The notes under the pieces are model-generated. The model was given only the letters and a program-made list of their open reading frames with translations. It was not told the DNA's origin and did not search any database. DNA of 45,980 nt from a virus: positions 1-45,980 of IMG/VR virus record IMGVR_UViG_3300017963_000377. One strand, 5' to 3'. This document shows, one piece after another, positions 1 through 45,980 of this stretch; within the stretch, counting starts at the first letter, position 1; every line of letters starts with the position of its first letter. A program made the translations under genes and the position numbers.

Positions 1-375
1 GCTCCAGAAGCCATCGACCTTCTAATCAATGAAAACGAAGGCAACCGCTTCTTCAATACATTTGAAGACCAAAAACGTGGTACTCGTTCTCTATTCTATC
101 AACACAGAAACGATTCTCTTGAAATGATTTCTGACGAATACATTGCTAAGAATGTAGCTTATGCTATACCTAAAGCAAGATTTGACGGCGGACGTCAGCC
201 TTTAGAGTTTGGATATTCTGAAGTTAAGATGATGGAAGTTGACGGAAAAGCATTCCAATTGAACATCTCTAGCGGTGCATATCAAAAACAATTAGTAGGC
301 TTCATGGAAGGCTACATGGTTCTTTACAGTGCATTCCCTGCAACAATTGGTAAGTTGTCTGCATTTACACTTTAG
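1..375 (+). CDS. Probable major capsid protein, C-terminal part (5' end outside window)
   Basis: The frame is open from base 1 to the TAA at 373-375, so this is the last 124 residues of a longer gene. The first ATG inside it (124) has no ribosome site and is not the real start. The residues form a mixed alpha/beta domain ending in GKLSAFTL. I infer a major capsid protein from position: it is the last gene before a strong promoter/terminator pair and directly precedes the fibre and tail genes. No diagnostic motif is visible in this fragment, so another head protein is possible. Confidence 0.5.
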   Translation, partial: APEAIDLLINENEGNRFFNTFEDQKRGTRSLFYQHRNDSLEMISDEYIAKNVAYAIPKARFDGGRQPLEFGYSEVKMMEVDGKAFQLNISSGAYQKQLVGFMEGYMVLYSAFPATIGKLSAFTL

Positions 376-383
376 TAGTGTAT

Positions 384-412
384 TTGCAATTATACTTTGC
401 ATAGGGTATAAT
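384..412 (+). promoter_or_regulatory. Sigma70-type promoter for the fibre genes
   Basis: TTGCAA (384-389) and a perfect TATAAT (407-412) are separated by exactly 17 bases in the only sizeable gap between the capsid and fibre genes. Transcription would start near 419-420, at the first bases of the hairpin at 418-440. It is the best-matching promoter I found in the window. Confidence 0.7.
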
Positions 413-417
413 ATTGG

Positions 418-451
418 GGAGGCTAAATAGTTTAGTCTCCTCTTTTATTTT
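418..451 (+). terminator. Rho-independent terminator overlapping the promoter start site
   Basis: A 10-bp stem (418-427 with 431-440, one G-U pair) with a three-base TAG loop is followed by TCTTTTATTTT. It would end transcripts coming out of the capsid gene. The transcript from the promoter at 384-412 would begin at this stem, so in that RNA the hairpin would be a 5'-terminal structure. Confidence 0.75.
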
Positions 452-498
452 AATAGGCAGAATTTTCTGTCGGGCACAATTCATGAAAGGAATTAATT

Positions 499-1212
499 AT
501 GAGCCTTTATTCTAAGACAATCAAAGACGAAAACATTGCACGTGCTCCCAGCAATCTTGCTAATAACAGGATTCCTGATACACACAAAGCAACATTAAAA
601 CTAGCAAGCCTTTACAGCAATGCAAGCTCTGGCTTATCTGCAACAGACCTACAAGGAGCTATTGATGAAATAGACTCTAGCGTTGATACTCTTCAATCAG
701 AAATGCTTGTTGAGCAAAGCAACGTTGATACTTTACAGGCTGAAATGCTTGTTGAGCAAAGCAATGTTGATGCTCTTCAAGCTCTTGATGCAGCAGCTGC
801 TTCTGGTGCAGGATTCCGTAAGCTATATGCAAAAGCTATTGTAGATATGGATGAAGTGACACTTGGAAGTGACTATGTTGTAGATGTTAACATTCCAGAC
901 AATGCAATTATAACAAACGCATGGATTGACGTTACCACTACAGTGGCTGGTGACGTTGACGACACATTAACAATCGGTGTCGGTGTTGAGACAGTGTCTG
1001 CTGGCTCAGAAGACTTAGTGAACGCAATTGCTGTATCTGATGGCTCTAACGTATGGGACGCTGGCATCCAAGCTTGTATTCCTGTAGGAACAGCAGCAAC
1101 AGCTATTAAGCTTACAGCTGAGAGAGATATCACAGTTGTTACAGTGGCTAATGGAAATGCCTCAGCTACTGGTGCTTTCGATGTTTATGTTGAATATGTT
1201 CTTGGTGAATAA
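499..1212 (+). CDS. Virion-associated coiled-coil/beta protein (head fibre, decoration or fibre-base candidate)
   Basis: This 237-residue protein starts at an ATG preceded by GAAAGGAATTAATT. Residues about 1-55 are mixed. Residues 62-95 form a short coiled coil built from two copies of a 14-residue unit plus a partial third (VDTLQ-EMLVEQSN type). The remaining ~140 residues are Val/Thr/Asp-rich and look like a beta sandwich ending in YVEYVLGE. A coiled-coil stalk carrying a beta domain, in a gene between the capsid and the fibres, fits a head fibre, decoration protein or fibre base. I do not recognise a named family, and the role is inferred from architecture and position. Confidence 0.5.
   Translation: MSLYSKTIKDENIARAPSNLANNRIPDTHKATLKLASLYSNASSGLSATDLQGAIDEIDSSVDTLQSEMLVEQSNVDTLQAEMLVEQSNVDALQALDAAAASGAGFRKLYAKAIVDMDEVTLGSDYVVDVNIPDNAIITNAWIDVTTTVAGDVDDTLTIGVGVETVSAGSEDLVNAIAVSDGSNVWDAGIQACIPVGTAATAIKLTAERDITVVTVANGNASATGAFDVYVEYVLGE
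682..783 (+). repeat. 42-bp in-frame tandem repeat (2.4 copies)
   Basis: Units are 682-723 and 724-765, with a partial third at 766-783. Each encodes 14 residues, exactly two heptads, so copy number can change without breaking the coiled-coil register. The two full copies differ at only a few bases. Confidence 0.9.
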
Positions 1213-1228
1213 TAACAACCCCCTGAAG

Positions 1229-1267
1229 AGACGTAGTATGTTATAGACATATTGCGTCTTTTTCTTT
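1229..1267 (+). terminator. Probable rho-independent terminator
   Basis: AGACG (1229-1233) pairs with CGTCT (1255-1259). An inner TATGT/ACATA stem extends the hairpin, and the run TTTTTCTTT follows. It lies between the coiled-coil virion gene and the large fibre gene. Confidence 0.6.
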
Positions 1268-1282
1268 AGTAAGAGGCAGCCC

Positions 1283-4200
1283 ATGTCAGATGAAATAACG
1301 CCTTACTTAGGGCTTATTCTAAGTAGTGATTTGACACGAGAGTCAAAAATAAATCTAAGAAAGATAGACACAATAGCAGCTGTCTTTTACAATTCCCAGA
1401 CAAGCGGAGCAGGACTTCGTTCAGCTGGTGATATTAATATTGTATCTGATGCCAGTGAATTAGGCGGTGGCGGCAATGGCCCCACAATAGAACTAGACGT
1501 AGCAGGAAATGCTATAAATTTTGCAAGTGATGCAGCTGATTTAGCTATAGATTTTGGTGGAGCAACAGCAACAAGTTTGACAGTGCCATGGGCATTGTTG
1601 ACGTTTGCAGATTCCTCTGTGCTAGACATATTAGATTATGTAACAGAGACACAATCACAAATAAATTCAAATACAAACGTAATAAGTGCAGCAGCACATA
1701 TTATCCGTACAGACAATCCTCATAGTGTAACAGCAGCTCAAGTAGATGCTTACACAATAGCTCAAGTAGATGCATTAATTGATGGAAGAGCTTCAGATGC
1801 AGAACTAGCTGCACATGTTAATGACACAACAAATCCACACAGTGTTACAGCAGCACAAACAGGCGCATATCAAACCACGGAAGTGGATGCCTTATTATTA
1901 TTAAAAGCAAATAAGAGTGTAGTGGATAGCCACATTGCAGACACAAGTGTTCATGGTGTATCAGGCGATGTTGTTGGAACAACAGACACGCAAGTGCTTT
2001 CTAACAAGACAATAAATGCTTCTGTAAATACAATAAGTAATATAACAAACGATGAAATCAAATCAGACGCTGCTATTGACGGTACAAAAATCACCCCTGA
2101 TTTTGGCAGTCAAGTTGTAAAAACAACGGGGTCTTTTCAGCTTTCTAATGGAACATGGACAACAGATATAAAACCAGCAGCTTCAGGACAAGCAGGGCAT
2201 TTAACATTCTATTTCCCTTCAGCCGACGGAACAGCAGGACAAGTGCTCACTACGGATGGGGCAGGTAATTGGACATGGGCTTCTGTTATGACTAGTGTTC
2301 TTCCTGAAAACAATCTACGTGTAGGAGACGCTGGCGGGGCTGTAGCTATTGTTGATACAAGCTCTGTAGGGGATGTATTAGCTGATAGCGTAACAGGTCT
2401 TACAATCAAAGCTGGGGCTATTGTGAATGCTGATATAAATGCATCAGCAGCTATTGATGCTTCTAAAATAGGAGCAGGCAGTGTTAGTAATACAGAGTTT
2501 GGATATTTGGATGGTGTAACATCAAGTATTCAAACACAATTTGATGATATTTCTACAGCTACAGTGCCGTTAACAAAAACAGGCACGCCTACAACATTAG
2601 ATGTTATAGATGATGCAAATACATTCTTCCTCAGTGCGGGACTTGTATCAGGTGGGGGTATTACAACAGACGATGTTAATGACGAAGTAAGTATTGCCAA
2701 CGGTGAAGTGTACATTCGTACAAGTGCAAGTCATACAGCAGAGCTGATATATACAACATTCACAGGCGGAACATTATCTATACCTGACGGAACTACGAGA
2801 TATGTTTATGTAGATTATAATGCAGGTTCCCCTAACGTCGGTGTAACAGACGATATCACGTCTATTCCTTGTCAAGATACGTGTGTGCTATATGTATGTA
2901 GTAATTGGAATGGAAGCATTAGCCACACGGCGATTGGTAATTATTTAAATGACCATCAAGCAAAAGAAGCCAGAAAGAGTGCTGTTATAGCTTGGCTTGA
3001 GCATGGATATGGAGCAGCTCTTAGTAGCCCTTCCACAACAACAATAGCTTTAACAGCAGGTGGCTTCTATGTAGGACATGAGCTACAAACTACAGCGGCG
3101 TTTGATACAAGTGCAGCGGATACATTCACAGCAGCTTATAGAGATGGGCTTGGAGCATGGACGTATGTTGATAGCCAGACAGCCCTGTCTACAGCGAAAT
3201 ACGATGATGGGTCTGGTACATTAGCAGATTTAAACAACAACAAGTTCGGTGTGCATTGGGTGTATTTAGACATTAACACACCTGATAGATTGCTTTCTGT
3301 TTATGGAACAGCCGAATATCCAACACTAGCTGAAGCACAAGCGGCTGGTGTGCCTTCTGTTCTTCCTCCAGCAGCACAAGCATACTCTACAGCAAAGCTT
3401 GTAGGGAAAGTGATTGTTAAGCAAGGCGTTACAGATACACAAGATGTTCAGTCTCCATTTGAAGATGTTCTTGTTTCCTCTACACCAGTGACACATAACA
3501 ATTTAGCTGGACTTGATGTTGGTGATTATCAACATTTAACAGCGGCTCAAGATGCAAAACTAAATACAAATACATTGACAGCGGAACGTGTATTAATAGC
3601 AGACGCTTCTGGATATGTGGCTACATCTGATATTACAACAACAGAGCTTGATTATTTAGACGGAGCTTCTTCTAATATACAAGCACAATTAGATGTACTT
3701 GCAGCTGTTAATACGGATACATTAGAGCCTACAGGATTTGTAAATAGAACAGATTCTACACTATCGTTCGATAATGGTACAAGAACAGTGGCTATAACAC
3801 CTGCTGTAACATCCTTTGATTTCTACATACGAGGAACAAAATACACAAAATCCTCTGCACAATCAATTGTAATTCCTAACACAACAGATACTTACTACGT
3901 GTATTTCGACAATACAGGAACATTACAATATTCTACGTCTGTACCTGATTTCACAAATACGTCGTTTGCAGCCCTCCTTTATTGGAATGCTACAACAGGT
4001 GATTGGTTCTTAGGCGAAGAAAGACATGGCATTACAATGGACGGGGCTACACATGGGTATTTACATAATACTCGTGGAGCTGCCTATGCCAGCGGACTTG
4101 CTGTTTCAGGATATAACACAGGAAGTGACACAGCAGCTGATATTGAATTTGATATTAGTGCAGGTGTCTTCTATGACGAAGATATTAGAAATACACCAAC

Positions 4201-5002
4201 AGGTCTTACAGCAGGAGATAATTGGCATAAGTGGTATAGAAGCGGGGCTGCTGGAGATTGGAAAAAAGACACAGCTACAAGCATTCCTACATTCTATGAT
4301 GGTGGGATAAATCGCCCGTTAATAAATATTCTCTCAGGAGGCGTGAGCTGGACACAAACTCCCGTAACAGCTAATTATTATTTTAATACATATGTTGTTG
4401 CCACGAATGAGGCTGACACTAATGGCTTAATATTATTATCAGGGCAAGAGGAATATAGTAGTCAAGCAGCAGCTGAGGCTGAGACAATCAGTGGGCTTTC
4501 TTTAGGGTCTCTTCCTTCTCCTGAGACAGTGCCTTTGTATCAGATAACATATCAATATAAGACAAGCTATACAAATAATGATGCTCGTGTAGTGATTGCC
4601 TCTGTAACAGATTTAAGAAATACAGGTTCTCTTGGTGTATCGGCTACGCCTTCCAACAATCACGACGCTTTAGCAGGATTGCAAGGTGGGGCAGCTGGTG
4701 AGTATTTCCATTTAACAACAGCACAGCACACAAGCTTAGTGGGGAATTTACGCTACGAAGGAACATTCGATGCTACAACAAGTTGGGGAAGCTCGGCTGT
4801 AGGAGCAGATGGATTTACGTATTACACAATAACAATTACAGCAGCAACACATGGCCTCTCCTCTCCTGCAAGTGTATGTGTTTATGAAGACAGCACAAAT
4901 GAGCGTGTTTATTTAGACACATTCATAGACGAGAGCACAAAGGATGTTTCTTTCCGTGTGGAAGATGACTTCCGTTTTGCTGGTAATTACCGTATAATTT
5001 GA
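1283..5002 (+). CDS. Large tail fibre / receptor-binding protein
   Basis: This 1239-residue protein has the composition of phage fibres: Ala/Thr/Gly/Asp-rich with short stalk repeats. NPHSVTAAQ occurs twice near residues 145-195, and -YLDG-S-IQ-Q-D type repeats occur near 410 and 800. Two long, similar regions (coding bases about 2640-3550 and 3720-4735) each end in a LAGL-GG-YxHLTxAQ-type motif that is common in phage fibres. The last ~80 residues are a compact beta domain that could be a tip or trimerisation unit. No endosialidase, lyase or S74 signature is visible. It sits between terminators and other fibre genes. Host-receptor binding is inferred from the family. Confidence 0.8.
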   Translation: MSDEITPYLGLILSSDLTRESKINLRKIDTIAAVFYNSQTSGAGLRSAGDINIVSDASELGGGGNGPTIELDVAGNAINFASDAADLAIDFGGATATSLTVPWALLTFADSSVLDILDYVTETQSQINSNTNVISAAAHIIRTDNPHSVTAAQVDAYTIAQVDALIDGRASDAELAAHVNDTTNPHSVTAAQTGAYQTTEVDALLLLKANKSVVDSHIADTSVHGVSGDVVGTTDTQVLSNKTINASVNTISNITNDEIKSDAAIDGTKITPDFGSQVVKTTGSFQLSNGTWTTDIKPAASGQAGHLTFYFPSADGTAGQVLTTDGAGNWTWASVMTSVLPENNLRVGDAGGAVAIVDTSSVGDVLADSVTGLTIKAGAIVNADINASAAIDASKIGAGSVSNTEFGYLDGVTSSIQTQFDDISTATVPLTKTGTPTTLDVIDDANTFFLSAGLVSGGGITTDDVNDEVSIANGEVYIRTSASHTAELIYTTFTGGTLSIPDGTTRYVYVDYNAGSPNVGVTDDITSIPCQDTCVLYVCSNWNGSISHTAIGNYLNDHQAKEARKSAVIAWLEHGYGAALSSPSTTTIALTAGGFYVGHELQTTAAFDTSAADTFTAAYRDGLGAWTYVDSQTALSTAKYDDGSGTLADLNNNKFGVHWVYLDINTPDRLLSVYGTAEYPTLAEAQAAGVPSVLPPAAQAYSTAKLVGKVIVKQGVTDTQDVQSPFEDVLVSSTPVTHNNLAGLDVGDYQHLTAAQDAKLNTNTLTAERVLIADASGYVATSDITTTELDYLDGASSNIQAQLDVLAAVNTDTLEPTGFVNRTDSTLSFDNGTRTVAITPAVTSFDFYIRGTKYTKSSAQSIVIPNTTDTYYVYFDNTGTLQYSTSVPDFTNTSFAALLYWNATTGDWFLGEERHGITMDGATHGYLHNTRGAAYASGLAVSGYNTGSDTAADIEFDISAGVFYDEDIRNTPTGLTAGDNWHKWYRSGAAGDWKKDTATSIPTFYDGGINRPLINILSGGVSWTQTPVTANYYFNTYVVATNEADTNGLILLSGQEEYSSQAAAEAETISGLSLGSLPSPETVPLYQITYQYKTSYTNNDARVVIASVTDLRNTGSLGVSATPSNNHDALAGLQGGAAGEYFHLTTAQHTSLVGNLRYEGTFDATTSWGSSAVGADGFTYYTITITAATHGLSSPASVCVYEDSTNERVYLDTFIDESTKDVSFRVEDDFRFAGNYRII

Positions 5003-5032
5003 CAATAACACATACTACAGGAGATTTTTATA

Positions 5033-6238
5033 ATGGGCAAATTAACAGATAGAATAGCCCTTCCTCTGCTTCCTACAGGCACAGATAATGCCGTAGTGAA
5101 GTATAACGGAACCAGTGCTATACAAGAAAGCGGCGTAATAGTAGACGGAAGCGATAATGTTTCAGGGGTAGGGACATTCACAGCCACGGGACTGGTAAAA
5201 GGCTCATCTATACAAGGAACACTATATACAAGCGGACGTATTCCTAAATTCAGTACAGACGGATTGGTGGCTGATAGTGGCGTGTCTATTGATGCTTCTG
5301 ATAATATTAGTGGAGTGGGAACGCTTGATTGCGGGGCTATAACGAGCACGAGCACAGGAACATTCACAAATACAATTACAGACGTTGTAAAGGTGAAAAC
5401 AGGCTCAGGTTCGCTTGCTATTCAAAACAGCTCAGGAACAAGTCTTGCAAGCTTTGATGATAGCGGTTCTTGTAGAATTGGTTTATTGTCAGGTGCTAGT
5501 GCATTAAATATGAATGTAAGGACAGGGGAAATACAACTACAATCTACGCTAAATGATGTTGACCCATCCATTCGATTTATTACTGATAACGCTGCAAACA
5601 AAGCAAGAATACAATCTAATAGGAATAGAGTTAGCGGTTCAGGTTCAAGTTCCTGTGGTTTAGATTTTTATGCTTCCACGAGCGGTAGTGAGGTGCTTGC
5701 AGGTTCTTACACATTTGCAGGAGCTTGGACGCTTGGGGCCAGCAGTAGTGCAAGGCACTTCATCCAAGCCACAAATGTAGCTGGTCAAGAAATACTATGG
5801 CTGACAAAACTAGGCGTAGCAGGAGGAACCACTTCGTCTTATTTCCAAGGATTTTTCCACGGTGCCACGGCAGAGGGCTACATATGGCATGATGGTTCTG
5901 GGAACATGACATTTGCAAATGCTTCAGATGAACGACTAAAAGAAAACTTCAGAGACTTTAATGCTTTAGAGTTAGTCGATGCTGTAAGTCCTAAATTGTA
6001 CGATTGGAAAGATGGAAAAGGGACAGATGTTATAGGATTTATTGCTCAGGACTTACAACAGACATTTCCTAAAAATGTTAACTACTTACCAAAGTCAAAT
6101 CCAGAAGATGAAAACGAAGAGCAGTATTTAGGGATTAGTGAAAGCCAATTAACAGCAGTGTTGTGGAAGGCCGTCAAAGAGCTAAAAGCAGAGAATAATA
6201 ACTTAATAGCTCGTATAGAAGCATTGGAAAATAAATAA
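5033..6238 (+). CDS. Tail fibre/appendage protein with C-terminal peptidase S74 chaperone domain
   Basis: The protein has 401 residues. The N-terminal ~120 residues contain two copies of a beta unit (K/R-x-DG/NG-T...SGV-V-D-SDN-SGVGT). The middle is a Ser/Gly-rich beta region. From residue 298 the SDERLKEN sequence begins a typical S74 intramolecular chaperone domain (GFIAQDLQ follows), ending in a coiled coil. In this family the chaperone trimerises the fibre and then cuts itself off at the Ser-Asp site, here S298/D299. The start has the GGAG ribosome site at 5020. It shares modules with the S74 protein at 6906-8627. Confidence 0.85.
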   Translation: MGKLTDRIALPLLPTGTDNAVVKYNGTSAIQESGVIVDGSDNVSGVGTFTATGLVKGSSIQGTLYTSGRIPKFSTDGLVADSGVSIDASDNISGVGTLDCGAITSTSTGTFTNTITDVVKVKTGSGSLAIQNSSGTSLASFDDSGSCRIGLLSGASALNMNVRTGEIQLQSTLNDVDPSIRFITDNAANKARIQSNRNRVSGSGSSSCGLDFYASTSGSEVLAGSYTFAGAWTLGASSSARHFIQATNVAGQEILWLTKLGVAGGTTSSYFQGFFHGATAEGYIWHDGSGNMTFANASDERLKENFRDFNALELVDAVSPKLYDWKDGKGTDVIGFIAQDLQQTFPKNVNYLPKSNPEDENEEQYLGISESQLTAVLWKAVKELKAENNNLIARIEALENK

Positions 6239-6239
6239 C

Positions 6240-6815
6240 ATGAAGCCTACAAAGCTCGACAAATTAAAATGTTATACACATGTATGTCTGTTACTATTAA
6301 TAGATTTATTCCGTATTGTCTCAGCTCCATTCATGTACATTATATATTACAGATTCTATAGAAAAGAATTATTCGGACGACGTAATGCTGAGGGCTTGTC
6401 TCCTTGGCATAAATTTGTATGGCTATATGCTGACATGGAAGAGCTGCCACATTGGGCAGGAAAGCCTACATTCTATAATTGTTGGAAATATTCAGCCATA
6501 CGCAATCCCATGTTCAATCTATGCCTCACATCTTCGCTGTACAATATAAAAGGATTTACACATTGTTATGTGCAATTTGACACACGGGATAAAACTCGCT
6601 ATGCTACATCCGACGGCGTAGGAAAGCAATATTATGGCAGCGTAATGGTGTGGTATTATAGCGAAGAACGTAAACGCTGGGTATTTATTTGGGAACGAGC
6701 TAATGAAAACGTCTATCAATATTTTGGCTACGTCGGATTGCTTGATAGGAAATTTGAAAGACTAAGCGCACGCTTTGAGCTTGCATTTAGAAAGAACACA
6801 ACGCCACGGCAATAG
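6240..6815 (+). CDS. Membrane-anchored protein of unknown function within the fibre cluster
   Basis: This 191-residue basic protein starts one base after the preceding TAA, so it is probably translationally coupled to the S74 fibre. Residues about 13-37 form a hydrophobic helix (CLLLLIDLFRIVSAPFMYII). The soluble remainder is rich in Trp and Tyr (WHKFVWLYADMEELPHW and VMVWYYS). I do not recognise the family for certain. Lying between two S74 fibre genes, it could be a fibre-linked membrane protein or a passenger gene acting on the host envelope. There is no enzyme motif. Confidence 0.6.
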   Translation: MKPTKLDKLKCYTHVCLLLLIDLFRIVSAPFMYIIYYRFYRKELFGRRNAEGLSPWHKFVWLYADMEELPHWAGKPTFYNCWKYSAIRNPMFNLCLTSSLYNIKGFTHCYVQFDTRDKTRYATSDGVGKQYYGSVMVWYYSEERKRWVFIWERANENVYQYFGYVGLLDRKFERLSARFELAFRKNTTPRQ

Positions 6816-6846
6816 CCGAATAAAAGAAAGGAACGCCGGAGTTGAA

Positions 6847-6912
6847 ATGGGTTCAACTTCCGCGCACAAGCCACAGCAACAGCTGATTCAAGAAAGGAAA
6901 GGCTTATGTTAA
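6847..6912 (+). CDS. Possible 21-codon leader peptide overlapping the next fibre start
   Basis: ATG at 6847 is preceded by GGAG at 5-base spacing. The frame reads MGSTSAHKPQQQLIQERKGLC and stops at 6910-6912, overlapping the ATG of the downstream fibre (6906). Its ribosome site lies in a hairpin (GGA-GTTGAA pairing with TTCAAC-T-TCC, 6838-6863). Coupled translation is plausible, but the frame is short and may be chance. Confidence 0.3.
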   Translation: MGSTSAHKPQQQLIQERKGLC

Positions 6913-8627
6913 TTAAGGGACTTCTTAAATTAGTTACAGGAATATTCTTAAAGGAACGTTCTAGTACACCGCCTACACCAAGTGCAGGAGAAAAGCTCCT
7001 GTATGCTAAAGACGACGGGAAAGTGTATACACTCGACAGCACAGGTAAAGAATCAAGTATTGGTTCAGGACTTGTACTTGTCAGCCTAGACCACACAGAT
7101 GACGCAGGTTCTGGCTACAACACAACGGAACAAGAACATTACCTATGCGACACCTCTGGTGGAACATTTACAGTTAATTTGCCTGCTGGAGACGAAGGCT
7201 TTAAAATTAGATTTAGTGACGCTGGTAATGCATGGGCTACAAACAATTTGACAATTAGCCCTGCGGCTGGAGAGACAATTGATGGCTATGCTGCGGACGA
7301 GGATTTAGTATTAGACGTAAATAGAAGCTGGGTGCAGCTGAATTGGGACAATGACAATAGTGTGTGGTTAGTTGATACGCTGGCAACACAAGATGTTATT
7401 CAGCAATCAGACGCAAGTGTAACGGATAATACATTGCCAAGATATGATGGAACAACAGGACAATTGATACAAGGCAGTGGGATTGTTGTAGCTGACACAA
7501 CAAACAATGTTTCAGGCATGGGAACATTAAGTTGTGGGGCTATAACAAGTACGGGGAGTAGTACGTTTGGCGACACAGCAGGAGGAACCGCACAAAGGAT
7601 GTATGGTAAAGACGCTAGCGGAAATATAGACTTACCATCAGTAATCACATCTAGTGCATCTGGAGCTGGAGGAACCTCTTTATACACTATAATCGACCAT
7701 ACAAACTCGTGGTGTGGGTTTAGGGCTACTGGAAACACAGGAGCAGCTAAAGAGCTTAGATTTTATGCAGGTACAAGTAACGTAGGTGGTCATTCTTCAA
7801 CAGGAGCTTGGACGCTTGGACTAGCATCAAACAGAGCAGTTATTAATCAAACAACAAATACAACAGCAATAAATAGCAATGCTTACTATTCAGGATTTTC
7901 AGAGTATCGAAGCGATACCACAAGAGCGGGAGCATGTTTAATCGTAAACGCACCAGCTAGTGACGGAGGAAATGTTTATGAGTTTTGCGTTAACAAGGAC
8001 GGAGAAGCTACAAACGCACCTCATACAGTGATAGGTTCAGCTACGCCACTAGGAGCTTGGACGCTTGGGCCTAGCAGCGATGCTAATACATTAACACACC
8101 CTGTATATGGTCGCATAGCATCTCGTACAAGTACGACTGGTAACTACTTTTATTGCAAAACCTCGACAACGACAGATGCCATACTGAGAATGTTTTCAGA
8201 TGTTAGTGGTACAGAAGTATTAAAATTTAGAGTGGAGGCTGACGGTGACGTAATTTCAGCTACAAACTCATACACTTCCGACGAAAGAGCTAAAAAACTA
8301 ATAAGAGCAATTCCGTATGGGCTTAACGAAATAATGCAATTAAATCCATCAGGCTTTAGATGGAACCACGAAGACGATGATGCTATAGAAAGCTTCTCCG
8401 TTGCAACAGCTCAGAATTTAGAGCAAGTAATGCCAGAGATGGTGAGAGACGATGGCCTTGAATATATAGATGAAAATGGAGAAACAAAGCAGTATAAGGC
8501 TATTTATGACAAAGAAGTGATGGCTGTTATGGTGAAGGCAATACAAGAGCTAAACGCAAAACACGAAGCTGTTGTTGCTGAATTACGAGCGGAAATAGAA
8601 CTGTTGAAAAATCCACTACAACAATAA
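6906..8627 (+). CDS. Second tail fibre/appendage protein with C-terminal S74 chaperone domain
   Basis: The protein has 573 residues, with GAAAGGAAAGGCTT before the ATG. The N-terminal ~150 residues differ from the other fibre and look like a virion-anchoring beta domain (LYAKDDGKVYTLDSTG and related). Residues about 165-225 hold the same beta module as the 5033-6238 protein (SG-G-V-DT-NNVSGMGTLSCGAITS). Several Gly/Ser/Thr-rich repeats ending in GAWTLG follow. From residue 458 (SDERAKK) comes a divergent S74 chaperone domain with a final coiled coil. The expected self-cleavage site is S458/D459. Two S74 proteins suggest two kinds of trimeric appendage. Confidence 0.82.
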   Translation: MLIKGLLKLVTGIFLKERSSTPPTPSAGEKLLYAKDDGKVYTLDSTGKESSIGSGLVLVSLDHTDDAGSGYNTTEQEHYLCDTSGGTFTVNLPAGDEGFKIRFSDAGNAWATNNLTISPAAGETIDGYAADEDLVLDVNRSWVQLNWDNDNSVWLVDTLATQDVIQQSDASVTDNTLPRYDGTTGQLIQGSGIVVADTTNNVSGMGTLSCGAITSTGSSTFGDTAGGTAQRMYGKDASGNIDLPSVITSSASGAGGTSLYTIIDHTNSWCGFRATGNTGAAKELRFYAGTSNVGGHSSTGAWTLGLASNRAVINQTTNTTAINSNAYYSGFSEYRSDTTRAGACLIVNAPASDGGNVYEFCVNKDGEATNAPHTVIGSATPLGAWTLGPSSDANTLTHPVYGRIASRTSTTGNYFYCKTSTTTDAILRMFSDVSGTEVLKFRVEADGDVISATNSYTSDERAKKLIRAIPYGLNEIMQLNPSGFRWNHEDDDAIESFSVATAQNLEQVMPEMVRDDGLEYIDENGETKQYKAIYDKEVMAVMVKAIQELNAKHEAVVAELRAEIELLKNPLQQ

Positions 8628-8640
8628 CGGCAGATGTACG

Positions 8641-8670
8641 TTGGACTTATGTTCGAGATTGTTGTATACT
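8641..8670 (+). promoter_or_regulatory. Candidate promoter ahead of the small membrane protein gene
   Basis: TTGGAC (8641-8646) and TATACT (8665-8670) are 18 bases apart, in the only gap of over 100 bases between the fibre and adaptor genes. The -10 matches five of six bases but the -35 is weak. A hairpin follows about 10-15 bases after the expected start. Confidence 0.4.
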
Positions 8671-8685
8671 ATATACACACTAACA

Positions 8686-8707
8686 GGGCCAGTAGAATTG
8701 CTGGCTC
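8686..8707 (+). promoter_or_regulatory. 5'-leader hairpin
   Basis: GGGCCAG (8686-8692) pairs with CTGGCTC (8701-8707), with one G-U pair and an eight-base loop. No T-tract follows, so it is unlikely to be an intrinsic terminator. It would lie just inside the transcript of the candidate promoter at 8641-8670. Confidence 0.4.
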
Positions 8708-8733
8708 AACAAATATCAACTAAGGGAGAGAAC

Positions 8734-8952
8734 ATGGACAAGGATTGTGCAAGGACGCATAAGAAACTCGACAAAATTCAGGATGATATCCATGAGATTA
8801 AATTAGATGTGCAAAAGAATACACTAGACATCATGTATCACATCAAAAGAACCAACCTCCTTGAATCACGAATGAAAATGTTTTATTTAAAAGAAATCAG
8901 TATTTTATTAACATTAGTGGCTTTAGCCGCAAAATTATTAGGCTTATATTAG
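8734..8952 (+). CDS. Small membrane protein, holin-like
   Basis: I place the start at ATG 8734, which follows AAGGGAGAGAAC. The frame is open upstream to 8641 but without a ribosome site. The 72-residue product has an amphipathic coiled-coil-like N-terminal half (KLDKIQDDIHEIKLD) and one C-terminal membrane helix (about residues 53-71, ISILLTLVALAAKLLGLY). Short proteins of this layout occur as holins or as virion-linked membrane proteins. It is next to virion genes and not to the lysozyme, so a lysis role is uncertain. Confidence 0.55.
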   Translation: MDKDCARTHKKLDKIQDDIHEIKLDVQKNTLDIMYHIKRTNLLESRMKMFYLKEISILLTLVALAAKLLGLY

Positions 8953-8964
8953 AAAGGAAACAAA

Positions 8965-9225
8965 ATGCCAATAGATATGTCAGCCCCGATGAGCGAAGAA
9001 GAAATGAGTGCCATGGAAGATGTGCCTATGGAAGAGGAAGCGTTAGAAGAAGAAGCTGTTCCCGGCGGCGAGCTTGGAGACATGACACTTGCAGATGTTG
9101 CAGCTAAAATAGCCGAAGGCTCTATGACAATAGACGAAGTGATTGGCTTTTTACAACCAGAAGAAATGCCTACAGCCCCCGGAGCAGAGGAAATGGCTAT
9201 GGGCGGCCCAGAAGAACTAATGTAA
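8965..9225 (+). CDS. Small highly acidic Met/Glu-rich protein
   Basis: The 86-residue protein has an AAGGAAACAAA ribosome site. It is dominated by Glu, Met, Ala and Gly, carries almost no basic residues (one Lys), and has a short helical centre (LADVAAKIAEGSMTIDEVIGFL). Acidic helical proteins in phage morphogenesis clusters can be scaffolds, chaperones or packing proteins. No family is recognised. Position directly before the adaptor suggests a role in assembly. Confidence 0.6.
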   Translation: MPIDMSAPMSEEEMSAMEDVPMEEEALEEEAVPGGELGDMTLADVAAKIAEGSMTIDEVIGFLQPEEMPTAPGAEEMAMGGPEELM

Positions 9226-9243
9226 TTAAAAAGGAATAGGCTC

Positions 9244-10239
9244 ATGGCAAGAAGACAGCTTGTATCAGATTTAATTAAAGATGTGCGAGTGGACACAAAC
9301 GAGGAATCCGAAGTGAGCCTTGAGGATAATGATATTCTTGCAATGCTCAACAGAGGACAAGAAATAGCAACAGACATACTTGCTAAGCAATATCCCGACC
9401 CACTCCTTAAAACAACAACATACAATATATCAACAGACGGCCCGATGTTTGACATCCCAAAAGACGCCTATTCACAACGTATTCAACAAGTGCGTGTGTA
9501 TAGAAACGGGCTAAATTATTATGATGTTATTCCACGCTTTTCTTATAGAGAAGCAGGTAAAGTGGATAGAGGTGGTGCTGCTGGTCATCCTTGTGGTTGG
9601 CTTGTAGAATCCCATCAATGGAGATTTGCTCCTAAATTGATTCAAGGATATAGCACGGCTGAAGTGTATTATATTGTAGAACCTCCTGAATTAGTAATTG
9701 AAGATGGACGTATTACAAGTATAAACGAATCAAGTGGCTACGTGTATATTAATGCTCTTAGAGACGATACAGAATTAAGCCAGCAAATTGATAGCTTCGA
9801 TAGCTATGTAAATATAATAGATGGACAAACAGGCGTTATTAAAGGCTCCTTGCAAATTAAATCTATTGATGATACAAAAATTTCATTTAGAAATACACCA
9901 GTGAGAACATCTGTATACGGCAGGGATGTAACAGGTGCTACAGATATAGCGGATTTAAACATTTCAGAAGATGATTATATTTGCTCTATTAAAGGCTCTT
10001 GTATTCCATTCCTTAAAAATCCATTAGCTCCTTTGTTAGTGGAATATGCTGTATTACGAATCAGACAACGTAATTTAGATCCTTCAGATTTAGAAGCCCA
10101 GATATATACAAAAATGGAAAAAGAATTTGGTGGTCTTTGGTCTGGACGAGAAGTGAAAAGTAGAATAGCAAGAACAAACAGAAACTTCGGCTCTAGGGCT
10201 GGGGCACAGTATTTTAGACGAAACAGAAAAACTTATTAA
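9244..10239 (+). CDS. Head-tail adaptor (tail tubular A / gp4-like)
   Basis: The 331-residue protein starts with a helical segment (SDLIKDVRVD...LEDNDILAMLNRGQEIATDILA) typical of podovirus adaptors that plug the portal. A beta-rich middle (residues about 55-235) follows, then C-terminal helices with a basic tail (RTNRNFGSRAGAQYFRRNRK). The next gene is a very large nozzle-like protein, and this order of adaptor then nozzle supports the call. The protein is longer than the ~200 residues of T7 gp11, with an extra beta domain around 150-235. Family assignment is by architecture and order, without a search. Confidence 0.65.
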   Translation: MARRQLVSDLIKDVRVDTNEESEVSLEDNDILAMLNRGQEIATDILAKQYPDPLLKTTTYNISTDGPMFDIPKDAYSQRIQQVRVYRNGLNYYDVIPRFSYREAGKVDRGGAAGHPCGWLVESHQWRFAPKLIQGYSTAEVYYIVEPPELVIEDGRITSINESSGYVYINALRDDTELSQQIDSFDSYVNIIDGQTGVIKGSLQIKSIDDTKISFRNTPVRTSVYGRDVTGATDIADLNISEDDYICSIKGSCIPFLKNPLAPLLVEYAVLRIRQRNLDPSDLEAQIYTKMEKEFGGLWSGREVKSRIARTNRNFGSRAGAQYFRRNRKTY

Positions 10240-10257
10240 TAAACGAGGCACACAACA

Positions 10258-13200
10258 ATGGCTGTTGAAAAAAGCTCGCTAATTGAAAATAAATTCCACA
10301 GAGGGATAGACGCACATTCCTCTGAAGATAATTTAGCTAACGGCCATGTAGCCGATGCTATTAATATGGATGCTAAATCAGCAGGACAAATAGAAAAACG
10401 AAATGGATATGCAGCATCGTATGGTAACTTGCCGTTGTATGTTCAGCAATACGAAGCTAAAATAACTGGCAGCGAGATAGTACTGACACTAGATAGTAGT
10501 ATAGACTTATTAGCCACTGGAGCAGAGTGGACACCAACCCCTTTACTTGTATACGGTACAGTGTATGGTACAGCAGGAAACTTACTCCCGTTTTCAGAAG
10601 CTTTAGGAATTAAATATCAGTGGTATTCAGAAGATAAAATAACAGTGACAGGAGCCAACGAGATAACAATTGCAACAGCGTCTACTGTGAGTGCGGATTT
10701 AACCAACACTAACACCTTCCTATGGGTGTATGGAATAAACAACATACCAAGCTATCCTGCTGTAGAAGGAACAAGACTTGGCTGGGTGAATCATATAGAC
10801 GGCTACAAAACACCCGAACAATTAAGACTGATAGCAGGAATGCATGGACATTTGTTCTACTCAGCTGATAGTGTGGATAGCGCATCAATTCCAAGTTGGT
10901 CAGTGAATAATACGTGGACAGTATTTTCTGAAGTGGATTTGTGCCCAAGCTTTCGTAACTCTACAGAAACAGCCGGAGACAACTACTATTTAAACAGCCT
11001 ATCCCTCGGAGGATTTGCACGAGTAGAATCAATCGAATGGGTGAGTGGCAATACACAAAGAGTGACAATAAGAGGAACAACAACACTAGGAGCTGGTACA
11101 CCAATAGACAGCACGTATAGCACATTGAAAGTACAAAAAGCTGGATATACAAAGAATGAAGGAACATTCAACGTCTCTGCTGTAAATTTAGCCGCAGGTG
11201 TATTGACAATTGATATCACCAATCCTAATGTAGATAGTGCAGATTGGAACGAATCTGACTCGTCTGCACAGGCAGGAAGCTTCACAAGACTTATTCCCAC
11301 AACAAGTTCCTCACCCTATTCTTATGAAGCAGGGGACAAGCTACAAGGCGGAGATATACCTGAAGATGTAAATTTAGAGATGGTTGGTGATTTAGGCTCA
11401 CCAGTTAACGTGATTGTAGATAACGTAACAGAAGCCTTCACCTTATCTGCTAGTTCTAAAGCATACACACTATCCGAAAACGACGTCCTCACTGTACTCT
11501 TTACACAAAACATTGTCGTAGGAGACACTGTATCCGTAGGCTCCTCTGGCAGACTATTCAAAGTTACAGCAATGGATACTGGTCGAAACGAAGTGACACT
11601 AGACTCAGACGTAGAAGTGCTGTCTGACACAGATAGTGTAACAGTGGTGGGCAGATGGCTTCCTATTCCTTCTCCTGAAAACTACACAAAGCCGTTTTCA
11701 ACAAGCTCAGAATCAGCCCAAGAAATAATTAGAAGTGTTGTTGCATCCGATTGCATGTTCCTAACAAGTGGAGAAGACGCAATTATAAAATATGACGGTG
11801 TACAACAGTATAAAGCTGGGCTTCCTGATTGGCAGCCTCATGCATTTATTTCTGTGGAACCTGATAGTTCTGGTATATTTATTCCTATATCTACCAAGTC
11901 CGTAACCGTAACTGGCACTTCTGGTAATTCTTATGTAACATTTGGGACAGCAGCAGATGCATACTCATTTGCTGTTGGAGATATTGTCACTTTGGCTGGA
12001 AACTCTGGAACATTTACAATAACAGATCTGCAAGTTATCAGCTCTACATACTATGCCTATTTTAACACAACACTAAATGCTAATGTATCATCAGGCGCAA
12101 TGACAGAGGCAACACAAGCCGTCTATCGCTACTACTACAGACTAAATGCAATAGACAATCAAGGGAACATTGTCGCATCAGCCGTAGCACATTCCGAAGA
12201 TTTGACTGTGGAGTTGACAGAGTCCTCTTTTGTACATCACAGAATCCTCCAACCACCTGTAGATAATTCATATGATTATGCTAAATGGACTGTCGACGTT
12301 TATAGAACAAAGACAAACGGAACAACATTCTATCAAGTAACTAAAATACCCCTTGAAGCAGACGCATCGGTTGTTTACATAGACTTTACAGACAATCAAG
12401 CCGACGATGTTATTGGCTCTCTTGACCCAGTAAGTTCTGCATTAAAAGGAGAGGAGCTTGGTGTTTCATGGAAATCTCCCCAAATAGCCAAATATCACAC
12501 AGCTTTAGGAAATAGCTTAATTCAAGCAAACATAACAACAAAAGCCACAGCAAATATTGTATACGATTCTTCTGTCATTTCATCTGGCTTCTTAGACCTA
12601 TCCTTAACACTAGGGACAAGCCCTTCAGATTTACAAGTAAAAAGCGAGGATGTATCCACACCTATCAGTATTTCAAACATCACGTATGCGGCAGGAACAC
12701 TAACAATCACATCTGCAGCACACGGCATCGCTGACCAAGATTTCACTTCCGTTATTTATTTAGTGTACTTAGGAAAGAACACTGCCACGACAGCTCCTGA
12801 TATGAGGTATGCTGGTTGGTATCGTGTAACAGCAAGAAATAGCACAACAGAGATAGAAGTGGAATGCCCATTCACGCCAGCAAGCGGAGCATTTAGCGCA
12901 GCAAACGATGTAGACACGTTAGTTGTCGGCGAGGATAGAGTGCTTCCTGTTATCGGAAACATATCTACAACAGATTATGACAAGTTTGTTCAGACAAAAG
13001 ACATGACAGGCGGCCTTCTAAGCTATCAAGCAATGTTTGCTCGTTCAGCGGCAAGAGCTTTAAACTGGGCTAGCGCAAGTGGATATTTTCCTGAATTTGA
13101 GGGATTAGTTGCTAAGGCTGGTAATCTGTATAGCCCTGCGGAAATTATTATAGAAACAGAATCAGAGATAGCAATTGCTGTAGGCTCCAACTCTGCTTCC

Positions 13201-14343
13201 ATAAACGGGGGTAGTTACAGCATATCATCAGGGACAACACAAGTCAAGAGATTTCCTTCTCGTGTTTTAATTAGCTATCCAAACTATCCTGATATAATGG
13301 ACAATCCCTACACATCCGTAGAACAGCTATCTGATAGTGTTGTAGATGTTAATGCAGAGGATGGTCAAGAGATTACAGGCGTTATTCCTCTCTTTGGTGA
13401 ATCAGCATTCGGAGCAGCCCAAACCAGTTCACAGCTGATTGTGTTCAAAGAACGATCTGCTTATTTACTCGATATCAACGCTAAAAGAGCTGGAGCTGCA
13501 AACATTGTAGCAAGAATAGATACACATGGAATTGGTTGCACATATCCGTTTACAATATGCAACACTAAACGTGGTGTATCATTTGTATGCGACGAAGGAA
13601 TATATAAAATCAATCGCAATCTCCTTTGTGAAAAGACAGGAGAGGCTTACGATCGTGCATTTGATTCAATTGACAAAACAGGCTTATTGACAAGTCATAA
13701 CGATACTTATGGACAAAAATACATTACATCTGTCTTAGATGAAGATGGTACAGCTATGGTGTATCATTACGAGCAAGAAGGCGAGGAAATCAAATTCGGG
13801 GCATGGACTACCTATAACAACATGTTTGCTACTGGATGGGCACGACACAATGGAATTTCTTACTTTGGTACAAACCAAGGCCGTGTAATGCAATTCCTAT
13901 ATGCAGACGAAATTGGTAAATATGCTTATTCAGATGATACAGAACCGATTAGTTGTAGTGTAACATTCCGAGCACAATCCTTCGGAGATGCAGCACGCCG
14001 TAAAATGCTAACAGGTGTAAACATTGGATTTAGAAACGAAACAGCTCAAAGCAGTACGACAGTGAGCTCTGCCACAGAACTTACAGATGCTTTCTCAGAA
14101 TTAGACCAACTAACATTAAAAGGACAAAACAGAGATAGCAACTTGTACGACAGATACACTAGCGTAGTGGCTATAATTTCTTTTAAAGTGGATAAGCAAA
14201 AGTTTAATTTCATTCAAGTGAAAATAGAAAACGACGGATTACACGAACCATTGGAAATTACACAAGTAGCGTATAGAGTGGCAGGACTAAGTAGAATGGG
14301 AATAGAGGCGGCCTCACAGACAGGGGACAATATTGGAAATTAA
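10258..14343 (+). CDS. Tail nozzle / stabilisation protein (tail tubular B / gp10-like)
   Basis: The protein has 1361 residues. The N-terminus (NKFHRGIDAHSSEDNLANGHVADAINMD) resembles the start of T7 gp12 and P22 gp10-type nozzle proteins, in which a segment near NxxDxxxGxIEKRxGY begins a beta-propeller; AGQIEKRNGYA is visible at residues 41-51. The rest is almost entirely beta. Extra Thr/Ser/Val-rich domains (about residues 60-470) make it longer than the ~800-residue T7 homologue. A propeller-like part returns at about 1020-1250 (TSSQLIVFKERSAYLLD and GVSFVCDEGIYKI). It likely forms the hexameric nozzle under the adaptor. Confidence 0.72.
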   Translation: MAVEKSSLIENKFHRGIDAHSSEDNLANGHVADAINMDAKSAGQIEKRNGYAASYGNLPLYVQQYEAKITGSEIVLTLDSSIDLLATGAEWTPTPLLVYGTVYGTAGNLLPFSEALGIKYQWYSEDKITVTGANEITIATASTVSADLTNTNTFLWVYGINNIPSYPAVEGTRLGWVNHIDGYKTPEQLRLIAGMHGHLFYSADSVDSASIPSWSVNNTWTVFSEVDLCPSFRNSTETAGDNYYLNSLSLGGFARVESIEWVSGNTQRVTIRGTTTLGAGTPIDSTYSTLKVQKAGYTKNEGTFNVSAVNLAAGVLTIDITNPNVDSADWNESDSSAQAGSFTRLIPTTSSSPYSYEAGDKLQGGDIPEDVNLEMVGDLGSPVNVIVDNVTEAFTLSASSKAYTLSENDVLTVLFTQNIVVGDTVSVGSSGRLFKVTAMDTGRNEVTLDSDVEVLSDTDSVTVVGRWLPIPSPENYTKPFSTSSESAQEIIRSVVASDCMFLTSGEDAIIKYDGVQQYKAGLPDWQPHAFISVEPDSSGIFIPISTKSVTVTGTSGNSYVTFGTAADAYSFAVGDIVTLAGNSGTFTITDLQVISSTYYAYFNTTLNANVSSGAMTEATQAVYRYYYRLNAIDNQGNIVASAVAHSEDLTVELTESSFVHHRILQPPVDNSYDYAKWTVDVYRTKTNGTTFYQVTKIPLEADASVVYIDFTDNQADDVIGSLDPVSSALKGEELGVSWKSPQIAKYHTALGNSLIQANITTKATANIVYDSSVISSGFLDLSLTLGTSPSDLQVKSEDVSTPISISNITYAAGTLTITSAAHGIADQDFTSVIYLVYLGKNTATTAPDMRYAGWYRVTARNSTTEIEVECPFTPASGAFSAANDVDTLVVGEDRVLPVIGNISTTDYDKFVQTKDMTGGLLSYQAMFARSAARALNWASASGYFPEFEGLVAKAGNLYSPAEIIIETESEIAIAVGSNSASINGGSYSISSGTTQVKRFPSRVLISYPNYPDIMDNPYTSVEQLSDSVVDVNAEDGQEITGVIPLFGESAFGAAQTSSQLIVFKERSAYLLDINAKRAGAANIVARIDTHGIGCTYPFTICNTKRGVSFVCDEGIYKINRNLLCEKTGEAYDRAFDSIDKTGLLTSHNDTYGQKYITSVLDEDGTAMVYHYEQEGEEIKFGAWTTYNNMFATGWARHNGISYFGTNQGRVMQFLYADEIGKYAYSDDTEPISCSVTFRAQSFGDAARRKMLTGVNIGFRNETAQSSTTVSSATELTDAFSELDQLTLKGQNRDSNLYDRYTSVVAIISFKVDKQKFNFIQVKIENDGLHEPLEITQVAYRVAGLSRMGIEAASQTGDNIGN

Positions 14344-14362
14344 TTCCAATTTGTGGTACAAT
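14332..14362 (+). promoter_or_regulatory. Candidate promoter with inverted repeat ahead of the internal-protein operon
   Basis: TTGGAA (14333-14338) and an extended -10 TGGTACAAT (-10 hexamer 14357-14362) are 18 bases apart. An inverted repeat ATTGGAA (14332-14338) / TTCCAAT (14344-14350) covers the -35 region and could be an operator or an RNA hairpin. The site overlaps the end of the nozzle gene and precedes the block of ejection-type proteins. Confidence 0.4.
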
Positions 14363-14393
14363 TAGTTGGCTGTATATAAAAGGACACAAACAC

Positions 14394-16967
14394 ATGGCAA
14401 TACAAAAAGACTTATCAACAGACCTATCGACACCAGACTTGCCAGAAGAGCAAAAGAAGAAAATTGGCACGGCTATAACACCTCTTGGAGCTACATTGTC
14501 TGGTGCGACGGAAGACCAAACTAAGATGATGGGCACACCTGCTGCTAAAATGGGAGCTATTAAGCGAAGCTCTACAGGACTTGCAGAAATACAACAAGCT
14601 GCTCAAGAAGGACGTGCCATAGACGAAGCCGCTGTAAAAGCGCAGCAAAAAGAACAAGACTTACTTGCTAAGGCAGGGACAGGATTTTTAGATGTAGATA
14701 TGGAACGCCTAAGTGAAGTGGCTGGATATAATACAGACGTAGAAGCTAAGGCTAAACAAAATGCCCTATCAAGTATTCAAGCATCAATACAAGGACTTGG
14801 CACTAAATTAGATATAACAGCTGAAAAAGAAAAAGAATATGGACTTACAACAGATGAAGCATCTAAGATTGAGGCGTTATTAAATAAAGGAAGAGTAACA
14901 GAAGCTATGGATATGTTTAGAACATCCACAGCAGACACAATGGACAGTAGTGGCCTGTCAGACACAGACGCTATACGTAGTTTATTTCCAGACGTGAACG
15001 AGTCTTTATTAGCTACAGTGGAGAATACTAAGTTTGGATTACCTGAAGAAATGAAAGCTTCTGACATATGGGAAACAGGTTCGGATAAAGAGACGACAAT
15101 AAAAGAGTTATTCCCCGATGTAGAACTTGACAAGATAAGTCCTGTTAAGCTCATGGACATGGTGCAAGAGAAATTAGCCTCTTACAATCAAGTGGACAAT
15201 TTAAAAGCTGTATTAGCCGACCCATTCACAGGAACCCATGAAAGACAAGCAGCTATACAAAAATTAAGAGAACTTGGAGCTACAGGTACTCGTTCCTTCG
15301 AGAATCAAATAGATCAACTTGAAGTGGATTTGATGGATGATAGAGCAACAGTGGAATACGACGGAGAAGAATACACGTATGAGGAATTGTTATCAGGAGA
15401 GAATCCTGCAATAACAGCATCTATACTATCTGCCGTTACAGATGAAAAAGAGTTTGAAAAGCTAAAAGCATCTCAGCCCGGATTGGCTGGTGCTATAGAA
15501 AAATACAGAGATACATTCAAGACAGCCTATGACAATATGTCCCAAGCCAATAAGACAGTGTATGGGAACGTAGCACATAATAATAGCGTGATGACAATTA
15601 AAGACAAGAGTGGTAATGAGATACGGGTAGGAGACAACGTAGCTCAAGTATTAGGAATAAATACAGCAAGTGGTTTAAAGAGGGCTGTACAACCTGACGT
15701 AATAGAAGTGGCTGGAGAATTAGAAGACATGGGATATGACCCCACTACGTATAAGAATACATTAGAATGGCTCGCTGTCAATCAACCTGCTTTACTAAAG
15801 ACACTTGAAGGAGAGACAGACTCCGTGGACGATGTATTAAATCTATTACAAGGAGATTATAGCTTCCTTCTCGAAGACCCACAAAAATACATGTCCAGTT
15901 ATGAAGGTTCTAAAGCATTCAATGCTATGGTGAGCAATAATAATTGGAAAGGTGTATGGGACACTATTGGGGTGGATGATGAAGCGAAAGATGTAATAAA
16001 ATCTCTTACATCAGGCATTACAGGACTTGATTGGAAGAATAAGAGAATGAAAACAGAGAGCGTAGATATTATGGGTGTCTCTGTACCTGTCAAAGACCTA
16101 ATGACAGAGTCAGGCATACGCAATTTAATGCACAAAGTGGGTCCACAGAAATTTGCAGCAGCAGGAACAACATTACCAGCAGAGATACAAAAAGCTGTAG
16201 TGGGTAAATTGGAAGGGAAAGCAAAAGCATTTGAAGACAATCTACAAAAATTTGGAGCTAGTGTTAGGTTTGGAGAGGTAAATCCCCGTTTATTGAAGCA
16301 AGATTTTGGAAATGGTGTTAAATTATCAGATACTATGGCTTTGTTGGAAACAGCAGGAGCATCTAAGGCTATTCAGGCTGAAGGAACCAGAGTGCGAGAG
16401 GAAATAAACAAACTAAAAGCGGAATACAACCCTTCTTTCATTATTATAAATGGGGAACAGGTAGAGATTCCTAATTCTGAGATAAACAAACAAATACAAG
16501 AAAAGATTGATGGATATAATAAATTTGTAAAGGAAGAAACAGAAAAAGCTTATGCTCCATATGCAAAGTATATAAACGAGGCAACAGAATACAGGAAGGC
16601 ATACTTAGAAATTAGAGAAATAGATGCAAAGCTAAATAAAATACGTGATGATCGAAGTAAAGGAAACTACTCATCAGGAGGAAATTTTGGTGAGTTAACA
16701 AAGCGAAGACAAGAAATTGGTACACAGCTTGATAAACATAATTGGGTGATAGGAAGCAAACCAAAAGACTACGACAAGTTATTTCCGAAAGACCCCCTTG
16801 ATTTTACGGATGTTATAAAGCCGAAAGCTTCCTCGTCAGGAGGAAACAGGACACTAAGTGATGAGAGGTCTTTTAATTTTTCCAGAAGAGGCGGCAGTGG
16901 TAGCCCTACAACAACAACAATACAAACTAACAGGCCAGAAAGCTCGTACAAACCAACGAAAGCATAA
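14394..16967 (+). CDS. Probable internal virion / ejection protein (857 residues)
   Basis: This is a long, mostly helical, Lys/Glu/Ala-rich protein preceded by AAAAGGACACAAACAC. There is no signal peptide or membrane helix. Helical segments cover most of the sequence, with coiled-coil potential around residues 660-740 (EGTRVREEINKLKAEY). The C-terminal ~60 residues are Ser/Gly/Thr-rich and probably disordered. First of five consecutive large genes after the nozzle, it occupies the position of the podovirus internal core proteins that leave the capsid with the DNA. No lysozyme or transglycosylase motif is seen. Confidence 0.5.
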   Translation: MAIQKDLSTDLSTPDLPEEQKKKIGTAITPLGATLSGATEDQTKMMGTPAAKMGAIKRSSTGLAEIQQAAQEGRAIDEAAVKAQQKEQDLLAKAGTGFLDVDMERLSEVAGYNTDVEAKAKQNALSSIQASIQGLGTKLDITAEKEKEYGLTTDEASKIEALLNKGRVTEAMDMFRTSTADTMDSSGLSDTDAIRSLFPDVNESLLATVENTKFGLPEEMKASDIWETGSDKETTIKELFPDVELDKISPVKLMDMVQEKLASYNQVDNLKAVLADPFTGTHERQAAIQKLRELGATGTRSFENQIDQLEVDLMDDRATVEYDGEEYTYEELLSGENPAITASILSAVTDEKEFEKLKASQPGLAGAIEKYRDTFKTAYDNMSQANKTVYGNVAHNNSVMTIKDKSGNEIRVGDNVAQVLGINTASGLKRAVQPDVIEVAGELEDMGYDPTTYKNTLEWLAVNQPALLKTLEGETDSVDDVLNLLQGDYSFLLEDPQKYMSSYEGSKAFNAMVSNNNWKGVWDTIGVDDEAKDVIKSLTSGITGLDWKNKRMKTESVDIMGVSVPVKDLMTESGIRNLMHKVGPQKFAAAGTTLPAEIQKAVVGKLEGKAKAFEDNLQKFGASVRFGEVNPRLLKQDFGNGVKLSDTMALLETAGASKAIQAEGTRVREEINKLKAEYNPSFIIINGEQVEIPNSEINKQIQEKIDGYNKFVKEETEKAYAPYAKYINEATEYRKAYLEIREIDAKLNKIRDDRSKGNYSSGGNFGELTKRRQEIGTQLDKHNWVIGSKPKDYDKLFPKDPLDFTDVIKPKASSSGGNRTLSDERSFNFSRRGGSGSPTTTTIQTNRPESSYKPTKA

Positions 16968-16979
16968 GAGGACGATAAC

Positions 16980-17837
16980 ATGGCAGGACTATTAAATTCA
17001 TTACAAGACACAATAGAAGCCAAGAAGCAAACCAATAAGGGAAGTCTCGAACAGCTCAAGGAATTGGCTGTAGCTAAGCTTGGTAAAGTGTATGGGCAAC
17101 AAGCAAGTACAGGTACATCTGCTCAGGCTGAAAAGAGAGCACAGGTGTTGGCTAGTGCTAATTTAGACAACGTAAACAAAGCCGTCCAGAATAAACAGCT
17201 CGACCAACAACGTAAGTTTGATGCAGCTCAACAAGAGACACGTCTTGCTGCTAAGGAAATGGATCAAAAACAAATACAATTGTATGAGAGCGTAGAGCAA
17301 ATGAAATCAGAGCTTTACACACGTGCTGCTCAAAATGCCAGTAAGTTAAGTTTTAGAGAAAAAGAATCATTCCAACAACAAGCTATATTTATGGAAAAGC
17401 TCACAAACAAAAAATATCTAATGGAATTAAACAGCGTATGGACTAAGCAAAATTTACGAGATCAACAAACATTTGATATGGAATTACAACGTGCTATATT
17501 TGCAGATGAGTTTGAGCTATTAGAAGACGATATAGAATTTAGGACGTTATTAAATGCAGATGAAAGAGCATTTAGAATAGAGGAAGCTAATATAAATAAC
17601 GCATTAGCTGAACAGCTCCTTGGTCTTGAAATGGAAGCTAACAAGTATGCAGGTATTGTGAAAGGCACTACACAAATCGCTAAATCTGGTATACAATACT
17701 ATACAAGTCAAGCAGGAACACCAGAAGGAGATGCTGTGGAAAATCCATATGGAAACTACGTACAATCTGAAAGAGATACAGGACTAACAGGAAACTATAG
17801 CTGGGACAGCCCTGTTCCTACGTTTGGAAAGGAATAA
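16980..17837 (+). CDS. Probable internal virion protein, coiled-coil (285 residues)
   Basis: It starts 12 bases after the previous stop, with AAGAGGACGATAAC before the ATG. Residues about 15-215 are almost uninterrupted Gln/Glu/Lys/Ala-rich helix. The C-terminus is short, Gly/Tyr-rich and flexible (NYSWDSPVPTFGKE). Size, helicity and position fit the smaller internal-core components of short-tailed phages, but no motif confirms this. Confidence 0.45.
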   Translation: MAGLLNSLQDTIEAKKQTNKGSLEQLKELAVAKLGKVYGQQASTGTSAQAEKRAQVLASANLDNVNKAVQNKQLDQQRKFDAAQQETRLAAKEMDQKQIQLYESVEQMKSELYTRAAQNASKLSFREKESFQQQAIFMEKLTNKKYLMELNSVWTKQNLRDQQTFDMELQRAIFADEFELLEDDIEFRTLLNADERAFRIEEANINNALAEQLLGLEMEANKYAGIVKGTTQIAKSGIQYYTSQAGTPEGDAVENPYGNYVQSERDTGLTGNYSWDSPVPTFGKE

Positions 17838-17840
17838 CAC

Positions 17841-18647
17841 ATGGCCATCAATCCTACATTATTACAACCACCTGCGGATGACGAACAATCGGCTACAATT
17901 CAATCAACAATTGGTGGAATGCAGCCGGGAGCTTTCAACACAGGACAATTACAACAAGCAGCAGGTAAATTAGCTGAGCAACAATCTGCTAAAACAACAC
18001 AAACACTTGCACAACAAGGGGAAGAAGATTTACAGCAGCAAGCTCGTTCGTATGAAATACGTCAACAAGAAGCTGGAATGAATCTTAAAGAAAGGCAATT
18101 ACGCTTAAACGAAGTGAAATTTAAAAATGACCAAGAGCTTAGGAAGCTAGAAGGCGTAATTAATTCAGAAGCATTCAGCAGAGAAATGAAAATTAATTAT
18201 GACAATTTAGGAAGAGCTGCATTGAACGAAAAACAATTGTTGGATGTAGCCATACTTCAAGCAAGAAGTGAGCAAGACTTAGTGCAGTTTAAAATTAAGG
18301 CTGAAGCTATGCACAAACGTAGGTTGCAAATTTTACAACAATCGTATAAAGTGTTAGTGCAACAGACGAAACAGAATTTTGAATCTAGTGAACAGGAAAA
18401 AGACCAAGCTATGAAAGCAGAACTAGCAAGAATTAAGGCAGCTTATGATAAGAAAGTGGCTGAAGCTAAAGCTAAATCTTCTAAACTCGGCTCTATAATA
18501 TCAGGTGTCTTCACTGTAGGCGGGGCCATTATTGGTGGTATTTATTCCTTTGGTGCGGGTGCTCCTGCTGGAGCCGCAGCAGGGGGAATGATAGGAAGTC
18601 AAGTAGGTGGATTAGTGAGTTCAGCAGCACAAGACGAAGGGATATAA
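17841..18647 (+). CDS. Probable internal virion protein with C-terminal glycine-zipper membrane segment
   Basis: The 268-residue protein begins three bases after the previous stop. The N-terminal 60 residues are Gln-rich. Residues about 60-215 form a long charged coiled coil. Residues about 217-262 form a Gly/Ala-rich hydrophobic region (GSIISGVFTVGGAIIGGIYS and AAAGGMIGSQVGGLV) with GxxxG spacing, typical of membrane-inserting glycine zippers. A coiled coil plus a glycine zipper suits an ejection protein that forms a channel in the host envelope, as proposed for T7 gp14. The function here is inferred. Confidence 0.55.
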   Translation: MAINPTLLQPPADDEQSATIQSTIGGMQPGAFNTGQLQQAAGKLAEQQSAKTTQTLAQQGEEDLQQQARSYEIRQQEAGMNLKERQLRLNEVKFKNDQELRKLEGVINSEAFSREMKINYDNLGRAALNEKQLLDVAILQARSEQDLVQFKIKAEAMHKRRLQILQQSYKVLVQQTKQNFESSEQEKDQAMKAELARIKAAYDKKVAEAKAKSSKLGSIISGVFTVGGAIIGGIYSFGAGAPAGAAAGGMIGSQVGGLVSSAAQDEGI

Positions 18648-18651
18648 TAAA

Positions 18652-20709
18652 ATGGCATTTACTAAAGAGTATTTAGAGCGAAAACGAAAGAGTGACGAGC
18701 AGATACGAAAAGGAAGAGAAGAGGCTAAACGTAAAGGAATTCCTTCTAAGTATGAGCGCATGTACCATCCTAACAAGGCAGAGGAACAAGCAGACGACAA
18801 CTCGCCTAGTTTTGTGGATAAAGCACTAGAGTGGATAAAAGGCAATCCAACGGACAATAGTTTTCTTGGAAGTACCTCAGACGAATTAGTAGCGTCAGAG
18901 GCAGCTAAAAAAGAAGAGATACAGGAAGCAAAAGCTTTACAAACAGGAGACGATACTGTCACAGAAAAACGTGCTCCTGTGTTGGAAGATGTAACTGCCC
19001 CTTGGGAGGTTCCAGAAGAAGAACCAGCACTAGCTCCTTCTGTTGAAGAAGACAAAAGAGATGTGGAGGTTACACCTACTATCAGAAGTTTGGAAGATGT
19101 ATTCAAAGCTTCTATATCTCGTCCCGAGGCTCCAAAGCGAAGCGGAGAACTTGAGCTTGTTGATGCTGAAGGCAAGCCAGTAGTACAAAAATATGGCAAT
19201 TTAGTAGAGGCAAACAAACAACTAAATAAATGGATATTTAGCCAAGTAGGTGCTATTGATAAAAAAGAACAAGCAGGAATAAATAGCGCTGTAGCAAGAC
19301 TAGATAATAAGTTTGCAGCATACAAACAAAAAATAGCAAGCTTGACAGGACAAGCTGATAGAGAGAGCAAAAATCTCGCTATGGGTATGCTATTAGAAGG
19401 TATTGTAGATGGACTTGGAATGATTGCTGTTGCTGCTACAACAAAAGGACGAGCAGAGTATTCCAAAGGTAAGGGTGTAAATTGGGACATGTTGAATGCT
19501 CAAATTGATAAACGTATGAAAAATCAAATGGCTGTTCTTGATGCTCAATTCAACTTCGACCAAAATGTAGTTAAAGATGAGATATTACAAGCTAAATACA
19601 ACGCCAAGGCTGAACGAGACAGAGTGGCAATGATGGCAGGTGGAGCACAAAGACAGATAAGTACACAAGAGAGAGATATAGCAGATAAGGAAGCTAAGTT
19701 ACAAAAATATAAAGAGATGTGGTTTGGTGTGCAAAAAGAAGACCAACTACGCAAGGAGGCAGCGGCTAAGGAAAATAGAGCATTCGAGCTTCAGGAGAAA
19801 GAGCAACGGCTTAAATACGCTGATAAAGAAGAAGAAAGAAAAGCTAAAGCACAAAGACAACAATTGGCTATTGATGCAAAATCCCTTGAAGGTACAAAAA
19901 ACAGAGCGTTGAAAGAGCGTATGCAACGCACTGCACAAGCGTTCGAAGCTGTACAAAGTGAACTAAATAGAATGAACAAAATAGACTTGACCACTATGAA
20001 TATTGAAAGTAGACGAGAATTCCAACAAGAGCGTATGAAATTTGAAGCTGAACAAAACAGATTAGAGAGAGAGTTGAGAACGGACATGCTTGCTGCTAGA
20101 TTAGAAAACAGTAGAGTGCTGCGGCGATTATCTATTAAGCAAAAAGAATTTGACAGAGCAGCTAAAACAATGTCCGAGGATAAAAGGATAGCTGCACAAA
20201 AAGAACTAAAACAACTAGAAGCAGAGGCCCAAAAAGAAATAATGAGAGAAGAAAAACGTCTAAATAACATGTATGGAAACGCCTCTACAAGCACACAATT
20301 AGCTAGTCAGAAATTTGGCTATAAAATGGGTCAAGATAGAGAAAAGAAGCAAGGAGAGCGGCTAGGGCTAGGAAGCCTTCTGGTTGAAATAGGCTCCAAT
20401 CCTGATGCATCATCTAAGCAAGTATCACTACCAGCAGGAAGGCAGATTGAAAAATTCCCTAATGCACTTAATGCTCTACCAGCAGATATTCGGACAGCTA
20501 TATCAGAGGCTATAGGATTATTAAAATCATCTGAAGGTACATCATTCATGGGCAAGATATTTAACAGTGGTGATAGAGAAAAGGCACAGAAAGCAGTGAA
20601 AGAAATAGGAGAGGCTATATCCTCCGGCAAACCTATCATCTCAGGAAAAAACGCTGGTAAGGACAGGAAGAAGTATAGAGACGCAGGATATGTTATAATT
20701 AATATTTAA
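18652..20709 (+). CDS. Probable internal virion protein, very long coiled-coil
   Basis: The protein has 685 residues and starts four bases after the preceding stop. The first ~170 residues are charged and low-complexity. Residues about 180-540 are dominated by Lys/Glu/Arg/Gln helices with strong coiled-coil character (for example ERKAKAQRQQLAIDAK). A short hydrophobic patch (MGMLLEGIVDGLGMIAVAA) lies near residues 244-262. The C-terminal ~100 residues appear globular. It lies in the ejection-protein block. No enzymatic motif is seen. Confidence 0.5.
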   Translation: MAFTKEYLERKRKSDEQIRKGREEAKRKGIPSKYERMYHPNKAEEQADDNSPSFVDKALEWIKGNPTDNSFLGSTSDELVASEAAKKEEIQEAKALQTGDDTVTEKRAPVLEDVTAPWEVPEEEPALAPSVEEDKRDVEVTPTIRSLEDVFKASISRPEAPKRSGELELVDAEGKPVVQKYGNLVEANKQLNKWIFSQVGAIDKKEQAGINSAVARLDNKFAAYKQKIASLTGQADRESKNLAMGMLLEGIVDGLGMIAVAATTKGRAEYSKGKGVNWDMLNAQIDKRMKNQMAVLDAQFNFDQNVVKDEILQAKYNAKAERDRVAMMAGGAQRQISTQERDIADKEAKLQKYKEMWFGVQKEDQLRKEAAAKENRAFELQEKEQRLKYADKEEERKAKAQRQQLAIDAKSLEGTKNRALKERMQRTAQAFEAVQSELNRMNKIDLTTMNIESRREFQQERMKFEAEQNRLERELRTDMLAARLENSRVLRRLSIKQKEFDRAAKTMSEDKRIAAQKELKQLEAEAQKEIMREEKRLNNMYGNASTSTQLASQKFGYKMGQDREKKQGERLGLGSLLVEIGSNPDASSKQVSLPAGRQIEKFPNALNALPADIRTAISEAIGLLKSSEGTSFMGKIFNSGDREKAQKAVKEIGEAISSGKPIISGKNAGKDRKKYRDAGYVIINI

Positions 20710-20720
20710 TCTGGAGCCTA

Positions 20721-23700
20721 TTGACAATGGAAAACCAATCAAGTAAAATGAGAACATCCACCCCCCAAGAGGCAGGTAGTTCAATGGCAACGCCTGTCTC
20801 TTCCCCCTATACACAAACATCAAGTTACGATGGTAATGAAACATTTGATGTAAGAAGCGTGATTGAACGCTTGCGTTCTTCTCCATCCGCAACATCAGAG
20901 GAAGAATATGTCGCCCCGACTGCTGAAGATACACAAGAAGAAGATGGTTATGATATTGGGTCGCTGATACGTTCTCTACGTCCTTCGACGGGTTTACGAG
21001 ATGCCCTACCTTCTGTGACAGAGTCTGTGTCAACAGGAGCGGAAGAAGAGTATTACGCAAGTGATGAGGGAATGAAAGGGCATATTGTAGCCACTATCCG
21101 TCCTGAGGAAATAGAAGATATTGCAGCAAAATATGGAGTAGAAGAGGCTCCATTGCGTGGGTATTTGGACTGGGTAGGAGGTACAATATATGGCGAGGAT
21201 ATGGATGTGACGACACAGGCTGGTAGTTTGTTACAAGAAAGCTTACTTCTAGGACTTCCCGGATGGCTACGTAAGAAATTTGAAGACGACGACACAGAAA
21301 AAGCTATGGACGAAGTGAGAGACTTAGTACGTTCAAGACAAGGAATAGCTCGTACAGCTCTTGATATAGGAACTGGTGTAGCAGCAGCGGTTCTTACAGG
21401 TGGCGGAACAGCCCTGTTGAAAGTGGGGGCATCGGCTGTCTCTAAAACAGCAGCAGCTAAAATAGCTCAGTCTACAGCAAAATCCGTTGTAGCAAAGAAC
21501 GCAGCAGAGACAAGTTTAACAGCCATTCTGACAACAACAGCAAAGCAAGGTGCTATATATGGAGGCTTGTCTGGACTTGCAGAGTCTGAATCAGATAGTG
21601 AATTTTCTGGAATAGCAAAAGGAGCAGCACTTGGTGTTGCGGCAGGTATGGCTCTTCAAGGAATTGTACGAGGCGGTACAGCTACTTATAAACACATAAC
21701 AGCTAATAGAAAAAAAGTGGAACAGGAGGTGGCGGATGCCTTAGCTCCTGTACAAGATGACATACTTGATGCACACGTGCAAATGTATGGTGATGTAGAG
21801 TCTAAAATTGTCGACGCAATGCAAACACCTTATGTTATATTACCCGACGAAGCACTAGATGCAATGGCAATACGGCTTAAACGTATGGGAAAAATAGATG
21901 AAACTGCTCCATTAAAGAAGGCAGGAGAGGCGTCAGCAAAAGACAGAAGATATGTTGTAGGTCGTTCCAATCCTAAAGCATTTGACAGAGAGAAATTTAC
22001 AGATAATCAAGTACAAAGTGCTTATGATGAATTAGTAAGAAAAGATACAGAATATGTAGAGATGATGTTGGAGAGATCAGCGGCGAGAATGGAAATAGAG
22101 TCCCTACAAAAAGAAACACTAAGCCTAATTGATTACAAGCTTGGGAATTTAAAGGGAGAAGAACTAACAGCCGAATGGAATAGACGTTTAGCTATTAATA
22201 AGAAAGTGGTGGCATCGGATTTCGTTCGTACATTACAAGGAAGAGCATTTCAAGCTGTGGATTATGTTTCAGCAGCAGCTCCTAAATCCGCCGCCTCTAA
22301 GCTTTCTAGGGAAGCAATCCGTATGTTCGATGGAAATGAATCAGCAGCACTTCTAACAGAAGAGTCTGGCCTTCCATTTGATAGAATTGTAAATGCTATA
22401 GCAAGAGGAGAATCAGAAGCTGACGTGTTGGCTGTTACATCCTCTAACGTAGGACTAGAGCTTGTACAAAAAATAGCAAAAGAACATGGTCTTAACGGTG
22501 AGCAAATTAACGAGTATCTTGCTAAGTACAGCAAGCTCAAACCAAAAGAACAAAGGAAAGTGAAACATTTACGTAAGTGGTATAATGACACATTAGACAG
22601 AGTGAATGATTTGGGACTGGCTATTGAAAAGAAAGAAGATTATGTAACATCCATGGCCAAGACGTTCAAAGATGCTCATTACGATTTTCTACAAAGAGAG
22701 AAGACACTAAAAAACCAAGGAGTTAAGTCTATAACAGAGATAGATAATATAGATGATTTTGTTAAATATGCTTCAATAAAAGAAGGAAGAGACAACCTCT
22801 CTGCGCTTGGATATATGCACGATGTGAAAATACTTCCTAAAAAACCAAAAAATCCTGATGAATTAGATGATGCATGGGTGGTGGAAGCAATTGACCAATT
22901 CGATGCTCTTCTTAATATTAGAAAAGACGTACAAGCATTTGCTAAGGGAAATGATGCAGGAGGGAAGTTGACAGGTAAACTAATGTCCGCATCTGAGTTA
23001 AAACGAGAGGGGCATATACCTGAATCCTTAATAGAAAAAGATATTACAAAGATTATTCCAAGGTATACAAAGAGTGTGTTTAGGTCGGCTGTTATGCAAG
23101 ATCCAATTGCTGATTTACGTATGAACTTAAATCTACTAAGGAAAAAAGATATTGTCTCCAAAGAAGCAGGCGGCATCACTTACGAAAAGGACATACACAA
23201 TCTTGAACAAATGGCTAATTACGTTTTAGGCGGGATTCCTGATACATCAGCAGCAGCTGTGACACATCAAATGGCAACAAAGAGTAAGGCTAAGGCTAAT
23301 GAGTTTGCGGCAAAGATAAGTGACAATCATCCTGTAATTGCTGAATTAATGAGAACAGCCGCAGACGGTGTGCATATGATGAGTGGTATGGTGAACATGG
23401 CATACTCTGCATTCCTTGGTTCTACATTAGTAGCCCCTACAAAAAACCTCTCGTCAATATTTACAATGACACTTCCAGAAGTGGGATTTACATTTGGTAC
23501 TAAACACGCAAGGAGTATATTCAAGAGAGTGCATACGACAATGATGGGCGATACACTTGTCATTAAAAACAAAGCACTTGCAGCTGAGCTTGGTAAGAAA
23601 CTTGGTGAGACAGTGACAGATATTCCTCTTATGAAACGTAGAATATATTTCCTTGAAAACGAGGGAATTCCAACAGGTACATTAACAACAAAAATGTTTG

Positions 23701-24569
23701 AAGATATAAATGGGGAGTTACAGGCAGGTCTTGGTAAATTAGGGGCTGCTAAAAAGAAGACTGAGGAACTTGCCATGCTTCCATTTAAAATATCTGAGCT
23801 TTACATGCGTTCTGTAGCTGCATCTGCTGGCGAAGAACTTGCTGAAGCGTTTATTAAGAATGAACAAGAAACGAGAACATTCCTCTCTCGTATGAGTAAA
23901 GGGTATGCTGACAAGTCACAATATCTCAGAAGAAAATACATGCAAGCGGCAAGAGATATGGGTGAAGAATCCCAAGAAGCGTTAGAAATAAAGGATGCAA
24001 TAAAGCAAGAGTTTCAAAGATATTTAGTGGACAAGTCTGCCCTTTCATATTCAAGAGCTGCTTCCGGTGGATTTGCCCGTAGTGCAGGTAAGTTTGCAAG
24101 TATGTTTACAAAATGGCCTACAGCTGTTGGAGCTAGGGTTGCGGCTAATATTGAGCGTAAGGGATTTAGTAAAGGAATGGCTGAAAACTGGCATGTATTT
24201 GCTATACCAATGCTAGTTATGGCTGGAGCTGATAAAATATTAGAAGAGCTTGCTGGCGAGAATGTAAAGAAAGGACTTGTAGGAAGTGGTGGATTGACAT
24301 CTGCTGCTCCAATATTATCTCCTGTCCCATTCATATTTGAAGGGCAATCATTCAGACCACCAATTGCATCACCTGCATTTGAGGCAATAAAGAACAAAGA
24401 CCCATCTAAGCTATTAGATTATCAACCAATGATGGTTCCGGGATATTCATTTTTTAGATTTTTATTATCGGATTTGCCTTTGCTGTTAGGCCAAGAACCA
24501 GCAATTAAGAGTAGAAATAGAGCGATTACAGGAATGTTTGAGGACGACGGCGATGTGGCTAAGTTTTAA
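20721..24569 (+). CDS. Probable large internal virion / ejection protein (1282 residues)
   Basis: This is the last rightward gene. The N-terminal ~110 residues are Ser/Glu-rich and probably disordered. Two Gly/Ala-rich hydrophobic segments follow at about residues 208-240 and 290-315 (GTGVAAAVLTGGGTALLKVG and GAALGVAAGMALQGIVRG). The middle is long and helical. A further apolar region lies near 880-930 (MMSGMVNMAYSAFLGSTLV), and a C-terminal region follows. Large size, glycine-rich membrane-active segments and final position match the largest ejection protein of short-tailed phages (T7 gp16 place). Unlike gp16 it has no recognisable lytic transglycosylase domain. Its end overlaps the convergent gene at 24566-24697 by four bases. 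Confidence 0.55.
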   Translation: MTMENQSSKMRTSTPQEAGSSMATPVSSPYTQTSSYDGNETFDVRSVIERLRSSPSATSEEEYVAPTAEDTQEEDGYDIGSLIRSLRPSTGLRDALPSVTESVSTGAEEEYYASDEGMKGHIVATIRPEEIEDIAAKYGVEEAPLRGYLDWVGGTIYGEDMDVTTQAGSLLQESLLLGLPGWLRKKFEDDDTEKAMDEVRDLVRSRQGIARTALDIGTGVAAAVLTGGGTALLKVGASAVSKTAAAKIAQSTAKSVVAKNAAETSLTAILTTTAKQGAIYGGLSGLAESESDSEFSGIAKGAALGVAAGMALQGIVRGGTATYKHITANRKKVEQEVADALAPVQDDILDAHVQMYGDVESKIVDAMQTPYVILPDEALDAMAIRLKRMGKIDETAPLKKAGEASAKDRRYVVGRSNPKAFDREKFTDNQVQSAYDELVRKDTEYVEMMLERSAARMEIESLQKETLSLIDYKLGNLKGEELTAEWNRRLAINKKVVASDFVRTLQGRAFQAVDYVSAAAPKSAASKLSREAIRMFDGNESAALLTEESGLPFDRIVNAIARGESEADVLAVTSSNVGLELVQKIAKEHGLNGEQINEYLAKYSKLKPKEQRKVKHLRKWYNDTLDRVNDLGLAIEKKEDYVTSMAKTFKDAHYDFLQREKTLKNQGVKSITEIDNIDDFVKYASIKEGRDNLSALGYMHDVKILPKKPKNPDELDDAWVVEAIDQFDALLNIRKDVQAFAKGNDAGGKLTGKLMSASELKREGHIPESLIEKDITKIIPRYTKSVFRSAVMQDPIADLRMNLNLLRKKDIVSKEAGGITYEKDIHNLEQMANYVLGGIPDTSAAAVTHQMATKSKAKANEFAAKISDNHPVIAELMRTAADGVHMMSGMVNMAYSAFLGSTLVAPTKNLSSIFTMTLPEVGFTFGTKHARSIFKRVHTTMMGDTLVIKNKALAAELGKKLGETVTDIPLMKRRIYFLENEGIPTGTLTTKMFEDINGELQAGLGKLGAAKKKTEELAMLPFKISELYMRSVAASAGEELAEAFIKNEQETRTFLSRMSKGYADKSQYLRRKYMQAARDMGEESQEALEIKDAIKQEFQRYLVDKSALSYSRAASGGFARSAGKFASMFTKWPTAVGARVAANIERKGFSKGMAENWHVFAIPMLVMAGADKILEELAGENVKKGLVGSGGLTSAAPILSPVPFIFEGQSFRPPIASPAFEAIKNKDPSKLLDYQPMMVPGYSFFRFLLSDLPLLLGQEPAIKSRNRAITGMFEDDGDVAKF

Positions 24570-24697
24570 TGTATAAGCATAAATAAGAATGTGAAGAATA
24601 GGACAAACACTATAGCCCAGACAAGTACGTCTCCAATCTCCTCTGTTTGCTCTCTTGCATATTCATCTAATTCTTCATCACTATTCAATTTGTTCAT
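24566..24697 (-). CDS. Single-span membrane protein of 43 residues
   Basis: ATG at 24697 follows an AAAGGAAAACAAAA ribosome site. The product has a Glu/Asp-rich N-terminal half (SDEELDEYAREQTEE) and one C-terminal membrane helix (about residues 22-42, VLVWAIVFVLFFTFLFMLI). It is the most downstream leftward gene and its stop overlaps that of the 1282-residue virion gene. Function unknown. Confidence 0.6.
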   Translation of the reverse strand: MNKLNSDEELDEYAREQTEEIGDVLVWAIVFVLFFTFLFMLIH

Positions 24698-24746
24698 TTT
24701 TGTTTTCCTTTGTAATAATTAAAATTGTATGCTGTATAAAGAGGAA

Positions 24747-24782
24747 GAGACAAATACAAACGAAAGCATTTGCACTTGTCTC
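24747..24782 (-). terminator. Long hairpin in the convergent intergenic region (leader element or leftward terminator)
   Basis: In leftward RNA the 36 bases form a 16-bp stem with a four-base loop, using 13 Watson-Crick and three G-U pairs. In rightward RNA the three G-U pairs become A-C mismatches, so the structure belongs to the leftward transcript. The leftward downstream bases TTCCTCTTTAT are T-rich but not a clean tract. It could end the leftward operon or structure the leader of the 43-residue membrane protein. Confidence 0.55.
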
Positions 24783-24799
24783 TCAGGGGGGCTGCTTAT

Positions 24800-24828
24800 A
24801 CATTAGCATAGAGAAATTTGTTTGTCAA
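24800..24828 (-). promoter_or_regulatory. Weak candidate leftward promoter
   Basis: A consensus TTGACA (24828 to 24823 on the minus strand) overlaps the stop of the 66-residue gene. Seventeen bases on is TAATGT, a poor -10 (three of six bases). It would drive only the 43-residue membrane protein, with the long hairpin in its leader. Confidence 0.25.
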
Positions 24829-25025
24829 GAATTATTTTCTCCTTCTAAAAACTTTATTTCTACCACTTCCAAGGCTTCAGATGTTGGCAGCTTACTCATA
24901 AGCTCTTCCATAACCCCTTTATCCTCACTAGCGATAGCATGAGATAAAAACCCTGTAAACGTCCCATCCTTAGACAGGAATGCTCCATTGAAGTTGCGTA
25001 TCACATAATATTTTACTTGCCCCAT
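24825..25025 (-). CDS. Small protein of unknown function (66 residues)
   Basis: The ATG at 25025 has AAGGAG eight bases upstream, inside the end of the preceding gene, with 13 bases of overlap. It begins with beta-type residues (VKYYVIRNFNGAFLSKDG) and ends in an acidic tail. No motif is recognised. Confidence 0.6.
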   Translation of the reverse strand: MGQVKYYVIRNFNGAFLSKDGTFTGFLSHAIASEDKGVMEELMSKLPTSEALEVVEIKFLEGENNS

Positions 25026-25204
25026 ATTTCAGGCTCCTTCCAACTTTCCCCAAGTCTTTCGTCCACATTGTCGGGATGGAAACCTATAGCAAGTAGGAAA
25101 TGCCCGAATGCATTGATATATTCTGAAATATGCACAGGGTCGATGCTGGTTATTCTTATTTCCTCGTTCTCTCTAATATGTTTAAGTATTAGTTTATCAT
25201 CCAT
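25013..25204 (-). CDS. Small protein of unknown function (63 residues)
   Basis: A short alpha/beta protein (KLILKHIRENEEIRITSIDP near the start). It is two bases downstream of the preceding gene and overlaps the next by 13 bases, as expected in a compact operon. No family is recognised. Confidence 0.6.
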   Translation of the reverse strand: MDDKLILKHIRENEEIRITSIDPVHISEYINAFGHFLLAIGFHPDNVDERLGESWKEPEIWGK

Positions 25205-25206
25205 TT

Positions 25207-25428
25207 TTAATCTCCATATCTAATAGATATCATCAAAGTACATCCAACTTCTTCTCCATCCTCGTTGTACACTGACATAGTGTTAAATCCAGCGTACTTA
25301 CAATTCGTAAACTCTATGCACGGCCCAAAGTCTGAGTTCTTAACTTCTACCACTTTTCTGGTTCCGTGATATACTTGTATTGTGGCTTCAGCTGTTCGTA
25401 GACAACTTCGTAGCGGTTCTTCTTCCAT
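25207..25428 (-). CDS. Small protein of unknown function (73 residues)
   Basis: The ATG at 25428 has an excellent AAGGAG site (AAAAAAGGAGAATAAAAATG), although it overlaps the upstream zinc-binding gene by 41 bases. The sequence is beta-rich (ATIQVYHGTRKVVEVKN). No family is recognised. Confidence 0.6.
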   Translation of the reverse strand: MEEEPLRSCLRTAEATIQVYHGTRKVVEVKNSDFGPCIEFTNCKYAGFNTMSVYNEDGEEVGCTLMISIRYGD

Positions 25429-25579
25429 TTTTATTCTCCTTTTTTATGTTGTCTCTCCGTAAACACTCCTGACACTCACCACAGCCGACACCTGAGCCAG
25501 CACCCCAGCAAGCATCTCTAACACATCGTCCTATCTCTCTCCCTTCGGAGTCTATAAACACTAAGTCATTGTCTTTCAT
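25388..25579 (-). CDS. Small Cys-rich protein, probable zinc binder (63 residues)
   Basis: ATG at 25579 follows GGAGGTTTATAA. Four or five cysteines lie in residues 19-39 (CVRDACWGAGSGVGCGECQEC), which suggests metal binding, with a basic C-terminus. It overlaps both neighbours: four bases with the lipoprotein and 41 bases with the downstream gene. Confidence 0.55.
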   Translation of the reverse strand: MKDNDLVFIDSEGREIGRCVRDACWGAGSGVGCGECQECLRRDNIKKENKNGRRTATKLSTNS

Positions 25580-25962
25580 TTATAAACCTCCACAATTTTG
25601 CCCTCTCTGTTTGTGTATTTACTAAAAGCATATAGAGCCGCCTGATGTACGCCTAGTGAACAAGATTCTAGTTGATTACCTACAAAAGCCTTAGGAATTA
25701 TTGCCCCTTCCTGAGCAATGAGCAACCAGACAGTTTTTCTGTAGACAGGTCTGCTAGTACCTATCGACCTAATCTCGGAAGTTGAAACGGAGTAAATAGG
25801 TTGATCCTCACCAAGATTCATAATAGTGTGATTTACTAAATCATATTTATCCTTAAAAGTATAAAACGCTTTAGAATATACGTAAGAGCAGGAAGGGTTT
25901 TCTTTCTCTAAGCTACATCCTATATGCATTAGCACTAATACTAACATTAATAGCTTATACAT
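25576..25962 (-). CDS. Lipoprotein of unknown function
   Basis: The 128-residue precursor has a short signal peptide and lipobox (LMHIGC, acylated Cys at residue 16), so the mature protein should be lipid-anchored. The mature part is alpha/beta with three further Cys residues. It overlaps the ThyX stop by eight bases, so it is translated in the same operon. Phage lipoproteins may be spanin subunits or exclusion factors. At about 112 mature residues it is longer than a typical o-spanin, and no i-spanin gene adjoins it. Confidence 0.65.
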   Translation of the reverse strand: MYKLLMLVLVLMHIGCSLEKENPSCSYVYSKAFYTFKDKYDLVNHTIMNLGEDQPIYSVSTSEIRSIGTSRPVYRKTVWLLIAQEGAIIPKAFVGNQLESCSLGVHQAALYAFSKYTNREGKIVEVYK

Positions 25963-26644
25963 TTATTTCCTCCCAATTTATTTCTGGTGCTCGCTCTAAC
26001 ATGAAATTACATTGTTCAAGCAAAGGCAGTGTGTAAGGTATATTACCAGCATCCCTCATTGCGTGCAACATTTTTATTGCTACAACACGTATTTCTTTTT
26101 GAGCATGTTTATCAAGTCTTTGTCTAAGAAAGTTACACAAGCTCACTAAATTCATCTGAATGCGTCTGGTTGTCATCTGACTTTGGGGAAGTACATTACG
26201 TAGTATTTCCCGTGCTCTACGTCTCCTTTCAGGATATACATCGCACACGCCCTCGTATAGATTTGCGTAAGCAAGCCCACTTGTACACACAGCGTCCCAA
26301 TACTCGTTAATACCAAGCCCAATATCCATATCATTCAAGTCATCAGGTGTGTATACATCTACATCAGATAGGCTACAATACCTTCCGCTCATACCAACAC
26401 AAGCATTTCTCATACGATGGGTCATAAGCTGATTACTTGCAAACAAGGGAAGTGTCATTTCAAAATCAAATGAAACAATTTCTAATGGAGACGTATGCCC
26501 TTTGTCAACGAGCATTTTAATAACACGCTGCTCGTCTTCTATTGTCCTATCCTTGCATTTGTCTGTACTTACCCATGCCCTGTGTGCAATATCCTTGTCT
26601 GTACCGTAGTATCCAAGAAGCCTCACTGAAATATCACTACCCAT
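25955..26644 (-). CDS. thyX: Flavin-dependent thymidylate synthase ThyX
   Basis: The 229-residue enzyme makes dTMP from dUMP using FAD, NADPH and methylenetetrahydrofolate. The ThyX signature appears as THR-x8-SGRY at residues 75-89; the first Arg of the usual RHR-x(7-8)-S motif is Thr here. The C-terminal substrate-binding block is clear (LPQSQMTTRR...N...FLRQRLDKHAQKEIR, residues about 152-185). The start has GAGGAG seven bases upstream, inside the 3' end of the HNH gene, which it overlaps by eight bases. A diverged copy of this gene's first ~20 codons lies beyond the HNH gene at 27271-27390. With the class II RNR it supplies DNA precursors. Confidence 0.93.
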   Translation of the reverse strand: MGSDISVRLLGYYGTDKDIAHRAWVSTDKCKDRTIEDEQRVIKMLVDKGHTSPLEIVSFDFEMTLPLFASNQLMTHRMRNACVGMSGRYCSLSDVDVYTPDDLNDMDIGLGINEYWDAVCTSGLAYANLYEGVCDVYPERRRRAREILRNVLPQSQMTTRRIQMNLVSLCNFLRQRLDKHAQKEIRVVAIKMLHAMRDAGNIPYTLPLLEQCNFMLERAPEINWEEINV

Positions 26645-27278
26645 TTATATACTCCTCTGGAAAGTTTAGGTGGTATATGTCTTTGTACAACTCCCAACTT
26701 TTAGCATCCCTAACTCTAGCAGCCTCCTCCTCAGTCTTGTAATATCCAAGGTGTAGGTTCTTTCCCTCGAAGGACAGTCTAGCAGCGTAAGGATTAAGCT
26801 TGTTATGACTTGAATACACGCCTTTGTACTTTCTTGTGTGCTTGTTTCTCGCATTTTCTGCCTGTGTACAAGCACGTAGGTTATCTATACGATTGTTCCT
26901 TCCATTGCCATCTATATGATCTATTATATCTGGAAGGTATCCGTGATGCATTAGAAATATTATCCTATGTGAAAAGTAACTTTGCGTATTGATAAATACT
27001 CTATAATACCCTGAACTGTGTGGCTTGCATGCTTGAGTGCCCGCTATCTTATTACTTCCTCTATCCTTTGTTCGGTAGAGTATTCCGTCTTCTACCCGGA
27101 AATTCTCTGAAGCGAAGTCAAGCAGCTCTTTACAGGTTAGTCTGTTGTGCTTTTTCTCACCTGTACGCTTACGCACATCGCTACACGCTCTCCCGCATAG
27201 TTTACGTGTTTTACTTTGCCACCGCTCACATGTAAACGTAGTTCCACACTCTTCGCATACCATCTCTATTTTAGGCAT
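26637..27278 (-). CDS. HNH homing endonuclease with AP2-like DNA-binding domain
   Basis: I choose ATG 27278, which has AGGAGG four bases upstream; the frame is open further to 27338 without a ribosome site. The 213-residue product has a CxxC...C...C zinc-finger-like N-terminus (Cys 8, 11, 28, 32), an HNH_3-type nuclease core (HRIIFLMHHGYLPDIIDHID then NNRIDNLR, residues about 104-135) and a C-terminal AP2-like domain (YKGVYSSHNK...HLGYYKTEEEAA, about 151-205). This combination is typical of phage homing endonucleases. The gene is wedged between a duplicated thyX 5' fragment and the intact thyX, and has probably invaded the locus. No group I intron core was identified. Confidence 0.9.
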   Translation of the reverse strand: MPKIEMVCEECGTTFTCERWQSKTRKLCGRACSDVRKRTGEKKHNRLTCKELLDFASENFRVEDGILYRTKDRGSNKIAGTQACKPHSSGYYRVFINTQSYFSHRIIFLMHHGYLPDIIDHIDGNGRNNRIDNLRACTQAENARNKHTRKYKGVYSSHNKLNPYAARLSFEGKNLHLGYYKTEEEAARVRDAKSWELYKDIYHLNFPEEYING

Positions 27279-27390
27279 AGCACCTCCTATCCGGCGATAC
27301 AGGCAAAATCTTGCCTGTAAATGCCCGTAGGGCAGCATCCTTATCTGTGCCGTAATATCCTAACAGTTTCACTGAAATATCACTACTCAT
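27271..27390 (-). pseudogene. Duplicated 5' fragment of thyX
   Basis: ATG 27390 opens a 39-codon frame whose first 18 residues (MSSDISVKLLGYYGTDKD) match the start of the intact ThyX at 16 of 18 positions. Homology then fades and the frame stops inside the HNH ribosome-site region. Most base differences in the matching part are synonymous, which points to divergence while coding or to origin from a related phage. It may still be translated as a short peptide. Confidence 0.85.
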
Positions 27391-27393
27391 GCT

Positions 27394-28173
27394 TTATTTT
27401 TCCCTTTCAAGAAATTGTTGTGCTTGAGATTTACTGAATGCTTCTTGTATACGTACATCTACTTGTGATATTGGTGTGAAGTTTCCTTCTCGGTCATATG
27501 TGCCAAGAGGTTTAGGAAGTAATGGACAGGATGAAAACGCTGCATCAATAGTCCACATCATCACCCTCACTTTCTTTCTTACTTGTTTTTGTATTAATTC
27601 AGGAGAACAAGTAGTAATGCTCATAGCATCTGCCACTTTCTCTGTAACATTATCTGTCCCATATATCCACCAATCATCTCGTATTTTAGCTTCGTATTCT
27701 GGAATAGAAAGCCCTATACGTTCAGCACTTGCCTTATGAAATTGTTGAATGGAGGACAATATCATCTTGTTAAACGAAGCCACCTGTGGAGCCTGTGTAG
27801 CTCTAAGTCCATAGCTTGCAGGATGTTGCATCAATATACTACCAGCTCCAACATAGCGTTTGTCGCAATTTTGCATTAATGTAAACGCAGCACTAGCAGC
27901 AAACTCTGCATAACATATTGTTTCCTTCCCACTATCCTTCATAGCCTGTATCATCTTGGCTGCAGACACAACACTACCACCGGGACTATTTACAAATATC
28001 GTAAGCTTCGGAGCCGTACTAAGCATAACACCACGAATAAAATCGCTCTCACTTGAAGAATTGATTTCCCCACTCAATACAATTACATTCTCCTCAAATG
28101 CAAGCTTAGGCCGTTCAGCAGCCATTGCTATAAAATTTATACACATTATCATTACGGCTAATATTATTTTCAT
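27394..28173 (-). CDS. Exported ClpP-fold serine protease
   Basis: ATG 28173 has AAGGAG five bases upstream; the frame extends to a TTG at 28191 without such a site. The 259-residue product opens with a signal peptide (residues 1-18, cleavage near AMA-A). It has the ClpP/SppA fold: oxyanion-loop PGGS at 64-67, nucleophile Ser in the AASAA segment (S94), His in LMQHP (H117), and an RDDWW-YGTDNVTEKVADAM block (166-184) like the catalytic-Asp region of ClpP. A C-terminal extension of ~70 residues is unassigned. Phage ClpP-like proteins usually mature heads in the cytoplasm. A secreted one among replication genes points instead to a periplasmic or membrane-protein target. Confidence 0.8.
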   Translation of the reverse strand: MKIILAVMIMCINFIAMAAERPKLAFEENVIVLSGEINSSSESDFIRGVMLSTAPKLTIFVNSPGGSVVSAAKMIQAMKDSGKETICYAEFAASAAFTLMQNCDKRYVGAGSILMQHPASYGLRATQAPQVASFNKMILSSIQQFHKASAERIGLSIPEYEAKIRDDWWIYGTDNVTEKVADAMSITTCSPELIQKQVRKKVRVMMWTIDAAFSSCPLLPKPLGTYDREGNFTPISQVDVRIQEAFSKSQAQQFLEREK

Positions 28174-28191
28174 TATTGCTCCTTTCAGCAA

Positions 28192-28383
28192 TTACATATC
28201 TGGCCCTGTATATACAGGTTCTTCGTTCACATATAGCTTTGATTCCTTACCATCCACATATGGCAAAATACGTACAGGGTGTTCACACTCCTCACACAAT
28301 TGCACACCTCCTAGCTCCTTGTATCTACAGGAAAGAAGTGTCACATGGTTACATCTATCACAAACACATGCCCATCCTTGCAT
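28192..28383 (-). CDS. Small zinc-ribbon protein (63 residues)
   Basis: CVCDRC (Cys 6, 8, 11) and CEEC (Cys 30, 33) flank a short loop, as in a zinc ribbon. The rest is beta-rich. It is just upstream of the protease gene. Function unknown; one of several small zinc-ribbon genes in this arm. Confidence 0.6.
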   Translation of the reverse strand: MQGWACVCDRCNHVTLLSCRYKELGGVQLCEECEHPVRILPYVDGKESKLYVNEEPVYTGPDM

Positions 28384-28389
28384 ATATAT

Positions 28390-28614
28390 TTATTTCCTTT
28401 CTAAATGTTTAAATGCACTTGCTGGTGTATAAGCTCTACACCACGTGCTGTGCATCTCTGTAAAATCCTTTATTCCTAGCACATGAGCACCACATTCACA
28501 TACGCTCTCCTTCTCTTCCTTTTGTCCCTCTCTCCATGCTCTTTTATAATAATGGTCTGTGGGGTCGTAGTCACTCCAATCTGTTGTCACATCCAATCCT
28601 CCATGTTTATACAA
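28390..28614 (-). CDS. Small protein of unknown function (74 residues)
   Basis: Aromatic and acidic N-terminal half (DWSDYDPTDHYYKRAW), then a CECGAHVLG segment and a distant Cys (C58) that may bind zinc. It overlaps the preceding gene by eight bases. Confidence 0.55.
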   Translation of the reverse strand: MYKHGGLDVTTDWSDYDPTDHYYKRAWREGQKEEKESVCECGAHVLGIKDFTEMHSTWCRAYTPASAFKHLERK

Positions 28615-28972
28615 CAGCGGATAGCGTCACCCACCAGTCTATTTCTTCAAGAGGAATATTCCTTGTAGGACGTATGTGTAATATAAGCTCTCCATGTTGT
28701 CGCCTGTGATAGACAGCATTGAACGTCACTTGAGCACTAGCAATTAGTGCAGGATTGATGGACATGTAGGCTGTTACATTGTCGGGATTTACAGTGCCAA
28801 GTTCAATAATATATTTCTTGTTCATTTCCAGCACTTCTACTTCTTCTAAGTCAGGCGGAACACCATGCACTAAACAAGAATAGTTACTTCTACCTGCGTC
28901 AATAGCAAGCCCCTCTACAAGTTTTAAATTGAACGTGTGCTGGGCATACATCCCAAGCTGCTTAATAGGCAT
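28607..28972 (-). CDS. Unknown protein, beta-rich (121 residues)
   Basis: A compact alpha/beta or all-beta protein with repeated valine-rich strands (for example VEVLEMNKKYIIELGTVNPD). No catalytic pattern or known family is recognised. It has an AAAGGAG site before the ATG at 28972. Confidence 0.55.
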   Translation of the reverse strand: MPIKQLGMYAQHTFNLKLVEGLAIDAGRSNYSCLVHGVPPDLEEVEVLEMNKKYIIELGTVNPDNVTAYMSINPALIASAQVTFNAVYHRRQHGELILHIRPTRNIPLEEIDWWVTLSAVV

Positions 28973-28984
28973 TTATTCTCCTTT

Positions 28985-29314
28985 CTAAAATATACGCTGT
29001 CCTCTAGCGTCTTTGGTTTTTTCTATATCCTTCGCAGCATTAGTGAGTTCTTGTCTTTCCTTGCTGCCATGAGGCTTATCTGAAGCTTTAGCTCTTAGGC
29101 GTAGAGCCTCACTCATTTCTTTTAAATTTGCCTTTTGCTTTTCTCCTGCAAGCCACACATGTGCTGTAGGCGAAGGAATTATTGTAGCTCCCTCGTGTTT
29201 ACATTCAGGACAAGTTTCTGGATATTCTGTGTCGAATACACATTCCCTGTCCATTAAATTTTCCCAAGTGTGATGGCAAGAGGAGCATTTCATATCTACC
29301 ACTTTGAAGGCCAT
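28985..29314 (-). CDS. FmdB-like zinc-ribbon protein
   Basis: The 109-residue protein begins FKVVDMKCSSCHHTWE, and a second pair lies at CPECKHEG (about residues 35-42). This is the FmdB-type zinc ribbon seen in many phages. The C-terminal half is a charged helix (LKEMSEALRLRAKASDK). It may bind nucleic acid or a protein partner; its role is not established. Confidence 0.65.
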   Translation of the reverse strand: MAFKVVDMKCSSCHHTWENLMDRECVFDTEYPETCPECKHEGATIIPSPTAHVWLAGEKQKANLKEMSEALRLRAKASDKPHGSKERQELTNAAKDIEKTKDARGQRIF

Positions 29315-29333
29315 GTCTTTGCTCCTTTATTTA

Positions 29334-29549
29334 TTATGTAGCTGTGTATGGGCCAGCTGCTGTCAGGATGTTTAGCTCACGGCATACGTCACTCACTGTC
29401 TCGTTAGCAATTGTATACGTCGTAGTGCCATCAATTAATGTTACGACAACACTTGTACTGCTTTGTGCAATGTTCAAAATACTTGACACTGGCACAGCAA
29501 TTGCGTTACCACCTACCACCACTCGTAATGTTCTTGCAAAATTTCCCAT
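29334..29549 (-). CDS. Unknown small beta protein (71 residues)
   Basis: Val/Thr/Ala-rich strands throughout (RVVVGGNAIAVPVSSILNIA and SSTSVVVTLIDGTTTYTIAN) with one helix (VSDVCRELNIL). An AAAGGAGAAAACTAA site precedes the ATG. No family is recognised. Confidence 0.55.
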   Translation of the reverse strand: MGNFARTLRVVVGGNAIAVPVSSILNIAQSSTSVVVTLIDGTTTYTIANETVSDVCRELNILTAAGPYTAT

Positions 29550-29568
29550 TTAGTTTTCTCCTTTGTTG

Positions 29569-29766
29569 TTAGTCTATACGAATATTTCTGATTAATTTGA
29601 TAGCCTTGTCATAGCTGTCTTGATACGACGTGCGTAGTCCACAATCGGTACATACGCATTGAAAATCACTCCCTCTCTTATTACTACTTGATTTTGATTC
29701 CTCCATTCTCACTCTTCGATGTTTACAATAAGGGCACGTTTCCTCTGTCATTGACGTCATTCCCAA
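29569..29766 (-). CDS. Small zinc-finger protein (65 residues)
   Basis: CPYC (Cys 11, 14) and CVCTDC (Cys 37, 39, 42) form a likely zinc-binding fold separated by a basic loop. The TTG at 29766 has AGGAGG seven bases upstream; ATG 29760 or 29751 are alternatives. It overlaps the helicase stop, so it is translated in the same operon. Confidence 0.6.
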   Translation of the reverse strand: MGMTSMTEETCPYCKHRRVRMEESKSSSNKRGSDFQCVCTDCGLRTSYQDSYDKAIKLIRNIRID

Positions 29767-31226
29767 GTTATTGCCTCCTTAAACCATTCTGGTATTAAAT
29801 GAATCCCTTCATTGTAAAGCCTCTTGAAGTTGGTGTCAACGATAAATGTTGTACCAAAATCATCCGGACTTCTACATACACGCCCAGCTGCTTGTATTAT
29901 TAGCTTTTGAGCTTCCCAAATATACCACATAGGATCTTTATTCATTTTTGCTACAACAGCAGGTTCTCCCAAGCTCATGTACGGCACTTTAGTGATTACT
30001 TGCCACTCAGCAAGGTCATGCTTCAAATCTACGCCCTCTTCTAATCCACTAGCCACCATCACCCTACCTAAAGATTTATCACTCTCTACGAACGATTGTA
30101 GGACGTCTGTACGGGTATGACGTTCATGGAACATTAGCCTTGGATGAGAGCCTAAATGCTCTCGTATTTTCGTAGCAAGAGAATAAGGAGCATGAATAAA
30201 TCCCTTCATTCCTTGTGAGTCTTCACAATCAAGTAAGCCTTGCAAGTAATCAATTAGTTTAGGAACAGATGTGTCCCAATGTTTTAGTCCCATGTTTCCT
30301 ACGGGTTCATAAATAATCTGTCTCCTTTCCTTAGCAATAGGACTTGGCGTATGAAACCACGTTGTCCTCTTCCCTGCAAGCCCAAGCTCTTCCACTTCCT
30401 TTACAGAAATCGTGGCAGACATCAATATTATTTTCTTAACATTACTACGAAATAATATATCTGTATGGTCTTTCACGGATAGAGGTGTGGCCTTAATACA
30501 CCATTCATCATGCCCTCTTAATTTCTCTACACTCTTTTTAATAAAGAAATTATCCACATCGGCCTCAAGGGATTCGAGTAGTTTCTTTGTCACTTTCCCA
30601 CCACTACTCTTCAAGCCTTGTGCTTTTCGCAACGGCACTTCCTCTCTCATGTATTTTAGAAACTTAGCATACGTTGTCACCCATGTAGGAAACTCCCAAT
30701 CCTTATACCAATATTTCTTACTGGCCAGTTCTTGAAAGAATGGCAAGAGCTTATGTGCCTCGTCAATAATTAGAACGTCAGCTGAAAGCTTATGAGCCAT
30801 GAATGTATGATAATTACATGTAATGTGCTTACTACTCTTACTAATTATCATAGCCCGTTTGTATGGACAATTCATACATTTCCTACACAGGTTCATACGC
30901 TTCACTTCACCACAGCTCATCCTTTCCCTTCCTTCATAACCCGTACACTCATACCAGTCCATATTCCTTAGAGCAAACGTCCTTGGAAATTCACTCGTGT
31001 ATTGGTCAAGTAATATATTAGAAGGATGGAGATAGGCTACACGTTGCTTCTTTTCTTTCTTAGCCCATTCTAAAATACTGTGTGATATCGCGGACTTCCC
31101 AGCTGCCGTAGGGGCTGTAATAGGAAATACATCACTTGAGTCCCACATTTCCTCTATTCCCAAGAGTAAGTCTTTTTGTACTTCTCGTGGTGTCTCGTAA
31201 GGGAAGTAGTGTAGTATGGATTTCAT
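29757..31226 (-). CDS. DinG/XPD-like superfamily 2 helicase
   Basis: The 489-residue protein has a Q-motif-like start and Walker A TAPTAAGKS (residues 38-45). A Cys cluster follows (94, 105, 114, 117, 120) in the place of the 4Fe-4S domain of XPD/DinG helicases. DEAH is at 155-158, ILMSATIS is motif III, and QAAGRVCR is motif VI near residue 455. It is predicted to unwind DNA in the 5'-3' direction by analogy with that family. It is shorter than bacterial DinG (~700 residues). Downstream of the RNR and polymerase genes, it is likely a replication or recombination helicase. Confidence 0.88.
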   Translation of the reverse strand: MKSILHYFPYETPREVQKDLLLGIEEMWDSSDVFPITAPTAAGKSAISHSILEWAKKEKKQRVAYLHPSNILLDQYTSEFPRTFALRNMDWYECTGYEGRERMSCGEVKRMNLCRKCMNCPYKRAMIISKSSKHITCNYHTFMAHKLSADVLIIDEAHKLLPFFQELASKKYWYKDWEFPTWVTTYAKFLKYMREEVPLRKAQGLKSSGGKVTKKLLESLEADVDNFFIKKSVEKLRGHDEWCIKATPLSVKDHTDILFRSNVKKIILMSATISVKEVEELGLAGKRTTWFHTPSPIAKERRQIIYEPVGNMGLKHWDTSVPKLIDYLQGLLDCEDSQGMKGFIHAPYSLATKIREHLGSHPRLMFHERHTRTDVLQSFVESDKSLGRVMVASGLEEGVDLKHDLAEWQVITKVPYMSLGEPAVVAKMNKDPMWYIWEAQKLIIQAAGRVCRSPDDFGTTFIVDTNFKRLYNEGIHLIPEWFKEAITWE

Positions 31227-31246
31227 AATGTGTATTCCTTTAGTTG

Positions 31247-33142
31247 TTATTTAATTGGGCAGCTTCCGCCTAAGCAATCTTGTATATCTAAATCCTCTCC
31301 AGCTGTAAGCTCTTCTTCGGATATGGTTGTGATTCCTTTTAGCATCTCCTCATACTGCTCCTTAGTAATTTCCTCATAGGGAGCTTGTATAAACCCGTGT
31401 TGTTTTTGTAAGAATGACACGCTCTTTATACTATTGTTATAGTTGGCGTGAAGCCATTGCTTTAACGCTTCCACTTCATTAGGCTCATACTCCACTGTAG
31501 CGGATATACTATTATCACTCCACTCTCGTTGAAGCCGTTGTATCACCTCAAGCTTATCTATGGCTGACATGTCCGCAGATACAGGCACACCTTCAGGCGT
31601 AGCACAAGGAAAACTCACAACAGATGTACGCTTATCTTGCTTACCATCAAACCCCCTAACAAACTCTACGGGGTAGTTATGACTCCTACAAAGCTCTACT
31701 AAAGGGTCACTGCTGGACATACGGATACGCCTAATATAGTAAGGGAAGAAAGCAGGATGCCACCCGGGAGTTACACCGGGAAGTAGTGCTTGAGTTCCGC
31801 TAGGCTTACTGGTAGTAAGTGCAATACTTACAGGGTAGTTGTTAGCCTTGCTATATTCTTTGTCGTACTCCTTAAGCCAAGTATACAACTCAGGTAGCCA
31901 TTGTCTTTGTTCTTCTGTAGCTTGTAAATACCCGCAAGATGCATCAATACCAATGCGATTATTGGTGTGGCATATTTTTTCTGTATCCTCGCTATGGCAA
32001 TCCATGTTGACAATAGCTTTAGTTACTTGGTACAGAAGTCTTGTATACTCTTTCAACCTGTCGAATGATTCTACGTTACACAAAAACACAGTGGCTAAAT
32101 TGCACGTCTCGTAGTTACATAAGCTGATTTCACTACAAGGGTTAGTGCCTGTTATTGTTACGTTTTTCTCATGCTCTGGGTCTTGCAATCTGTCCTTTGT
32201 TTGAACAAGATGTTTATTCCAAAGTCCAAACACTTCACAGTTAGGGTCATAGAAGCTATCCCAATACTGTTGCGGTAGCTGATTTATATCCGAGCATACT
32301 AACGTAAGATTGGCCATAGCTCTGTAGTTTGGAATGTTACCTTTTCCCCAGTTCTTACTGTCAAGAAATTGCATATCATCTACGTCACCTAACATTATCA
32401 AGCTTGACCTACGAACATTCCCGCTCACCACTATCTCACCTATGATACAGGCAATATCCATAGCATCTACGCTGCGTATTTTCTTATTTGCTCTACTGTT
32501 TAGTAGCTGGTTTATCTTCTGCATTCCTTCAATCAAGGGAATCGGGCCAGACGCTGTTCCTCCAAAGTTTTTTATAGGTTCCCCAGCAGCTCGTACACAC
32601 ACTGTGGAATACTCAAGTTCTCCCCCTCCATTAAAGTGCAGAGTGAGTAATCGTTCTAATAAGTCTACCCAACCTTCACGTGAGTCTGGGACGATATAAC
32701 GGGCATCCTTCGTGTTCTTATGTGTGAGCTTCACTTTACCCACTTTAGGCAGAGAGTATACGTATTCTCTTTGTATGTTAAATCCTACACCAGCTCCTAG
32801 CATCAAAGCATCGAATGCCCAGACAAAAGGTTTTACTGGCTCATCCACTACAGCATGAGCACAGTTTAGTAAGCTCATCATCCCAAGCTGATCTACGGTG
32901 CGTGTTCCAAGTTGCCACATAGCTCTGCCACTAACACTACCTTTAAGCTGAGAACGCATATGCCTGTATAGCGTCTGGTCTTCCTCACTCCAGTGTAGTT
33001 TTAGTTGTTGGCGTATAGCTTTCAGCTCCCTCTCAATTGTTTGTTCATAGGACTCTGTCCTATCTGAGCCTTCCCGCACTCGTCGTGCGTAGGTTCGCTT
33101 GAACGTAATCAGTCCAACTGGTCCCCAAGGCGTATTTGTCAT
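31247..33142 (-). CDS. Adenosylcobalamin-dependent (class II) ribonucleoside-triphosphate reductase
   Basis: The 631-residue enzyme makes deoxynucleotides without needing an NrdB partner. Residues fit the monomeric Lactobacillus RTPR-type family: first redox Cys in NCAHAV (C94), NPCSE with the radical Cys C336 and Glu E338, and the second redox Cys C347, exactly 11 residues after C336 as in that enzyme. The C-terminal shuttle pair is CLGGSC at the extreme end. AGGAG precedes the ATG. It depends on vitamin B12 made or imported by the host and, unlike class I enzymes, needs no oxygen. It is slightly shorter than the ~739-residue reference. Confidence 0.93.
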   Translation of the reverse strand: MTNTPWGPVGLITFKRTYARRVREGSDRTESYEQTIERELKAIRQQLKLHWSEEDQTLYRHMRSQLKGSVSGRAMWQLGTRTVDQLGMMSLLNCAHAVVDEPVKPFVWAFDALMLGAGVGFNIQREYVYSLPKVGKVKLTHKNTKDARYIVPDSREGWVDLLERLLTLHFNGGGELEYSTVCVRAAGEPIKNFGGTASGPIPLIEGMQKINQLLNSRANKKIRSVDAMDIACIIGEIVVSGNVRRSSLIMLGDVDDMQFLDSKNWGKGNIPNYRAMANLTLVCSDINQLPQQYWDSFYDPNCEVFGLWNKHLVQTKDRLQDPEHEKNVTITGTNPCSEISLCNYETCNLATVFLCNVESFDRLKEYTRLLYQVTKAIVNMDCHSEDTEKICHTNNRIGIDASCGYLQATEEQRQWLPELYTWLKEYDKEYSKANNYPVSIALTTSKPSGTQALLPGVTPGWHPAFFPYYIRRIRMSSSDPLVELCRSHNYPVEFVRGFDGKQDKRTSVVSFPCATPEGVPVSADMSAIDKLEVIQRLQREWSDNSISATVEYEPNEVEALKQWLHANYNNSIKSVSFLQKQHGFIQAPYEEITKEQYEEMLKGITTISEEELTAGEDLDIQDCLGGSCPIK

Positions 33143-33145
33143 AGG

Positions 33146-33553
33146 TTATTTCTCCTCCTTCTGTTTGAATTTACAACAATCTGGTATTTTGTCCCATTGT
33201 TCCATAACACTCTTAACTATGTGAGGTGTAGCAACACACACGTCCTCTTCAAGAATAGAAGCAGACGAGTGATTTCTAAATACGTGTAGTGTGGCATGTG
33301 TCAGCTCATGTACGAGTGTATCAAAATTATAATCAGGATTGTCGAGTTGTCGTATAAGTATTAAATTCTCGGCATAAGCACATAATCCATCCGTATCCGC
33401 ATCTAAGTCTTTATGTAATGTATCAGCAGCCACCACCCTAATTTCCCATTCCCAGCCAAGAACTCGTAATTTAAACGGCTTTACAATCTCTTCTTTTTTA
33501 GAGAGTGTTTCAGTCTTCAACGTCCTCTTGTTTGTCGGGCTACGTCGTTTCAT
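33146..33553 (-). CDS. Small HExxH putative metalloprotease
   Basis: The 135-residue protein contains VHELTHATLH (motif at about residues 86-95), with the two His and Glu of a gluzincin/IrrE-type zinc site. Other features are a basic N-terminus (MKRRSPTNKRTLK) and a DTDGLCAYAENLILI segment before the motif. ImmA/IrrE-like phage proteins cut repressors, but here there is no neighbouring repressor, so the target is unknown. It is close upstream of the RNR gene. Confidence 0.6.
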   Translation of the reverse strand: MKRRSPTNKRTLKTETLSKKEEIVKPFKLRVLGWEWEIRVVAADTLHKDLDADTDGLCAYAENLILIRQLDNPDYNFDTLVHELTHATLHVFRNHSSASILEEDVCVATPHIVKSVMEQWDKIPDCCKFKQKEEK

Positions 33554-34515
33554 GAGTTATGCCCTTCCTTTAAAAGCTTTAGCAAGTGCTTACCATACCA
33601 CAATGCTTTTTCAACATCTTGTATAGGTGTACCTTTCTTGTCAAACCGAGCATAATATTTAATAGCATTCCCAGCACAAAATCCTATACCAAATCCTTGT
33701 GCGTCTATTAAATCAATAGGCTCCACATCCCCCCTGTAATGGATTGATGCTGGCGCATCACTCCCCGTTCCTATCGTCACTTGCTTCGACGCTGGTGCTT
33801 GACATTCTTCTTCCGTTGATGTATCCTGAACATACCCCCTAAGAGAGCTGTCTATATTAGATGGCTCTTTTTCCTCCGCCAGTTTTTCTATTCCTAAAAA
33901 TTCTTGAACAGATAGGTATTTTATATGCTTTTCACTCGGCAGTTCACACTCGTCATAAGTACGAATATCAGGTTCGTTGTAATGCTTACAACTAGATAGA
34001 ATGTACTCTCCTTCAAAGAAGCGTTCAGCTCCACCTTCATTCTTATATCCTTTGCTCATAAGTTCCTTCAGGACAGAATCAAATTCCTCTTGCGTGTTTA
34101 CTGGCCCGACAGCAATATCAGGTAGCTCCAGTATTCCAAGATACTCGTAAGGGTCTACAATTTTAGCTTTATGTATTTCCTCTTCCAAACAATATACTAT
34201 CTCATACTCGTCTAATTGAGGACAGCTTGCACACAGATAGCCTCCTTCAAAGAATTCCTCTTGTACTGTCTCTTCAGATTTCTCATAGCCTTCCCCTACC
34301 ATTTTATAATATGTCTTCCAAAATATTTCCATTGTTGGTATCGGGCCGACAGCTATATCAGATAAATCCTTACCTACTTTCAGAAGTTTGTTCATTTCCT
34401 CTGTGTGTTTTTTCACTTGCTCTATCCATTTGTCATTAGAGCATTTCAAACAATCATGTTGTTTCCCATTCTCTATCGGCTCGAATAAACAGCCGCATGT
34501 ATTACAAAATAGCAC
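33550..34515 (-). CDS. DUF3310-domain protein with an N-terminal zinc ribbon and a duplicated domain
   Basis: The 321-residue protein starts at a GTG (34515) with AGGAGG upstream. Residues 4-25 form a CxxC...CxxC zinc ribbon. Residues 53-131 and 133-212 are two copies of one domain; each begins DIAVGP-x-T, carries FFEG-Y-xxSC, and ends YLGI/FLGI-EL/KL. Residues 262-317 are the DUF3310 (SaV-like) domain, with the GNAIKYYAR core and a DVEKALWYGKHLL helix. DUF3310 proteins occur in many phages near nucleotide and replication genes; their activity is not settled. The repeat domain is not assigned. Confidence 0.75.
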   Translation of the reverse strand: MLFCNTCGCLFEPIENGKQHDCLKCSNDKWIEQVKKHTEEMNKLLKVGKDLSDIAVGPIPTMEIFWKTYYKMVGEGYEKSEETVQEEFFEGGYLCASCPQLDEYEIVYCLEEEIHKAKIVDPYEYLGILELPDIAVGPVNTQEEFDSVLKELMSKGYKNEGGAERFFEGEYILSSCKHYNEPDIRTYDECELPSEKHIKYLSVQEFLGIEKLAEEKEPSNIDSSLRGYVQDTSTEEECQAPASKQVTIGTGSDAPASIHYRGDVEPIDLIDAQGFGIGFCAGNAIKYYARFDKKGTPIQDVEKALWYGKHLLKLLKEGHNS

Positions 34516-34934
34516 TAGTTATTTCCCTCCTCAATTTCTAAAGCTTCTAAACTAAAGATCCTAGCATCTCCACACACCTCAGTGCTGCCAGAAATCTTTG
34601 CACTCCCGTACACCCAAGCATCCCCATGAACTCTAGCATCCCCAGAAACCCATGCACTCCAAAAAACCCATGCCCCTTCATACACCTCAGCATTCCCAGA
34701 AACCCGAACACTCCCACTTATCCAAGCATCACCATATATTTTAGCATCCTCAAAAACAATTGCATTCCCTTGAACCTTAGCATTTCCATAAACAAAACAA
34801 CCACCTTCATGACTTAGATTTTCTTCTTTTTCAATCCAACCACCTACCAGTCCATCAGATATCCTACGGATTCTATGTAGGGTTGCTCCTGCATACCTTT
34901 TTGTCTCACCTGTAAATTCATATTTTTTATTCAT
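34515..34934 (-). CDS. Left-handed beta-helix repeat protein
   Basis: After ~35 mixed residues the 139-residue protein consists of about fourteen hexapeptide-like steps of the G-[ND/S]-A-x-[VI]-x type (GNAKVQGNAIVFEDAKIYGD is typical). These should fold as a left-handed beta helix. Such repeats occur in acyltransferases and in structural, ice-binding-like or polymer-forming proteins. No transferase His is evident. It has a GGAGGG site and overlaps the start of the next gene by one base. Confidence 0.75.
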   Translation of the reverse strand: MNKKYEFTGETKRYAGATLHRIRRISDGLVGGWIEKEENLSHEGGCFVYGNAKVQGNAIVFEDAKIYGDAWISGSVRVSGNAEVYEGAWVFWSAWVSGDARVHGDAWVYGSAKISGSTEVCGDARIFSLEALEIEEGNN

Positions 34935-34964
34935 GTGTTACATCCCTCCTGTACTTCCCCTCCT

Positions 34965-35174
34965 TTAATACCCCAAATGACAAGGAGGCATCACCTCCTC
35001 AATTATTTCTATATCACTACATGCTATTTCCTTCATGCTCTCGCCATACACTAAATAGTCTCTACGCTCATGACTCTCTATTCTGTATAAAGCTCCGGGT
35101 ACTTCCGTTGGAAATATATTCCTTACGCCTATCTGTTTACCGCTCATTGTGTAAATAATACTTCCAATTTCCAT
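34965..35174 (-). CDS. Unknown small protein (69 residues)
   Basis: Beta-rich, SH3-like in appearance (GSIIYTMSGKQIGVRNIFPT then ALYRIESHERRDYLVYGE). The ATG directly follows the stop of the upstream gene (TAAATG). No family is recognised. Confidence 0.55.
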   Translation of the reverse strand: MEIGSIIYTMSGKQIGVRNIFPTEVPGALYRIESHERRDYLVYGESMKEIACSDIEIIEEVMPPCHLGY

Positions 35175-35429
35175 TTAATTGTCCTCCAACTTATCTGTGA
35201 GTAGTTTTTCAAATACAAAGAATAGCTTGTCCTTATCCCCTTGGTAATGAGAAATATAATTAGCCAAGCGATTACAAAGTGTAGCAAGTATAAGCTCATG
35301 CTTTGTAGGAAACTTATCAAACATAGCAGATGTGATTCTATCTATGTCGTTCGCATATGCTATCACCTCCAATGCCTCCTTGTCCAGAAGTTTTTCTATA
35401 ATACTTATTACGTCGCCCTCTTTTTCCAC
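35175..35429 (-). CDS. Unknown helical protein (84 residues), GTG start inside the polymerase gene
   Basis: I choose GTG 35429, which has AAGGAGGAGGACTT immediately upstream; the frame runs to 35483 without a ribosome site. It overlaps the polymerase C-terminal gene by 22 bases. The product is helical (ISIIEKLLDKEALEVIAYAN). No family is recognised. Confidence 0.55.
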   Translation of the reverse strand: MEKEGDVISIIEKLLDKEALEVIAYANDIDRITSAMFDKFPTKHELILATLCNRLANYISHYQGDKDKLFFVFEKLLTDKLEDN

Positions 35430-37339
35430 AAGTCCTCCTCCTTGTTGTAAATTAAAGCATGTTGTAAATTTCTTTCTTGACAAATTCTAACGTATCGTCC
35501 ATACCACGATTCAACATCTCCTAAGTCGCACTTATCCTCAGCAAATGTTTTATGTATTGCAGCCTTACCTGTCATAGGCACGTCTCCTTTGAGAATATCA
35601 TTAAGCCAATCAACGGACTTGTTCATAACATCCGCCACTTCCTCAGCATCACCTTCAGCCACTTCAACAGTGGAGGCATCGTGCCAGTCTACAATAGAAG
35701 GCCAGAATTGTACACCCCTTTCTTGTAGCTCTGTCATATAAATATTTATCCACATCATTAGTATAATATGTCCACTACTCTGAACTACCCGATTTAACAC
35801 ATCCTTCTCTTTACCTTCAGGAACACACACTGGCATACCTACACCATTCAACACCCAACCGCCGTTACGTTTCAATTGCCGTTCCAGAAATCTAACATAT
35901 TCTCCCGTAACAGCATAAACATCCGTAAGCGAACGATGCATGAATTCCACTTCATCCAGTGTCTTATCGTGCCCTTGTAACAGAAGTATCTTCTGTAGTT
36001 TCTTTGGACGTGCCCCGTAGTTAAAGGCTAACGTAAACGCTTTGAATAGTCCACGTAGTCCCTTATGTTTCTTCTTAATTATTTTAATAACATCCGCATT
36101 GCTGTTGTATGGATCATATCCTTCGTCAAGAAAAGGTTGACCAATTCCTGCCACTTGTGATCCATTAAAAATGTACCCGTCATTGGGCTTTGCATTCGGC
36201 CCAACCAGTGCAAGCTTAGCAGGGTCTTTACTTAGTCCAGCCAACACCTTATCCTCCAAGCAATTTCCAGATACAAATACATGTCCGTTTTGTCTGACAA
36301 GTAAGTAGCCGCTAGGTACTGATACACAGTATATTTTTCCTTTGTAATGCTCAACTCCCTCGTCTATCTTAGGCCTCAATCTTACTTGCGTGGCTTTTCT
36401 GATTCGTAACTTATAGAATTTAAATGGCTCTTTTCTAAAGTTAGTGCTTCGAATCTCTACCACTTTTGTAGCTTTATATCCAGACCTAACTAAGTACGCC
36501 TGTACTTCATCAATTGTCTCCTCATTCATCTGTCCGTATATGCAGCTGTTTGAATTGAGTGTGCCATCCCAGAACGTCAGCTCCCTGACGAAGATATCAG
36601 CCATGTCAGGACTCAGTCTTTTTAGATTTAAACGCTTGGTTTTCCAATCGAGGAGTTCCGATTGAAATTTTATGTGATTCCACCTATAGCAACCGGGATG
36701 CCCTTTGTAGGTTCTTCTCATTTCGTCCCCTAAAATTTCCGTAAGTCTCTCAACTTTTCTTGGCTTCTTAACCTCAATCTGAAAGTAGTTCTCCTCCTTT
36801 CGTTTAGAGCCGTCTGCTTGAAGTAACACCGCCATCACTAACTCTCGCTCTGATACGGTAATAAATTCCGAATGTTCAACCACGGTGTTTATGGCTATAT
36901 GACTTCCCGCTGTAGGCACTCCGTCCGATGCTTTTGTTTCTCTTCTCCATTTGTCAGACCTTCCATCTGCTTGTCCTGTCCAGAGCATTCTGTGGTTAGG
37001 TGTTACTCGTAACTTTCCTAGTGCTCTGTTCCTGAACGTACAAAGAACGCCTTCATAATCTCTACTGATGTAATTAGTAAACTCAGTATAACTTCCACGT
37101 AATGTGTTGGGGTCTACTTGAACCACTTTGTTCGTGGATTTTAGTTGACTGAAACTTACCCAACCTTCCGAGGTTAGTACATCTGTACCTTCGGGGTAGC
37201 AGTCAAAATCTAAAGTGACAAATGTGTATCCCCTCCGAGCCACTAAGCTCTCTAGCCCTCCATATACTTTCGGTACTTGTGTGATGTTTAAACGGTTTCC
37301 ACTCAGCTCTTCGGATACCAACTCCTCTTCTTCATTCAC
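35408..37339 (-). CDS. Family-A DNA polymerase, C-terminal (palm/fingers) half, with intein in motif A
   Basis: GTG start at 37339 has AGGAGG five bases upstream and overlaps the stop of the N-terminal gene by eight bases (GTGAATGA). The 643-residue precursor contains a 313-residue intein at residues 47-359. The spliced product is 330 residues and reads TLDFD-CLEDKVLAGLS across the junction, aligning with motif A (DYSQIELRVLAHLS). Motif B-type LFKAFTLAFNYG is at 431-442 and motif C WHDAS at 552-556 (HDA rather than HDE). It should pair with the N-terminal protein at 37332-38771 as a two-subunit replicative polymerase. Confidence 0.9.
   Translation of the reverse strand: MNEEEELVSEELSGNRLNITQVPKVYGGLESLVARRGYTFVTLDFDCYPEGTDVLTSEGWVSFSQLKSTNKVVQVDPNTLRGSYTEFTNYISRDYEGVLCTFRNRALGKLRVTPNHRMLWTGQADGRSDKWRRETKASDGVPTAGSHIAINTVVEHSEFITVSERELVMAVLLQADGSKRKEENYFQIEVKKPRKVERLTEILGDEMRRTYKGHPGCYRWNHIKFQSELLDWKTKRLNLKRLSPDMADIFVRELTFWDGTLNSNSCIYGQMNEETIDEVQAYLVRSGYKATKVVEIRSTNFRKEPFKFYKLRIRKATQVRLRPKIDEGVEHYKGKIYCVSVPSGYLLVRQNGHVFVSGNCLEDKVLAGLSKDPAKLALVGPNAKPNDGYIFNGSQVAGIGQPFLDEGYDPYNSNADVIKIIKKKHKGLRGLFKAFTLAFNYGARPKKLQKILLLQGHDKTLDEVEFMHRSLTDVYAVTGEYVRFLERQLKRNGGWVLNGVGMPVCVPEGKEKDVLNRVVQSSGHIILMMWINIYMTELQERGVQFWPSIVDWHDASTVEVAEGDAEEVADVMNKSVDWLNDILKGDVPMTGKAAIHKTFAEDKCDLGDVESWYGRYVRICQERNLQHALIYNKEEDLWKKRAT
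36263..37201 (-). mobile_element. Intein with LAGLIDADG endonuclease in polymerase motif A
   Basis: The 313-residue intein starts with Cys1 (37199-37201) and ends with Asn (36263-36265) before an extein Cys (36260-36262), as required for splicing. Block B is LRVTPNHRML, with Thr and His in their usual places. The end is KIYCVSVPSGYLLVRQNGHVFVSGN; the usual penultimate His is Gly. LLQADGS (intein residues about 126-132) and LTFWDGTLNS (208-217) are two LAGLIDADG/DOD motifs, so the intein may still home. Splicing is predicted, not shown. Confidence 0.93.
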
Positions 37340-38771
37340 CAGAACCTCCTGATATCCTTGTAGTTACAGACGCCACAGGTTTTGTCTGTAAGTGTAGACA
37401 CTCATCGATGCTGGAGTTTTCAAGCCAAGCCGCAATATATGTTCCCACTTTCGCTGGCTTTGCACTCTTCAGCAGTCCTTTACCAATATCGCCGTACGCC
37501 CCAAGCACACCCTTCCCTGTTGCAGGATTACCTTCTTTTGTATACTCGTGTACAGGATAATTGCAATGGTCAAACAACAAGGCCGCCTTATCCTGCGAGC
37601 TATTGGGATTGAAGAACTCATTCAATGGTTGATTTATCAACGTGTCCATTTTACCCCTCCATTTGCCCCAGTTGATTGTCTGTTCTGGTGGCGTATTTTC
37701 TATTTCGTGTTTACGTGCGAGCCAATTCTGATAGCTCTTGCTTTCCTTCCCTGCCTTTGTATACTGCTTAGGCGGTGGACGTAATTCTTTTTGTTTCTTA
37801 TATTTCACTGGCTCTGCTTGCTCAAGCTCCTGTATTAGCTTTTGCTTTTTGATTCTACAAAACTCTTGCACTTGCGGAATTTCACACAGAAGCTTTTGTT
37901 GTTCCTCACTCTCTTCAATACAAGCATCGTAATAGGCCGCTAAGTTTTCTCTGTTCACAGCCATACCGTGGATTTGCTGTATACAAAATTCACGACACAC
38001 TGTCAGATGTATATTAGTTAGTTGTCCTTCTGTGTATATTTTAAACCTCTCACGCACAGGCTGGAATACATACTCACTAAGATACATTGTGGATATGGCA
38101 TCGAGTGCGCAGTAGTGTCCAAGTATTTCAAATGGTGCACGCCACATTTCATCCTTCTTTGCTCGTGGTTCACGCTCCCCTGTTCGCTTATTCTTCACCA
38201 TTGTGTAGTAGCCATTGCTTATCATCCACTGGTCAAGCTCTACATCGCCCTTAGCATCCCAGCCAAGTAGCTGTAATTGTGCTGGTTTTAATCCCCACTT
38301 CTGATTATCGAAGCCCTCATTTGCTAAATATCTATAGGTAGAGAATACGTCCTCTACAAAATTTGGCCATTTGTCTCTAATGTGTTTTGTGTTCGCAGGA
38401 TTGTCTCGGAGTGCAAACGCTCCTTCAAATGATATATTAAATACAGCTAATGGAACATCGTGTCTCCATAGCTCGTATGTTATTTCTTCCCATAGTCCTT
38501 CGTATGATGATGTGAAGTCTACACAGAAAGCTCCTCTGCTATCTGCATACGCAGCACACATCACCTGTGTATCCCAATGCGCCTTAGCTCCACGTGTTTC
38601 AATATCGTAATAGATTGTGCCCTGATGTTCTTTCCATATGTGTTCTATTTCTTTTATACTCTTCACGTTTGAATACATTCTGATTGGATGGGTGCGTGGA
38701 TTCCAAGGCTTATCCACTGGGGAAATTAGAACAAAGGGAAGCTTACTCTGTCCCCTCACATTCGTCGCCAT
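37332..38771 (-). CDS. Family-A DNA polymerase, N-terminal half (3'-5' exonuclease and thumb)
   Basis: I choose ATG 38771, after AGGGGGAAGAAT; the frame is open to 38804. The 479-residue product has exonuclease motif I YYDIE (D56, E58), a motif II-like FNISFEGAF (111-119) and motif III HYCALDA (Y220, D224), so proofreading is expected. A helical thumb-like region follows. The C-terminus stops at TTRISGGSGE, just where family-A enzymes continue into T-x-GR-S...PNLQNIP; the next gene resumes with LNITQVPK. The gene therefore breaks between thumb and palm. Confidence 0.88.
   Translation of the reverse strand: MATNVRGQSKLPFVLISPVDKPWNPRTHPIRMYSNVKSIKEIEHIWKEHQGTIYYDIETRGAKAHWDTQVMCAAYADSRGAFCVDFTSSYEGLWEEITYELWRHDVPLAVFNISFEGAFALRDNPANTKHIRDKWPNFVEDVFSTYRYLANEGFDNQKWGLKPAQLQLLGWDAKGDVELDQWMISNGYYTMVKNKRTGEREPRAKKDEMWRAPFEILGHYCALDAISTMYLSEYVFQPVRERFKIYTEGQLTNIHLTVCREFCIQQIHGMAVNRENLAAYYDACIEESEEQQKLLCEIPQVQEFCRIKKQKLIQELEQAEPVKYKKQKELRPPPKQYTKAGKESKSYQNWLARKHEIENTPPEQTINWGKWRGKMDTLINQPLNEFFNPNSSQDKAALLFDHCNYPVHEYTKEGNPATGKGVLGAYGDIGKGLLKSAKPAKVGTYIAAWLENSSIDECLHLQTKPVASVTTRISGGSGE
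37337..37350 (-). promoter_or_regulatory. Ribosome site and GTG start joining the two polymerase genes
   Basis: AGGAGG (37345-37350) lies five bases before GTG (37337-37339), and the first gene stops at TGA 37332-37334. This layout favours translational coupling or reinitiation for the second half. The GAATGA junction would need a +1 shift to fuse the frames, and the ribosome-like site is 7 bases from that codon, which is farther than in the prfB frameshift. Confidence 0.7.
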
Positions 38772-38907
38772 ATTCTTCCCCCTCATCTTGTTGTCCATAC
38801 ACATCGTCTATTATTAATTGATAGATTTCTAAAGGTAAGGCACTTATAAATACGTTTCTAATAAGTCCGTCATCCGTGTACGTATGTAACTTGCACGCTG
38901 TGCTCAT
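38743..38907 (-). CDS. Small acidic protein (54 residues) overlapping the polymerase start
   Basis: ATG 38907 overlaps the upstream stop (ATGA), and the frame ends 29 bases inside the polymerase N-terminal gene. The product is MSTACKLHTYTDDGLIRNVF followed by a helix and a very acidic tail (QQDEGEEYGDECEGTE). Overlaps on both sides match the operon style here. Function unknown. Confidence 0.6.
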   Translation of the reverse strand: MSTACKLHTYTDDGLIRNVFISALPLEIYQLIIDDVYGQQDEGEEYGDECEGTE

Positions 38908-39119
38908 AATGTTTTTCCATTCAATTTAGGCCAGCATTCCAGCCTTTCCATTTCCTCGAAGTAGAAGTAGTAGCCGCCCCATTTAGTTTGTGCTCCTGCA
39001 TCAACATGTGTTCTCCATCTGCTAGTTGGTTGAGAGGAAGAACAAGCATTGGAATATTGCTCGTCCTTCTCTCTCTGGGGGGAAACATTCTTCTGTTTAA
39101 AGCCGTTACGCCAGCTCAT
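38904..39119 (-). CDS. Unknown small protein (71 residues)
   Basis: The start codon overlaps the previous stop (TAATG) and the end overlaps the next start (ATGA). Basic and Gln/Ser-rich N-terminal half, then an aromatic part (WGGYYFYFEEMERLECW). No family is recognised. Confidence 0.55.
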   Translation of the reverse strand: MSWRNGFKQKNVSPQREKDEQYSNACSSSQPTSRWRTHVDAGAQTKWGGYYFYFEEMERLECWPKLNGKTL

Positions 39120-39607
39120 TAGCGTCTAAATCCCTTACCAAATTGTTTCTTAGGAGCTGGAGCTTTGTCCTCTCCTTTTGGCTTATCAGAGAATTTAGCT
39201 TTCTCTGTTTCAGCAGCTGCTCGTGTATGTTGGAATATGAATTTACCAGCTTCGCAATTGAACACAATGCCCATGCTGAATTGATTAATACTAACACTGG
39301 CTTTGTCTGCAAGTGTAGCAAATTCCTCATCACCTTTCTCCTTCAATTGTAGGACAGCAATGTTAGCCTCTCCTGTTTCCTTGTTCACACCAACAGGACG
39401 AACAATAAAGCATGTATCAGGCTCATCCTTTGGATTGCCTATGAAGTATGTGTGTCCTGATTCCTTGCCCTTTTGAGCAAACAATCCACAAACAATATCA
39501 TACTTATCACCGTTCTTGATTTTTAAAATTGCTTCTGGTTTACGAGCCTCTCCTTTGTTAGAGCCGTTATTGTTAGAAGCTGATTTGTTAAATTTTCCGT
39601 ATGCCAT
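39119..39607 (-). CDS. Unknown replication-operon protein, ssDNA-binding candidate
   Basis: I choose ATG 39607 (MAYGKF), after GAGGAGACATAAC. The 162-residue product has a basic, Asn/Ser-rich N-terminal arm, a beta-rich centre (residues about 25-115) and a basic Lys/Pro tail (KAPAPKKQFGKGFRR). An OB-like beta centre between flexible tails in a polymerase-nuclease operon would suit an ssDNA-binding protein, but the tail is basic rather than acidic and no SSB motif is seen. That reading is a guess. Confidence 0.45.
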   Translation of the reverse strand: MAYGKFNKSASNNNGSNKGEARKPEAILKIKNGDKYDIVCGLFAQKGKESGHTYFIGNPKDEPDTCFIVRPVGVNKETGEANIAVLQLKEKGDEEFATLADKASVSINQFSMGIVFNCEAGKFIFQHTRAAAETEKAKFSDKPKGEDKAPAPKKQFGKGFRR

Positions 39608-39668
39608 GTTATGTCTCCTCTGCACAGCTATGCGTGCCGTTGTTAAAAAAGCCTAACGTCGCTACCAA

Positions 39669-40691
39669 TTAGTCAACGTCAGGTAAATAAATATATTTGC
39701 CTTCCATTGGAAGCTTCTCTATCCACGCTTGCGGATCTCGTTCAAAGCTGTCACAATGTGCTTTGATGTCGCAATAGTTGCAATGTTTCCACTTGCCCTT
39801 GCACCCATCAACATCTAAATTCACAGGACGTGGAGGTAGGGGTTTTTTATATTGTTTATTCTCAACATCTTCTTTTGCATCCAACGTCCTCAAATGATAC
39901 TCCTGTACACCTGCTTGTGTGATGATTGTCTCTCTTGGTTTATACACTACGTTTCCTAAGTCGTCAAGCATTTTAAACCAAAGTGTTTCCTCTTCATACC
40001 ACACAGGAATGTAAAGCTTGAATTGTAGCAGCCGCTTAGGATATGTTCCTTTATCTAAATCAAAATAAGATGGGAACACTGCTACAAGCTCCTCAAAATT
40101 CTTTCTAAATTTTGGTGATATAACACCAGTATGGAATACAGAGCGATTGCAATACGCTAGTTCGTATTCATCAAATTCACCAGTGATTAAATACATTGCA
40201 CTCTGTGCCATGTGTGACAGCTCAGGCTGTCCTTGCATTCTCGTACTGCACGAGAACATACTCTGAAACCCTTTTAGCTCAACGCCGAGTTTCTTATCGG
40301 GATATTCAATTGTCAAATCAGGATGGCCTACTAATGTTGTACCTCCAAATGGAATTTCAATTAGTGCATCCTCTCCAAGTATAAGCTTTCCTCCTTTCCC
40401 CTCTGCCTCTAAACCAGCAAGAACATTGTTCTCCCAGTTCATTTCGTTACCAAACCCACTCTCAAATCCAAGACGTGTTCTATAATCCGTCACCCCCTCA
40501 TATCCAAGTAAACGTAGCAAGCTCTTACGCATACATTTACCAGCATGTCCTATACTCCCGTCTGGCTCTCGTATTACGACACCAGCCTCTCCAACACGTA
40601 ATTTACCAAGCCTCCCTTTCTCTTTCTGTGTATGTTCTTCTTGGAGCTTAGCCATACCAAGCCCCACCAAATCCCGTAAATGTGTTGTCAT
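39669..40691 (-). CDS. Cas4/RecB-like PD-(D/E)XK nuclease with Fe-S cysteines
   Basis: The 340-residue protein has GHPD (D125) followed by ELK (E138, K140), the core of PD-(D/E)XK nucleases. One N-terminal Cys in GKCMRK (C53) and a C-terminal group at 297, 304, 307 and 313 (CKGKWKHCNYCDIKAHC) fit the 4Fe-4S pattern of Cas4/AddB-type exonucleases. QAAxY-like motif: HMAQSAMYL. It probably processes DNA ends in replication, recombination or host-DNA degradation. There is no CRISPR array or cas1/cas2, so it is not part of an adaptation module here. Confidence 0.85.
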   Translation of the reverse strand: MTTHLRDLVGLGMAKLQEEHTQKEKGRLGKLRVGEAGVVIREPDGSIGHAGKCMRKSLLRLLGYEGVTDYRTRLGFESGFGNEMNWENNVLAGLEAEGKGGKLILGEDALIEIPFGGTTLVGHPDLTIEYPDKKLGVELKGFQSMFSCSTRMQGQPELSHMAQSAMYLITGEFDEYELAYCNRSVFHTGVISPKFRKNFEELVAVFPSYFDLDKGTYPKRLLQFKLYIPVWYEEETLWFKMLDDLGNVVYKPRETIITQAGVQEYHLRTLDAKEDVENKQYKKPLPPRPVNLDVDGCKGKWKHCNYCDIKAHCDSFERDPQAWIEKLPMEGKYIYLPDVD

Positions 40692-40801
40692 TCAGTCTCC
40701 TTACATTAGCATTCTTAGGCTGTGCGTGGAAGCTGTTTACAGCTCCGACGTCTCCTTCTTCATATACAATTTCATTTCATCTTCTCTTCTCTTAACAAGT
40801 C
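40692..40801 (-). other. Gene-free stretch with palindrome and lysozyme-end repeat
   Basis: This 110-base gap, rare in this arm, holds a perfect AGCTGT-TT-ACAGCT palindrome (40731-40744, within 40728-40746) and most of a repeat of the lysozyme 3' end. It lies upstream of the Cas4-like gene. The palindrome could be an operator; no convincing promoter was found. Confidence 0.5.
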
Positions 40802-40803
40802 CT
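40764..40803. repeat. Direct repeat of the lysozyme 3' end, copy B
   Basis: Matches copy A (41033-41072) at 37 of 40 bases in the same orientation. In leftward translation the fragment reads GLVKRREDEMKLYMKK, close to the lysozyme end GLVKRREAEMKLYKK. The repeat starts right at the stop of the holin-like gene, so the two copies flank that gene. Confidence 0.9.
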
Positions 40804-41014
40804 AATATATACCCATCAGGCGACTAACTATCCAGCCTCCTGCCACCCATGCTATTAAGTGTAAGCACATCGCCGCAACCACCTCGTACAGGTTCCACGT
40901 CCCCTTCGTATCTGGGGCGAATAACAGAATCCAAGGAAATACCCCAACCCCAGGAATAAACCCCAGTATAAATATTACAATCTTAACTATAAATATGCCT
41001 AGCATCTCAAGCAT
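40802..41014 (-). CDS. Holin-like two-helix membrane protein
   Basis: The 70-residue protein has two hydrophobic segments (about residues 5-31, MLGIFIVKIVIFILGFIPGV and beyond, and 45-66, VVAAMCLHLIAWVAGGWIV) separated by a short loop, with both ends short. This is the size and layout of a class II holin. Its ATG directly follows the lysozyme stop (TAAATG), which supports a lysis role. The gene is flanked by direct repeats of the lysozyme end. Confidence 0.65.
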   Translation of the reverse strand: MLEMLGIFIVKIVIFILGFIPGVGVFPWILLFAPDTKGTWNLYEVVAAMCLHLIAWVAGGWIVSRLMGIY

Positions 41015-41467
41015 TTATCCTTTCTCCTTTTTATACAATTTCATTTCAGCCTCTCTCCTCTTAACAAGTCCTTTAATTATTTTCCCTCCCGACCTTACAT
41101 ACAATTTAAAACTTTGTGCTGCTTTAACATGCATTCCCTTCTGTGAGAATTTCCATACATCAAAACGTAGTGCTCCACTAACACCTAGGTTGTAAGAGAA
41201 GGATAGAATAGCAACCGATTGATTGTGTGTCAACGAGTTTTTGCAATTACGTTGTAATGCTTTAGCAAATTGTTCCTCAACAACACGTCGTAATTCCTTA
41301 TCTGCCTCCTCTCGTGTATACGTTTTCTTTCCTCTACAATCAAACCCGTAGCCACATTTATAGCTCCCATCCATATCTTTATACGGAACACTAGAATAGC
41401 CCTCGTATTGTTTAATAAAATCCACAGCCGATGCAATTACTAAAGCAGATAAGAATATACAAGTCAT
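41015..41467 (-). CDS. GH24 lysozyme (endolysin) with signal sequence
   Basis: The 150-residue product (ATG 41467 after GGAGG; 41470 is an alternative) starts with a hydrophobic export segment (TCIFLSALVIASA). It then has the GH24 core: catalytic E22 with D31 nine residues on, followed by GYGF at 39-42. The usual Thr two residues before GYG is Lys (K37). Downstream, LTHNQSVAILSFSYNLG is the typical GH24 helix and the C-terminus is basic. Export by Sec as a SAR or secreted endolysin is likely, so the holin may act as a pinholin or be partly dispensable. The gene directly precedes the holin-like gene. Confidence 0.9.
   Translation of the reverse strand: MTCIFLSALVIASAVDFIKQYEGYSSVPYKDMDGSYKCGYGFDCRGKKTYTREEADKELRRVVEEQFAKALQRNCKNSLTHNQSVAILSFSYNLGVSGALRFDVWKFSQKGMHVKAAQSFKLYVRSGGKIIKGLVKRREAEMKLYKKEKG
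41033..41072. repeat. Lysozyme 3' end repeat, copy A
   Basis: Coding end of the lysozyme gene. Copy B lies at 40764-40803 with three base differences. Confidence 0.9.
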
Positions 41468-41496
41468 CATCCCTCCGCATCAAAATAGAATTTCTG

Positions 41497-43098
41497 TCAA
41501 AATTCTAGTATTTTCCCACGCCACATGACACGTGTTGTTACTTCCTCTTCATCGTCATCCGGCACATTATATAAAACAATTTTAGGACTCATACTGCTAT
41601 AGCCCTCGTATGTTGTCTCCACACCGAAGCCATTCATCCAACCTGTCAGCCTACTACCAGCATAATCCCTGTTCAACATAGAGACACAAGGCAGAGCATA
41701 CGATGTAAGCCATTCCTCTCTCCAATGCCAATGCCCGCAGCGATATTTACCAAACAATTTCCAACCATGCACACATCCTGATTCCTCATGCCCGTGTCTG
41801 AACGTAGCATCCCCTATCATGTATGGCTCTCGTTCGTCCTCCATTTCACGCCACGTTACACGTTCCGAAGCAAACAATGTTTGTGGGTCGAGTAAGCCCT
41901 CAAGTTCTGGATGGGTGTCTATATACTTAGTGAGCCATTGTTGATGATTGCTATCCAACACCGTCATTTGATTATTCTTTGTCAAAGCCGCAGCACTTTC
42001 GAGGTATTGTTGTATTCCCTCTATTTCCTCGTCAGCCCGTACGCCTTCCCGCTTACGTGGATTTTTGGCTGTCCAATGAGAGAATGCTTCAAACTCTCCA
42101 ACATCTCCAAGGCTTAGGAATTCATCAGGCTGTATCATTGTAGCAAATTGAAACAAACTCACCATCACATCCTCGTTGTGGTAGAGAATGTGCTCGTCCG
42201 TTGCACACACTGTTACATGTGCCTCCTGCTCTCCTTCTGGTGCTATCCTCAGTCCGTCTACAAGTACGCTCCCGTCCTGCTCTACAAGGATACGCTGGGC
42301 ATGATACTCACCTGTCTGTAAGTCTTCCACCACCCATACGGCTGAAGGGATGTGCAATGCCCTATGAAACTCCCTCGCACTGCTTGGTTGTTTTTTGTTA
42401 CGAGTCATACATCCTGTTGTTATGTGTGTATGAGCTGTGTTAGTGCCCGGCTTTGCATGACTCTTCAAACAACTAATTGGATGAGGGACAATAACACTCT
42501 GCTTTCTAAATTGATTCAATGCCCGCCCGCTCAGTGGATTGCTACTAATGTTTGTCCCTGCGGGAGACACACCAAGTAGCTTTAAATGTTTACCTATTTC
42601 AAGTTCATGTCCTTCAGGTAGTAGTTCAGCATCAGGGAACACTTTCAATAATGTTTTATTATTCTTGTCCATTTCTTGCTTGAGAGGTTGTAGCCGTAGC
42701 GATAAGGCATCCACTTTGTTTTGATATTTTCTTACACGTTTTATTAATTGTAGCTCGTTCTTTTCAGCCTTTGTTATTTTATCTAATTGTACGGATGCTT
42801 TGTGCTCGCTCATGTCTGGTTTCTGTCTTAATAATTCCCGCACACTGTCTGTTACGTTCTGTAAGAGATTGCGTGCATCTATTAAATCATTCTTAGCAAC
42901 ACGTAATTTTAGCTCTGCTTCTTGGTATAAAGCTTCTATCCTGTGCATTTTAGCTAAATTGATGGGCGATAATGTGGAGCCAAGATGGATGACACGTTCC
43001 ACATTCATCACTCGTACAAACTCTTTTAGCACAGGTAGTATATCCATGCCCATGTAGCCACAGCCTATAATCAAATAGCCTGTCTCACGTTTTTCCAT
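41497..43098 (-). CDS. Metallophosphoesterase with a degenerate N-terminal copy and coiled coil
   Basis: The 533-residue protein has an apparently complete calcineurin-like phosphoesterase: DEH (301-303), GDVGE (331-335), SNH (383-385, where GNH is usual), HGH (435-437) and GHWH (455-458). Residues 1-45 (CGYMGMDILPVLKEFVRV then VIHLGS) look like motifs I-II of the same fold with the metal ligands lost (D-x-H to C-G-Y, GD to GS). A coiled coil spans about 50-150, then PEGHE and AHTHITTG may be remnants of later motifs. The likely substrate is a phosphodiester or nucleotide, but cannot be told. The ATG overlaps the preceding gene. Confidence 0.75.
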   Translation of the reverse strand: MEKRETGYLIIGCGYMGMDILPVLKEFVRVMNVERVIHLGSTLSPINLAKMHRIEALYQEAELKLRVAKNDLIDARNLLQNVTDSVRELLRQKPDMSEHKASVQLDKITKAEKNELQLIKRVRKYQNKVDALSLRLQPLKQEMDKNNKTLLKVFPDAELLPEGHELEIGKHLKLLGVSPAGTNISSNPLSGRALNQFRKQSVIVPHPISCLKSHAKPGTNTAHTHITTGCMTRNKKQPSSAREFHRALHIPSAVWVVEDLQTGEYHAQRILVEQDGSVLVDGLRIAPEGEQEAHVTVCATDEHILYHNEDVMVSLFQFATMIQPDEFLSLGDVGEFEAFSHWTAKNPRKREGVRADEEIEGIQQYLESAAALTKNNQMTVLDSNHQQWLTKYIDTHPELEGLLDPQTLFASERVTWREMEDEREPYMIGDATFRHGHEESGCVHGWKLFGKYRCGHWHWREEWLTSYALPCVSMLNRDYAGSRLTGWMNGFGVETTYEGYSSMSPKIVLYNVPDDDEEEVTTRVMWRGKILEF

Positions 43099-43276
43099 TG
43101 CCCTCGTCCTCCTCCTTCATGTTCCGTATCTCAGACATTAAAGCATTAATACGTACAATACTATTCCTTATTCTTAAGAGCCTTGCCTCTATTTCCCTAT
43201 CGTCCAGTAGCTCCTTATGTCTTGGTTTATTTGCTCTTCTCACTCTCTCTGTATTCAAATTATATATTGTTGCCAT
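43085..43276 (-). CDS. Small coiled-coil protein (63 residues)
   Basis: Basic N-terminal third (TERVRRANKPRHK) and a long helix with heptad pattern (DREIEARLLRIRNSIVRINA). It overlaps the phosphoesterase start by 14 bases, so the two may be coupled. Function unknown. Confidence 0.55.
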   Translation of the reverse strand: MATIYNLNTERVRRANKPRHKELLDDREIEARLLRIRNSIVRINALMSEIRNMKEEDEGNGKT

Positions 43277-43278
43277 CC

Positions 43279-43455
43279 CTAATATCCCCCACTATTATAC
43301 CAGCCGCCGCCAAGCAATTGGAACGACGTATTTCCTATTTTAATTTCTGTCTCACTACCACATTTAGGGCATTTGAATTTTCTTGTATTCTCATACGTGT
43401 CAGCTACTTCACAATTGTATTCACACTCTGTGCATTTCACATCATATATAGGCAT
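43279..43455 (-). CDS. FmdB-like zinc-ribbon protein (58 residues)
   Basis: ATG 43455 follows AGGAGGACAC. The product begins MPIYDVKCTECEYNCEVADT and has a second CPKCG at residues 29-33, giving a standard FmdB-type zinc ribbon, then a Gly-rich end (LLGGGWYNSGGY). It is similar in type to the protein at 28985-29314 but lacks its helix. Confidence 0.7.
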   Translation of the reverse strand: MPIYDVKCTECEYNCEVADTYENTRKFKCPKCGSETEIKIGNTSFQLLGGGWYNSGGY

Positions 43456-43463
43456 GTGTCCTC

Positions 43464-43664
43464 CTATTGTAGCTTATCGTATATGCTGCGAACATTACTA
43501 AACTCCGCAAGCCCTTCCTCATCAGGCCGCATCTCTTCAGCTCCGTACAAAGCTCCTATCATCTCCTCAAATTCTAATTGTCTCTGTCTGAATGCCTCAA
43601 ACTCTGCATCTTTTAACATCCGTCTCCATAAGGCTGGCATGTTTCTATATTTAAATCTATCCAT
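43464..43664 (-). CDS. Small helical protein (66 residues)
   Basis: Charged helices with many Arg and Glu (MLKDAEFEAFRQRQLEFEEM). An AAAGGAATTATTAC site precedes the ATG. No family is recognised. Confidence 0.55.
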   Translation of the reverse strand: MDRFKYRNMPALWRRMLKDAEFEAFRQRQLEFEEMIGALYGAEEMRPDEEGLAEFSNVRSIYDKLQ

Positions 43665-43687
43665 GTAATAATTCCTTTCTTATATTT

Positions 43688-44119
43688 TTAAAAGCTTAAA
43701 CTAATACCTACCATTGGCCACAATGTATCATCATCTCTATCAAATGTTAGTCCTGTAGTCAAGTATAAATTAGCGTTTGTGTCGAATACATTAGAAAATA
43801 ATTTGTATTCAAGCGTTAGTCCCATACGCCTATCATATTGCACTGGGTCGACGAACAATCCTCCCTTCCAATTTGGGGCAACAAACAACTTCTCTCTTGT
43901 TTCTATTGTAGGTTTATCTAATATCCTCTTCACTTTCTTCACTATTTTTCCTGTTACAGGGTCTCGTATAGATTCATACTCCGTTATTTTGTCGGCTGTT
44001 GTTCCTTCCGTTGGAGGTTGTACACATTTAGGCAAGGCATAGCGACCAACACTAAACCCAGCCACAGCCCCAACGCATATTAACACAAGCCATATTATTA
44101 TTCTTATCTGTGGTAGCAT
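43688..44119 (-). CDS. Membrane-anchored envelope protein with C-terminal beta strands
   Basis: The 143-residue protein has one N-terminal membrane helix (about residues 7-27, IIIWLVLICVGAVAGFSVG), a short linker with charged residues, and a C-terminal part of amphipathic strands ending in Phe (WPMVGISLSF), like outer-membrane barrel proteins. It could bridge inner and outer membranes or be a spanin-like element, but no i-spanin coiled coil is present. It lies four bases downstream of the regulator-like gene. Confidence 0.55.
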   Translation of the reverse strand: MLPQIRIIIWLVLICVGAVAGFSVGRYALPKCVQPPTEGTTADKITEYESIRDPVTGKIVKKVKRILDKPTIETREKLFVAPNWKGGLFVDPVQYDRRMGLTLEYKLFSNVFDTNANLYLTTGLTFDRDDDTLWPMVGISLSF

Positions 44120-44122
44120 TAG

Positions 44123-44902
44123 TTATTCCTTTATCAGTTTAAGTCGTTTACGTGTATCGTCTACATCCTCCAATGCTTTGCGTTTTATATAGGCAAGGTA
44201 TTGCCTAACTTGTGCGACAGTGTACACATTGTACATGCCTATGTATTTTCTGTCTTTATTTATATAATCTGTCTTTCCTGTGCGAACATCATTAGCTTTA
44301 AGCCAAGCTGAGATTTTCCTACCCCATGCATGATTGCTACCTTTCAAGTGAGCAAACTCTGCAAGTTTTCGTATCTCTTTGAGCGTTCTAGGTATTTCCT
44401 CATCTATCAAGTCAATAGGTAGATGCTTTGGCTTTTCCAAGAAAGTGACACGCTGCTCAACATTAGAGATTCGTATATCGTGGTCAACGATTGCCCGTGT
44501 AGTGAGGGACAGTCCATCGAACATATCCGTCGGATGTGCTGCTGCTCTCTCCACTACAACCCATAGCGCATTGTAGATTGCCTCAGCCTCCGGCGTATCG
44601 ACAAGTTTAACTATTTGCTTAAACGTATCTTTAGATACAAATTTTCCGGGGCTTCCTGTTAGTGGTATAACTCCTTGATTTCGTAAGGATATGTAGTTAG
44701 TACACGAAACGTTTACAAACTCTAAGTGCTGGTTACGCTTGAATAAATTGTGCATAGCTTGTTTACTCATCCCAAGTAACTCATATGTATGTCGCAAGCT
44801 TACATAGCCGTCCTTGTACTCCTCGTCCTTCAAAATCTGGACAAGCAACTTCATACCATTCACAGCTTCTATTTTCTTTTCTTCTATCTTGACTAATTCC
44901 AT
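44123..44902 (-). CDS. Putative DNA-binding regulator / antirepressor-like protein
   Basis: I choose ATG 44902 (MELVKIEE), after GGAGAAATAAATAT; the frame continues to 44977 without a ribosome site. The 259-residue product has a helix-turn-helix-like segment (SLRHTYELLGMSKQAMHNLF, about residues 32-51), then a region (LRNQGVIPLTGSPGKFVSKD) and helices as in phage antirepressor/KilA-type proteins, and a basic C-terminal domain (HAWGRKISAWLKANDV). Family membership is tentative. Confidence 0.5.
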   Translation of the reverse strand: MELVKIEEKKIEAVNGMKLLVQILKDEEYKDGYVSLRHTYELLGMSKQAMHNLFKRNQHLEFVNVSCTNYISLRNQGVIPLTGSPGKFVSKDTFKQIVKLVDTPEAEAIYNALWVVVERAAAHPTDMFDGLSLTTRAIVDHDIRISNVEQRVTFLEKPKHLPIDLIDEEIPRTLKEIRKLAEFAHLKGSNHAWGRKISAWLKANDVRTGKTDYINKDRKYIGMYNVYTVAQVRQYLAYIKRKALEDVDDTRKRLKLIKE

Positions 44903-44906
44903 ATAT

Positions 44907-45074
44907 TTATTTCTCCGTATTGATATTGTCTCTACATATTGTTTGTTCTTTATCAGGGCATTGATTTGTGCTGTCATACGTTGACGGCGACATTATCAAA
45001 GCAAAGAAGCCCCATAGTAAAAACGCAATTGTAATTAATAGTGTCCAACCATTTCCTAAATCTAAATATCTCAT
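44907..45074 (-). CDS. Small membrane protein (55 residues)
   Basis: AAGGAG lies eight bases before ATG 45074, which overlaps the previous stop (ATGA). One membrane helix (about residues 10-28, WTLLITIAFLLWGFFALIM) is followed by a polar tail with two Cys (C39, C47). Its stop precedes the next start by four bases. Function unknown. Confidence 0.65.
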   Translation of the reverse strand: MRYLDLGNGWTLLITIAFLLWGFFALIMSPSTYDSTNQCPDKEQTICRDNINTEK

Positions 45075-45457
45075 AATAAATTCTCCTTGTTAATACTTTG
45101 TGTATCTGTATATTGTAATCCAATTCGTGATAATGCCTCCGGCTGCATTCTCACTCCTGCATAATAGTCATACTCCCCTGCCTCAATATTTACACCTCCA
45201 AACTCAGATACATATAAAGTGTATATTCTCAGTTCAGGTACATCTATTATAAGCATTAGCCTAATACCTGCTTCCTCAAACTCCTGCAATACTTCTACGA
45301 GTTTGTCTTCATCTGTAATGTTTCCACTAGCCCACATTTCAGATAAGCCTCCTTTAACAGGACGTAAACCTAAAGAATACATTGTCTCTTTTTGATCTTC
45401 TGTAGTCTCTCCTGTCAGGATTTTAACTAGAGCGTTGGTTTTAACTTCATCTAACAT
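45071..45457 (-). CDS. Unknown protein (128 residues)
   Basis: Helical start (LDEVKTNALVKILTGETTED), then alternating strands and helices with acidic residues (KLVEVLQEFEEAGIRLMLII). It precedes the 55-residue membrane gene with a four-base overlap. No family is recognised. Confidence 0.55.
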   Translation of the reverse strand: MLDEVKTNALVKILTGETTEDQKETMYSLGLRPVKGGLSEMWASGNITDEDKLVEVLQEFEEAGIRLMLIIDVPELRIYTLYVSEFGGVNIEAGEYDYYAGVRMQPEALSRIGLQYTDTQSINKENLL

Positions 45458-45458
45458 A

Positions 45459-45683
45459 TTATAATAAGTCTCCTTTTAGTAGTTTGTTATCCGTGTCGCA
45501 TATACATATACCTTGTTCAGGCTGATATATTTTCATGCTACCACTACATGATATAGAGCATTGTTGCATTATTGCCTTATGATCCGATGCCTTCCAAAAT
45601 GCTGTAGTGCTACATCCTACTAACATTAAAAATAAAAACAATATTAGTAGTAAATACATAAGTTGCAGTCTAACTGTCGTCAT
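45459..45683 (-). CDS. Small lipoprotein (74 residues)
   Basis: ATG 45683 (or 45692) follows AAGGGGATGAGG. The hydrophobic signal peptide ends in a lipobox (MLVGC, Cys at residue 24). The mature ~50-residue part contains four more Cys (QQCSISCSG and ICICDTD). Its size suits an outer-membrane spanin-like subunit, though the lysis genes lie 4 kb away. It overlaps the zinc-finger gene by 14 bases. Confidence 0.65.
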   Translation of the reverse strand: MTTVRLQLMYLLLILFLFLMLVGCSTTAFWKASDHKAIMQQCSISCSGSMKIYQPEQGICICDTDNKLLKGDLL

Positions 45684-45819
45684 TATCCTCATCCCCTTCC
45701 CATTCAAATTCTATCTCTGTATAAATCACTCCCTCACCACCACAACTGCGGCAGCTATACATCTCTCGACTATCACTAAAACCTGTACCGCCACAGGCAG
45801 GGCATATTGACTCATCCAT
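45670..45819 (-). CDS. DnaJ-type zinc-finger miniprotein (49 residues)
   Basis: ATG 45819 opens MDESICPACGGTGFSDS, with the CPACGGTG and CRSCGGEG repeats of the DnaJ Cys-rich zinc domain, then an acidic tail. Stand-alone DnaJ-type fingers are common in phages, and their role is unknown. It overlaps the lipoprotein start. Confidence 0.75.
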   Translation of the reverse strand: MDESICPACGGTGFSDSREMYSCRSCGGEGVIYTEIEFEWEGDEDNDDS

Positions 45820-45825
45820 GTGTTA

Positions 45826-45980
45826 TTACTCCCATTGTGTTTCTGTTTCTATTATAACGTCTAAACATTGCTTCACTTTATGTGAATCAGTTTTAGCGAA
45901 CACTTCCCTAAGCAAAAGTTTTATTGTTCTTAAGCTATCCTCGAGATAGTCCACTCTGTCCAATAATTCCTCCGCTGAAA
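45826..45980 (-). CDS. Unknown coiled-coil protein, C-terminal part (5' end outside window)
   Basis: The open frame from the right edge ends at TAA 45826-45828 and encodes about 51 helical residues (EELLDRVDYLEDSLRTIKLL, then ending ETETQWE). Too little is visible to assign a family. Confidence 0.5.
   Translation of the reverse strand, partial: SAEELLDRVDYLEDSLRTIKLLLREVFAKTDSHKVKQCLDVIIETETQWE

Follow-up and report, generated by a model that had tools for sequence, protein, structure and literature searches.

The common view of how homing genes persist in essential genes is that they reside inside introns or inteins, or else that they sit beside genes. HNH endonucleases of the I-HmuI kind are found in self-splicing group I introns of Bacillus phages, and enzymes of this type are usually intron-encoded. 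The free-standing seg and mob genes of phage T4 are intron-less nuclease genes beside their presumed targets, and free-standing phage homing genes are expected to move by break repair, co-converting flanking DNA (PMC2988022). In Aeromonas phage Aeh1, mobE splits nrdA, and the target works as two polypeptides (cited in PMC2988022). In fungal mitochondria, mobile endonuclease ORFs (mORFs) have been described in atp6 of Allomyces macrogynus and in atp6, atp9, cox2, and nad3 of Glomus (PMC3630166). The copies of the atp6 mORF share 63.5% of their nucleotides and 91% of their amino acids, a high nucleotide divergence with low protein divergence (PMC3630166).

We analyzed a 45,980-base virus record assembled from mixed DNA (IMG/VR record IMGVR_UViG_3300017963_000377), referred to here as the window, in which an HNH homing-type endonuclease gene lies between two copies of the start of thyX. 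Like the mORFs, the window element and sister elements built on related HNH genes appear to combine an endonuclease ORF in an essential gene with a diverged second copy of a gene end acquired from elsewhere, which restores the gene while the native end stays behind as a dead copy. Whereas mORFs duplicate the 3' end of the gene (the C-terminus), the window element duplicates the N-terminus, although C-terminal forms as in mORFs exist among the HNH relatives (L118/L121 and L416). The mitochondrial atp6 mORF is reported to encode a LAGLIDADG enzyme rather than an HNH enzyme, and mORF nucleases do not capture the start codon of the gene, unlike the HNH gene of the window. The window shares with the T4 seg and mob genes an intron-less nuclease beside its presumed target but differs in that the insertion lies within the coding start and a remnant is left behind; the review of free-standing phage homing genes makes no mention of gene duplication (PMC2988022). 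As with nrdA and mobE, a homing gene sits in coding sequence with neither intron nor intein, but nrdA stays split, whereas thyX is restored to one full reading frame. Compared with I-HmuI, the HNH gene of the window has no intron, a different, AP2-like C-terminal domain, and a replacement gene start. Within the literature available without subscription, including PMC10448857, PMC2988022, and PMC12724721, we found no description of 5'-end duplication in phages.

The duplicated start of thyX

On the minus strand of the window, a ClpP-like (head-maturation-protease-like) gene at 27394 to 28173, probably the original 5' neighbor of thyX, is followed by a thyX remnant, the HNH gene, and an intact thyX. 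The remnant ORF (27271 to 27390) has 40 codons, which are thyX-like from codon 1 to about codon 24 and then run on into unrelated sequence. The intact gene (25955 to 26644; 229 amino acids; Pfam Thy1, 5e-35) starts with the second copy of these codons (26573 to 26644), which probably came with the HNH gene. The remnant begins MSSDISVKLLGYYGTDKDAALRAF (start sequence MSSDISVKLLGYYGTDKDAA), and intact thyX begins MGSDISVRLLGYYGTDKDIAHRAW. The first-pass annotation of this DNA had noticed that the first 18 ThyX residues occur twice, at 27390 and 26644, with the endonuclease gene between, and the alignment bears this out: 16 of 18 amino acids and 45 of 54 nucleotides are identical over 18 codons, and 19 of 24 and 55 of 72 over 24 codons. 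Aligned locally, the two regions reached a top score of 83, and a scan of the whole window with the remnant gave a background mean of 17.6 (SD, 7.2) and a top unrelated match of 30. The similarity sets in essentially at the ATG, the sequences upstream of both copies being unrelated, and it fades past codon 24, with weak similarity to about codon 28 across a 6-nucleotide gap.

Within the window, pS between the remnant and the intact copy is 0.53 and pN is 0.16, a difference with weak statistical backing when the window is taken by itself (p = 0.026). Pooled across loci, remnants and intact copies likewise differ mainly at synonymous sites (pS, 0.91; pN, 0.16), which suggests that both copies evolved as working genes before they were joined.

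Overlaps of 8 nucleotides chain the three reading frames. At the first junction, ATGCCTAA, the HNH gene opens with ATG and the remnant closes with TAA; at the second, ATGGGTAG, thyX opens with ATG and the HNH gene closes with TAG. The intact thyX thus starts inside the endonuclease stop, as first described; the remnant, which had been said to end at the endonuclease ribosome site, does end near it, but its stop reaches the HNH start codon itself. By sequence, the ribosome-binding site of the HNH gene is AGGAGG (27283 to 27288, minus strand), and that of intact thyX is GAGGAG (26652 to 26657, minus strand), within the 3' coding end of the HNH gene. Directly upstream of the HNH ribosome site, at the end of the remnant, lies a perfect 9-bp hairpin, TACAGGCAA-GATT-TTGCCTGTA (27298 to 27319, minus strand), in a region that folds better than its shuffles (z = -2.2). 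At another HNH locus (L055), a CCCCT...AGGGG inverted repeat lies between the remnant and the HNH start.

Searches for close relatives of this thyX returned none in phages (416 records, all below 60% identity), in viral contigs (matches at about 23 to 42%), or in bacterial genome contigs (28 to 40%). A scan with the ClpP gene likewise found none. With the ribonucleotide reductase, relatives came up at about 50%, and a close thyX was absent from all of them. The B12-dependent ribonucleotide reductase itself (31247 to 33142, minus strand) is about 50% identical to those of uncharacterized IMG/VR phages (L125 to L137) and is useful for placing the lineage of the window phage. Elsewhere in the window (35408 to 38804, minus strand), a DNA polymerase is apparently split into two ORFs that overlap in GTGAATGA (37339 to 37332), the first matching phrog_17 positions 653 to 978 and the second matching positions 1016 to 1232. 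The second ORF holds an intein-like insert at about residues 46 to 361, with C at its start and VFVSGN-C at its end, which weakly matches an intein structure.

The HNH endonuclease and its sister loci

The HNH gene (26637 to 27278, minus strand; best start, 27278) encodes 213 amino acids with a Cys-rich N-terminus, an I-HmuI-like HNH_3 core, and an AP2-like C-terminal part. It matches Pfam HNH_3 (PF13392) at 4e-17 and phrog_99 at 2.8e-49, and its core carries the conserved DHxDGN...N motif, in which D120, H121, and N129 are invariant. The core matches I-HmuI (PDB 1u3e) both by profile (4e-8) and by fold. At the family level the protein has a C-terminal AP2-like domain: Pfam AP2 (PF00847) was found in 5 of 11 aligned relatives (best, 4e-10) and fell below threshold on the window protein alone, and a profile search matched plant AP2 proteins, including 7wq5. 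An AlphaFold model (mean pLDDT, 79) resembles the AP2 structures 1gcc and 7et5, and the top-ranked Foldseek groups for this model, none with an E value below 0.001, were I-HmuI and AP2 proteins, the same as by profile.

Because no close relative carries this thyX, sister HNH genes were used to test the idea of a replacement start. In 176 distinct HNH loci of the same family, the flanks were searched for a pair of start codons, one on either side of the HNH core, that are followed by matching residues. Start-anchored scores of at least 33 were obtained for 6 of the 176 loci (L345, L055, the window, L347, L350, and L367) versus 9 of 3,494 mismatched pairs, and the few top null scores probably come from flanks holding other HNH genes. 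The duplication spans 27 residues after the Met at rusA (L345), 23 residues at a DUF1364/ninI-like gene (L055), and 23 residues at thyX in the window; L347, where the upstream copy starts at TTG, is a weaker case. An additional case with a one-codon offset (L114) lies at a virion structural gene. The layout of the window is thus also found at rusA, the DUF1364/ninI-like gene, the virion structural gene, and at least two others (L350 and L367). At rusA, ATGA overlaps chain the upstream gene, the remnant, the HNH gene, and rusA; in L114 and L350 the remnant and the HNH gene are joined in one reading frame, and in L055 the two lie 50 nucleotides apart.

A 3'-end form also occurs. In L118 (1900 to 2760) and L121 (1535 to 2481), the C-terminus of the HNH protein (EASNRNIDRSTQ) duplicates that of the upstream gene (EASNRSIDRATR). 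By eye, this preceding gene resembles the gene upstream of the HNH gene in L055, and the junction may therefore attract HNH genes. In a second such form (L416, 930 to 1593), the HNH gene and a short ORF upstream both end in LKLQSGELE*.

No clear duplication was found at nine HNH loci of cultured phages, and the same was true of many HNH relatives. In Klebsiella phage vB_KpnM_Earwig_ER32 (L336), MAKLTK occurs before the HNH gene (1418) and at the start of a DNA methyltransferase (1979), a short, possible duplication with a marginal score that, if true, would permit bench tests in a cultured phage. Three further candidates (L052, L065, and L083) were rejected as low-complexity or repeat matches.

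Empty sites in a virion structural gene family

The gene behind the HNH gene of L114 is a virion structural gene (phrog_3287) whose family comprised 80 loci; with L232 and L233 added, 79 were usable. The presence of the HNH gene is polymorphic in this family, 5 loci being HNH-bearing and 74 HNH-less. In L234, which is the same contig as L114, the HNH ORF begins MDYQRLRTPLTN, exactly the start of the HNH-less genes L235 and L236, and the same upstream gene precedes this start in all three. The intact gene of L234 starts MADYQRLRTP, likewise in the HNH-bearing L232 and L259. The remaining HNH genes begin ATGAGCGA, the commonest start among HNH-less genes, and the genes upstream differ from one of these loci to the next. 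By likeness to L114, L235, and L236, the remnant in the window is probably the resident thyX's own start. The native end left as a remnant and the inserted end foreign and functional are both found in the sister loci, and the anatomy of the window agrees.

Through the HNH start codon, the flank of each of the five HNH-bearing loci resembles a different HNH-less lineage, at 73 to 98% over about 128 columns. Identical columns number 125 of 128 for L259 and L268, 107 of 127 for L233 and L262, 108 of 128 for both L266 with L272 and L234 with L235, and a modest 97 of 133 for L232 and L265. Behind the HNH gene, codons 1 to 11 of the intact gene are on average 82% identical among the five carriers, versus 70% for the gene body (permutation p = 0.0015). 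In L234, L259, and L266 the body tracks its own lineage (L259 and L268 are 79 to 90% identical from codon 25 on); L232 and L233 are less clear, and the body of L232 has no clear match to one lineage. Judged from sequence, this pattern is the apparent footprint of a short replacement start travelling with the HNH gene, and the five loci may not be five independent insertions.

HNH-less relatives that nonetheless carry the duplicate, which the first-pass annotation had named as evidence against its reading, were absent from this family: a duplicated start occurs in 0 of its 74 HNH-less loci. At synonymous sites, the HNH-linked starts of this family diverged no more than ordinary lineages do, a comparison that gave no sign of additional recoding by which a replacement start might evade cleavage; ordinary divergence may suffice for immunity.

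Origin and meaning of the layout

We consider it probable that the window holds an intron-less homing cassette, whose HNH gene uses the resident start and supplies a replacement start for thyX. That a free-standing homing gene with its own thyX start would have displaced the resident one, as proposed at first reading, is strongly supported by the sister elements, with their resident-start remnants and HNH-linked start haplotype, and not by thyX relatives. An I-HmuI-like HNH-AP2 endonuclease gene would have been inserted into the 5' coding part of the resident thyX. The endonuclease would cut an uninterrupted thyX near its start, and transfer would proceed by break repair, in which an HNH-bearing phage serves as template and both the nuclease gene and the gene start next to it are copied in. 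Of the two exchanges, the right one would lie within the homologous body of the gene and the left one within the short stretch at its start. Codons 1 to about 24 of the resident gene, with their own ribosome site and upstream neighbor, would stay behind as a leader serving the nuclease, and the cassette would bring a divergent thyX start fused behind the endonuclease, which recombination in the gene body joins to the rest of thyX. One full thyX would remain, translated from the ribosome site inside the HNH 3' end and presumably coupled to translation of the HNH gene, and the divergent replacement start would escape cutting.

A group I or other intron would turn the remnant into exon 1, spliced into thyX beyond the second copy, which would itself be intron sequence. 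This would suit an I-HmuI-type enzyme, most of which are encoded in introns, and the resident ribosome site still present at the remnant, but no Rfam match, and hence no ribozyme core, was found in 2 kb even at E values up to 5, in line with the earlier claim of an insertion without an intron. A ribozyme would have little space, with only about 40 nucleotides between the thyX-like stretch of the remnant and the HNH ATG and with the end of the HNH gene overlapping the beginning of thyX; in addition, intact thyX comes with a start codon and ribosome site of its own, and at L114 and L350 the HNH gene reads on in frame from the remnant. An intron is accordingly very improbable, and an intein is rejected because the remnant, the HNH gene, and thyX lie in different frames. 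Local duplication of the thyX 5' end in the window genome, with the HNH gene landing later and the remnant decaying, would give the same gene order, which the window has no relatives to exclude directly. We regard it as unlikely, given that the copies differ mostly at synonymous sites, both in the window and pooled, unlike the decay of a dead copy, that HNH-less virion loci lack the duplicate, and that the intact start is a haplotype common to other HNH carriers.

The duplication could also persist because the remnant has a regulatory role as a leader for the HNH gene or thyX, acting through coupling or hairpin attenuation. The remnant stop overlaps the HNH start in the window (ATGCCTAA) and in L345 (ATGA), the hairpin at 27319 to 27298 is strong, and hairpins control T4 homing genes (PMC2988022). 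However, remnant length and the HNH junction vary widely (fused, overlapping, or, in L055, separated by 50 nucleotides), which is what a by-product would show, and regulation as the reason for the duplication seems quite unlikely; a leader role is compatible with a homing cassette, not a substitute for it. A metagenome assembly chimera of two strain haplotypes, conceivable for an IMG/VR contig assembled from mixed DNA, is hardly credible: the same arrangement recurs at other genes on unrelated contigs, with in-frame or 4- to 8-nucleotide overlapping junctions, and misassembly is not expected to give clean overlapping start and stop codons.

A layout in which a gene end is replaced is known at 3' ends in fungal mitochondria and recurs here at several phage genes, mostly at the 5' end. 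The homing-cassette layout is another solution to life in an essential gene, combining insertion into the gene with a new gene end, the nuclease taking the resident start codon. For annotators, it can explain short false ORFs upstream of phage HNH genes. With both HNH-less and HNH-bearing sites in the virion gene family, the cut site, the co-conversion tract, and divergence-based immunity become directly testable. Whether intron-less homing elements at gene starts, which borrow the translation start and give back a cleavage-resistant replacement, make up a general class in phages is at present an even call. If true, such elements would be nature's counterpart to rescue-type homing gene drives, and in addition to introns and inteins there would be a third means of residing in an essential gene.
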